NCBI GenBank assembly: GCA_927443345.1
Contig: CAKMKJ010000026.1
Span: forward strand, 1-43,811
DNA: 43,811 nt
Direction of reading: 5' to 3'
From: an uncultured Anaerolineaceae bacterium
Lineage (GTDB): Bacteria; Chloroflexota; Anaerolineae; Anaerolineales; Anaerolineaceae
Shown in pieces: positions 1 through 43,811 of this stretch. A program made the translations under genes and the position numbers. The stretch's first letter is position 1. The number at the start of each line of letters is the position of its first letter. Under the pieces are notes generated by a model, which saw only the letters and a list, made by a program, of their open reading frames with translations, ran no database searches and was not told the DNA's origin.

Positions 1-2
1 AT

Positions 3-134
3 GATTTTCATAAATGGATTACAGCGCTTAATAGTGACTCACTAGAGGTCTCATTGGCTGAAAGCCAAGTATTTAATCGTTCTATTGCATCTGTAACAAC
101 GCATGGATTTAACTTGGAAGCCTCCAAACTTTGA
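3..134 (+). CDS. Possible 3' end of a protein gene cut by the window edge
   Basis: A frame open from the window edge to a TGA at 132-134 encodes 43 residues of mixed, protein-like composition (it includes KWITALNSD and ends GFNLEASKL). No family is recognised. It would meet the minus-strand Pro-Thr-rich gene tail to tail with a 26-base overlap. A 43-codon open frame can occur by chance, so this is a weak call based on composition only. Confidence 0.3.
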   Translation, partial: DFHKWITALNSDSLEVSLAESQVFNRSIASVTTHGFNLEASKL

Positions 135-801
135 CTCTGGATTTTTCTAAGCTAGTATTTACTAGAGCTCCAGCGATGTTCTGCTCTACGAGAGTCCAGT
201 AACGTCCACCAAGAGCCGACGTTTTTGTGGGGGTAAAAGTTGGGGTTTGAGTACCCGTCGGAGTTAGCGTTGGTGTATTGGTAATTGTAGGTGTATTTGT
301 GATCGTGGGTGTGTTGGTAGGTGTTACCGGTGTGTTGGTGGGTGTATTGGTCGGTGTTACCGGTGTGTTGGTAGGGGTAGACGTCGCTGTCGGAGTACAA
401 ATTGTACCCAGGTTTATTGATCCGCTGTTAGTGTTAGTAGCCCCATTCGACCACCTTGCAGATAATGTCAAAGTAATCGTGCCAGTTACTGAACCGTTCA
501 CTATTTCTGTTCCAGAAATAGTGCCATTACCAGGGACAGTCGCTCCAACGACGATATTCGTTACACTACGATTGACAGCCGTAATGGTTGCCACGAGACT
601 TTCGCTATTTCGAGCTGACCATGAAACCTGCCTGGTTCCGTTATTAAGACACACTGAAGAACCAGTCACTGTGTGGTGATGCGCAGACACGACATTTACA
701 GGCAGCACATTGGTCACAACAGAAGACAGAATCAGAGCTATACCAAAAATATATGAAATTTTTGATAACAATCCCGAACGAAAAATATTTATGATTTTCA
801 T
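109..801 (-). CDS. Exported Pro-Thr-rich repeat protein
   Basis: This is an unrecognised exported protein of about 230 residues. I place the start at the ATG at 801, preceded by AGGAT 9 bases upstream; in-frame ATGs at 810 and 873 are alternatives. The N-terminus (MKIINIFRSG) leads into a hydrophobic segment ending near VVSAHHH, which fits a signal peptide or membrane anchor. A Ser/Thr/Gly-rich beta-type region with NG and TGT motifs follows, then about 55 residues of TPTNTP/VTPTNTP/TITNTP repeats, and a 36-residue tail starting ALGGRYWTLVEQ. Pro-Thr linkers of this kind are common in Anaerolineae surface proteins, where they usually join an anchor to a folded domain. Here almost nothing folded follows the linker, so the gene may have been shortened at its 3' end. 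Confidence 0.6.
   Translation of the reverse strand: MKIINIFRSGLLSKISYIFGIALILSSVVTNVLPVNVVSAHHHTVTGSSVCLNNGTRQVSWSARNSESLVATITAVNRSVTNIVVGATVPGNGTISGTEIVNGSVTGTITLTLSARWSNGATNTNSGSINLGTICTPTATSTPTNTPVTPTNTPTNTPVTPTNTPTITNTPTITNTPTLTPTGTQTPTFTPTKTSALGGRYWTLVEQNIAGALVNTSLEKSRVKVWRLPS
225..398 (-). repeat. Degenerate repeats encoding the Pro-Thr linker
   Basis: On the minus strand this DNA encodes repeated T-P-T-N-T-P, V-T-P and T-I-T-N-T-P units. The 20-base word ggtgttaccggtgtgttggt appears twice, about 36 bases apart, in the plus-strand text. The periodicity follows the protein repeat. Such tracts can change length by slippage or recombination. Confidence 0.75.
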
Positions 802-964
802 TTTTACCATCCTACTCTTATCACCCACACCAATGAGACAATAACTGCTTAAATAAGGCTTTTTGTGGGTCATGATAGCAATTACTATTACTAACTTTAC
901 CTTATTTATCTTATTACCAAATAATAACAGATAATTACAAGAAATACAATACCTATTTTCGAAA

Positions 965-1726
965 TCAGGAACTTATTACAGAATTTCGAAGAAGTCCAAT
1001 CCCCTCTATTTCAATTTCAACTTCATCGCCATTTGTCAGGGGGCCAATGCCGGCTGGTGTACCAGTAAATATCAAATCACCTGGCATCAAGGTCATCACC
1101 GTCGAGATATAAGCAACAATTTGGGGCACGGTAAAAACCATCTCTCTTGTCGATGCCATTTGGCGTAATTCTGAGTTTACCCGGCAAGTGATCAATGTAT
1201 CAGAAGGATCAAGTTCGGTTTCGATCCATGGCCCAATCGGACAAAAGGTGTCAAAGCCCTTTGCACGAGTCCATTGACCATCTTTTTGCTGCAAATCGCG
1301 TGCAGTGACATCATTGCCTATGGTATAGCCAAAGATGTAATCAAACGCATCTTCAACCGGTATCCAACGGCCTTTTTTGCCGATCACGACGACAAGCTCA
1401 GCCTCGTGTTCCACCTGTTCGCTTTGCACCGGAAGCTGAATCTGCCCCCTGTCAGCAAGAATGGCAGATTGCGCTTTTAAGAAAATGAGCGGACTCTCAG
1501 GCACTTCTGCGCCTTGTTCTCTGGCGTGTTCAACATAGTTACGACCTAAACAAATGATTTTTCCAGGCTCAACGGGAGGCAACACGGTTATGCCTGTAAT
1601 TAAAAGGCTGGATTCGAGACGCCTATATTCTCCAAAAATATCCCCTTCGACCAAACCTATACGGTCATCATTCACCCATCCAAGATGGGTGGTCTTTTCT
1701 TTTGTCATGAACCTGGCAAATTTCAT
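965..1726 (-). CDS. Fumarylacetoacetate hydrolase (FAH) family protein
   Basis: A cytosolic enzyme of about 253 residues in the FAH family (COG0179), whose members hydrolyse or decarboxylate 2-oxo-acid products of aromatic and amino-acid breakdown. Family landmarks visible are GKIICLGRNYVEHA, the metal-ligand region VEHEAELVVVIGK, IGNDVTARDLQ, KGFDTFCPIGPW and the C-terminal GDLIFTGTPAGIGP. The short N-terminal domain (MKFARF...LGWVND) is typical of the small bacterial members. I chose the ATG at 1726 because GGAG lies 10 bases upstream; a TTG at 1732 is closer to that site and would add two residues. It lies 70 bases downstream of the diguanylate cyclase gene on the same strand. The exact substrate cannot be read from sequence; acylpyruvate hydrolysis or oxaloacetate decarboxylation are the usual activities. 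Confidence 0.88.
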   Translation of the reverse strand: MKFARFMTKEKTTHLGWVNDDRIGLVEGDIFGEYRRLESSLLITGITVLPPVEPGKIICLGRNYVEHAREQGAEVPESPLIFLKAQSAILADRGQIQLPVQSEQVEHEAELVVVIGKKGRWIPVEDAFDYIFGYTIGNDVTARDLQQKDGQWTRAKGFDTFCPIGPWIETELDPSDTLITCRVNSELRQMASTREMVFTVPQIVAYISTVMTLMPGDLIFTGTPAGIGPLTNGDEVEIEIEGIGLLRNSVISS

Positions 1727-1795
1727 TAGCAAAAAACTCCAATGCGCATTAAAAATAATATGGTGTTTAAATGATTTTTTCCGTGTGAGACAAGT

Positions 1796-3904
1796 TTACA
1801 TTTTGTCACTTTCACTGGTAAATATCGCGACCCGGTTTCTACCCAAATTCTTGGCTTTGTACATGGCAGTGTCGGCATTTTTTAGCAATTCATCAAGGTC
1901 TTTTATCTGCAATTGATAGTCTGCAACACCAAAGCTCGCAGTGATATTCATTTTTAGTTTGCACTTTAACTCACTATTTTCGGTAATTCTTTGTCTGAGC
2001 CGTTCAGCCAATCTCTGAGCATCTTCAATTTTGGTGTTAGGAAGCAAAATTCCGAATTCTTCACCCCCCAGACGTCCCACTACATCCACCTCACGTACTC
2101 CTTCAACCAACGTTGCAGCCACACATTGTAGCGCATAGTCCCCACTGTCATGACCCAAAGTATCGTTGATTAGTTTAAAACGATCAATATCCAACATAAT
2201 AATTGTGAGGGGTAAATGATAGCGCCTCGCGCGGATGATCTCTTCAGCCCCTTTCATGAAAAATGCACGGCGATTATAAATCTTCGTTAACTCATCGGTC
2301 AAGGCAAGTACTTCTAGTTTTTCGTTTAACATCTGGATTTCTTCATCGGCTTGTTTTTCTACAATTACAAACCAGGCAATATTGGCAATATTGGTAACGA
2401 GTTCAACATCTTTTTCATGATAATTAGCTGGCTTGTTGCCGATGCCAAGGACAGCTTTAACAACATTATCCCGCATGATTGGAACTACCAATTCGCGCAC
2501 AACTTGAGCGTGTCCTTCTGGCATCCCCTTTTTGTCAATCATTGATTCATAATCATTATGAATAACAGGCCTTTTCAACCTAACAGCGTCACACCAAACC
2601 CCCGCTTTATTAACCGGATAATGCATGCCTTCGCCTTCAGCTTTGCAAAAATTTTCTTTGGTTTGAGTAGACCAAGCCTGCAATTTTAAGGAATTCGTTT
2701 TTGCGTCAAGAAAATGGAAAAAACTAATTTTGCTATTGGTTAAACTTTCTGTCTCATCGAGGACTTTTTGCATTAATTCGCCAGATGTGTGTGATACAGA
2801 ATACTCCCATAAAGTTATCTGCATTTTGAGTATGGCTTCGATTTGCTTTTTTTCAGTGATATCAAGAAGCATAGACAATACACAATCATCGTCGCCAATT
2901 TTTATAATCTCTCCAGAAAATGAGAGCGTCACAATTTCGCCAGATTTTACTTTTCCTAAAAATTCAAAATCCCTAACAGTACCTTCAGTTCTTAACAATT
3001 GAATCATGCGGTCACGTTCAGTGATATCCACCCACATTTCCAGAGACCGTAAATTGGATGACAATAACTCCTCTCGCGAGTAACCGGTTAAGTTTTGAAA
3101 TTGTTCATTGATATCAATAAACTTCCCATCTGCAACGCGTGAAATTAAAACCGATGCAGGGCTGGCATGAAAAGCTTTGTAGAATTTTTCCTGGCTGGAA
3201 TGCAAATCTATTTCTATGTGCTGCCTTTTAATAATGTCTTCTTCTAAAATGTGGACCAGACGTTTATTTACCATTAAGAAAAAATAAAAAGTTGTGGATA
3301 AATATATTATTTGAAAGCCAAGAAAAATGTATGCTTCCAAATTTCCCGTTTTTATGAGGTCATTTCCCATCGGGACTATAAAAGCATAAACTATGCGTCC
3401 AACCCCAAGAAATAAAAATAAGGAACTAATTATTCGTAGTTCTTTAACAAACAAATGTATAAACGGATCTTTTATAGTTGAAAGCATCCAAACCATTTGA
3501 CTTACATAGATGACAATCAAACTTGAAAAAAGAATTGTTCGGATCTGAAGATCTGGATGAACGTAAGTAAACGAGGCTTGTAAGGCAACATAGATGCCCA
3601 GTAGAATATAGTTATGAATTTGATTAAATTTACGTTGAAGAAAATCAGATAATCCTATAAAGAGGAACAATGTTCCTGCAGCCAATAGAACGTTAGCCAC
3701 CAAAATGGATAGAAAATCTGAAACAATTCCCCGCAATGAAAGCAGTAGCACACCCACAAAATTTAATGCAAAACTGGACATACAAAAGCCAAGGCCAGAA
3801 AACCTCATGCGATTCTGGCGCCACAGGCTGAAGGTGACTAATGCACAAATGAGATTACAAAGGGTGTAACTTAGTAAAACGGTTCTGATGTCCAGGTTCA
3901 GCAT
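1796..3904 (-). CDS. Membrane diguanylate cyclase, 7TM-PAS-GAF-GGDEF
   Basis: A 702-residue membrane sensor predicted to make cyclic di-GMP. About seven hydrophobic segments fill residues 8-215. A PAS domain follows at about 240-355 (KAFHASPASVLISR, NLTGYSREEL, LLDITEKK), then a GAF-type domain at about 370-525 (FFHFLDAKTNSLKLQAWS, MRDNVVKAVLGIGNK). The C-terminal 170 residues are a GGDEF domain with an intact GGEEF active-site loop. RxxD (REVD) lies five residues before GGEEF, the position of the product-inhibition I-site, so activity is probably feedback-controlled. The domain begins LALTDELTKIYNRRAF and contains IIMLDIDRFKLINDTLGH, both normal for active cyclases. The signal sensed by the membrane or GAF part is unknown. 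No EAL or PilZ protein is nearby. Confidence 0.92.
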   Translation of the reverse strand: MLNLDIRTVLLSYTLCNLICALVTFSLWRQNRMRFSGLGFCMSSFALNFVGVLLLSLRGIVSDFLSILVANVLLAAGTLFLFIGLSDFLQRKFNQIHNYILLGIYVALQASFTYVHPDLQIRTILFSSLIVIYVSQMVWMLSTIKDPFIHLFVKELRIISSLFLFLGVGRIVYAFIVPMGNDLIKTGNLEAYIFLGFQIIYLSTTFYFFLMVNKRLVHILEEDIIKRQHIEIDLHSSQEKFYKAFHASPASVLISRVADGKFIDINEQFQNLTGYSREELLSSNLRSLEMWVDITERDRMIQLLRTEGTVRDFEFLGKVKSGEIVTLSFSGEIIKIGDDDCVLSMLLDITEKKQIEAILKMQITLWEYSVSHTSGELMQKVLDETESLTNSKISFFHFLDAKTNSLKLQAWSTQTKENFCKAEGEGMHYPVNKAGVWCDAVRLKRPVIHNDYESMIDKKGMPEGHAQVVRELVVPIMRDNVVKAVLGIGNKPANYHEKDVELVTNIANIAWFVIVEKQADEEIQMLNEKLEVLALTDELTKIYNRRAFFMKGAEEIIRARRYHLPLTIIMLDIDRFKLINDTLGHDSGDYALQCVAATLVEGVREVDVVGRLGGEEFGILLPNTKIEDAQRLAERLRQRITENSELKCKLKMNITASFGVADYQLQIKDLDELLKNADTAMYKAKNLGRNRVAIFTSESDKM

Positions 3905-4046
3905 GGGTTCCCCGAGATACAGATTTGATTATTAAACTCAGTTCAACATTTAAAAACATTATACATAAGTATCGGTTCGAGAACGGTAATTCTTGAGGCG
4001 ATAATCTTCTACCTTTTTCATTTTCCAATGCTAATTATTAAGGCCA

Positions 4047-4074
4047 TTGTCAAGAAGTTGTTCTCTGGTATAAT
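4047..4074 (+). promoter_or_regulatory. Promoter of tRNA-Val
   Basis: TTGTCA at 4047-4052 and a perfect TATAAT at 4069-4074 are separated by 16 bases. The tRNA begins 7 bases after the -10 box. This matches the sigma-70-type consensus. Confidence 0.75.
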
Positions 4075-4081
4075 CGTCCTC

Positions 4082-4155
4082 GGACTGGTAGCTCAGTTGG
4101 TTAGAGCGTCTCTCTTACACAGAGAAGGTCGCAGGTTCGAGTCCTGTCCGGTCCA
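4082..4155 (+). tRNA. tRNA-Val (anticodon TAC)
   Basis: The cloverleaf can be drawn by hand. The acceptor arm GGACTGG pairs with CCGGTCC (one G-T pair). The D-arm has TAGCTCAGTTGGTTAGAGC, the anticodon stem TCTCT/AGAGA closes loop CTTACAC with anticodon TAC, and the T-loop is GGTTCGAGTCC. The 3' CCA is not encoded after discriminator A. Confidence 0.96.
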
Positions 4156-4161
4156 CACGAT

Positions 4162-4190
4162 AAACCGCTTTCTCAAGAAAGTGGTTTTTT
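4162..4190 (+). terminator. Terminator after tRNA-Val, probably also used by corA
   Basis: AAACCGCTTTCT pairs with AGAAAGTGGTTT (one G-T pair) around a two-base loop and runs into a T-tract. The corA stop codon on the opposite strand lies at 4191-4189, inside the tract, and the left arm is preceded by A-rich sequence when read from corA, so the hairpin can serve both converging genes. Confidence 0.8.
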
Positions 4191-5124
4191 AAAACCAGTT
4201 CTTGCGGTTAAAAATCCATATCACGATCATACTCACCACCACAAACAAGGCAATAATCCCAAAATATGCCCAGGGACGATCACTAAAGGGTATAAACACA
4301 TTCATTCCGAAGTAACTGGTGATGATCGTGGGAATGCTTAAAACAATCGTGACAGAGGCTAAAAATTTCATCACCACGTTCAGGTTATTTGATATGATCG
4401 AACCAAAAGCATTCATGGTTGAGGTTAGAATGTTTTCAGCGATCACGACCATTTCAATGGCCTGCTGATTCTCGGTAACGACATCTTCGAGCAAATCTTC
4501 ATCCTCTTCGTAGCGATGAAATAAGGCCGTTTTTTGCAGCCGTTCTAGCATCAACTCGTTGGATTTCAAAGCAGTCTGAAAATAAACCAAACTCTTTTGA
4601 TATTTCAATAGCTCAAGAACCTCACGGTTGCGCATGGATGCCTGAAGTTTATCTTCAATCTGATCAACATGACGATTTATCTGCCTCAGGTAGAAGAGGA
4701 ACTTAGTGGCTGCCAAAAGCAGAATGCGCAAGATAAATCTGATCTTTTTTGCAGTCGAAAACCCTTTATATTTTGATTTAAGCAGTTCAGCTAATATATC
4801 ATTATCGTGTTTACACACAGTGATAAGGTGTATTTCATTGAAAATAATGCCCAAAGGAATTGTTTCATAAGGCACATCTCCATTATTGGTATCGTCAAAA
4901 GGAATTTTTATTAAGATCAAAGTTGTGCCATCGTCTTCTTTCTCAGTACGCGGCCTTTCGTCTTGGTCGAGAGAATAGGTTACATAATCACCAGGGATGC
5001 CCAAATTTTTTATCAATTCTATTTCTTTTTCATTTGGGTCAATGACATTAATCCAACATCCTTCAATTGCTTCTTGAATTTCAACAAATCCGGTTCTTTC
5101 GTTGCCTTTGTAATAGTTAATCAT
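4189..5124 (-). CDS. corA: CorA-type divalent cation (Mg2+/Co2+) transporter
   Basis: A 311-residue channel of the CorA family. The first ~230 residues are the soluble, helix-rich cytoplasmic funnel. Two membrane helices lie at the C-terminus: FLASVTIVLSIPTIITSYF, ending in the signature GMN selectivity motif near residue 275, and WAYFGIIALFVVVSMIVIWIF. The C-terminus is basic (NRKNWF). Length and topology are normal for the Thermotoga-like branch. The ATG at 5124 is preceded by AGGTGATGC, a good ribosome binding site. The gene is divergent from tmRNA and convergent with tRNA-Val, so it is probably transcribed alone. Mg2+ is the likely main substrate, but transport of Co2+ or Ni2+ cannot be excluded. 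Confidence 0.93.
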   Translation of the reverse strand: MINYYKGNERTGFVEIQEAIEGCWINVIDPNEKEIELIKNLGIPGDYVTYSLDQDERPRTEKEDDGTTLILIKIPFDDTNNGDVPYETIPLGIIFNEIHLITVCKHDNDILAELLKSKYKGFSTAKKIRFILRILLLAATKFLFYLRQINRHVDQIEDKLQASMRNREVLELLKYQKSLVYFQTALKSNELMLERLQKTALFHRYEEDEDLLEDVVTENQQAIEMVVIAENILTSTMNAFGSIISNNLNVVMKFLASVTIVLSIPTIITSYFGMNVFIPFSDRPWAYFGIIALFVVVSMIVIWIFNRKNWF

Positions 5125-5174
5125 GCATCACCTGCCAGGAAGATATTTGGAATGATTGATTTTACCCTGTTCGC

Positions 5175-5204
5175 TTCGAAGAGGGTATAAAACTAATGTA
5201 TAAT
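5175..5204 (+). promoter_or_regulatory. Promoter of tmRNA
   Basis: A perfect TATAAT lies at 5199-5204, ten bases before the mature tmRNA 5' end. TTCGAA at 5175-5180 is a weak -35 match at 18-base spacing. Confidence 0.55.
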
Positions 5205-5213
5205 TTGATAACC

Positions 5214-5607
5214 GGGGATGACAGGCTTCGACGGGCGAGGCTGGTCCCGGACGGCAAGCCGAGAGGTACCGAACTCGTAAAATCCGTACAAAAATTAAGT
5301 GCCAATCGCACTCAATATGCAGCAATGCCTTTAGCCGCCTAGGCTAAGAGCAAAGCTCACATGACGCCCTAAGAAGCGTCACGTCTTCCTGCTCCGCTCT
5401 TGAACCGGCAGCAGAGCGGACGTCAAAAAGTTCAAGTGCTGTGCAGTACGTCACGGGCTGCGCAAAAGAGGGCTTTCGGGTCTGAGTGACTGGCCGGTCT
5501 GTGTTTTTGTTCGTTTCACACAGGCAGGCGACACTCAAAACGGACTACGCTTGTAGAAGTTCGAGGGTCTATTCGTTCGGACGCGGGTTCAATTCCCGCC
5601 ATCTCCA
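5214..5607 (+). ncRNA. ssrA: tmRNA (trans-translation RNA)
   Basis: One-piece tmRNA of about 394 bases. The 5' end GGGGATGACAGGCTTCGAC and the 3' end GGTTCAATTCCCGCCATCTCC form the tRNA-like half, with acceptor GGGGATG pairing with CATCTCC and discriminator A at 5607; CCA is not encoded. The tag reading frame starts at the GCC at 5301 and ends at a TAG at 5341-5343, giving ANRTQYAAMPLAA. The terminal LAA is the usual recognition signal for ClpXP-type proteases. It rescues ribosomes stalled on broken mRNAs. A strong promoter and an intrinsic terminator flank it, so it is an independent transcription unit. Confidence 0.97.
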
Positions 5608-5619
5608 CCTTTCCCCGTG

Positions 5620-5648
5620 CCCCAGCCGATGGCTGGGGTTTCTTTTTG
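5620..5648 (+). terminator. Terminator after tmRNA
   Basis: CCCCAGCC and GGCTGGGG form a perfect 8-bp GC-rich stem with loop GAT, followed by TTTCTTTTT. It starts 12 bases after the tmRNA 3' end. Confidence 0.93.
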
Positions 5649-5710
5649 CATGACGAGAACTTGGAAATAAACGAGAGCAAATATGTGATCCAAAAAAATG
5701 ATTTGGTCAT

Positions 5711-5742
5711 GTCTCAGAATTCTTAAAACAAAATTCGGAGAC
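5711..5742 (-). terminator. Hairpin after the decayed rlmI tail copy
   Basis: GTCTCAGAATT and AATTCGGAGAC pair at 10 of 11 positions. The hairpin sits directly after the stop codon of the rlmI-tail remnant, just as the hairpin at 5810-5843 follows the intact rlmI. No strong T-run follows on the minus strand, so termination strength is uncertain. Confidence 0.45.
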
Positions 5743-5749
5743 TGTTTTA

Positions 5750-5791
5750 TTATTTTTCGCAGATTACGTTTTTAAGATAGAAATTCTTGAT
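5750..5791 (-). pseudogene. Remnant duplicate of the rlmI 3' end
   Basis: The minus strand reads I-K-N-F-Y-L-K-N-V-I-C-E-K-stop. The intact RlmI at 5853 ends E-S-F-Y-L-K-G-L-I-C-Q-K-stop. Over 38 bases the two DNA copies match at 31 positions, offset by 103 bases. An in-frame TAA at 5794-5792 precedes the remnant, so it is not translated as part of a longer protein. A similar hairpin follows each copy. This is what remains of a duplicated rlmI end or of a second rlmI-like gene that was deleted. Confidence 0.65.
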
Positions 5792-5809
5792 TTATCAAGA
5801 TTAGGACAA

Positions 5810-5843
5810 GACCCCGAAATCAAATGCAAAAGAATTCGGGGTC
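5810..5843 (-). terminator. Hairpin after rlmI
   Basis: GACCCCGAAAT and AATTCGGGGTC pair at 10 of 11 positions around a 12-base loop, ten bases beyond the rlmI stop. The minus-strand sequence after it is not T-rich; on the plus strand it is followed by a T-rich tract. Confidence 0.55.
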
Positions 5844-5852
5844 AATTAATTT

Positions 5853-9117
<3,265 letters not shown>

Positions 9118-9155
9118 TTATGCCTTTCTTATAAAAATTCAACGGCAAATGATTG

Positions 9156-9161
9156 TATAAT
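9156..9161 (+). promoter_or_regulatory. Likely -10 box of the plus-strand operon starting at 9206
   Basis: TATAAT 44 bases before the ATG at 9206. No good -35 box is seen. It is the only consensus -10 in the gap and would drive the five-gene operon. Confidence 0.4.
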
Positions 9162-9205
9162 CCATTTTATCTATTCTTGTGTTTTAATAAATTAGTGGAG
9201 GACTC

Positions 9206-9562
9206 ATGAAAATCATTGCATTTATAGGGGCGGGTTTGCTTATCTTGTTCGGTGCCTTAATGGCTATTGGAGCAACCGATCCATACAATGGACAAATTGG
9301 ATGGCTTCCTGTAGGGTTGGTGTTGATTGGGGTTGGTTTAGTGATCATTTTCTTTGCCGCCCGCCGCAAACAAGTTGCACCGACAACCAATGTAACCCTT
9401 AATGTTGATTTACCCGGTAATGTTGCCATGGATGCAATCAAATGCAAATCATGCGGCGGTGTTTTGGCTGCTGAAAACATTACCATGGTTCAAGGCGCCC
9501 CCATGGTGACCTGTCCATACTGCCATACTGTTTACCAAATGACTGAAGAACCTAAATGGTAA
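9206..9562 (+). CDS. Small two-TM membrane protein with C-terminal zinc ribbon
   Basis: A 118-residue protein of unknown function. Two hydrophobic helices lie at residues 2-22 and 33-52, separated by a short polar loop. A basic stretch (ARRKQ) puts the C-terminus in the cytoplasm by the positive-inside rule. The C-terminal half is a zinc ribbon with CKSC at 80-83 and CPYC at 103-106. GGAGG four bases before the ATG supports the start. It is the first gene of a plus-strand operon, 28 bases before the large DUF2207-like protein, and the shared membrane location suggests the two work together. Similar membrane zinc-ribbon proteins often sit beside membrane-quality or signalling genes, but no function can be assigned here. 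Confidence 0.8.
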   Translation: MKIIAFIGAGLLILFGALMAIGATDPYNGQIGWLPVGLVLIGVGLVIIFFAARRKQVAPTTNVTLNVDLPGNVAMDAIKCKSCGGVLAAENITMVQGAPMVTCPYCHTVYQMTEEPKW

Positions 9563-9590
9563 TTGCACTCGATTTTTTGGGAGGGTTGTT

Positions 9591-11321
9591 ATGAGAATTT
9601 TGAGATATATTTGCGTCTTCCTGATCTTGATCTTGCTGGCTGGAAGTGCTTCTCCAGTTTATGCACAAGATTACCGGTTCCAGGTTCCTGAACAGGCCGT
9701 TGTCGTGTCGGTCAACAACGACGGTTCGATTAATATTGATTACACCATGACCTTTCTCAACGATTCTGGTGCTCACGCCATTGATATCGTGGATATTGGC
9801 TTGCCCAATTACGATTACGAATTGCGCAACATCACCGCTGAGGTTGATGGGGTTAAAATAACCCGTATCACCAATTCTGATGTCGTTTCGCCGGGGATAT
9901 CGCTTTACCTTGAATCCAATGAGATCCCTGCTGGCGGAAGAGGCACAGTACATGCCTACATCACAAACGTCAGGACAGTCATCTATCCCGCCACTGAAAC
10001 AGAAACTGAGGACTATGCCAGTTTAAAATTTTCACCCAACTGGTATGACCGTCAATATTGCTACGGTGATACCAATTATCAATTTACTTTCTTGCTTCCC
10101 CCTGGAATAAAAGACGGCGAATCCCGTTATTACATCCCTGATAGATGGCCCAACTCAGAGGTTGTGCCTGAATCGATGATCACCGCAGAAGACCGCATTT
10201 TCTATACCTGGGTCGAAGATACAGCCAATACCTATACCCAATACACTTTTGGCACCAGCTTCCCTGCCCGCTACCTGGCTGAAGGTGCCGTAGTTCAAGA
10301 AGTATATGTACCGCCCTCTTCTTCCGGTGGAAACAGCACCAGCTTCAACCTCGACAGCCTTTGCCCCCTCATCTTCTGCTTCGGGTTTCTAGGGTTCACT
10401 GCCTTGATAATCTATTCAGCCACCATTGGCGCGAAAAAACGCAAGATGGCTTATCTGCCTCCTAAAATTTCTATGGAAGGCCACGGCGTAAAACGTGGAT
10501 TGACCTCGGTTGAAGCAGCCGTTTTGATGGAGCAACCCATGGATAAAATCTTTACCATGGTGCTCTTTGGTTTGCTAAAAAAGAACGCGGCTGAAGTCGT
10601 CAACAAAGATCCATTGGATATCAAAGCTTCAACACCGGTTCCCCCCGAATTATATGGTTATGAAACTGATTTTCTGGCGGCTTTTACTGAAAAAGCGTCT
10701 GCTCCGCGTAAGAAATTGCTGCAAACCATGATGGTCAACCTGATCAAGAGTGTCGGTGAGAAAATGAAAGGGTTCAGCCGCAAAGAAACCCTCGCTTTTT
10801 ATGAAGACATCATGAGACGCGCCTGGACACAAGTCGAAACTGCCGGAACCCCGGAAGTCAAAGCCCAGGTCTACGAAGAGGTCATGGATTGGACCATGCT
10901 GGATAAGAAGTATGAAGATCGCACCCAAAATGTGTTTAGTGGCCCATCGGTCATTCCAGCCCCATCATGGTGGTGGCGCTATGACCCCACTTTTATGCGG
11001 CCTGTAATCAATACAAGCACCATAGGCGGGGCAGCACCTCCTCCTCCGCTCTCGACTTCTGGAGGACAATCCATCTCGATGCCGACTATGCCGGGTTCAG
11101 CCTTCGCGGCATCTGTGGTTGGTAGTGTGTCAAACTTCTCATCAAAGGTGATGGGCGGTCTCTCTGGCTTCACCAGCGGCGTTACCAATGTGACCAATCC
11201 GCCTCCTCCACCTTCCACTTATCGCAGTTCTGGCGGTGGCGGTTCGAGTGGTGGTCGCTCATGCGCCTGTGCCTGTGCTTGTGCGGGTTGTGCCTGCGCC
11301 TGTGCCGGCGGTGGACGTTAG
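9591..11321 (+). CDS. DUF2207-like membrane protein with a C-terminal Cys-Ala repeat tail
   Basis: A 576-residue protein. A signal peptide (RYICVFLILILLAGSASPVYA) is followed by an extracytoplasmic region of about 220 residues with beta-strand-like composition, a Ser/Gly linker, a membrane helix near 260-283 (CPLIFCFGFLGFTALIIYSA), a basic stop-transfer KKRK, and a cytoplasmic helical domain (LTSVEAAVLMEQPMDKIFTMVLFGLLKK) as in DUF2207-type proteins. A low-complexity region rich in Pro, Ser and Gly follows, containing WWWRYDP and two poly-Pro runs. The last residues are Gly/Ser followed by seven cysteines alternating with alanine and then GGGR. It is encoded 12 bases upstream of a PqqD-fused radical SAM enzyme. 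The tail is therefore a candidate modification site. Cys-rich low-complexity tails also occur in other bacterial membrane families (for example TIGR04222-type proteins), and I cannot tell which model fits best. Confidence 0.85.
   Translation: MRILRYICVFLILILLAGSASPVYAQDYRFQVPEQAVVVSVNNDGSINIDYTMTFLNDSGAHAIDIVDIGLPNYDYELRNITAEVDGVKITRITNSDVVSPGISLYLESNEIPAGGRGTVHAYITNVRTVIYPATETETEDYASLKFSPNWYDRQYCYGDTNYQFTFLLPPGIKDGESRYYIPDRWPNSEVVPESMITAEDRIFYTWVEDTANTYTQYTFGTSFPARYLAEGAVVQEVYVPPSSSGGNSTSFNLDSLCPLIFCFGFLGFTALIIYSATIGAKKRKMAYLPPKISMEGHGVKRGLTSVEAAVLMEQPMDKIFTMVLFGLLKKNAAEVVNKDPLDIKASTPVPPELYGYETDFLAAFTEKASAPRKKLLQTMMVNLIKSVGEKMKGFSRKETLAFYEDIMRRAWTQVETAGTPEVKAQVYEEVMDWTMLDKKYEDRTQNVFSGPSVIPAPSWWWRYDPTFMRPVINTSTIGGAAPPPPLSTSGGQSISMPTMPGSAFAASVVGSVSNFSSKVMGGLSGFTSGVTNVTNPPPPPSTYRSSGGGGSSGGRSCACACACAGCACACAGGGR
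11262..11318 (+). other. Cys-Ala repeat tail, candidate modification substrate
   Basis: These codons give four Cys-Ala pairs, a Gly, three more Cys-Ala pairs, then Gly-Gly-Gly-Arg and stop. All seven cysteines fall within 14 residues. Codons alternate among TGC/TGT and GCC/GCT/GCG, so the amino-acid pattern rather than simple DNA slippage seems to be kept. Confidence 0.8.
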
Positions 11322-11333
11322 CTTGCTTACCTG

Positions 11334-12668
11334 ATGAATCTGCTTAACTATTTTTCTTCCTCTAAAACCAAAACACCAGCAGTGGAAATCCCTGCTGCTG
11401 GTGTGTACCACTTTCTGCGTCAAACAGAAGTGGAAAAATCCAGGCTTCATCTGAGGTTGGATAAAGACGGTTCAGGGTTATTGATCATCAACGCCAACCG
11501 TGTTTATCAACTCAATCCAACCGCAGCGGCCATGATGTTTTTAGCCCTCAATGAAATACCTTCTACGCAAGCCGTAGGTAAACTTCACAAGAAATTCAAC
11601 GCACCCAAAGATCTTCTCGTATCAGATTACGGCATCATTCAAGATCAGTTACTTTCACTAATCTCAAATGAATCCTGCCCAATCTGCGAACTTGATCTTG
11701 AAACAACAGCCCCTTTTTCGTCCCGCCCTTCCGCGCCTTATCGCATGGATCTGGCTGTCACTTATCGATGCAACAACGCCTGCGCACACTGCTACAATGG
11801 ACGTCCGCGTAACTACCCGGAATTGTCAACTGAAGAATGGTTCAAGATTTTGGATGATCTGTGGAAGATTGGCATTCCGCATATTGTGTTCACCGGCGGC
11901 GAGCCCACGTTGCGTGATGATTTGCCTGACTTGATCCGCCATGCTGAAGCCAACGGACAGATCACCGGCATCAACACCAACGGAAGAAAACTCAAAGACA
12001 AAGCCTATCTGCAAAAGCTGGTGGATGCCGGTATGGATCACGTTCAAATCACTTTTGAATCGCACATCCCCGAAATTCACGATCAAATGGTATGTCATAC
12101 AGGTGCATGGCAAGAAACTGTTGAAGGGCTGAAGAATACCGTTGAGTCAAACCTGTATGTAATGACCAATACCACCATGCTGACGCATAACAAAGCCACC
12201 ATCCCTGACACACTTGAATTTCTTGGAAAATTGGGTTTAAAAACTATTGGGCTTAATGCGCTGATCTATTCAGGTCACGGCTCTACAGTTGGAACCGGGT
12301 TGTCTGAAAGTGAGCTGCAACCGATTCTCGAAACTGCGCAAGTCATCACTGACAAATACCAACAACGTTTGATATGGTACACCCCGACTCAATACTGCAA
12401 TTTTGATCCGGTGCAGATGGGGTTGGGCGTTAAAGGCTGCACAGCTGCGTTGTATAACATGTGCGTTGAACCCAATGGCGACGTCATCCCATGCCAGTCG
12501 TATTATCAATCGCTTGGGAATATTTTAACTCAACCTTGGCACGCGATTTGGAATCATGAACTGGCAGTATCACTGCGTGAACGCCACAACCTGCCAGAAA
12601 AATGTAATGATTGTACGTTATTAAGTGAATGCGGCGGCGGATGTCCGCTGGCTGCTAAAGTGAATTAA
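11334..12668 (+). CDS. PqqD-fused radical SAM/SPASM maturase
   Basis: A 444-residue radical SAM enzyme. Residues ~35-115 form a PqqD-like peptide-recognition domain (RLHLRLDKDGSGLLIINANR, QLNPTAAAMM). The radical SAM core starts at MDLAVTYRC, with the [4Fe-4S] CxxxCxxC motif at C146, C150 and C153 and the SAM-binding GGEPT near residue 190. The C-terminal SPASM domain has cysteines in GCTAALYNMC, GDVIPC and CNDC...CGGGC for auxiliary clusters. Family knowledge: PqqD-SPASM fusions usually make bonds in ribosomally made peptides or proteins, such as thioethers or carbon crosslinks. The start is the ATG at 11334, 12 bases after the Cys-tail gene; its ribosome binding site is weak, suggesting translation follows from the upstream gene. 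All catalytic cysteines are intact. The substrate is inferred only from proximity. Confidence 0.92.
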   Translation: MNLLNYFSSSKTKTPAVEIPAAGVYHFLRQTEVEKSRLHLRLDKDGSGLLIINANRVYQLNPTAAAMMFLALNEIPSTQAVGKLHKKFNAPKDLLVSDYGIIQDQLLSLISNESCPICELDLETTAPFSSRPSAPYRMDLAVTYRCNNACAHCYNGRPRNYPELSTEEWFKILDDLWKIGIPHIVFTGGEPTLRDDLPDLIRHAEANGQITGINTNGRKLKDKAYLQKLVDAGMDHVQITFESHIPEIHDQMVCHTGAWQETVEGLKNTVESNLYVMTNTTMLTHNKATIPDTLEFLGKLGLKTIGLNALIYSGHGSTVGTGLSESELQPILETAQVITDKYQQRLIWYTPTQYCNFDPVQMGLGVKGCTAALYNMCVEPNGDVIPCQSYYQSLGNILTQPWHAIWNHELAVSLRERHNLPEKCNDCTLLSECGGGCPLAAKVN

Positions 12669-12692
12669 AACCAGTTCTTCCCGGAGGGAAAA

Positions 12693-13868
12693 ATGAAAGC
12701 CAGGATTAAGACATTTATCAACAATATTCTCTTTACACCTAAACCGATTCCTGCTGGAAACTATCAGTCCATGCTCAAACTGGAGTCTGGAACCACCTAC
12801 CGGCTGCATCTACGTATTGATGAAAAAGGCACAGGACTAATGATCATCAATGCCAGTACCATTTTGCATCTGAATGCAACGGCAGTGGAATACGCCTATC
12901 ATTTGATCAAAGAAACCCCCCTCGAGACTATTTCAGCAGAAATGATTCATCGTTATCGGGTGTCATCGGATGAAGCCATTTCAGATTTTCATGATTTCAA
13001 AGAACGCCTTGAGACGCTGGTATCCACCCCCGACCTTGACCCGGAAACCTTTTTGGATATGGAACGTTTTGATGCACACAATGAAAACTTGTCTGCACCC
13101 ATGCGCCTGGATTGCGCGCTCACCTATCAGGTAGTTGAAGGTTCCAACAGCGTCTATGCGCCAAATGATCGCGATAAACGCACATTGGATAAGGAAGAAT
13201 GGAAGCAGGTGCTTAAAAACGCCTGGGAAGCTGGCATCCCTCATGTGATTTTCACAGGTGGCGAACCAACGTTGCGTCCGGATATCCCGGAACTGGTGCA
13301 ATTTACCCAGGAACTTGGCCAGGTCAGCGGATTAATCACCGATGGCAGCCGATTAACTGATAAAGATTATCTTCACCAATTACTCGAGGCTGGTCTTGAT
13401 CATCTGATGATCGTGCTCAATCCATTCAATGACCAATCCTGGGAAGCGATCAGAGATGCGATTACCGAAGACATCTTCTTGACCGTTCATCTCACGTTAA
13501 ACAACCGCAACAAACCGGATTTCGAAAAAACACTTGAAAAACTTGCTAACATGCAGGTTAAATCACTTTCATTAAGTGCAGACTCGCAGGAATTATGGAA
13601 ATCACTACCTCAATTTACTCAAAAAGCGGTTGAGGTTGGTTTCTCACTAGTCTGGGATTTACCCGTCCCCTATTCATCATTCAATCCGATTGCCCTCGAA
13701 TTGGAAATGGGAGAAGTGCGTACAGATGGCGCTGGCTCAAGCTGGCTTTATGTAGAACCTGACGGTGATGTCTTGGCAGGCCAGGGTAAGGAAGTAGTTC
13801 TTGGCAACTTCCTGACTGACCCTTTTAACAGAATTTGGGCTCAGGCCAAAATTTCGCGCAATGGATAA
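12693..13868 (+). CDS. Degenerate paralogue of the radical SAM maturase, no cluster-binding cysteines
   Basis: A 391-residue protein that aligns along its length with the preceding enzyme: the same PqqD-like N-terminus (YRLHLRIDEKGTGLMIINAS) and the same core (GIPHVIFTGGEPTLRPDIPEL). At the CxxxCxxC site the spacing is identical, but the three cysteines are V147, S151 and V154. The SPASM cysteines are also gone: EPDGDVLAGQGKEVVLGN replaces the Cys-bearing version, and the protein stops before the last cysteine cluster. It therefore cannot bind the catalytic cluster by this motif. The reading frame is intact and has a good ribosome binding site (GGAGG, nine bases upstream), so it is a maintained pseudoenzyme rather than a pseudogene. 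A scaffold or substrate-binding partner of its active twin is the likely role. Confidence 0.9.
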   Translation: MKARIKTFINNILFTPKPIPAGNYQSMLKLESGTTYRLHLRIDEKGTGLMIINASTILHLNATAVEYAYHLIKETPLETISAEMIHRYRVSSDEAISDFHDFKERLETLVSTPDLDPETFLDMERFDAHNENLSAPMRLDCALTYQVVEGSNSVYAPNDRDKRTLDKEEWKQVLKNAWEAGIPHVIFTGGEPTLRPDIPELVQFTQELGQVSGLITDGSRLTDKDYLHQLLEAGLDHLMIVLNPFNDQSWEAIRDAITEDIFLTVHLTLNNRNKPDFEKTLEKLANMQVKSLSLSADSQELWKSLPQFTQKAVEVGFSLVWDLPVPYSSFNPIALELEMGEVRTDGAGSSWLYVEPDGDVLAGQGKEVVLGNFLTDPFNRIWAQAKISRNG

Positions 13869-14613
13869 TTTGGATTGGCACGAGCGGTTCTCTGTTCAGG
13901 CAGAATGGACAAAACAACTGCGCCAATACCTTTATCAACAAGTTGGAATCAATGAAAAGTCCCGCGTCCTTGAAGTTGGATGCGGGACAGGTGTTATCAC
14001 CTCGGAATTAAAGGAATTCAACAAAATTCAGGCAGCGGGTATCGACATACAGCTTGACCGGGTGGCAACCGCCAAGAAAATTGACCCCACCACCCATTAT
14101 GGATGTGCAGATGTAAACCACCTTCCTTTTACCAACAATCATTTTGATTTTGTTGTGGCACACTACTTATTTTTGTGGCTGCGCGATCCTGTTAAGGCGC
14201 TTAACGAAATCAAACGTGTTCTCACACCTGGCGGGTTTATGGTTGCTCTGGCCGAACCCGATTATCTGGCACGGATAGATAACCCTCAGGAATTATGGCA
14301 ATTGGGTGAACTGCAAACCAAAGCGCTTATCCTACAGGGCGCAAATCCAATGGCCGGACGGCAACTTTCCACTCAACTCCATCAAGCTGGTTTCGCAGCA
14401 ATCCAATATGGCATTTCAGGGTTTCAGGAGGAATCTGATAAAATTCCACCATGGTTTGATTCTGAATGGAAAATTTTGGAGAATGACCTTGAGCTTATTT
14501 CTTCTAAACAAGAATTGGATAAATTACGGCAACTCGATTTGGCTGCCCAACAAAAAGGTTCAAGGATCAGGTGGGTGCCCACTTTTTATGCTTATGGACG
14601 AAAAGATTACTAA
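13861..14613 (+). CDS. Class I SAM-dependent methyltransferase
   Basis: A 250-residue cytosolic methyltransferase with a standard Rossmann core: motif I VLEVGCGTGVITSEL (about 36-50), acidic residue in GIDIQLDRV, motif III-IV region FDFVVAHYLFLWLRDP, and RVLTPGGFMVALAEPDY. Members like this methylate small molecules, lipids or peptides; the substrate cannot be read. Its ATG overlaps the stop of the dead radical SAM paralogue (ATGGATAA, eight bases), which indicates translational coupling and a shared task. As last gene of the operon it could modify the same target as the radical SAM enzyme. A strong terminator follows 65 bases later. Confidence 0.88.
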   Translation: MDNLDWHERFSVQAEWTKQLRQYLYQQVGINEKSRVLEVGCGTGVITSELKEFNKIQAAGIDIQLDRVATAKKIDPTTHYGCADVNHLPFTNNHFDFVVAHYLFLWLRDPVKALNEIKRVLTPGGFMVALAEPDYLARIDNPQELWQLGELQTKALILQGANPMAGRQLSTQLHQAGFAAIQYGISGFQEESDKIPPWFDSEWKILENDLELISSKQELDKLRQLDLAAQQKGSRIRWVPTFYAYGRKDY

Positions 14614-14678
14614 TTTATTACAATTCAGGCCAAATGTCACTTATCTGCATTTTCATTTGGTAATAAACTGAATGCCGT

Positions 14679-14735
14679 AGGTCAGAGAACACATTATTGC
14701 TCACATTGCGAATGTTCTCTGACCTCTTTTTTTAT
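14679..14735 (+). terminator. Strong hairpin between the radical SAM operon and the MFS gene
   Basis: AGGTCAGAGAACA and TGTTCTCTGACCT form a perfect 13-bp stem with a loop of about 22 bases, followed by seven T. It ends only 20 bases before the MFS start codon. It either closes the upstream operon or acts as a leaky terminator or attenuator for the transporter gene. Confidence 0.9.
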
Positions 14736-14754
14736 CTCAAGCCGGGAGGGTTAC

Positions 14755-16095
14755 ATGAAAGGTGAACAGAAGAAATCAGGCCGCACTTTATTTGCCCTTG
14801 GACTTGGAAATCTGGTAGATTCAGGTGAAAGCCAATCCATGGGGGTATTAACACCTATTATCGTTCAGATTTTTGGGGTCAATTTGGGAATGATCGGCCT
14901 TATGGAAACCCTGCGCAGCATCACTCAAACAGTCAGCGCGCCGTTTTGGGGCTACGCCTCTGATAAATGGTCTCGCAAGAAGGTTTTGTTCTTTGGCACC
15001 GGTATCTGGGGCATCTGGACTATTCTGGTAGGGTTGATGCCGTCGTTCACCGGACTGATGATCATCCGCATCATCTCTGGTCTCGGTCTGGGTTGTCTGA
15101 TGCCCGCGACTTTTTCGCTGCTGGGCGATCATTTTTCTCAAGACAAACGTGGACGCGCCTTGGGTATGGTCAGTCTGATTGGCTTATTGGGCACGGTCAT
15201 TGGCGTCATCGCACTTGGATTCGTTGCCACTGCGGATTTATGGAAATGGGGTTTTATAGGTCTCGGTATTGCCAGCATACTGACCGGATTCGTGATTTTG
15301 CTGTTTGTTGAAGAACCCACACGCGGATCCTCCGAACCGGAACTTCAGGGCATTATAACCAAGGCAGATGAAACCCGCTACAAGATCAATGTCAAGGACA
15401 TGATTGACACTTTAAAAATCCCCACCATTTGGGCAGCCATCATTCAAGGCGTCACAGGGTCCATGCCATGGGTAGTGATGGGCGTGTTCCTTATTAACTG
15501 GATGGTAACAGAATTAGGTTTCTCCAATTCTATCTCATTGAATGATCCCAAAGGCAGTGCACCAATTGTGTTCGCATTTGTGGTTATCGGTGCAGCCATT
15601 AGTAATTTTGTGGGTGGCATCATCGGCGACTATGCAGAAAAGAAAAATGCCAAGTACGGCCGCACCATCATTGGACAGTTCTCAGTCTTCGTGGGTGTAC
15701 CGCTGATGTTTGTGCTGATCAAATACGGTCCGCAGATGAGTTTTGGGCTCTTTTTGGGCTGGGCGTTTATGACCGCGCTATTGGTTGGCTGGCCAGGAAC
15801 TGGTGCCAAACAACCCATGATGCAGGCCGTGGTACCACCTGAAAGTCGCTCCAGCGCATATGCAATGGTCAACCTGATTGAGGGCGGTTTGTCGGCCTTT
15901 TCAAGCGTAATTGCGGGCACGTTGGCTAGCGTGATCGGCTTGACCAATGCCCTGCTGTGGACGATTCCATTTCCATGGATCATTTGCGGTATCGGTTTCA
16001 CCCTCTTCTATTTCACCTATCCCAAAGACGCCGCCAAGATTCGCACACAGATGGCAGAACGGCGCGAAGAATTGATCAAGGCGCATCAAGCCTAG
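14755..16095 (+). CDS. MFS transporter
   Basis: A 446-residue major facilitator superfamily protein with about 12 membrane helices. Family marks include the loop 2-3 motif GYASDKWSRKKVLFFG, RIISGLGLGCLMPATFSLLGDHF in helix 4-5, and KRGRALGMVSLIG. The second half contains GWPGTGAKQPMMQAVVPPESRSSAYAMVN. Both termini are polar and cytoplasmic. The start ATG has GGGAGGG four bases upstream. Distance from known drug or sugar branches is too large to name a substrate; a Spinster-like or lipid/drug-type exporter is possible. It follows the radical SAM operon after a terminator hairpin, so co-expression depends on read-through or on a promoter before the hairpin. Export of a product of that operon is possible but unproved. 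Confidence 0.88.
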   Translation: MKGEQKKSGRTLFALGLGNLVDSGESQSMGVLTPIIVQIFGVNLGMIGLMETLRSITQTVSAPFWGYASDKWSRKKVLFFGTGIWGIWTILVGLMPSFTGLMIIRIISGLGLGCLMPATFSLLGDHFSQDKRGRALGMVSLIGLLGTVIGVIALGFVATADLWKWGFIGLGIASILTGFVILLFVEEPTRGSSEPELQGIITKADETRYKINVKDMIDTLKIPTIWAAIIQGVTGSMPWVVMGVFLINWMVTELGFSNSISLNDPKGSAPIVFAFVVIGAAISNFVGGIIGDYAEKKNAKYGRTIIGQFSVFVGVPLMFVLIKYGPQMSFGLFLGWAFMTALLVGWPGTGAKQPMMQAVVPPESRSSAYAMVNLIEGGLSAFSSVIAGTLASVIGLTNALLWTIPFPWIICGIGFTLFYFTYPKDAAKIRTQMAERREELIKAHQA

Positions 16096-16128
16096 CTTAA
16101 AATAATCAGCCGATCTTCGCTTCAGCTA

Positions 16129-16157
16129 TTGTCAAAACAAGCGAAGACGGCTATAAT
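16129..16157 (+). promoter_or_regulatory. Promoter of tRNA-Pro
   Basis: TTGTCA at 16129-16134 and a perfect TATAAT at 16152-16157 with 17-base spacing. The tRNA starts 14 bases after the -10 box. Confidence 0.8.
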
Positions 16158-16170
16158 TCTGCTCGTTGTT

Positions 16171-16247
<77 letters not shown>

Positions 16248-16258
16248 ACAGTAAGACT

Positions 16259-16285
16259 AAGACAGACACGGGCGTCTGTCTTTTT
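16259..16285 (+). terminator. Terminator of tRNA-Pro
   Basis: AAGACAGAC and GTCTGTCTT form a perfect 9-bp stem with loop ACGGGC, followed by a T-run. Confidence 0.92.
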
Positions 16286-16343
16286 GTTTAAGAGGTGGAC
16301 TTCGCTTTGCTCGAAATCCTCTCGCCCCGACTACAGTAAGACA

Positions 16344-16370
16344 AAGACAGACACGGGCGTCTGTCTTTTT
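16344..16370 (+). terminator. Second copy of the tRNA-Pro terminator
   Basis: Identical stem, loop and T-run to 16259-16285, carried by the second repeat unit. Confidence 0.9.
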
Positions 16371-16548
16371 GTTTAAGAGGTGGACTTCGCTTTGCTCGGC
16401 TTTGCATTCCGCTACGCTTCAAAATCCTCTCGCCCCGACTGTTTACAATAATGAATTGCAGTACTCCAATTAAGCGTCCATCAGGTTTTTAAAATTAAAA
16501 ATTGGGTGCGTCCGAAAAAATGATGACAACCCTTTTCCGATATTTAAA

Positions 16549-16662
16549 TTAAATCCTAACAATATCTGGCTTACCCTGATTCATCTCTAAAGCAAAAGTA
16601 TGATTGGATTTAACCCATCGATTACCAAGCTCATCACATAACTCCGCAAAATAATCTACTAC
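16549..16662 (-). pseudogene. Orphan C-terminal protein fragment
   Basis: The minus strand is open for 37 codons ending in TAA at 16551-16549 and bounded upstream by an in-frame TAA at 16665-16663. It reads like real protein (YFAELCDELGNRW, then FALEMNQGKPDIVRI) and has no start codon in a sensible place. It lies between the tRNA-Pro repeats and the arsenic/redox block. I do not recognise the family. The best reading is the tail of a gene lost when this region was rearranged; a chance open frame is possible. Confidence 0.35.
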
Positions 16663-18065
16663 TTATGATTACGTTTCTTGTTTCCTTGTGACTCACTACC
16701 AAATTTTATCCCAAACCGGGGAAGCAACCAGCGATGAACGAACAAAATGACCAGAGTAACTAAGAAGGCTATGCCAAAAATGATTAATGTGCTGCCAATA
16801 TCATTCATCAAACTGGGGTTGATGAGCATCACACCCGCGAGACAAAGCATTAATACTCCGCCAATCAATTTGAGGATTCTGCCGTGCTTTTCTTCCATTT
16901 TTGATGCCTTCATGGAGAAGACCGCAATAAGGAATATGCCCAGTTCATCCAATTGGTAGATAATCAGGTAAACCAACAAGAGTAAAACAAATAACCATCC
17001 AGATACATTTTGCGAAACCAAAAGATTTGTCCACAAAACGGGGAAACCCGCGGTGCAAGAAAACTCAACCAGCGAAACACCGGCTGCCATAAGGATTGTT
17101 CCACCCGCCAGACCCCAATAAGATTGGCTGGCATCCATTAGTTTTCGCATCCGTTGAAAAATGCCCGGTTTCTGTTTGTCAGAGATTGTGAAGGAGACTC
17201 CCTCTTTGTACCAGAAATAATCTTTGATATTGACGAGCGCAAAGAAAAGCGCCACCAGGGCAACAAGCAGTTGAATCCACCAAACAAAACTGATCACCTT
17301 AAAAACAGTAAACAATCCTGTAATAAATAAACCGTAGATGGCTGCTGTAACGGAGATAAAGATCAAGCCAATAAAAAGGACTTTCTTTCTCGACCCTGTA
17401 TGCAGTGTTAGCGCAAGGAGCATCGACAAAATCCATATTGAACATGGATTGAAGCCGTCTACAAATGCGATCAGCAGCGTACTAAGAAATAATGACTTTG
17501 ACGAAAGGTCTATTTCGCCAAACAAGGGTAACTTCACAATTTCGCTTTCAGATTCAACCGTTGATGGGGTTGCTTCAGGAGTTTCAGTCTCGTCAATCGC
17601 TGAAGTTGGAGCCAGAATATCTTTGCCCCGGTCTTCACAGCCTTCAACCAAACATCGATCAACCTCCTGTTGAATTTGATTTTGAATAATATCTGAAAAA
17701 CCTTCCCAATACTTATCTCCAATAAATATCGTTGGAACAGCCCTTGGTTCAAAACCATAAGCCTTGGTCATGGCTTCAAAAATGACTAAATTATCAGGTA
17801 CGTTGTATACCTCAAATGAAAAAACCTCAATTAATGAATTATTGTCGCCAAGAGATTGCAGATAAGGTTTGGCAACGGCGCAATGGGGGCAACCGTCTCC
17901 CCAGAAAAAATAAATACTTACAGTATTTTGCTCCTGGAGAAGCTTGCCTTGATTGGCTGGCAAAGCATCAGCACTTACCTTAGAAGTTTGATTCAGAATA
18001 ATTACTCCAAGAATGATTATCAGAATCGCAATAAAGGTTTTCTTTTTATTATTCATTATTTTCAT
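16659..18065 (-). CDS. Thioredoxin-like/CcdA-type membrane fusion protein
   Basis: A 468-residue protein. An N-terminal membrane helix (FIAILIIILGVIILN) leads to an extracytoplasmic thioredoxin/glutaredoxin-like domain with redox motif C59-P-H-C62 and the cis-Pro loop AVPTIFIG. A Glu/Thr/Ser-rich linker follows (about 155-180). The second half is a CcdA/DsbD-like membrane domain of six or more helices with the conserved cysteines in GFNPCS and EFSCTAGFPV. In this family the membrane part carries electrons from cytoplasmic thioredoxin to the extracytoplasmic domain. The fusion puts both steps in one chain, like a compact DsbD. It is 263 bases downstream of a permease gene on the same strand and may have its own promoter. 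A role in protein thiol or metal(loid) reduction beside arsenic genes is inferred. Confidence 0.88.
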   Translation of the reverse strand: MKIMNNKKKTFIAILIIILGVIILNQTSKVSADALPANQGKLLQEQNTVSIYFFWGDGCPHCAVAKPYLQSLGDNNSLIEVFSFEVYNVPDNLVIFEAMTKAYGFEPRAVPTIFIGDKYWEGFSDIIQNQIQQEVDRCLVEGCEDRGKDILAPTSAIDETETPEATPSTVESESEIVKLPLFGEIDLSSKSLFLSTLLIAFVDGFNPCSIWILSMLLALTLHTGSRKKVLFIGLIFISVTAAIYGLFITGLFTVFKVISFVWWIQLLVALVALFFALVNIKDYFWYKEGVSFTISDKQKPGIFQRMRKLMDASQSYWGLAGGTILMAAGVSLVEFSCTAGFPVLWTNLLVSQNVSGWLFVLLLLVYLIIYQLDELGIFLIAVFSMKASKMEEKHGRILKLIGGVLMLCLAGVMLINPSLMNDIGSTLIIFGIAFLVTLVILFVHRWLLPRFGIKFGSESQGNKKRNHK

Positions 18066-18241
18066 TGGTTAGGTTATTCCTTTTTCGTGTTGTAAAGATT
18101 TCTAAACACCCTTTTATCTCGAATTGGGTATAGCCTTGCAAGGTAGATTTAGTGAACCTTTAAGAGTTCAGATGGTTAATTAAAAGAGTAACAATTAGAT
18201 TTCTAAGCTTATTTGTTTTCCTCATCTGAATTGGGCAATTC

Positions 18242-18269
18242 ATTATTTCGATTGAATCACCAATGACAA
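18242..18269 (-). promoter_or_regulatory. Possible promoter of the Trx-CcdA gene
   Basis: Minus-strand TTGTCA at 18269-18264 and AATAAT at 18247-18242 with 16-base spacing, in the otherwise gene-free stretch 18066-18328. It would give a leader of about 170 bases. No other feature is clear in this gap. Confidence 0.3.
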
Positions 18270-18328
18270 TTATATTCAGTTTTTGTACTGTCTAAACAAA
18301 TACCCATAAGGGAATAATTATATCCCAC

Positions 18329-19660
18329 TCAAACTGAGGCAATTATCAATCCAAATAAATAACCTGCCAGTGTGCTTAAAACCGCCACCAAGGAAACATA
18401 AATAACTGTTTTCTTCTTGCCCATGATCCCATTCAACACGAGAATGGACTGCAGCGATAGTTCAGGGTCTGAAAGCAGGTAGGCTAACAGAGGGCCGCGC
18501 GCCATACCAAGGTCGAGGAACATTTTTGCAATGGGAACTTCCACCAAGGTGGGAAAGTACATGAACACACCAAATAACACGCCAACAGCGTTTGCCCAGA
18601 TCGTGTTTTCTCCAGCGATGGTGCGCACCCAGGTTTCAGGGATGATGACCTTTACAATGCCAGCAGCGAAGACACCAATGATGAGGAGGGGGAAGATCTG
18701 TTTCACGAATTTCCAGGTCTCCCACACCCAACCGCTGATTTCATCTTTGGTGAACGAACGGTGCGCCACGATGCCTATGGCGATGAGTAGGATGAATTCT
18801 GCTATCAGACGGCCATTCAGACCAATTACCAGCGAACGGGCATTTTCTGAAGGCGAGGCGATGAGAATAGTTAGTCCAATCAAGGCAAATGCCACGTAGG
18901 TCCATTTTGAAAAACCATCAAGTATATTTTCGAAACCTTTCCAGGCGGTAATGCCAATCACCACCAGCATTACGATCAGCACCGCGCCCTGGAAAGTGAG
19001 ATTTAGTGAAGATAAAAAGTTGCCGAAACCACTGTTCATGTCAAACGGCAGGGTGATTGAGGCAAATACGTTAGTAAACAGGCCGACCTGGAGTGTGCCA
19101 ACAATCAAAACCGAGATCAACATCAGAAAGAGACCCCAAACGGCTGGCTTAACTTTGGCTGTCTGATCAAAGGCACCATTTGCTTCCATCTCATCCGAAC
19201 GCACCTTTTCCTCTTTGCGGAAGAACCCTGCCATGAGCAAACCGATGATGATGCCGAAAATAATAGAAAGGATAAGGCGCGCAAATGCGATATCGAACCC
19301 AATGGCTGCGCCGGTGTAGGTAATAGCCAGAATGTTGATAGCCGGACCAACAAACAGGAATGTGATAGCTGGTCCCAGCCCTGCACCGCGCTTCCAGATG
19401 CCTGCGAAAAGTGGAAGGATGGTACAGGAACATACAGCTAGAATGAAGCCACCGATTGAGGCTGCCGGATAACTGATCCATTTGGAGGCTTTAGGCCCAA
19501 GAAAACGCGTGATCGCCTCTTTTGGAATCATCGTGCTCATAAACCCGGCAATTACAAATGCAGGTACCAAACATAACAAAACATGAGCAGCCAGGTAATC
19601 CAGCAATCCGGTCCAACCTGACCAAAGCAATGTACCAACGTAAGTAAAAATATCATCCAT
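18329..19660 (-). CDS. COG0701 permease (YraQ/ArsP-like)
   Basis: A 443-residue membrane protein of the COG0701/DUF318 permease family. Two similar halves of about four helices each are visible: SIGGFILAVCSCTILPLFAGIW with the family Cys-Ser-Cys-Thr motif, then FLFVGPAINILAITYTG, and in the second half GVLFGVFMYFPTLVEVPIAKM and ILVLNGIMGKKKT. A basic, acidic-rich cytoplasmic loop (RKEEKVRSDEMEANG) joins them. One named member, ArsP, exports organic arsenicals; others are uncharacterised. Its ribosome binding site AAGAAGG is well placed. It lies 92 bases after a small thioredoxin and downstream of ArsR, the common order for this family. Metal(loid) or organoarsenical export is likely, but the ion is not proved. 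Confidence 0.87.
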   Translation of the reverse strand: MDDIFTYVGTLLWSGWTGLLDYLAAHVLLCLVPAFVIAGFMSTMIPKEAITRFLGPKASKWISYPAASIGGFILAVCSCTILPLFAGIWKRGAGLGPAITFLFVGPAINILAITYTGAAIGFDIAFARLILSIIFGIIIGLLMAGFFRKEEKVRSDEMEANGAFDQTAKVKPAVWGLFLMLISVLIVGTLQVGLFTNVFASITLPFDMNSGFGNFLSSLNLTFQGAVLIVMLVVIGITAWKGFENILDGFSKWTYVAFALIGLTILIASPSENARSLVIGLNGRLIAEFILLIAIGIVAHRSFTKDEISGWVWETWKFVKQIFPLLIIGVFAAGIVKVIIPETWVRTIAGENTIWANAVGVLFGVFMYFPTLVEVPIAKMFLDLGMARGPLLAYLLSDPELSLQSILVLNGIMGKKKTVIYVSLVAVLSTLAGYLFGLIIASV

Positions 19661-19717
19661 AGTACCTTCTTAATAAACACAAAATTACATGCGGATTTTT
19701 GAATATCCTATTTTCAA

Positions 19718-19747
19718 AATAATGGGCAGACCAAGCTGCCCATTATT
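19718..19747 (-). terminator. Strong hairpin between thioredoxin and permease genes
   Basis: AATAATGGGCAG and CTGCCCATTATT form a perfect 12-bp stem with a six-base loop. On the minus strand it is followed by TTGAAAATAGG rather than a clean T-run. Inside an operon it may be a partial terminator or an mRNA-stabilising structure that lowers permease expression relative to arsR and thioredoxin. Confidence 0.6.
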
Positions 19748-19752
19748 GATTA

Positions 19753-19989
19753 CTATTCTTTAAGCCAACCCGCGATCTCGGTTTCCGAGGGAATACGACC
19801 AGAAGAGAGTACCTTGTCATTGACAACCAAACCAGGAGTTGAAAGAATTGGCCATTTCATGATTTCATTCATGTCTGTAACTTTTTCAAACTCGGCTTCT
19901 AACCCGATCTCCACAACTACTTTTCGCGCAATTGATTCAAGGCGCTTGCAATTGGCACAACCTGAACCCAAAATTTTGATATTCAGCAT
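19753..19989 (-). CDS. Small thioredoxin-family protein (redox-active disulfide protein 2 type)
   Basis: A 78-residue thioredoxin-fold protein, much shorter than classical thioredoxin. The active site is C-A-N-C in LGSGCANCKRLE at residues 8-19, and the cis-Pro loop is ILSTPGLVVNDKV. It matches the small archaeal/bacterial MTH895 or TM0996 type. AGGAG five bases before the ATG supports the start. It lies between arsR1 and the COG0701 permease, a recurrent trio. It could reduce the permease substrate or the regulator's cysteines. The exact partner is inferred. Confidence 0.9.
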   Translation of the reverse strand: MLNIKILGSGCANCKRLESIARKVVVEIGLEAEFEKVTDMNEIMKWPILSTPGLVVNDKVLSSGRIPSETEIAGWLKE

Positions 19990-20035
19990 AAGAACTCCTA
20001 TATAATCCTGGTTTGTGTATTATTCTTCAAAATTG

Positions 20036-20416
20036 TTATTGTCTGTTTGCTTTTGAGACACAATTTGGGCAATTACAACTTACAACCTGCTCTTTTGATG
20101 GATTGATAGATTGTCCTGTATACTTCTGCACCGCATCTAAAACATCATAAATATCCAGATTAACTACACGGTAAAAAATGTTCCATCCGTCTCGACGGTC
20201 TTGAATAAGGCCAGCTTCACGCAGAACAGCCAATTGCTGCGAAATATAAGACTGCCGAAAACCCAAATAGGCTTCCATGTGACAAACACAGTGTTCTCCA
20301 TCACGCAAAATTTCTAGTAGCGCAAGCCTGGCGGGGTGGTTTAAGACCCTAAATACTTGTGTTTGTAGGTCGTATGGTTTAGTTTCAATATCCTGATCAA
20401 TCATATTCAATTCCAT
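20036..20416 (-). CDS. ArsR/SmtB-family metal(loid)-responsive repressor (first copy)
   Basis: A winged-helix repressor of up to 126 residues. The recognition region is YISQQLAVLREAGLIQDRRDG, and the metal site in the alpha-3 helix is H-C-V-C-H (Cys43 and Cys45 from the first Met). A cysteine-rich tail (CNCPNC) could add ligands. The ATG at 20416 sits almost on the predicted transcription start, so it would be leaderless; the ATG at 20404 has GGAAT seven bases upstream and gives a protein of 122 residues. It heads the arsR-thioredoxin-permease group and probably represses it by binding over its own promoter. As(III) or Sb(III) is the likely signal given acr3 nearby. Confidence 0.92.
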   Translation of the reverse strand: MELNMIDQDIETKPYDLQTQVFRVLNHPARLALLEILRDGEHCVCHMEAYLGFRQSYISQQLAVLREAGLIQDRRDGWNIFYRVVNLDIYDVLDAVQKYTGQSINPSKEQVVSCNCPNCVSKANRQ

Positions 20417-20423
20417 GTATATG

Positions 20424-20451
20424 ATTATATGCCCAACAAAGCTCGTGTCAA
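20424..20451 (-). promoter_or_regulatory. Promoter of arsR1-thioredoxin-permease operon
   Basis: A perfect TTGACA at 20451-20446 and perfect TATAAT at 20429-20424 with 16-base spacing on the minus strand. Around the -10 box lies an imperfect inverted repeat, CATATA and TACATG six bases apart, which could be the ArsR operator. The predicted start falls within a base or two of the first ATG. Confidence 0.75.
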
Positions 20452-20579
20452 GGGGTTACTTCCATTTTAATCGAATCTAATTTTTAGCTTTTTCTACCAA
20501 TTTCGTAGTATAAAAATTGTTGTGAATTTATGTATATTGATTGCACAAAAATTGATCATGAAAAGATTAAAATACTAAT

Positions 20580-20611
20580 TAAAAACGGGATAGACAATAA
20601 ATGCCCATCCC
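20580..20611 (-). terminator. Terminator after acr3
   Basis: On the minus strand GGGAT pairs with ATCCC across a 15-base loop, then GTTTTTAATT. It lies about 24 bases beyond the acr3 stop codon. Confidence 0.6.
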
Positions 20612-20634
20612 ATTTTCAAATCACAAGAATTCTT

Positions 20635-21714
20635 CTAAGAAGATTTAGCAGCTACAGGTTGCTCTTTGCGGAATAGTTTTTTCTGCAGCCAGAAAGCCAC
20701 ACCAACCAGACCAATCATCACTGGCACTTCCACAAGTGGACCGATGACTGCGGCAAATGCCTGACCTGAGTTCAGGCCAAATACGGCAACGGCAACCGCA
20801 ATGGCAAGTTCAAAATTGTTTGAAGCAGCAGTAAATGAAAGCGTAGTCGTTTGTTTGTAATCTGCTCCAACAATTTTTCCCATGATGAAGCTGATCAAGA
20901 ACATGACTACGAAGTATATTAATAATGGAATCGCAATACGAACAACATCCAACGGGATTTTTACGATCAAATTACCTTTGAGGCTAAACATCACCAAAAT
21001 GGTGAAGAGCAACGCGATCAGGGTTACAGGGCTAATCTTGGGGATGAAGTTCTTATAGTACCAATCTTTACCTTTGAGTTTAATTAAAACCCTGTTAGTT
21101 ATAAAACCAGCAAGAAATGGGATACCTAAATAGATGAAAACTGATTTTGCTATTTCACCGATGGTGATCTGCACCGACAAACCTTGCAATCCAAACCATG
21201 TGGGCAGCACGGTAATGAATATATAAGCATAGAAGCTGAAGAACAACACCTGAAAAATACTATTGAAGGCTACTAATCCTGCGGCGTAATCGGTATCACC
21301 TTTTGCCAAGTCGTTCCAAACTATCACCATGGCAATACAGCGCGCCAGACCGATCATGATCAACCCAACCATGTACTCCGGATACTCTCGCAAGAAAAGA
21401 ATTGCCAGGGCAAACATCAAGATGGGGCCGATAATCCAGTTTTGAACTAATGAAAGTCCCAATACTTTCCAATTTCTGAACACCTTGCCAAGTTGGTCAT
21501 AATGCACTTTAGCCAAAGGAGGGTACATCATTAAAATCAATCCAATGGCAATGGGGATATTGGTTGTACCTACTGATACAGCCCCATTGAATGTCTCGAC
21601 GGCTTTAGGGAGAAAATACCCCAACCCGACCCCTATTGCCATGGCAAGAAAAATCCAAAGCGTCAGGTATCGATCTAAAAATGATAATCGCTTCGTTACA
21701 CTTTTGTTTTCCAT
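20635..21714 (-). CDS. acr3: Arsenite efflux permease, ACR3 family
   Basis: A membrane carrier of about 359 residues with ten helices, exporting As(III). Family landmarks are [14 protein letters not shown], the conserved cysteine in [20 protein letters not shown] (near residue 126) that binds arsenite, [20 protein letters not shown], and the conserved glutamate in [11 protein letters not shown] chose the ATG at 21714 because AGGA lies nine bases upstream; the in-frame start at 21756 adds 14 residues without a ribosome binding site. It follows arsR2 by 51 bases and is likely co-transcribed and derepressed by arsenite. No classical arsenate reductase gene lies in the window; the thioredoxin-like proteins nearby do not have the ArsC fold. 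Confidence 0.95.
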
Positions 21715-21765
21715 AAATTTTTTCCTTGTCTTATTACTAAAAGAATATTTTAACAATCAAAAAGA

Positions 21766-22128
21766 CTATTTTTTATCAGCCTCTGTGTTGCATTGAGGAC
21801 ATGGGCAATCCGGTATGGGTGTAAAAGTAAGATTCTCCAAGCCACTCAAATCAATTCCGTAGGTAATCGCCACCAATTTGTAAACATCCAACAGAGCGGG
21901 TTTGCCTAAACTGTAAAAGATGTGCCTTCCATCTCTTCGAGTCACAACCAAATTGCTTTTTCGCAATATCATCAAGTGTTGTGAAATACTTGCCTGACTC
22001 ATCCCAAGCGCTGCTTCAAGATGACAAACACAGGCTTCTTGTGTGCCAATGCCTAAAAGGATCTGGATTCGCGCAGGCTGAGACATACATGTCAATAACT
22101 CAGAAAGCTTAATGACTGGAGAGAACAT
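21766..22128 (-). CDS. arsR: ArsR-family repressor (second copy), upstream of acr3
   Basis: A winged-helix repressor of 120-124 residues. The metal site is A-C-V-C-H-L (Cys37 and Cys39 from the outer start), the recognition helix is SQASISQHLMILRKSNLV, and the wing is TRRDGRHIFYSLG. The C-terminal tail holds CPCPQC, so up to six cysteines may bind As(III). I give the ATG at 22128; an in-frame GTG at 22140 adds four residues and would lie on the predicted transcription start. Neither has a clear ribosome binding site. It is the head gene of arsR-acr3. It shares layout with the first ArsR but differs widely in sequence, so the two probably control separate promoters. Confidence 0.92.
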   Translation of the reverse strand: MFSPVIKLSELLTCMSQPARIQILLGIGTQEACVCHLEAALGMSQASISQHLMILRKSNLVVTRRDGRHIFYSLGKPALLDVYKLVAITYGIDLSGLENLTFTPIPDCPCPQCNTEADKK

Positions 22129-22144
22129 ATTCGTTTTCACGAAT
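22129..22144. promoter_or_regulatory. Perfect inverted repeat at the arsR2 start, likely operator
   Basis: ATTCGT and ACGAAT are perfect inverted repeats separated by four bases. The repeat covers the predicted transcription start of arsR2-acr3 and ends at the start codon, a position where a bound repressor would block RNA polymerase. Confidence 0.55.
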
Positions 22145-22146
22145 GT

Positions 22147-22175
22147 ATTTTACGGGATAATATATAAAAAAGCAA
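22147..22175 (-). promoter_or_regulatory. Promoter of arsR2-acr3
   Basis: TTGCTT at 22175-22170 and TAAAAT at 22152-22147 with 17-base spacing on the minus strand, directly upstream of the inverted repeat. Confidence 0.6.
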
Positions 22176-22232
22176 CACGAACAATATTGAATTAAAAAGG
22201 ATTGAAATTAAAGCCCAAACGACAGATTATTC

Positions 22233-22859
22233 ATTAATTATGGTCGACTTTGGGGCAAATGCACCAATTGGCCAAAAACGACATCCCATCAAACCTGATC
22301 TGGAAGCGGTATTCCTGCGATGATCAAGAAAAAAATACACCAGATCGTCAATTATCCAAGAACGATTTAAATTTACGGAAAAATTGATCAGTCAGTTTTT
22401 ACCCATCGTCAGGAGCTGCCAAAAGATTTGGATGGCTATGGAATAATCCATCAAGATGCACATCTGAAGAGTTTATTTATTGATGAGAATTACCAAATTA
22501 CTCTGTTTGATTTTGATGACTGTGTCTATGTCCATTTTAAATACGATAATGCCATGGTATTGTCTTATATCGTCTATGGTAAAGATAACGCACCTGAATT
22601 TACTAAACATTTTTTGGATGTTTTCTTTAAAGGGTATGATGAATTCAACCATCTTGATCCCAAATGGCTGAAGGAAACTCCATATTTCTTAAAACTTAGA
22701 GAAATAGATCATTTTGCTCAAAAACTTTTTGCGGTAGGTGAAGACCCGGATGACGAGTGGTGTAAACAATATATGATAAATCTCCGATACAGAATTGAAA
22801 AACATATACTTTTTATCAATTTTTATTTTGACTCACTCACCTTAAGTTTGGAAAACTGA
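22233..22859 (+). pseudogene. Broken aminoglycoside/choline-type phosphotransferase gene
   Basis: The last 143 codons (from 22428) are intact and carry the phosphotransferase catalytic loop GYGIIHQDAHLKSLFID and the metal-binding DFDDC. The upstream part of the domain is present in other frames. INYGRLWGK reads into MHQLAKNDIPSN only after a one-base shift near 22262, as though an A was lost from an A-run. A second shift near 22375 is needed to join KIDQSVFTHRQELPKDLDGYG. The N-terminal lobe is not found upstream, where arsR2 lies. So the gene is truncated and frameshifted. The piece from 22428 could be translated from a TTG but lacks the ATP-binding lobe. It ends before a good terminator. 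Confidence 0.85.
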
Positions 22860-22897
22860 TTCCCCCTATAGGTGTGATCAGATTTGATTACTATTAA

Positions 22898-22937
22898 GTC
22901 CCGAATTTAGTTTTTTTGAGAACTCGGGACATTTTTT
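22898..22937 (+). terminator. Terminator after the phosphotransferase pseudogene
   Basis: GTCCCGA and TCGGGAC pair across a 19-base loop that contains a T-run, followed by ATTTTTT. It lies 11 bases before the stop codon of the converging gene and may serve both directions. Confidence 0.7.
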
Positions 22938-22948
22938 GGTTTCGCTTT

Positions 22949-24709
22949 TCAAGCTTTGCCTTTTATTAACATTAACAGATCTTTCGCAGCGTTGAGAGGC
23001 CCGTTGTGCTCGCAACCTTCCACGCCCAATTGGGTGAGCATTTCGCCCACGAAAACCTGGTTGGCAAAGAACTTATCAAAATGTTTCCTGGCCAACACCT
23101 CGTGCAGTTCCTGATATTGGTGGGGACCAAATACGTTAGCAAAGTAGGTTTGCACAATTCCGGTGGTCGTGGTGGTACCTTTGCTCATCACCCGCCCGGA
23201 ACGGAAAATATCCAGTGCTTTATCGACATCATTGAGCCGACGGATGGCGATTTCACCTTCTGGAATCGGATCGTAATTGTTGGCGTACAACACGTAATCT
23301 ACTTTGTGGCCGAGCATGATCGTTTCGTACGTGGTCACCGGAATTACCACCCTGGCGTTGACCTGGTTGGCGTTCATCAATACCGCACGATCCATCTGAC
23401 CGAAAGCATAGCCAGGCTGCAAATCATCCAGTCGCACAAAAGCGCCAATTTCTGTACCACAGGCAATCACTTCTCCATCTTGATTAATCGAGAGTGACCC
23501 CATGTCATCCGCGATGATGGTAATGTCTTCGATTTCATTTGAAGCAATTGACCTGAAGGCTTCAAGTGTTTCTGATTTACCTGCACCAGTATCCCCCATG
23601 ATTAATACTGTCTTGGGTGGTATGTTGGCTAACTTGAGCTGGAAACATGCACCGTGAAATGGTAAAGTGCCTGTCTTCATCATGCATATATTATGCAAAG
23701 TAAGCACTAATTTTTTGACATAGCCAAAATAGCCAAAACTATCATCATTCGGCACAATACCAATCAACAGCTCGTTCTGTTGGTCATCATAGAAATATGA
23801 TTTCAATCTGAGTTCTTCTGGCAGTTGTTCTTTTCCAACGCCAAAGAAGATCATGGCATCTGGTTTACGCTGCAATTCAGGGCCGACAGCCAGTTCAAAC
23901 AAGTTGCACAGCGCGAAGTTTAGCTCAAATTCATCAGTTGAGAAATAAACAAGAATCAATAGAGACCCGACCATCGCCGGGTAACACAACCACTTGGTGG
24001 GATCCAGATTAATCATCTCAATTGGATTGGTATATACAGCCTCATAGGTTCCGGTGCGCTTATTGGTCTTCGAATTAAAAATCATAGGCGGATAAAGCAG
24101 CACCTGTCTGATCAATCCAATATCCTGCAGTTTTTGCTTATAGATTTCAGGGATGTGAAGGTTTTTGAGTTTGGTAATTGCTGCAATTTCAGCACCGGCG
24201 CTCACCTGTCGATAAATACGGGGATATTTTCCAGTGATATTAACTTGAATATCCCGATAGGTGTTGCGAATCAATGTAGTGAGATGTTCAATGGTGCGAT
24301 TAAAAGTAGTATTCGGTTTTAAGTCGGTATTATTTAAATCAGATTGACAGACAATAAGTCGCTGAAAATGCCGCCAATAATTATAGATATGCTCGACAAG
24401 AGCGTTAAACAAACTACAATCTTTGAAAAAGATATCTGAACCTTCTACTAACTTGGCAACATGTTCAGCAGGTAAATTGGTTAGAAACTTTAAAGTAACA
24501 ATCAGCTTCTCTTCATCTTTATCAGTGATTGTTGACCCGCCAAAAACTCCCATTAATTTTGAGTTCTTGTTTTGAATCTCACTCAGGCAGCGGTGAAGAA
24601 ATTTGCGAAATTGGTCACTTGAGAGCAACTGATCTGCATCTTCGCAAACTCGGTCACGTAACCACAATACTATCTTGCCATCAAGCATCTGAAATGATGT
24701 CTTTTTCAT
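22949..24709 (-). CDS. P-loop kinase-like protein related to PEP carboxykinase/HPr kinase
   Basis: A 586-residue soluble protein. The first ~330 residues are helical and show no motif I recognise. The C-terminal part holds a P-loop, LIMGDTGAGKSETLEAFR (about 373-390), preceded by PFHGACFQLK, and an acidic IIADDMGSLS that could be the metal-binding Walker B segment. A GTTTTTGIVQTYFANVFGPH stretch further on resembles the loops seen in the PEP carboxykinase/HprK fold. Anaerolineae genomes often label such proteins phosphoenolpyruvate carboxykinase, but length and motifs differ from the true ATP-type enzyme, so I leave the reaction open. The ATG at 24709 has GGGTGAG four bases upstream. It lies downstream of the gltX terminator and seems to be a single-gene unit. 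Confidence 0.7.
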   Translation of the reverse strand: MKKTSFQMLDGKIVLWLRDRVCEDADQLLSSDQFRKFLHRCLSEIQNKNSKLMGVFGGSTITDKDEEKLIVTLKFLTNLPAEHVAKLVEGSDIFFKDCSLFNALVEHIYNYWRHFQRLIVCQSDLNNTDLKPNTTFNRTIEHLTTLIRNTYRDIQVNITGKYPRIYRQVSAGAEIAAITKLKNLHIPEIYKQKLQDIGLIRQVLLYPPMIFNSKTNKRTGTYEAVYTNPIEMINLDPTKWLCYPAMVGSLLILVYFSTDEFELNFALCNLFELAVGPELQRKPDAMIFFGVGKEQLPEELRLKSYFYDDQQNELLIGIVPNDDSFGYFGYVKKLVLTLHNICMMKTGTLPFHGACFQLKLANIPPKTVLIMGDTGAGKSETLEAFRSIASNEIEDITIIADDMGSLSINQDGEVIACGTEIGAFVRLDDLQPGYAFGQMDRAVLMNANQVNARVVIPVTTYETIMLGHKVDYVLYANNYDPIPEGEIAIRRLNDVDKALDIFRSGRVMSKGTTTTTGIVQTYFANVFGPHQYQELHEVLARKHFDKFFANQVFVGEMLTQLGVEGCEHNGPLNAAKDLLMLIKGKA

Positions 24710-24769
24710 GTCTCACCCTTTTAATATGAAATATTATGAACAAAGAATAGCACTTAAAAAATCAATAAG

Positions 24770-24798
24770 TAATAAAAAAGCTCCGGTACGTCCGGAGC
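24770..24798 (-). terminator. Terminator of gltX and the mre-min operon
   Basis: On the minus strand GCTCCGG pairs with CCGGAGC around ACGTA, followed by TTTTTTATTA. It starts 24 bases after the gltX stop. Confidence 0.92.
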
Positions 24799-24821
24799 AA
24801 TTTTTCAGAAAAAATCAAAAA

Positions 24822-26306
24822 TTATTCCAGCAGCTTGATAGCTTGTCGAATTCGATTGAGGACAGTATCCTTACCGATGACTTCCATGCTTTCAAACAGC
24901 GGAGGGCTAACCTTTTGACCTGTTACCGCTACACGCAAGATACCAAAAACCTGTCCTGCGCTGAATCCGCTCTTTTCAACCAGTTCACGCAGCGGTTCTT
25001 CAACAATATCTTTTTGAATACCACTCAGACCAACAAGTATCGGTAGTGTTTCAGTTAAAATCTGATGGCACTGTGTTTTTTCAAGCCCCTTCGCAATTAA
25101 ATCTTCAGCGGGATATGAAATCGCATCTTTGAAGAAAAAGCCAGCCATATCCACCACATCACCCAGGGTTGGCAGACGTTCTTTCAAAATGGGAGCAATC
25201 TCAATTAAAGTCTCCATAGATGGTTTATAACTTGCTGCTTCAAGGAAGGGTTTAACCCTGTTTGCCAAATCTTCATCGGTAAGATTTCTAATATGGAGCG
25301 CGTTGAAATAATCCAGTTTGGTGAAGTTAATGGCAGCCGGAGAGGGATTCAAATGGTCGATGCTGAATTTCTCTACCAGGTCTTGGAGCGAAAAATATTC
25401 TGTGTGGTCGTCGTAGCTCCATCCCATTAACGCCGTCCAGTTGACTACTCCCTCGGGGACGTAGCCCAATTCTTCAAGGTCCTTGACAAAGATGGAATGG
25501 CCGTCTTTCATAGCCTCTGCGGTTTCACGCTTGCTCATCTTGCCTTTACCGCTGGGTTTGAGAAAAACCGATAGATGAATAAAGGTTGGTTCAGGCCAAC
25601 CAAATGCGCGGATAAGATGCATATGTAAAGGAAGGCTTGGAAGCCATTCAGAACCACGAATGACATGGGTGATCTTCATCAAATAATCATCCACCATAGC
25701 CGCCAGGTGATAAAGCGCCCAGCCATCTGACTTGACCAGTACACTATCATCCAGTACCCTATTCTCCACGGTGATATCTCCGCGTAAATGGTCATGGACA
25801 GTGGTGGAACCGGTTTTAGGCATCTTAAAACGGATAACAAACCTCTCGCCCGCAGCAATGCGTTTACGCGATTCCTCTACTGGGATTTCACGGCAGGTAC
25901 CGTCATAATGCAGAGATTCTTTGTTGGCCTGCTGTGCTTCACGCACCTTGGCCAAATGCTCAGGGCTGCAGAAACAATAAAAGGCGTGACCTGATTCAAC
26001 GAGTTGCTCAGCATATTTAGAATAAATCTCTTTTCGTTCTGACTGGCGATACGGTCCAAATGGGCCGCCTTTGTCAGGGCCCTCGTCGTACTCAATTCCC
26101 AGCCACTTCAAGCCCTTGATCAATTCTTCTTCAGCTTCAGGAACGTATCGTTTGGTATCTGTATCTTCAATGCGCAAGACAAATGTACCGCCGGTTTGTC
26201 TGGCAAGCAGGTAATCGTATAGTGCTGTGCGGGCGCTGCCGAGATGCATATGGCCAGTCGGTGATGGGGCAAATCTAACTCTTGCGGGCTGCTTTATTTC
26301 AGTCAT
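24822..26306 (-). CDS. gltX: Glutamyl-tRNA synthetase
   Basis: A 494-residue class I aminoacyl-tRNA synthetase charging tRNA-Glu. The HIGH-type motif is APSPTGHMHLGSARTALYDY at the N-terminus, and the KMSKS-type loop is GKMSKRETAE near residue 255. The Glu recognition stretch LRIEDTDTKRY and IRGSEWLPSLPLH are intact, followed by the anticodon-binding domain with normal length. It could be discriminating or not; with no other Glu or Gln enzyme in view that cannot be settled. It is the last gene of the long mreB-to-gltX run, ten bases after rodA, and is followed by a good terminator. Confidence 0.97.
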   Translation of the reverse strand: MTEIKQPARVRFAPSPTGHMHLGSARTALYDYLLARQTGGTFVLRIEDTDTKRYVPEAEEELIKGLKWLGIEYDEGPDKGGPFGPYRQSERKEIYSKYAEQLVESGHAFYCFCSPEHLAKVREAQQANKESLHYDGTCREIPVEESRKRIAAGERFVIRFKMPKTGSTTVHDHLRGDITVENRVLDDSVLVKSDGWALYHLAAMVDDYLMKITHVIRGSEWLPSLPLHMHLIRAFGWPEPTFIHLSVFLKPSGKGKMSKRETAEAMKDGHSIFVKDLEELGYVPEGVVNWTALMGWSYDDHTEYFSLQDLVEKFSIDHLNPSPAAINFTKLDYFNALHIRNLTDEDLANRVKPFLEAASYKPSMETLIEIAPILKERLPTLGDVVDMAGFFFKDAISYPAEDLIAKGLEKTQCHQILTETLPILVGLSGIQKDIVEEPLRELVEKSGFSAGQVFGILRVAVTGQKVSPPLFESMEVIGKDTVLNRIRQAIKLLE

Positions 26307-26315
26307 GAATATCTC

Positions 26316-27413
26316 TCAATTTGTTTTTTTCTGATGGATTAAAACACTTTCAATCAAACCGATCCCTAGCATCAGTGATAGCAGCGAACTACCTCCGTAA
26401 CTGATAAAAGGCAGGGTTTGACCTGTCACCGGTATCAACTTCAAGTTTACCCCAATATTGACAACGGTTTGGAAGAAAATTAAAGTTGAAAATCCATATG
26501 CGATCATGGCACCGTAATAATCAGTCGAATTACGCGCGGCTCGAATGCAGCGAATAATGACGAATGCCAGGACAGCCATCAACAACACTGTGCCGATGAA
26601 ACCAAATTCTCCTGCTATGGCAGAGAAAATATAGTCTGTAGTACGCACCTTCAAAAAGCGCAATTGCACTTGTGAGCTGTGCCCATAGCCTTGCCCCCAT
26701 AACTCACCACTGCCAATAGTAATCAAAGCTTGTTCAATATTATAGGTATTACCATAACGTGCGTTAGGGTCAGGGAACAAAAATGTTGTGATTCTCTCTT
26801 GTTGGTATGGCTCAAGGAAAGGAAAAGCTACAGCCCCCAAAACGATGCCAGCCAGCCCCATGAAAAGGATATATTTTGGAGGAAGACCGCTGATCCATAA
26901 CATCGAGAACCAGATAACTGCCAACAAGATAGTAGTACTCAGGTTTGGCTGAAGAACAATAGGCACCACAATGCCTACCAGAATAATCAAGCCACCTGCG
27001 ATCCATTTAATGTTTTTGTCTTTGTTTAAGTTTTTTGCAAAATAATCAGACAAAACGAGGATCAAGACAATTTTGGCCAACTCAGCAGGTTGAATATTGA
27101 CTAAGCCCACCTCAAGCCAGCGTTGTGCACCAAAACTGGTTGTGCCAGCTACCAAAATAACCATCAGGAACAAAAAAGTAATGATGTAGAAAAGTATTGA
27201 AAAACTACGCCAGTAGCGGTAATCAATCAAGGTGGCAAATATCATGACACCAAGACCTATCCCTGCAAATGTTGCCTGGCGGTTCACATATCCAGCTAAT
27301 TCAATGTTACCGGCAATTGAAGAACGGATCATAATGAGACCAAAAATGATCAGAAAAATCACCGCTCCAAAAAGCCAGAAATCAAAATTTCGCCAGATTT
27401 CACGTTTAAACAT
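26316..27413 (-). CDS. rodA: SEDS-family peptidoglycan glycosyltransferase RodA
   Basis: A 365-residue membrane protein with about ten helices of the RodA/FtsW/SpoVE (SEDS) family, which polymerises peptidoglycan with a class B PBP. Signature stretches are GAQRWLEVGLVNIQPAELAKI, the loop region NIEQALITIGSGELWGQGYG and the C-terminal TGQTLPFISYGGSSLL. I choose RodA over FtsW because the gene follows mreBCD, mrdA and minCDE. Its partner is probably the PBP2 gene at 29187. The ATG at 27413 lies three bases after the minE stop, consistent with coupled translation. It acts in cell elongation. Confidence 0.93.
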   Translation of the reverse strand: MFKREIWRNFDFWLFGAVIFLIIFGLIMIRSSIAGNIELAGYVNRQATFAGIGLGVMIFATLIDYRYWRSFSILFYIITFLFLMVILVAGTTSFGAQRWLEVGLVNIQPAELAKIVLILVLSDYFAKNLNKDKNIKWIAGGLIILVGIVVPIVLQPNLSTTILLAVIWFSMLWISGLPPKYILFMGLAGIVLGAVAFPFLEPYQQERITTFLFPDPNARYGNTYNIEQALITIGSGELWGQGYGHSSQVQLRFLKVRTTDYIFSAIAGEFGFIGTVLLMAVLAFVIIRCIRAARNSTDYYGAMIAYGFSTLIFFQTVVNIGVNLKLIPVTGQTLPFISYGGSSLLSLMLGIGLIESVLIHQKKTN

Positions 27414-27416
27414 TAC

Positions 27417-27674
27417 TTATCCGATTTTCCGCCGGTGAGAAGTTTTCAGTGGAATATCAGCCGTTAACTTCTGTTCCCGACCGTCATGACTCATGCTGAT
27501 TTTTACCAATTCGGGGTCAATTTCAACATGACGAGAAATGACTGCCAGCAATTCATTCTTCATAGTCGACAATTCGTCTTGAGACAAGTCTGTACGATCG
27601 TGAATCAATACCAACTTGAGACGCTCTTTGGCTTCATCTGCACTTTGCCGATTCGGTTTACCCCAAGCCGCCAT
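27417..27674 (-). CDS. minE: Cell division topological specificity factor MinE
   Basis: An 85-residue MinE. The anti-MinCD segment ERLKLVLIHDRTDLSQDEL (about 17-35) and the C-terminal dimerisation part (ISRHVEIDPELVKISM) are visible. The normal function is to release MinD from the membrane and so restrict MinCD activity to the cell poles. The ATG follows the minD stop by one base, with GGAGG upstream inside minD. Ends with a basic tail. Confidence 0.93.
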   Translation of the reverse strand: MAAWGKPNRQSADEAKERLKLVLIHDRTDLSQDELSTMKNELLAVISRHVEIDPELVKISMSHDGREQKLTADIPLKTSHRRKIG

Positions 27675-27675
27675 A

Positions 27676-28479
27676 TCAGTCGCCTCCCTGCTTGAATAGT
27701 CCAGCCACTTTTGACATAAAATCTCCCTTGTCTTCCAATTGCATAAACGGCACCGTTTGACCCTGAAGACGTTTGGCGATGTTCTTGAATGCCTGGCCGG
27801 TTTTGCTTTTTGGATCTAAGGCTACGGGCTGTCCGCGGTTGGTGCTGATCACCACATTTTCATCATCGGGGATAACTCCGATTAATTCAATGGCCAATAA
27901 TTCAACCACATCTTCAGGAGTGAGCATATCACCGCGTTTGGTAAGCCCAGGATTGACACGATTAATGATCAGCTTGGCAGGGCCTTTCTCTTCGGCTTCA
28001 ACCAACCCGATAATGCGGTCCGCGTCGCGGACGGCAGAGACTTCGGGGTTGGTCACCACCAGGATAATATCCGCGGGGGCAATCGTGTTTCTAAAACCGC
28101 GTTCAATACCAGCCGGTGAGTCAATGATGATGTAATCCACTTCACTGCGCAATTCGTCGCACACTCGAATCATGTCGCTCGGTGAAACGGCAGATTTGTC
28201 TCGCGTTTGGGCTGCCGGAATGAGGTAAAGCTCCTCAAGCCGCTTGTCACGGATCATGGCCTGTCTAATTCGACAGCGGTTTTCAACAATATCCACCAGA
28301 TCGTAAACAATTCGATTTTCGAGACCCAAAACAACATCCAGATTGCGCAAACCAATATCGCCATCAATACAAACAACTTTGAAGCCATCTTCGGCCAAAG
28401 CAACTGCCAGATTGGCGGTGGTGGTGGTTTTACCAACCCCACCCTTACCTGAGGTGATCGTCACAACAATAGCTGCCAT
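27676..28479 (-). CDS. minD: Septum site-determining ATPase MinD
   Basis: A 267-residue deviant Walker A ATPase. The P-loop is TSGKGGVGKTTTTANL (residues 8-23), switch I-like VCIDGDIGLRNLDVVLGLENR and the Walker B IIIDSPAGIERGFRNTI are intact. The C-terminal amphipathic membrane-targeting helix is FMSKVAGLFKQGGD. It binds the membrane as an ATP dimer, recruits MinC and is cleared by MinE, all three encoded together here. Its start is two bases after minC. Confidence 0.96.
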   Translation of the reverse strand: MAAIVVTITSGKGGVGKTTTTANLAVALAEDGFKVVCIDGDIGLRNLDVVLGLENRIVYDLVDIVENRCRIRQAMIRDKRLEELYLIPAAQTRDKSAVSPSDMIRVCDELRSEVDYIIIDSPAGIERGFRNTIAPADIILVVTNPEVSAVRDADRIIGLVEAEEKGPAKLIINRVNPGLTKRGDMLTPEDVVELLAIELIGVIPDDENVVISTNRGQPVALDPKSKTGQAFKNIAKRLQGQTVPFMQLEDKGDFMSKVAGLFKQGGD

Positions 28480-28481
28480 TT

Positions 28482-29174
28482 TTATCTTCCCTTTTCTTTA
28501 TTCCAGAGTTCGATTTTGCAATCGTCATTTTCGATGTAAGCAACTTCAGGAAAGGTCTTGCCTTTTTTCTGCTGTGGCGGAAAAACCTTTTCACCGATTC
28601 TAAGTTGTGTTGGTCGCAATTCCAAGGCACAGATCGTGGATTTCATGTTCCCTTGCACGCCGGCAATGGCTGACCCTTTTAGCTTTCCCCACACAATGAT
28701 ATTGCCTGCCGAGACTATTTCTGCGCCGGGGTTTACGTCACCGACGATAATCACATGATCCAATGATTCTACTTTATACCCGGCACGCAGGGTTTTATTG
28801 ACCAAAACCGCTTTTTCAGCTGTGCTTTCAACGCGTTCGTTACTCTCTTTGCTTTCGATAGTCTCTTTCTTAACCGGTAATGCAGTTTCTAGCCCAAGTA
28901 CACGTGCATTATTTTCGGTTGTCTCTGATGTGCTGAGAATAGCCCACAAGGTTACATCAAGGTCAGATAACTGATCTCTAAGTTGGGTTATTTGTTTTAC
29001 ACGCAGCGGCGTCTCAGACACATCCAAACATACTCTGGCCCCCTTGAAAAAGGACTCTCTTTGTTTCACCATAATCAAAAGTTCAGCCGCGCGATCATCC
29101 CAAGCCCCATTTTCGGCGCTGATCAGCAAGCCTTCGCGAATCCCTTTGATTTGAATGAGACCGTTATTTTCCAT
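28482..29174 (-). CDS. minC: Septum site-determining protein MinC
   Basis: A 230-residue FtsZ-ring inhibitor. The N-terminal domain (about 1-105) is weakly conserved, as is usual. A Ser/Glu-rich linker (ESKESNERVESTAEK) joins the beta-helical C-terminal domain: TLRAGYKVESLDHVIIVGD, VNPGAEIVSAGNIIVWGKLKG and ELRPTQLRIGEKVFPP. That domain dimerises and binds MinD. Located between mrdA (12 bases upstream) and minD in a cell-shape and division operon. Confidence 0.94.
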   Translation of the reverse strand: MENNGLIQIKGIREGLLISAENGAWDDRAAELLIMVKQRESFFKGARVCLDVSETPLRVKQITQLRDQLSDLDVTLWAILSTSETTENNARVLGLETALPVKKETIESKESNERVESTAEKAVLVNKTLRAGYKVESLDHVIIVGDVNPGAEIVSAGNIIVWGKLKGSAIAGVQGNMKSTICALELRPTQLRIGEKVFPPQQKKGKTFPEVAYIENDDCKIELWNKEKGR

Positions 29175-29186
29175 AATAATTTTTAA

Positions 29187-31277
29187 CTAAGGTATTGTAG
29201 AGGTTAGTATATCGGAATTTGAACCAATACTTTTTAAATCAAAATATGCGTTCAATGTTTTTATGACCATCGGCCCAGCCACGCTTGCACCTTCGCCGCC
29301 ATTATATACAAATGCAAGCACAATAATTTCGGGGTCATCATAAGGGGCATATCCAACATACCACGAATGTGTTGGCCAACTTTCTTGTTGGCATATATTT
29401 TTTGCCTGTGCAACATTATCACAGTATTCAGCGGTACCTGTTTTACCTGCGGAAGGAATATTTTCTCCCACAAAAAGTACCTCCTTGGTGATCGTTCCAT
29501 CGACTACTACTTGCCGCATACCTTCTTTAACCTTTGCTACCACCCAGGGTTCCACAACTATCTTTTCTCCAGTTGGTTTATTGTTCCCATCCAAAACATT
29601 TATTAACGGGTCCTTGGTGATATCCCAAACAAGTTCTGGTTCAAAAGGTTTAATAATATTGCCCTGGTCATCGGTTATATCTTTTATGATTGTAGGCTGC
29701 ATAAACTTGCCATCATTAGCTAAAATCGCAAAAGAGGTGATGGTTTGCATAGGCGTTGCGAGTACATAGCCTTGGCCTATAGCTGTACTATAGGTATCTC
29801 CGGTAGCCCAGTTTTCAGCTCGGTAAATACGCTTCCAAGTTGGGTCAGGGACCAAACCATCGACTTCTCCAGGCAGCTCAATGCCGGTATATCTGCCATA
29901 ACCCAATGCCTTCGCGTATTCAGCCAATCGAAAAGCACCCAGACCATTGCCTGGCACTTCATCATTGAAACCACCGCCAATTTTGTAAAAATAGACATTA
30001 TCAGAAAGTCTGAATCCTTTTATAAAATCACAAATACCATGACCGGCTCTGTCGTAACCATAAAACAACCTTATGGTTCCAGGATCATTCGGTGAATATT
30101 TTTGAATAACCGAAATCGTTCCGGGACACTCCAATTGTTGTTCGGGTGTTACCACTTTTTCATTCAAGGCTCCAATTGACGCCACAATTTTATAGACTGA
30201 GCCAGGAGGCTGTTCTGCAGAGATTGCGTAATTCAACATTGGCTTAAGCGGATCAGTCGCAAGCTGGTTGTAATAGTATTCAGGAATAATCCTTTCAAGC
30301 CGGTTATTTTCATAATTGGGATACGAAACCATTGCCAAAACTTCACCTGTTTTGGGGTTCATGGCAATGATGACACCATTGAGTGACAAAATTCTATTTA
30401 GATAAGTATTCCAAAAATCCAATTCACCAATCAGAATAGATCGAGCTGCTGATTGCAACCTTGAATCAATCGTCAGAGTGACATTATGCCCTGGAACAGC
30501 CTCTACTGGAGGTTGAACGTCTCGTATTTCTTTGCCTGCGTTGTCTACCTCGATTAATCGTGAACCATTCTTTCCCATCAAAATATCATTTAGTTCTCGT
30601 TCAACGCCGGCAAAACCAATTTTATCTGTTCTTGAAACGAACCCTCGATCAACATAATAATCTTCATCCTCGGCAGTGATAGGCCCAAGAAAGCCAATTA
30701 CTTCAGAGGTCATGTTTCCGGTGGGGTATTGCCTTACTTGCTGAACCGCCACACCAACCCCCTGCCACTCACCTTCTTTTTGGCGGATGGTCATTGCTAT
30801 TTCTTGTGAAACATTACAGGCTATCTTTACTGGTGAAAAAGGTTCATTTGTATCGCCAATCAAAACAATCTCTTTTATCCCAAATTCAGTCTGACATGGG
30901 GTGAAAAATTTCACAGTCGTATCGTTGATGACCCCATTGGTAACCGGAATATCAATTAAAGCAGATAATTCTCTAAAGATATTTTCTGTTGTACCGAGAT
31001 CTGTCGGTAGATAAGCAGGCGTAATCACAACATCATAAGAAGCGACATTTTGTGCCAGAACGATGCCATTGCGATCATAGATGTTCCCGCGGGTCGTAGA
31101 AACACTAATACCGGATAGTCTGTTTTCTTCTGCTTGTGCGAGATAGGTTTTACCATTAATGATCTGAAGACTAAACAAACGGATTACGTAGATCACAAGA
31201 ATCAGCCCCAGCAAAACATATATGGCTTTGAAGCGCCAAGGTTCAAGACCTAGATTTTGATTTTTTTCGTTTTTCAT
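29187..31277 (-). CDS. mrdA: Penicillin-binding protein 2, elongation transpeptidase
   Basis: A 696-residue class B penicillin-binding protein. An N-terminal membrane helix (YVLLGLILVIYVIRLFSLQII) is followed by the dimerisation domain with RGNIYDRNGIVLAQN and ERELNDILMGKNGSR. The transpeptidase motifs are S-V-Y-K in EQPPGSVYKIVAS (about residue 359), S-D-N in RLSDNVYFYKIGGG (about 424) and K-T-G-T in SAGKTGTAEY (about 610). All three are intact, so it should be active and penicillin-binding. It crosslinks side-wall peptidoglycan with RodA. The start overlaps the mreD stop by four bases (ATGA). A long GNNKPTGEKIVVE insertion precedes the KTG box. Confidence 0.95.
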   Translation of the reverse strand: MKNEKNQNLGLEPWRFKAIYVLLGLILVIYVIRLFSLQIINGKTYLAQAEENRLSGISVSTTRGNIYDRNGIVLAQNVASYDVVITPAYLPTDLGTTENIFRELSALIDIPVTNGVINDTTVKFFTPCQTEFGIKEIVLIGDTNEPFSPVKIACNVSQEIAMTIRQKEGEWQGVGVAVQQVRQYPTGNMTSEVIGFLGPITAEDEDYYVDRGFVSRTDKIGFAGVERELNDILMGKNGSRLIEVDNAGKEIRDVQPPVEAVPGHNVTLTIDSRLQSAARSILIGELDFWNTYLNRILSLNGVIIAMNPKTGEVLAMVSYPNYENNRLERIIPEYYYNQLATDPLKPMLNYAISAEQPPGSVYKIVASIGALNEKVVTPEQQLECPGTISVIQKYSPNDPGTIRLFYGYDRAGHGICDFIKGFRLSDNVYFYKIGGGFNDEVPGNGLGAFRLAEYAKALGYGRYTGIELPGEVDGLVPDPTWKRIYRAENWATGDTYSTAIGQGYVLATPMQTITSFAILANDGKFMQPTIIKDITDDQGNIIKPFEPELVWDITKDPLINVLDGNNKPTGEKIVVEPWVVAKVKEGMRQVVVDGTITKEVLFVGENIPSAGKTGTAEYCDNVAQAKNICQQESWPTHSWYVGYAPYDDPEIIVLAFVYNGGEGASVAGPMVIKTLNAYFDLKSIGSNSDILTSTIP

Positions 31278-31774
31278 TCAATCACCTCCAATGGATAAAC
31301 CCATTGGGCTGTGTCTCTTGCTAAGGCAAACACCGGCAAAGCGACCAATAAATTGATCAGAACAGAAGGAATCATAACCTGCACTAAACCAGTTTTCAAG
31401 GGGATGGATACCCCGTTTAATGCCAATGCAACATAGGATAAACCGTTGCTAACTATGCTGGTGATCATCGTCACCAAAAACATCATCAACAAAGGGGACT
31501 GCCAGACTCGCTTATTAACCCATTTGGCGATAATCGTGGCAAGCGGATAACAAATAACTGGTACATACCAGGGAATAGCGGAGACATAGGCGACGGCGAC
31601 CGCAGCCAGAATGGTCCAAAACCAGACGGATGTAACCTGTTTCTGCAAACTCCAGGCTGCGATCCATAAGAGGATTAAATCGACACTTCCGTGCAAAAGT
31701 GTCACCTGACTGAGTAAGGTTGTTTGCAACATCAGTAAAATGAAAATAATCGGAATTGCCAGCAGAGTGCCCAT
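31274..31774 (-). CDS. mreD: Rod shape-determining membrane protein MreD
   Basis: A 166-residue membrane protein with about five helices and little sequence conservation, as expected for MreD. Visible features: LLAIPIIFILLMLQTTLLSQVTL at the N-terminus and SVDLILLWIAAWSL. The assignment rests on the gene order mreB-mreC-mreD-mrdA, size and topology. It links MreC and the RodA-PBP2 pair. It overlaps mrdA by four bases. Confidence 0.9.
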   Translation of the reverse strand: MGTLLAIPIIFILLMLQTTLLSQVTLLHGSVDLILLWIAAWSLQKQVTSVWFWTILAAVAVAYVSAIPWYVPVICYPLATIIAKWVNKRVWQSPLLMMFLVTMITSIVSNGLSYVALALNGVSIPLKTGLVQVMIPSVLINLLVALPVFALARDTAQWVYPLEVIE

Positions 31775-31792
31775 GTGTCCTTTTATACTCGA

Positions 31793-32626
31793 TTAAGGAA
31801 CCAAAGGTGAATAATCTACCGGCCTGAAATTGGTGATGATCAAGACCGCCCTGAGATTGACAAAATCAACCACAGGCTGAACAGAGGCTTTTTGAAAAAG
31901 CGCGTTATCAGGGCTTTCAGGTGACAACACCTGCCCGATCAGAATATCTGCAGGGTAGGTTCCGCCCAAACCGGAGGTCAAAATCAGATCTCCCTGATTC
32001 AGGGTAACACCCGGGTTGACCATATCAAGCGAAATATCACCGGTGACTGACCCCAATACCTGACCATCTGTATTGGCTTGTTCAAGGCGGACATTAATGA
32101 CTGAGCCCGGGTCGGTGATCAACTGCACTCTGGCAGCAGTGGCTGTCACCGCAACCACCTTGCCAACCAATCCTTGTTGTGTCACCACAGGCATGCCTTT
32201 GACAATGCCGTCATCTGAGCCGTGATTGATGATGATGTATTTAATAAAGGGACTTGGATCACGCCCAATGACCGAGGCGGCAATGTATTTGTTTTCGGGT
32301 TTTGCACGCGCATAATCAAGCAGCGCATAGAGGATGTCTGTTTCGGTGAGTTGTTGACGTGCTGCCAATAATTCTGATTGAAGTTGAGAAACCTGATCTT
32401 GCAGCAAAAGATTTTCTTGCCTCAACGTGGCAACATCTCTCGGCATGGTAAAGAATTCGACAATAGCCTGGGTGCGAGAAGCGAACCATCCCTGCACGGC
32501 GACCATTGGATCAATGACTGTGCCGACAATTTGATTAAGCAGACCGCTGAGCGACAAAGCCAGCACGCCCAGGATGATCAACCCGATAGTGATCGATTGT
32601 AAAGTGCGTTGTGAAAGTCTTTTCAT
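31793..32626 (-). CDS. mreC: Rod shape-determining protein MreC
   Basis: A 277-residue single-pass protein: one helix (SITIGLIILGVLALSLSGLL), a coiled coil around 60-100 (TLRQENLLLQDQVSQLQSELLAARQQL), and the beta-rich MreC domain with ASVIGRDPSPFIKYIIINHG, GMPVVTQQGLVGKVVAV and GDLILTSGLGG. It scaffolds the cell-elongation complex outside the membrane and activates PBP2. The gene is normal in length and complete; it lies 21 bases after mreB. Confidence 0.95.
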   Translation of the reverse strand: MKRLSQRTLQSITIGLIILGVLALSLSGLLNQIVGTVIDPMVAVQGWFASRTQAIVEFFTMPRDVATLRQENLLLQDQVSQLQSELLAARQQLTETDILYALLDYARAKPENKYIAASVIGRDPSPFIKYIIINHGSDDGIVKGMPVVTQQGLVGKVVAVTATAARVQLITDPGSVINVRLEQANTDGQVLGSVTGDISLDMVNPGVTLNQGDLILTSGLGGTYPADILIGQVLSPESPDNALFQKASVQPVVDFVNLRAVLIITNFRPVDYSPLVP

Positions 32627-32647
32627 TCAATTTGGCGTGGACTATTT

Positions 32648-33712
32648 CTATCCACGACTCTTATTACGATCCAAATTTACCAGGTAGCGTTCATATTCGC
32701 CGAGGTTTTCAAGCACCAATGCGGCGCCGCGTGCGACACAAGTCATGGGGTCATCGGCGACAAAAATGCGCAAGTTTAACTCATCTTTGAGCCGCGGAAC
32801 AATACCGAGGAGCTGCGAACCACCGCCGGCCAGGCAGATGCCTGAATCCAGAAGGTCAGAGATCAGCTCGGGAGGTACTTCATCCAAAGCTTCGCGAAGG
32901 GTATCAATTATGACTTGAACAGATCCTGAAAGCGCTTCTCGAATTTCAACTGAAGACACTTCCATGGATGCAGGTAAACCGGTCACCAGGTTGCGTCCGC
33001 GGACGACGTGGGTCAATTCAGTTTGCAATGGATAAGCCGAACCGATGGAAACTTTTACCTGTTCAGCCATTCGCTCGCCGATCAGAAGGTTGTATTTTTT
33101 TCGGATGTACTGCAAGATGTCGTCATCCAGTTCGTCGCCGGCCACACGCAGTGAACGCGAAACGACCAGCTCACCCGATGAGAAGACAGCCACCTCGGTG
33201 GTGCCTCCGCCGATATCGACGACCATGGTGCCAGGCACATCGCCAATCGGCAGCCCGGCGCCTAACGCAGCCGCGACCGGTTCTTCAATCAGATGCGTTT
33301 CACGCGCCCCGGCGGCCATGGCAGCATCATACACGGCGTGTTTTTCTACCTGGGTTGCACCAGAGGGGATGCCCACACAGACGCGTGGACGCGGCATGGG
33401 CACGATGGTCTGCTGATGCGCTTTGTAGATAAAATATTCGAGCATTTTTTTGGTGATATCAAATTCAGAAATCACACCATCTCGCAACGGGCGGATGGCA
33501 GAAAAATTCGGCGGAGTGCGTCCCGTCATTTCTTTAGCAGATGCCCCCACAGCGATCGTCTCATGAGTACGTTTGTTAACCACTACCCATGAAGGTTCAT
33601 TAATGACGATGCCCTTGCCACGCACGTTTACCAGTGTGTTTGCGGTCCCCAGGTCTATTCCAATATCAAGTGAGAAAAAACCCATCAACCAACTCAAGGG
33701 ATTGGCTGCCAA
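32648..33712 (-). CDS. mreB: Actin-like cell-shape protein MreB
   Basis: A 354-residue actin-like ATPase that organises side-wall growth. Nucleotide-binding motifs are LDIGIDLGTANTLV (phosphate 1), VVDIGGGTTEVAV (phosphate 2) and GICLAGGGSQLLGI (adenosine). I favour the TTG at 33712 because AGGAG lies seven bases upstream. It adds the segment MAANPLSWLMGFFS before the actin fold, an amphipathic stretch that could bind membrane. An ATG at 33685 has only a weak site and would give the usual short N-terminus. This is the first gene of the mreB-to-gltX run. Confidence 0.96.
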   Translation of the reverse strand: MAANPLSWLMGFFSLDIGIDLGTANTLVNVRGKGIVINEPSWVVVNKRTHETIAVGASAKEMTGRTPPNFSAIRPLRDGVISEFDITKKMLEYFIYKAHQQTIVPMPRPRVCVGIPSGATQVEKHAVYDAAMAAGARETHLIEEPVAAALGAGLPIGDVPGTMVVDIGGGTTEVAVFSSGELVVSRSLRVAGDELDDDILQYIRKKYNLLIGERMAEQVKVSIGSAYPLQTELTHVVRGRNLVTGLPASMEVSSVEIREALSGSVQVIIDTLREALDEVPPELISDLLDSGICLAGGGSQLLGIVPRLKDELNLRIFVADDPMTCVARGAALVLENLGEYERYLVNLDRNKSRG

Positions 33713-33751
33713 TAGTTACTCCTATAAACGTTATACGAAAATCAAAAAAAA

Positions 33752-33777
33752 TTATACCATAGCGCTGTTTAGTCAAC
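33752..33777 (-). promoter_or_regulatory. Likely promoter of the mreB operon
   Basis: An extended -10 TGGTATAAT (core 33757-33752) with TTGACT at 33777-33772. The spacing is only 14 bases, short for a standard promoter, so the extended -10 may do most of the work. It lies 40 bases before the TTG start. Confidence 0.5.
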
Positions 33778-33846
33778 CCCGCAAGGGTGCGGGCGTAGGG
33801 GAATAGGTGGTTTTGTAGATTAGTTATTAGGGATTAGTGATTAGCG
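33778..33846. repeat. Small palindrome and four ATTAGNN repeats in the mreB upstream gap
   Basis: The 323-base gap between mreB and tRNA-Gly holds no gene. It contains a small palindrome (CCCGCA AGGG TGCGGG, 33778-33793) and four tandem 7-base units ATTAGTT, ATTAGGG, ATTAGTG and ATTAGCG at 33819-33846. The rest is AT-rich with no clear structure apart from the two promoters. Confidence 0.7.
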
Positions 33847-34000
33847 TCATTGATTAAACAATTATTCGTATTCGAATTAAAAAAGAAAACGACTAAAACG
33901 ACTCGGGTAAAAATATGTTGGTAAAGAACTATGATTTTAGAATTTTTGTTCTTATTGTATTATAAATCATATGTCAAGTTAATGGGGATTGAAAGAATTT

Positions 34001-34009
34001 TGGTATAAT
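34001..34009 (+). promoter_or_regulatory. Extended -10 promoter of tRNA-Gly
   Basis: TGGTATAAT with a consensus TATAAT at 34004-34009, 27 bases before the tRNA. I see no good -35 box at 17 bases; the extended -10 TG may compensate. Confidence 0.5.
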
Positions 34010-34035
34010 ACTTTTTGCAAGAAAACAAGAAATTT

Positions 34036-34107
34036 GCGGGTGTCGCCAAGTGGTAAGGCACCACCTTCCCAAGGTGGTATTCGTGGGTTCGAATCCCATC
34101 ACCCGCT
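34036..34107 (+). tRNA. tRNA-Gly (anticodon CCC)
   Basis: Acceptor GCGGGTG pairs with CACCCGC. The anticodon stem CCACC/GGTGG closes loop TTCCCAA with anticodon CCC. The T-arm is GTGGGTTCGAATCCCAT. Discriminator T; CCA is not encoded. Confidence 0.95.
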
Positions 34108-34111
34108 CTAG

Positions 34112-34133
34112 AAGACTCGAAAGAGTCTTTTTT
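34112..34133 (+). terminator. Terminator of tRNA-Gly
   Basis: AAGACTC and GAGTCTT pair around GAAA, followed by T-rich sequence. Confidence 0.85.
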
Positions 34134-34173
34134 GTTTGTTACAATTGATAATATCTTAGCCTAAGAGGAACTC

Positions 34174-34362
34174 ATGGAATTTAACTTAACCGCTGCATTG
34201 ATGGCATTCTTTTCGACCGGTCTTGTTTATTTGGTGATCGTTTTGCGATTGAAAAAGTTGAACAAGCCGATTGAATTAACCACTCACAATTTAATCATTG
34301 CTGCAGTGGCACTAGCCGGCACGTATTATATTTTTGCCGGGATGCTTGGGTTGATAGGATAA
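34174..34362 (+). CDS. Small two-TM membrane protein
   Basis: A 62-residue protein with two hydrophobic helices (ALMAFFSTGLVYLVIVLRL and LIIAAVALAGTYYIFAGMLGLI) joined by a basic, polar loop KKLNKPIELTTHN. AGAGGAA just upstream of the ATG supports translation. Function unknown; no family recognised. It lies between tRNA-Gly and a terminator, so it has its own unit or reads through from the tRNA. Confidence 0.65.
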   Translation: MEFNLTAALMAFFSTGLVYLVIVLRLKKLNKPIELTTHNLIIAAVALAGTYYIFAGMLGLIG

Positions 34363-34386
34363 TTCTATTCACCTGGATTAGTGCAT

Positions 34387-34424
34387 AAACCCGAATTCGA
34401 AAACCAGAATTTGGGTTTTCTCTT
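34387..34424 (+). terminator. Terminator after the small membrane gene
   Basis: AAACCCGAATTC and GAATTTGGGTTT pair over 12 bp with one G-T pair, followed by TTCTCTTT. Confidence 0.7.
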
Positions 34425-34497
34425 TAAAATGGCCTTTTCATCAGGGTTTCCTTTTAACAATATATGCTACAATTTTATTTAATGAGGAATTGAGCCA

Positions 34498-34866
34498 ATG
34501 CCGGAACCCAAAACGATTCTTCACATCGAAGACAACCTGGATAACCGGGTTCTCGTCCGCAGGCTGCTGCAATCTGAGCATTACCACGTCATTGAAGCGG
34601 CCAACGCCTTTGAAGCTGTGGACTGTTTGCGACGCTGCACACCCGACCTTATCTTGATGGACATTAACATTCCGGACGTGGACGGCTATACTCTGACCGC
34701 CAAACTGAAGACGATTCCACGTGTTAAGAACGTTCCGATCGTGGCGATAACAGCCAACGTGCTGCGTGGAGACCGCGAAAAGACATTACGTGCAGGGTGC
34801 GACGGTTATATCGAAAAACCTATTGATGTCGAAAAGTTCCTGGTTCAGGTGGCATATTTTTTATGA
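34498..34866 (+). CDS. Single-domain response regulator (CheY/DivK-like)
   Basis: A 122-residue receiver domain with no output domain. The acidic pocket is E11-D12 in LHIEDNLDN, the phosphorylated aspartate is D55 in LILMDINIPDVDGY, the signalling Thr lies in AITANVL and the Lys in IEKPID. It resembles DivK-type regulators that act by protein contact. GAGG lies ten bases before the ATG. It is separated by 112 bases from the GAF genes but on the same strand, and a TACAAT near 34468 may be its -10 box. The hybrid histidine kinase at 37605 is the natural partner by proximity, though that kinase also carries two receivers of its own. Confidence 0.93.
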   Translation: MPEPKTILHIEDNLDNRVLVRRLLQSEHYHVIEAANAFEAVDCLRRCTPDLILMDINIPDVDGYTLTAKLKTIPRVKNVPIVAITANVLRGDREKTLRAGCDGYIEKPIDVEKFLVQVAYFL

Positions 34867-34978
34867 TTGAAAATCTGATCTGGAGAGAAGTCATTAATTG
34901 GTATGAGTGCCTTTATTGCTTATTGTGATCTTCAAAACAAGATGCCCTCGCGTCTGGAAAAATCGTTGAGGAACCAAA

Positions 34979-35734
34979 ATGCCGGATCGTGAAGAAAAAC
35001 ACAGCATTCTCTCCTCTCACCATGCTGATCTCAAAGGGCAAGGTCTTTATGCTGCCCTTGATGCCATAAAAAACTTCAATTCATCGATCCTTCCGCTTGA
35101 AGATGTAGCCAAACACATCGCTGCAAAAACCAGAAATGCCCTCAAAGTACCTTGTATAACACTCTGGCTAGTAGATGACCTGAATATAAACATCCTACTG
35201 CAAGCATTCGCCTGTGTGGATTTAGATGAGTCAGACCCCAAGAATTACATTATCAGCCTTGAAGATAATACTTCACCCGTTGCTGCTTGCCTGAAGGATG
35301 GCAAACCCTCCATCCATAAAAAACAAACGCTCTCAGAAATGGATCCACGAGCCGCAACACTTACCAACACTTATGTCAGTGCGGTGCTTCCGCTGATTGC
35401 CCCTGACGGTGTTATGGGAGTATTTGAAATTATTACTTTTTCTAATGACGCAATTTGTCACGAAGAGATCGAAAGCTTGGAATTGTTGGCATCCCAAATC
35501 GCTCTACTTCTCTCTAGCTGCGAAAATATGGAACATGCCGTATGCCAATCCGCATTACAGAAACAACTATACGAAATTACTGCAAAAATTAATCAAGCCA
35601 AAGACTATGAATCCATACTAAAAGTCACGGTTGAAGAACTTTGCGCCGCACTCAACTTGCCGGGTGCCTCAATTCATGTCAACATGACCTCCTTTGGTCT
35701 CAACGCAGCTTCTGAGAAGGAGCAAAGCACATGA
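34979..35734 (+). CDS. GAF-domain signalling protein
   Basis: A 251-residue soluble protein with one GAF domain at about 35-185 (VPCITLWLVDDLNINILLQAF, VMGVFEIITFSND). Residues ~190-235 form a helix-rich segment, LYEITAKINQAKDYESIL, followed by GASIHVN, that resembles the start of a second GAF domain without its remainder. GAGG upstream of the ATG (seven bases) supports the start. It overlaps the next gene by four bases (ATGA), so the two GAF proteins are translated as a pair. It has no catalytic output domain and presumably binds a ligand or relays a signal to the histidine kinase encoded downstream. Confidence 0.88.
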   Translation: MPDREEKHSILSSHHADLKGQGLYAALDAIKNFNSSILPLEDVAKHIAAKTRNALKVPCITLWLVDDLNINILLQAFACVDLDESDPKNYIISLEDNTSPVAACLKDGKPSIHKKQTLSEMDPRAATLTNTYVSAVLPLIAPDGVMGVFEIITFSNDAICHEEIESLELLASQIALLLSSCENMEHAVCQSALQKQLYEITAKINQAKDYESILKVTVEELCAALNLPGASIHVNMTSFGLNAASEKEQST

Positions 35735-36849
35735 GCGGGCTAGACTCCTTCTTGCAGCTATTCAAGAAAAACAAAGTGCAAACTGGTGCACTACCAGTGC
35801 AAGCCAGCGAACTCAATGATGAAATCGAAACCCTGCATGCTCAAATGCAGATTATCACAGAACTTACCCGATTGGCAGCCGAAACTGCGGGTGACCATAT
35901 TTTAGTAAAAGAAATTTCGGAACTGCTTCAGCAGCGCTGCCTGCTGCATTATGTCGGTGTCTTTTTAGTGGATGCTTCTCGTGAATATGCGGTTCTACAA
36001 TATGGCACTGGTGACCAGGGGCAACAGATGCTTTCTGCAAGCTACCGCCTTGCGACCAGCGGTTATTCACTGGTAGGCAAATGCATCCAGACCAGAGAAC
36101 AAATTTCATTAATCATGGATGAATCCGACCCAGCCAGGTTTGAAAACCCCTTTCTGCCCCAATCGCGATGCGAACTTGCTCTACCGTTAATTACAAACGA
36201 CCAACTCCTGGGTGTTTTAGACGTCCACTTTGCTGCCGCCAAAACCCTGGATGCAGGCACGGTTACACTTCTACAGCAGGCGGCCCACCTTCTGGCCATT
36301 TCACTTCAAAAACCCGTCAAGGCTAAAACGTCAAAGGCCAGCGTTTTCCTTAATCTGGATGAATTAGAGAAACCAGTCAAAATCGAAAAAAAAGAAATTA
36401 CTGTCAATTACACAAACCCGGATTACCTCAAACCGCGTTTGAAAGATGCAAAACACACCATTCCGCTGGTGCTGCATCATGAAACAATTGGCAGCCTTGA
36501 TCTTGAATTAAACGACCAGATGTGGACCAGCGAAAATGAACACTTCGCTCAGGCTGTTGCAGCTCAGACTTTGTCTGCCCTAGAAACCGTCAGTCGGCTT
36601 AACCAGATCATCCATCATGCCGAAAGAGAGCGCAAAGTCTTAGAGATCACCTCGAAGATTCGATCAACCAATGATTCACAAAAGATGCTTCAAATCGCAT
36701 TAGAAGAAATCAGCACTCACCTGGGTGTTTTGCAGGCGCAAATTGTTTTAAACGTGCCTGAAGTGCCGCGGCCTACAGATACGCTCCGCACCACCAATAC
36801 GAAATCACTTCAAAACAAAATGACCACCGGCCAACTGCCAGAGCTTTGA
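35731..36849 (+). CDS. GAF-domain signalling protein, second of the pair
   Basis: A 372-residue soluble protein. A GAF domain lies at about 40-195 (LLHYVGVFLVDASREYAVLQYG, LPLITNDQLLGVLDVHF). A less complete one at about 230-290 (TIPLVLHHETIGSLDLEL) looks like only the last strands of a GAF fold. The C-terminal ~60 residues include ERKVLEITSKIRSTNDSQKM and GVLQAQIVLN, matching the end of the neighbouring protein. No kinase, cyclase or DNA-binding domain is present. It follows the first GAF gene with an ATGA overlap and precedes parA by seven bases. It is probably an adaptor or sensor subunit working with the hybrid kinase. Confidence 0.86.
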   Translation: MSGLDSFLQLFKKNKVQTGALPVQASELNDEIETLHAQMQIITELTRLAAETAGDHILVKEISELLQQRCLLHYVGVFLVDASREYAVLQYGTGDQGQQMLSASYRLATSGYSLVGKCIQTREQISLIMDESDPARFENPFLPQSRCELALPLITNDQLLGVLDVHFAAAKTLDAGTVTLLQQAAHLLAISLQKPVKAKTSKASVFLNLDELEKPVKIEKKEITVNYTNPDYLKPRLKDAKHTIPLVLHHETIGSLDLELNDQMWTSENEHFAQAVAAQTLSALETVSRLNQIIHHAERERKVLEITSKIRSTNDSQKMLQIALEEISTHLGVLQAQIVLNVPEVPRPTDTLRTTNTKSLQNKMTTGQLPEL

Positions 36850-36856
36850 GGATGAG

Positions 36857-37618
36857 ATGACCCGTGTGATTGCAATCGCCAATGAAAAAGGAGGCGTCGC
36901 CAAAACCACCACAGCCCTCTCGCTGGGTGGCGCGCTGGTTGCTCTTGGATATCGGGTGTTACTGGTTGACCTCGATCCGCAGGCCAATTTATCTCTGGCA
37001 ATGGGATGTGAATCGCATGCAGGCACAAAATCCTTTATCAATCTGGTGATGGAAAACCTGAACCTCGAAAGAGCGCTGGTTAAAACTGAAATTCAAGGCT
37101 TATATCTGCTGCCGGCAAACAAAGAAATACGGTTCGCTGAACGCGTGCTGCCTATACGTCCTGAATACCGAACGCTTCTGCGCAATATTATTGCTCAAGA
37201 AAAGAGCTACGATTTTGTTTTGATTGACTGTCCGCCATTTATTGGCACGCTTACCACCAACGCTCTCACGGCTGCCAATCTCTTAATCATCCCCACACAG
37301 GCGGAATATTTTTCAGTTTATGCCTTGCGTAATATGATGAGTTTAATCAGGGAGGTGCGCAGTAAAGGAAACCCAGCCCTGCGCTACCGCCTTTTGGTCA
37401 CCCTCTTTGATAAACGCAACAGAATCCACCGCACACTTTATTCACATTTACGCCAAACCTTTATCGGTGGTGTGCTGGATTCAATCATCGAAGTGGATAC
37501 GAAATTACGTGAAAGTGTCATAGCAGGCGTGCCGATCAATCACCTTGCTGGTAAAAGCCGTGCCGCCATGCAATATGACTTTCTAGCCCAGGAGATCATT
37601 CAATATGTCAAGGAATAA
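36857..37618 (+). CDS. ParA/Soj-family ATPase within a signalling operon
   Basis: A 253-residue deviant Walker A ATPase. The P-loop is NEKGGVAKTTTALSLGGAL with the signature lysine at the start, Walker A' is LLVDLDPQANLSLAMG, and Walker B is FVLIDCPPFIGTLTTNAL. It has no N-terminal helix-turn-helix, unlike plasmid ParA, and no ParB gene follows, so chromosome partition is unlikely. Related ParC/PpfA proteins position chemosensory clusters, and the surrounding genes are two GAF proteins and a giant hybrid kinase. Its stop overlaps the kinase start by 14 bases, so the two are coupled in translation. Spatial placement of the signalling complex is a reasonable inference. Confidence 0.92.
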   Translation: MTRVIAIANEKGGVAKTTTALSLGGALVALGYRVLLVDLDPQANLSLAMGCESHAGTKSFINLVMENLNLERALVKTEIQGLYLLPANKEIRFAERVLPIRPEYRTLLRNIIAQEKSYDFVLIDCPPFIGTLTTNALTAANLLIIPTQAEYFSVYALRNMMSLIREVRSKGNPALRYRLLVTLFDKRNRIHRTLYSHLRQTFIGGVLDSIIEVDTKLRESVIAGVPINHLAGKSRAAMQYDFLAQEIIQYVKE

Positions 37619-40600
37619 GATCACGACCCGCCTGGACAAATTTTTCTCTGATTTCAATCCAAATGAAGAGCCGATTGATATCCCCAGCATAGATGCTGGT
37701 GAAAATCCCATTTATGCATGGGAAACCGATCCGAACGGCCTTATCACTATCTGTGACGAAGGCATCTTAAAAGTATTGGGACTAACCCCTGAACAAGCCA
37801 TTGGCAATCCGCTTTTATCATTTCAACTGACTGCCAAAGAACAAGCCAAATTGCGCGAAGCAATGCAACATGAGCATTTACCGATTGAAGTTGAACTTTT
37901 TGCACTGACAACAGACAACACTAAACAAATGGTGCGTTACACAATTTATCACAAACTGGATATAGAAGGAAAAATCCAGGGGTTCAGAGGATATTGCGAA
38001 CTTGTCGGTGCGGTTAAAAAACAAAAAGTAAAAGTCAAAAAAGCCCATAAAAAAACCCTTCAAACATCATCGCGTATTGAACAAAGCCAACAGCCGCTAA
38101 ATAAGAACACAAAAGACCTGCCCGAGCTCGTTGGGCAAACTGCACCATTGACCATGGAAGAATCCGTGGACGGTTCATACAATAATAAAACTCCCAAAAA
38201 GAGAAAAACGGCTTTTGACAGCGAAGTGATCGAACAAGTAAAAGAAATTTCTGCCATTGACCCGGGGATGACCAAAACCTTGACGCTGCTGCAAGACACT
38301 GCTGAAATGGATCAAGCCCGATCAACTTTACCTATCAACAACAAAGAGTTAACAGGCATTTCACTGGTAAACAAACACTTTGAAAATTCAAACACCGTTT
38401 GGACTGCTCAAGCCCAGGCCAGTTTTGAAGATAACAGGTTGGTTGCCATCTCAGCACTGAACGGCAAACCTGCAATTCTGGCTGTCCCGTTAAAAATGCG
38501 CGATGATAAGAAGGGTGTCATCGAGATCATTGATGACAAACCCAACCGTGTTTGGACGGATGAAGACCGCCTCTTTTTGCAGGAAATTTCGCACCAATTG
38601 GGTCTTGCTCTTGAAAACTCTCAATTGTATTCGACCATTCAAAAAGAGTTGTCAGAGCGCGTCAAAGCCGAGCGTGAAACACTGCGCCGAAACAAGGACC
38701 TCTCCAACCTTAATCAAATCGGTCAGCAATTAAGCCAATTGGTCAACCAAAACCAGATTTTTGAAATTATTGCACCCATGGTGCAAAAAATTATGAACGT
38801 TGAGAATTTATTATTAACCCTGGTTAATAAAGAAAAAACACAGCTTAGTTTTCCAGTTTGCCTGGTCAACGGCATCAATAACAACCTCGCACCTCGTGTC
38901 ATGATGCAGGGCTATCAAGAAAGCATGCTGGAAGACAGAAAACCACTGCTGATCAACCGAAATTTATCTGCTTCTTTAGCTGAAACAAAAATTGACCACT
39001 CAAATTACCTGCCTTTTTCACTGCTGGCGGTGCCGCTGCTTACCGGTGACCGAGCCTCGGGTGTGCTGTCTGTCTTTGATTACCAAAATGAAGACGCATA
39101 TGACCAGGTGCAGATTGAATTGCTATCAAGCGTAGCTGCCCAGGTTGCTACAGCTCTTGAGAATGCCAAGTTGTTTAACGAGATCACCCATGCGCTGGAA
39201 ATCATTGAAAACCGTCAGCGCGTTCAAGTCAATGTTACAGCTGCCGTCGCTGAGTTAAGTTTAAAAGGTTCAGGAGAAATCACATCCTTTTTAAAATCTC
39301 TGGCTCAGGCCAGTTTGTGTGAGAGAGCCATTTATGCTGAAGTAAACAATCAGGCATGGCAAATTGTCGCTAGTTACACCTCCCCGGAATCCACACTATA
39401 CCAATCCAATAGTGTTTATCCGAAAGTAGCCATTGAACAACTCGAAGAAGTTGTGACTGACCTTGAGAAAAAAGGATGGCATTCACGAACACTCTCCAAT
39501 GCGTCTGAACTCGAGAAACAATGGTTGATCGCCAATGAAATCCAATCCATTCTGATTCTGGCTCTTAAACGAGATAACAAGCTTGATGGATTCATCGCGC
39601 TTGAAAAGCATGCTTCTCTGGATGAATGGAAGATCGAAGAAATAGACATTCTGCGTACTGCATCAGAAGCTTTTTCAAACACACTCATCCGTGAAGATTT
39701 GTTAAAACAATTACGCGGCTCATTAAGCGAAACTGAAAATCTATATTCCGCCTCGCATCAACTGGCCTTGGCGAGCAGTATGCAAGAAATGATCATGGCG
39801 GTTATCTCAAGCTTTTCTACTTCAGAAGTAGACCGCGGTGAGATCGTGCTTTTTGATTACAACATGCAAGGCCGCATTTCACGGATGACGGTTGCTGCAA
39901 ACTATTCAGACGATTCCACAAAAAAAGTTAACCCCCTCGGTTATGAATATGCAGCAGAAATGTTTGAAAATCTTTTCTCGTCTGCCTCACCAGTCTATTA
40001 TGACCTTCTGACAGACGCCTCTATTGATGAAATGCTTAAAGAAATATATCGAAATCAAGATATTCACTCATTGGCTGTGTTACCACTGTGGAGTGTCAAC
40101 GTCCAGACCGGGGTCTTGCTTCTGGAAACAAACAAACCGCATCGCTTTTCAACACTTGAAAAACGCACCTATCCACCTCTGGTGGATCAAATGTCCACAG
40201 CTATTCAGAATTTAAGATTGTTCGAAAGCACCCAAATCGCTCTAGCCGAAACAGAGTTGCTCTTCAGAATCTCGAGCGGCATTGCCAATTCATCAAGCAT
40301 GGAAGAATTGGTTTCACTTGTAGGTGAAAATGCCATGCCTAAAAACTGCGAGTCACTCCATCTCTATATCGCTTCGGATGCGCGTTCTTCTCAATCACCA
40401 GATTTCTCTCTGGTCGGAACATATAGCAAAGGCTCAGAACCTCGGACTTCTGGTCAGAAACTGCCTGCCAGTGCCCTGCCTTTTTTGGAGTTCCCTTCCA
40501 ACAAACCTATAATACTTAACGACACCACAGATGATTCTCTTCCGGTTGTCTCTCAAACCTATTTTAGAAATTCGGGTATCGCAGCTGCCATTTTCATTCC

Positions 40601-42782
40601 GCTTCAAACCGCAATCAATCCGGTTGGCTTCATGTTGGCAAGTTCCAACAAAACTGGTGCGCTTGACCCTAAAGATGCCCATACCCTGCAAATCATCGGC
40701 AACAGTATCGCCGTGGCAATTGAACGCCAACGCCTTTTATTTGAAGCCCAACGTCGTGCCCTCGAATTACAAACCGCAGCCGAAATCGCCAGAGATACCA
40801 CCAGCACGCTTTCACAAGAAATATTGTTGAGCCGAATCGTCAATTTGCTTAAAGACCGTTTTGGTTTTTATCACTGTTCAATTTTCTTGCTCAATGAATC
40901 CAATCAATACGCGATTATCGAGGAATCTACCGGTGAAGCCGGAAAACTAATGAAACAAAATAAACACAAGCTGGCTGTCGGCTCTAAATCTGTGATCGGG
41001 TCGTGCCTGGCCAGCGGCCAACCCATCATCGTCAACGATTCTAATTTGAGTCCGGTTTTTCTTCCAAACCCGCTGCTGCCAGATACGCGCTCAGAAATGG
41101 GCATTCCATTGAAAATTGGCGGACACATCATCGGTGCGCTTGACCTGCATTCCACCTCGACCAACGCGTTTTCTGAGAACGAGTTGACCGTGCTGCAGAT
41201 CCTCACTGATCAAATCTCGGTTGCCATTGAAAACGCAAGAGCCTTCTCCATCTCTCAAAAAGCGGTTCAAGAGATGCGCGAATTGGATCGGGTAAAGAGC
41301 CAGTTCCTGGCCAACATGAGCCACGAACTGCGCACCCCGCTCAATTCAGTCATCGGTTTTTCACGCGTGATCCTCAAGGGCATTGACGGTCCGATCAATA
41401 AGGTTCAAGAACAAGATATTACCTCCATCTACAATTCAGGCATGAATCTGCTAAACATGATTAATGAAATTCTTGATCTATCAAAAATTGAAGCCGGCAA
41501 AATGGAATTGCAGCTTGAAGATGTCAGTATTTCTGAAGTAATTGCCAAAGCCATCTCTACTGCCACAGGCCTGATCAAAGACAAACCGATTGAATTAATT
41601 CAGAAAATACCTAACAATTTGCCATCCGTTAAAGCGGATGAAATAAAACTTGGACAGATCGTTTTGAACCTGCTCTCAAATGCCATCAAATTCACTGACA
41701 GAGGCAGCATCACCATTGAGGTAGAGCTTGCAAAAGACGAAAACCTGAATCCTGAACTCAGGGTTTTGGTGAGCGATTCAGGCGTGGGCATCGCACCTGC
41801 CGATCAAGCCAAACTCTTCCAACGCTTCTCGCAGGTGGATGATTCACCCACCCGCAAAACTGGCGGCACAGGGTTGGGACTTTCGATCAGCCGCTCATTG
41901 ATCGAACTGCACGGCGGCAAAATCGGTCTTCTGACTAGTCAACCTGGCAAAGGAAGCACCTTTTATTTCACGCTGCCAGTGATCGGCTATCGTAAAGGTC
42001 TTGATTTGAACGACCTGGGCCATGGCGAGAATGTGATCCTATCAATTGATGATGACCCTCAGGTTATTGGGCTATACGAAAGGTACTTGAAAAATTACGG
42101 CTTTGAAGTGGTCGCGCTCACCAATCCTGCTAAAGCAGTTGAAAAAGCCATTGAACTGAAACCGTTTGCCATCACCCTGGATATCATGATGCCGCAAGTT
42201 GACGGCTGGCAGGTGCTGCATGAACTTAAACAGGATGAACGCACACGCGACATTCCCATCCTGGTCTGCTCCATCCTTGAAGAAGAAGATAAAGGATACA
42301 ACCTCGGCGCTTCAGAATACCTGGTTAAGCCATTCCTGCAAGACGACCTGATCAATGCCATCCACCGCATCAATCGTGAAGGTCAAGCCATGGAAGTGTT
42401 AATTATTGATGATGATGTAAATGATCTGAAATTCGTAAAGAAAATGGTTGAAACCGAACCGCGCATTCATCCCACCCTAGCACAGGGCGGAAAGGTTGCA
42501 CTCGAAATCCTCAATAACATGACCCCGGATTTGATCGTTCTGGATTTGTTCATGCCAGACATGAACGGTTTTGAAATATTAGATAAATTCAAATCTGATG
42601 AGCGGCTCGCTAAAATTCCCGTAATTGTGCTTACCGGTGCTGATTTGACCTCCGAGCAGAAAGCACAGTTGGCTGAATCCAGCCAATCACTAGCCACACA
42701 CGGTTTAATTAAAGAAAGTGATATTCTAAAAAACTTGGAAGAAGCACTTGAAAAGATAAGACCTTTGGCAAAAGATAAATAA
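37605..42782 (+). CDS. Giant hybrid histidine kinase, PAS, about six GAF, HisKA-HATPase, two receivers
   Basis: A 1725-residue soluble sensor. Residues ~25-140 form a PAS domain (PIYAWETDPNGLITICDEG). A linker follows, then about six GAF-type domains near 240-345, 362-520, 532-695, 710-868, 882-1045 and 1052-1212; the third and the first are the most diverged. The kinase core has the H-box FLANMSHELRTPLNSVIGF (near 1235-1250), N-box QIVLNLLSNAIKF (near 1350), G1 VSDSGVGIAP and G2 GGTGLGLSISR, all intact. Two receivers close it: ILSIDDDPQVIGLY with LDIMMPQVDGW, and VLIIDDDVNDLKF with LDLFMPDMNGF. No membrane helix is seen, so it senses in the cytoplasm. It starts inside parA. Ligands are unknown. 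Confidence 0.95.
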   Translation: MSRNKITTRLDKFFSDFNPNEEPIDIPSIDAGENPIYAWETDPNGLITICDEGILKVLGLTPEQAIGNPLLSFQLTAKEQAKLREAMQHEHLPIEVELFALTTDNTKQMVRYTIYHKLDIEGKIQGFRGYCELVGAVKKQKVKVKKAHKKTLQTSSRIEQSQQPLNKNTKDLPELVGQTAPLTMEESVDGSYNNKTPKKRKTAFDSEVIEQVKEISAIDPGMTKTLTLLQDTAEMDQARSTLPINNKELTGISLVNKHFENSNTVWTAQAQASFEDNRLVAISALNGKPAILAVPLKMRDDKKGVIEIIDDKPNRVWTDEDRLFLQEISHQLGLALENSQLYSTIQKELSERVKAERETLRRNKDLSNLNQIGQQLSQLVNQNQIFEIIAPMVQKIMNVENLLLTLVNKEKTQLSFPVCLVNGINNNLAPRVMMQGYQESMLEDRKPLLINRNLSASLAETKIDHSNYLPFSLLAVPLLTGDRASGVLSVFDYQNEDAYDQVQIELLSSVAAQVATALENAKLFNEITHALEIIENRQRVQVNVTAAVAELSLKGSGEITSFLKSLAQASLCERAIYAEVNNQAWQIVASYTSPESTLYQSNSVYPKVAIEQLEEVVTDLEKKGWHSRTLSNASELEKQWLIANEIQSILILALKRDNKLDGFIALEKHASLDEWKIEEIDILRTASEAFSNTLIREDLLKQLRGSLSETENLYSASHQLALASSMQEMIMAVISSFSTSEVDRGEIVLFDYNMQGRISRMTVAANYSDDSTKKVNPLGYEYAAEMFENLFSSASPVYYDLLTDASIDEMLKEIYRNQDIHSLAVLPLWSVNVQTGVLLLETNKPHRFSTLEKRTYPPLVDQMSTAIQNLRLFESTQIALAETELLFRISSGIANSSSMEELVSLVGENAMPKNCESLHLYIASDARSSQSPDFSLVGTYSKGSEPRTSGQKLPASALPFLEFPSNKPIILNDTTDDSLPVVSQTYFRNSGIAAAIFIPLQTAINPVGFMLASSNKTGALDPKDAHTLQIIGNSIAVAIERQRLLFEAQRRALELQTAAEIARDTTSTLSQEILLSRIVNLLKDRFGFYHCSIFLLNESNQYAIIEESTGEAGKLMKQNKHKLAVGSKSVIGSCLASGQPIIVNDSNLSPVFLPNPLLPDTRSEMGIPLKIGGHIIGALDLHSTSTNAFSENELTVLQILTDQISVAIENARAFSISQKAVQEMRELDRVKSQFLANMSHELRTPLNSVIGFSRVILKGIDGPINKVQEQDITSIYNSGMNLLNMINEILDLSKIEAGKMELQLEDVSISEVIAKAISTATGLIKDKPIELIQKIPNNLPSVKADEIKLGQIVLNLLSNAIKFTDRGSITIEVELAKDENLNPELRVLVSDSGVGIAPADQAKLFQRFSQVDDSPTRKTGGTGLGLSISRSLIELHGGKIGLLTSQPGKGSTFYFTLPVIGYRKGLDLNDLGHGENVILSIDDDPQVIGLYERYLKNYGFEVVALTNPAKAVEKAIELKPFAITLDIMMPQVDGWQVLHELKQDERTRDIPILVCSILEEEDKGYNLGASEYLVKPFLQDDLINAIHRINREGQAMEVLIIDDDVNDLKFVKKMVETEPRIHPTLAQGGKVALEILNNMTPDLIVLDLFMPDMNGFEILDKFKSDERLAKIPVIVLTGADLTSEQKAQLAESSQSLATHGLIKESDILKNLEEALEKIRPLAKDK

Positions 42783-42916
42783 TCCATCCTCGTTTTATTG
42801 TGTATGGGTTGTGCAATAACAAAAATAACAACCAAAATCGCTTTCTACATCAATGCCTCATTGCAGGCTGCATTTCAAGCAGTTCACTGTAAAGTTTTTG
42901 TTTTAGGGAGGTACGG

Positions 42917-43811
42917 ATGCAGAAAAACAATAAACTTTTGTTTTTTATGGGTGTTTTGATCACTTTCTTTGCAGTCATGGCTTGCAATCTACCATTCAAA
43001 ATCGTCCCCAACTTTACACCGACGCCTACGGTTGAAGCGACACAAACAGTTTTACTGCCTACAACCACACAAACTCCCACCCAGACTGTTGAAATAACGC
43101 CCACCTTAGAGAATCAAGAAAAATTAGGTGGTGCAATACCTGCATTTGGTTCCGTATTAACCTGGGTTGATTACAGCAATTTTGTTTTTGTTCCATCAGG
43201 CGAATACACCGTCGGAAAAGACAGCGCCAATCAAGTCGATTTCTCACCGCGGCATTCCATTTCGCTGAACGGTTTTTGGATTCAACAATCGGAAGTCACC
43301 AATCAGCAATATGCTCAATGCGTCGCGGATGGAAAATGCAGTCAGCCAATTCAAGTGCCTGAAGTACCATATTGGTACGAATATCCTTATGATGGCAATC
43401 ATCCTGTGGTGGGGGTAACCTGGTTTCAAGCCCGTGAATATTGTCAATATGTTCAAGCACGCTTGCCAAGCGAAGCCGAATGGGAAGCAGCAGCGCGAGG
43501 TCCAGTTGGCAAAATCTACCCGTGGGGAGGCGACAAACCAAATTGCAACTATCTAAATTTCAAGGGATGCCTTGATCCTTCAGAGCCTGTCGATATCCTT
43601 TCTTATCCATTTGGTTCCAGCGACATTTATGCCTTTGACATGGCTGGCAATGTGTTTGAATGGGTCGAAGATTGGTATGCAAAAGATTACTACGCGTCGT
43701 CACCTTCCGAGAACCCGACCGGGCCAGCGGACGGGAGGAAAAGAGTATATCGAGGCGGAAGCTACACCTCATCAAGCGACGAAATAGGGTCCTATCTTAG
43801 GTTTGCCATAG
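42917..43811 (+). CDS. Lipoprotein with formylglycine-generating-enzyme-like domain (partial at window end)
   Basis: The frame is open from the ATG at 42917 (GGGAGG six bases upstream) to the window edge, at least 298 residues, and continues beyond. An N-terminal helix ends in a lipobox, FFAVMAC, so the protein is predicted to be lipid-anchored. A Thr/Pro-rich spacer (TPTPTVEATQ to ITPTLE) follows, then an FGE/sulfatase-modifying fold: FVFVPSGEYTVGKDS, GFWIQQSEVTNQQYAQC, HPVVGVTWFQAREYC, RLPSEAEWEAAARG, FDMAGNVFEWVEDWY and YRGGSYTSSSDEIGSY. True FGE has its catalytic cysteines just after the GGS motif; here the residues are Thr, Ser, Ser, so catalysis is unlikely. Such non-catalytic domains often bind ligands or proteins on the cell surface. 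Confidence 0.9.
   Translation, partial: MQKNNKLLFFMGVLITFFAVMACNLPFKIVPNFTPTPTVEATQTVLLPTTTQTPTQTVEITPTLENQEKLGGAIPAFGSVLTWVDYSNFVFVPSGEYTVGKDSANQVDFSPRHSISLNGFWIQQSEVTNQQYAQCVADGKCSQPIQVPEVPYWYEYPYDGNHPVVGVTWFQAREYCQYVQARLPSEAEWEAAARGPVGKIYPWGGDKPNCNYLNFKGCLDPSEPVDILSYPFGSSDIYAFDMAGNVFEWVEDWYAKDYYASSPSENPTGPADGRKRVYRGGSYTSSSDEIGSYLRFAI

Follow-up and report, generated by a model that had tools for sequence, protein, structure and literature searches.

The window, by which we mean the whole 43,811-nucleotide stretch analysed, contains a five-gene operon on the plus strand (Table 1). As the original prediction stated, the first four genes lie 28, 12 and 24 bases apart, the last two overlap by 8 bases, and the operon ends at a strong hairpin (-22.7 kcal/mol, z -4.35), with equal stability in none of 200 shuffles. 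This hairpin is not among the sites of a simple terminator scan, and the promoter and terminator scans return site numbers that are not above those of shuffles. The product of gene 1 carries a C-terminal zinc-ribbon-like CxxC...CPYC motif and ends in EEPKW, and all its matches to zinc-ribbon profiles fall below the cut-off. A gene 1 homologue is found in 15 of 18 well-flanked loci that encode a Cys-Ala (CA) tail.

Table 1. Features of the operon and its 3' flank in the window.
Feature	Position	Strand	Remark
Small membrane protein gene (gene 1)	9206..9562	+	conserved partner upstream of the tail gene
Tail-bearing membrane protein gene (gene 2), 576 aa	9591..11321	+	
Membrane helix of gene 2, residues 254-286	10350..10448	+	KKRK stretch after the helix
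Conserved tail CACACACAGCACACAGGGR, residues 558-576, proposed modification site	11262..11318	+	C-terminal end of gene 2
Radical SAM/SPASM enzyme with N-terminal PqqD-like peptide-recognition region (gene 3)	11334..12668	+	
PqqD-like region of gene 3, residues 22-111, conserved HLR motif	11397..11666	+	alignment, Pfam, model
CxxxCxxC radical SAM cluster motif of gene 3 (Cys 146, 150, 153)	11769..11792	+	alignment
Dead twin of the radical SAM enzyme (gene 4)	12693..13868	+	
Class I SAM-dependent methyltransferase (gene 5)	13861..14613	+	profile matches
Terminator-like hairpin, T run after	14679..14725	+	beyond the operon end

Gene 2 encodes, in order, a signal peptide, a beta-rich outer domain, one membrane helix, a winged-helix-like region, a Gly/Ser linker and the CA tail. 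The 20 residues past the helix include five Lys or Arg and no acidic residue. Because a KKRK stretch follows the helix, the C-terminal half is predicted to be cytosolic, and the winged-helix-like region and the tail should face the cytosol. The protein had been called DUF2207-like, but gene 2 has no Pfam match at E 0.01 and shows nothing of note in NCBIfam, so the label rests on a sister protein with a different tail of CHSAC repeats (L053), which matches DUF2207 (PF09972) above the cut-off (28.8 versus 24.4 bits). None of the 32 diverse CA-tail proteins scanned, gene 2 included, matches PF09972 or PF20990, whereas three ordinary DUF2207 proteins whose Gly tails contain no Cys (L066, L055 at 950-2827, and L267) give strong matches; the single Pfam match among the 32 is to an amino-acid permease model, in one protein (E 0.0032). 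In fold comparison the outer domain is similar to ribophorin I and to M1-aminopeptidase domains, a result that says little on function.

The C-terminal end of gene 2 is SCACACACAGCACACAGGGR. The tail follows the pattern (CA)nG(CA)nGGGR at the extreme C-terminus, behind a variable Gly/Ser linker, and is present in 24 of 24 close homologues whose C-terminus is complete. This count includes gene 2 of the window and omits two sequences, one masked in L045 and one fragmentary in L050. The homologues were found with the whole protein as query, of which the tail is only 19 of 576 residues. The majority-residue fraction reaches 0.94 in the tail versus 0.50 in the outer domain, 0.57 in the membrane and cytosolic part and 0.51 in the Gly/Ser linker. 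The type I tails from the pattern scan are encoded by distinct DNA in 68 of 68 cases with a third-position agreement of only 42%, which indicates that selection acts on the tail peptide. An origin of the tail from chance or a nucleotide repeat is ruled out by the same variation of third codon positions.

Gene 3 contains a radical SAM domain (100 bits) and a SPASM domain (43 bits) in Pfam. The CxxxCxxC motif and the auxiliary-cluster cysteines of the SPASM domain (Cys 369, 387, 424, 427, 433 and 437) are invariant in an alignment of 20 family members, all of which match PF13186. The PqqD fusion that had been proposed is weak in the Pfam match of gene 3 itself (E 0.18), but the family and the structure model agree with it: 12 of the 20 members have a PqqD match (best 7e-7), and the model folds the region into four strands followed by three helices. 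The closest solved structures to the model are SkfB, SuiB, CteB and PqqE, and the profile match to SkfB (E 7e-32) spans profile positions 44-405. Among the best 25 of 77 NCBIfam matches, none reaches its curated cut-off (top score 134.9 bits, cut-off 500), which holds for the named radical SAM systems NirJ2, PqqE, AhbD, mycofactocin, SkfB and others. Gene 4 retains the radical SAM match (54.8 bits), the GGE and the PqqD-like region, while the CxxxCxxC motif and the SPASM cysteines are gone; it has one Cys in 391 residues versus 14 in gene 3.

A scan for the tail pattern with one genome per species yields at least 117 stretches. Among the 117 listed, CA tails occur in many bacterial phyla and in Asgard, Thermoplasmatota and Methanomassiliicoccales archaea, and the carriers include the cultured anaerobes Bellilinea caldifistulae GOMI-1 (L155) and Levilinea saccharolytica KIBI-1 (L166). 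Ornatilinea apprima P3M-1 and Leptolinea sp. HRD-7 are further named carriers. The enzyme family is encoded in the tail's own piece (up to 8 kb) at 92 of these 117 loci, although six of the 92 enzyme frames run off the end of the piece. For 23 of the remaining 25 it is encoded in another part of the genome, three of these matches being partial (L094, L148 and L169). Homologues spread widely without a radical SAM enzyme were looked for and not found: the enzyme is missing in two of the 117 listed (L140 on a 6.5-kb contig and L162 on a 4.3-kb contig).

The two genome sets show the same association. In the class set of 199 genomes, 40 have both partners, 1 the tail family only and 12 the enzyme only (Fisher 5e-30); the corresponding numbers for 119 Asgard genomes are 31, 1 and 14 (Fisher 1e-16), both values ignoring shared ancestry. 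The single class exception (G025, L066) has a gene 2 match with a Cys-free Gly tail and no enzyme, and the enzyme was not found in one tail-bearing Asgard genome (G241). Conversely, the tail was not found in four enzyme-bearing class genomes (G005, G157, G006 and G128), a fifth (G192) has a dead twin only, and 6 of the 14 enzyme-only Asgard genomes lack a tail within the stretch fetched. The pairing is kept where tail and enzyme lie on separate contigs (L101, L150; G100, G173). The homologue search supports the core claim of the original prediction, and the presence of the enzyme in 40 of 41 and 31 of 32 tail-family genomes, together with the separate-contig pairs, is strong genetic support for the tail as the substrate; the chemistry we infer.

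The sister CHSAC tail is carried by Chloroflexota and Asgard archaea. The same enzyme family lies in the stretch of the CHSAC tail in 35 of 38 cases, 34 of them at a distance of no more than 900 bases; the other three genomes encode it at another place. These counts take in all 38 stretches, of which 20 were retrieved by way of the tail and 18 by way of a tail-or-enzyme hit of the enzyme search or both, so that adjacency in the latter 18 is partly by choice. Tail and enzyme share a strand in the Chloroflexota loci and lie on opposite strands in 13 of 13 Asgard loci. Strict specificity between tail type and enzyme is ruled out: in several Chloroflexota (L092, L103, L100 and L165), a genome that encodes a type I-like tail and a type A dead twin has an enzyme of the type II clade; the placement took in all 19 distant enzymes. 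The enzyme of L164 also belongs to the type II clade, and its tail gene is cut by the piece's edge.

The two remaining genes are distributed differently. The methyltransferase goes with the CA tail only, being found in 16 of 18 well-flanked CA-tail loci versus 0 of 38 CHSAC stretches; this tail-type specificity favours the proposed finishing role, for which the chemistry is predicted. The dead twin is missing from the archaeal CA-tail loci (0 of 19) and the CHSAC stretches (0 of 38), which rules out a universal dead twin and the proposal that it always co-occurs with the tail. A scaffold role is nevertheless plausible, because the twin keeps the peptide-binding region and the dead copies seem to have arisen twice. 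A single origin of the dead twins is disfavoured, although not strongly (AU p 0.027).

SkfB and CteB are sactipeptide maturases that form thioether links from Cys sulphur to carbon, and SuiB is the streptide maturase. Gene 3, of which they are the best structural matches, shares with all three the domain order PqqD-like, radical SAM, SPASM, and with SkfB and CteB a Cys-containing peptide as the likely substrate. In contrast to their short peptides, the proposed substrate here is the retained tail of a 576-residue membrane protein, and the operon of gene 3 also encodes a dead twin and a methyltransferase. The ACGX system (TIGR04340), whose peptide has Ala-Cys-Gly repeats, likewise has a radical SAM/SPASM enzyme whose target is an Ala-Cys repeat, and the CHSAC enzyme of L053 scores 104.6 bits against it; however, this is far below the cut-off of 400 and the peptide is different. 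We know of no membrane scaffold for ACGX. TIGR04347, a pseudo-SAM/SPASM family, is by name an inactive radical SAM homologue and a precedent for dead copies, but it is a separate family and the score lies far below its cut-off. No literature on this tail and enzyme system was found among open-licence papers.

The original prediction regarded a 576-residue membrane protein as an unusual radical SAM substrate, which is fair, but a parallel, the nearest precedent, has already been proposed. According to PMC12452194, TIGR04222 membrane proteins with Cys-rich C-terminal regions are candidate substrates of MNIO enzymes, and 490 of 1372 TIGR04222 genomes lack an MNIO. Both systems combine a membrane protein, a Cys-rich low-complexity C-terminal tail and an adjoining RiPP enzyme. 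The present system differs in its radical SAM enzyme, its nearly invariant tail, which is predicted to be cytosolic rather than periplasmic, its extension to archaea and its tighter association of tail and enzyme. Gene 2 has no match to TIGR04222, the CHSAC protein L053 scores just below the cut-off (39.1 versus 43 bits), and Pfam and NCBIfam find no MNIO enzyme among the five operon genes.

We consider it probable that the operon produces a membrane protein together with the enzymes that mature the C-terminal tail of this protein. The radical SAM enzyme family most likely modifies the CA tail, and the modification is probably RiPP-like, placing thioethers on a retained, cytosol-facing tail of a membrane protein. 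The gene 2 protein would be held by its membrane helix, and its C-terminal half would lie on the cytosolic side. Gene 3 would bind it through the PqqD-like region, as domain and model suggest, and modify the tail cysteines, most likely by linking Cys sulphur to carbon; the link type, taken by analogy from SkfB and CteB as structural relatives of gene 3, is chemically the weakest step. The dead twin, a peptide-binding region without a cluster, may help present the tail, and the methyltransferase, given its tail-type specificity, may then methylate the modified CA tail or the C-terminal end. The tail would stay attached and form a compact, Cys-derived module in the cytosol. This module would probably respond to metals or to redox state and be coupled to the outer domain, which is the weakest step on function.

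It is unlikely that the tail is an unmodified, metallothionein-like metal-binding segment and that the enzyme acts elsewhere, for example on a small cofactor of the same membrane protein. CxC runs do bind metals unmodified in known proteins, and the haem-pathway names NirJ2, AhbC and AhbD stand beside PqqE among the highest NCBIfam scores of gene 3. However, the haem-pathway scores reach about a fifth to a quarter of the family cut-offs, the PqqD-like region of the enzyme implies a peptide substrate, and two different Cys tails on related scaffolds are each paired with one enzyme family. An assignment of gene 3 to the haem pathway was rejected, since all top names, PqqE included, score at most a third of their cut-offs and the closest folds are those of peptide maturases. 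An oversized RiPP precursor, modified at the tail and then cleaved within the Gly/Ser linker to release a small peptide, is quite improbable: the variable linker before a fixed end resembles leader-core precursors, but it would be odd for a leader to be a membrane protein of 540 residues that includes a folded outer domain, and the predicted position of the tail is cytosolic. That the radical SAM genes and the membrane protein gene merely form a co-inherited neighbourhood without functional contact is very hard to credit, for although most pairs are adjacent and linkage with joint transfer could maintain them, pairs survive on different contigs and the gene orientation of CHSAC loci differs between Chloroflexota and Asgard.

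Maturation of the tail thus being the preferred reading, a broader form of it is offered tentatively: these would be membrane proteins, shared by Bacteria and Archaea, with a permanent, genetically encoded C-terminal peptide cofactor built by a radical SAM enzyme, in which a cytosol-facing, cross-linked and methylated Cys-Ala module serves as a metal or redox site coupled to an outer sensing domain, and inactive radical SAM copies have on two occasions been recruited to present the tail. Most known radical SAM maturases act on short peptides. A near-invariant tail that stays on a membrane protein and keeps company with a single enzyme family in lineages as distant as Chloroflexota and Asgard archaea suggests a modification that is widespread and possibly old, and which has no name in the family libraries searched (Pfam and NCBIfam). 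The tail peptide is short and defined and its carriers include named strains, which makes the main claim directly testable, and the two lines of dead copies provide a natural experiment on the role of an inactive radical SAM partner.

The original prediction gave the five genes, their spacings and the terminal hairpin correctly. Gene 1 encodes a short membrane protein whose end is zinc-ribbon-like (domain matches below cut-off). In the structure model of gene 2 (pLDDT 80.5, pTM 0.48), a signal peptide and a β-rich outer domain precede a single membrane helix (residues 254–286), a cytosolic helical part, and then a disordered linker and tail from residue 544. On our own reading of the strand and helix order, residues ~306–346 may form a winged-helix-like stretch. 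The 20 residues past the membrane helix contain five Lys/Arg and no acidic residue, which by the positive-inside rule places the tail, (CA)nG(CA)nGGGR, in the cytosol. A crude hydropathy scan of 32 gene 2 family members gives a similar topology for many; for some, a different last segment is chosen or the tail itself is scored as hydrophobic. Gene 3 encodes a radical SAM/SPASM protein (the enzyme), gene 4 its homologue with one Cys (the dead twin), and gene 5 a methyltransferase.

Coordinates of the operon and of individual genes in the stretches compared
Stretch	Position	Strand	Feature
Window	9206-14613	+	Five-gene operon
Window	14755-16095		Major-facilitator transporter, beyond the hairpin downstream of the operon
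L184	3577-5007		Radical SAM gene broken into two frames; possible frameshift or assembly error
L055	950-2827		Ordinary DUF2207 protein, Cys-free Gly tail, ~5 kb from CHSAC tail gene
L267	12083-13972		Ordinary DUF2207 protein, Cys-free Gly tail, ~5 kb from CHSAC tail gene
L264 (genome G192)	2598-3743		Dead twin

When all of gene 2 (the tail being only 19 of its 576 residues) was used as query against 199 genomes of the window's class, 41 gave a homologue. Among close homologues whose C-terminus is intact, the window counted, all 24 finish in the tail (L045, a masked copy, and L050, a fragment, were left out; L052 aligns over little beyond its end). The majority-residue fraction is 0.94 in the tail, 0.50 in the outer domain, 0.57 in the membrane and cytosolic part, 0.44 before the linker and 0.51 in the Gly/Ser linker. 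The 68 type I tails from a pattern scan all differ in DNA sequence; codon positions 1 and 2 hardly vary, and identity at position 3 is 42%. Ten residues of this set are fixed by the search pattern and are no evidence; the evidence comes from the whole-protein set. These sequences indicate that selection acts on the tail as a peptide.

The pattern scan, applied to one genome per species, yielded at least 117 stretches, and the true number is higher. Among the matches listed are bacteria (Chloroflexota, Armatimonadota, Planctomycetota, Aminicenantes, Zixibacteria, Coatesbacteria, Edwardsbacteria, Sabulitectum/Fermentibacteria/Hyd24-12, Acidobacteriota, Hydrogenedentota and Zipacnadia) and archaea (Heimdall-, Hod-, Loki-, Sigyn- and Hermodarchaeota, Thermoplasmatota and Methanomassiliicoccales). 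The gene 2 profile matched 108 of the 112 tail-bearing frames read in the 117 stretches listed, and the remaining four are fragments of 56–88 aa; therefore, one scaffold carries the tail in this set. Distant gene 2 homologues from Chloroflexota and Asgard archaea bear a sister tail built of CHSAC repeats and closed by a short end (VSRF, VGRF or VSGGFR, for example). The CHSAC protein of L053 matches DUF2207 above cut-off, which ties gene 2 to the DUF2207 superfamily. The ordinary DUF2207 proteins of L055 and L267 provide a useful internal control.

The enzyme lies within the same piece (up to 8 kb) in 92 of the 117 tail stretches listed, including six in which its frame is cut at the piece's edge and CxxxCxxC is not visible. 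Whole-genome searches of the other 25 turned up matches (E ≤ 1e-30) in 23, three of them partial (L094, L148, L169), and none in L140 and L162, with contigs of 6.5 and 4.3 kb. In the class set, 40 of the 41 genomes that have a gene 2 homologue also have the enzyme (E 1e-40 or better); the homologue in the exception, G025, is a DUF2207 protein whose Gly tail contains no Cys. Among 119 Asgard genomes the corresponding count is 31 of 32, and G241 gave no enzyme match though a tail fragment is present. Fisher tests (p = 5e-30 and 1e-16 for the class and Asgard sets) take no account of ancestry and serve only as a guide. The enzyme without a gene 2 match occurs in 12 class genomes: by inspection, a CHSAC tail gene adjoins it in seven (G007, G036, G068, G126, G145, G162, G168). 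Of the other five, G005 and G157 are 85% and 68% complete, the enzyme of G006 and G128 sits at or close to the end of a contig, and G192 has the dead twin alone. In the 14 enzyme-only Asgard genomes, the stretch around the enzyme holds a CHSAC tail protein in eight and none in six (L288, L289, L290, L292, L297, L299). In G100 and G173, the tail and gene 1 share one contig and the enzyme and methyltransferase another; L101 and L150 show no enzyme match on the tail's contig and one elsewhere in the genome, as do L129 and L178, but with tail genes at contig ends. Such pairs on different contigs, all from draft assemblies, speak for a tie that goes beyond neighbourhood.

The sister tail shows the same partnership, with an enzyme of the gene 3 family in 35 of 38 CHSAC stretches, less than 900 bases away in 34 and at 6.3 kb in L260; some stretches were chosen around the enzyme, so adjacency is partly by choice. 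The enzyme is adjacent in 13 of the 15 chosen around the gene 2 match (L053–L065, L067, L068). In L067, L068 and L261 the stretch ends or shows no enzyme, which is found elsewhere in the genome. The two genes share a strand in all 22 of the Chloroflexota stretches among these 35 and lie on opposite strands in all 13 of the Asgard ones.

The structure closest to the gene 3 model (pLDDT 85.9) is SkfB (TM 0.65 by query length, 0.74 by target), followed by SuiB, CteB and PqqE. The family profile also matches SkfB (7e-32, profile positions 44–405, including part of the N-terminal region), and no named NCBIfam system was reached by gene 3, among the 25 of 77 matches listed, or by the CHSAC enzyme of L053. 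Our best guess from these matches is that gene 3 may work like a thioether-forming peptide maturase.

Where the tail's end is flanked by at least 2.5 kb upstream and at least 4 kb downstream, the methyltransferase (METHYLTRANSFERASE) occurs in 16 of 18 CA-tail loci (all but L109 and L132). Of the 19 archaeal CA-tail loci 13 have it, and of the 38 CHSAC stretches none does, a pattern that fits action on the CA tail.

Dead copies in the 117 stretches listed, many of them cut, are of type A in 43 and type B in eight. All 17 type A copies examined have lost CxxxCxxC and the SPASM Cys pattern and kept the GGE and HLR motifs; one, L113, scores higher against the active-enzyme profile. In type B copies CxxxCxxC and GGE are missing and HLR is kept (5/5), and four of five keep a SPASM-type Cys pattern. 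Each type forms its own strongly supported group in the tree, and that of type B falls in a fork shared with the L158, L179 and L092 enzymes; a single grouping of both is rejected (AU p 0.027), a moderate result on long branches. In L045 and L046 the tail protein is present as two tandem copies, and an active enzyme and a type B-kind dead copy lie upstream. In four Chloroflexota genomes (L092, L103, L100, L165), the tail is type I-like, the dead twin is of type A and the enzyme belongs to the type II clade, which indicates that the twin can outlast its first active partner. In L092, L103, L164 (tail gene cut at the piece's edge) and the L100 and L165 genomes, the dead twin directly follows the tail gene, and the active type II clade enzyme lies apart, on the opposite strand ~2–4 kb on or farther, as though it had taken the place of the original one. 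The original prediction saw the twin as a scaffold; against the simple version of this role, it is absent from 19 of 19 archaeal CA-tail loci and 38 of 38 CHSAC stretches. G192 (97% complete), where no active enzyme or tail gene was found, also counts against it; its dead twin may be a remnant or have a separate role. In the same-order relatives L032–L035, extra genes open the operon between enzyme and dead twin or after the dead twin. We read these as a putative ~335-aa protein with a C-terminal membrane helix, a probable small PAS-like protein (L031, L034) and, further on, a phosphatase-like candidate (L032, L033).

Searches of open-licence papers found no description of the CA-tail/radical SAM system. 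The nearest printed idea concerns TIGR04222 membrane proteins, whose Cys-rich C-terminal regions, predicted to be periplasmic, are proposed as MNIO enzyme substrates, with a loose tie (490 of 1372 genomes without the enzyme; PMC12452194). The two systems differ in enzyme class, tail, membrane side and tightness of the tie. Tail chemistry, the dead twin's role and the purpose of the tail are points on which we infer. The central proposal, that the tail is the enzyme's substrate, stands, stronger and wider than could be known at the outset.
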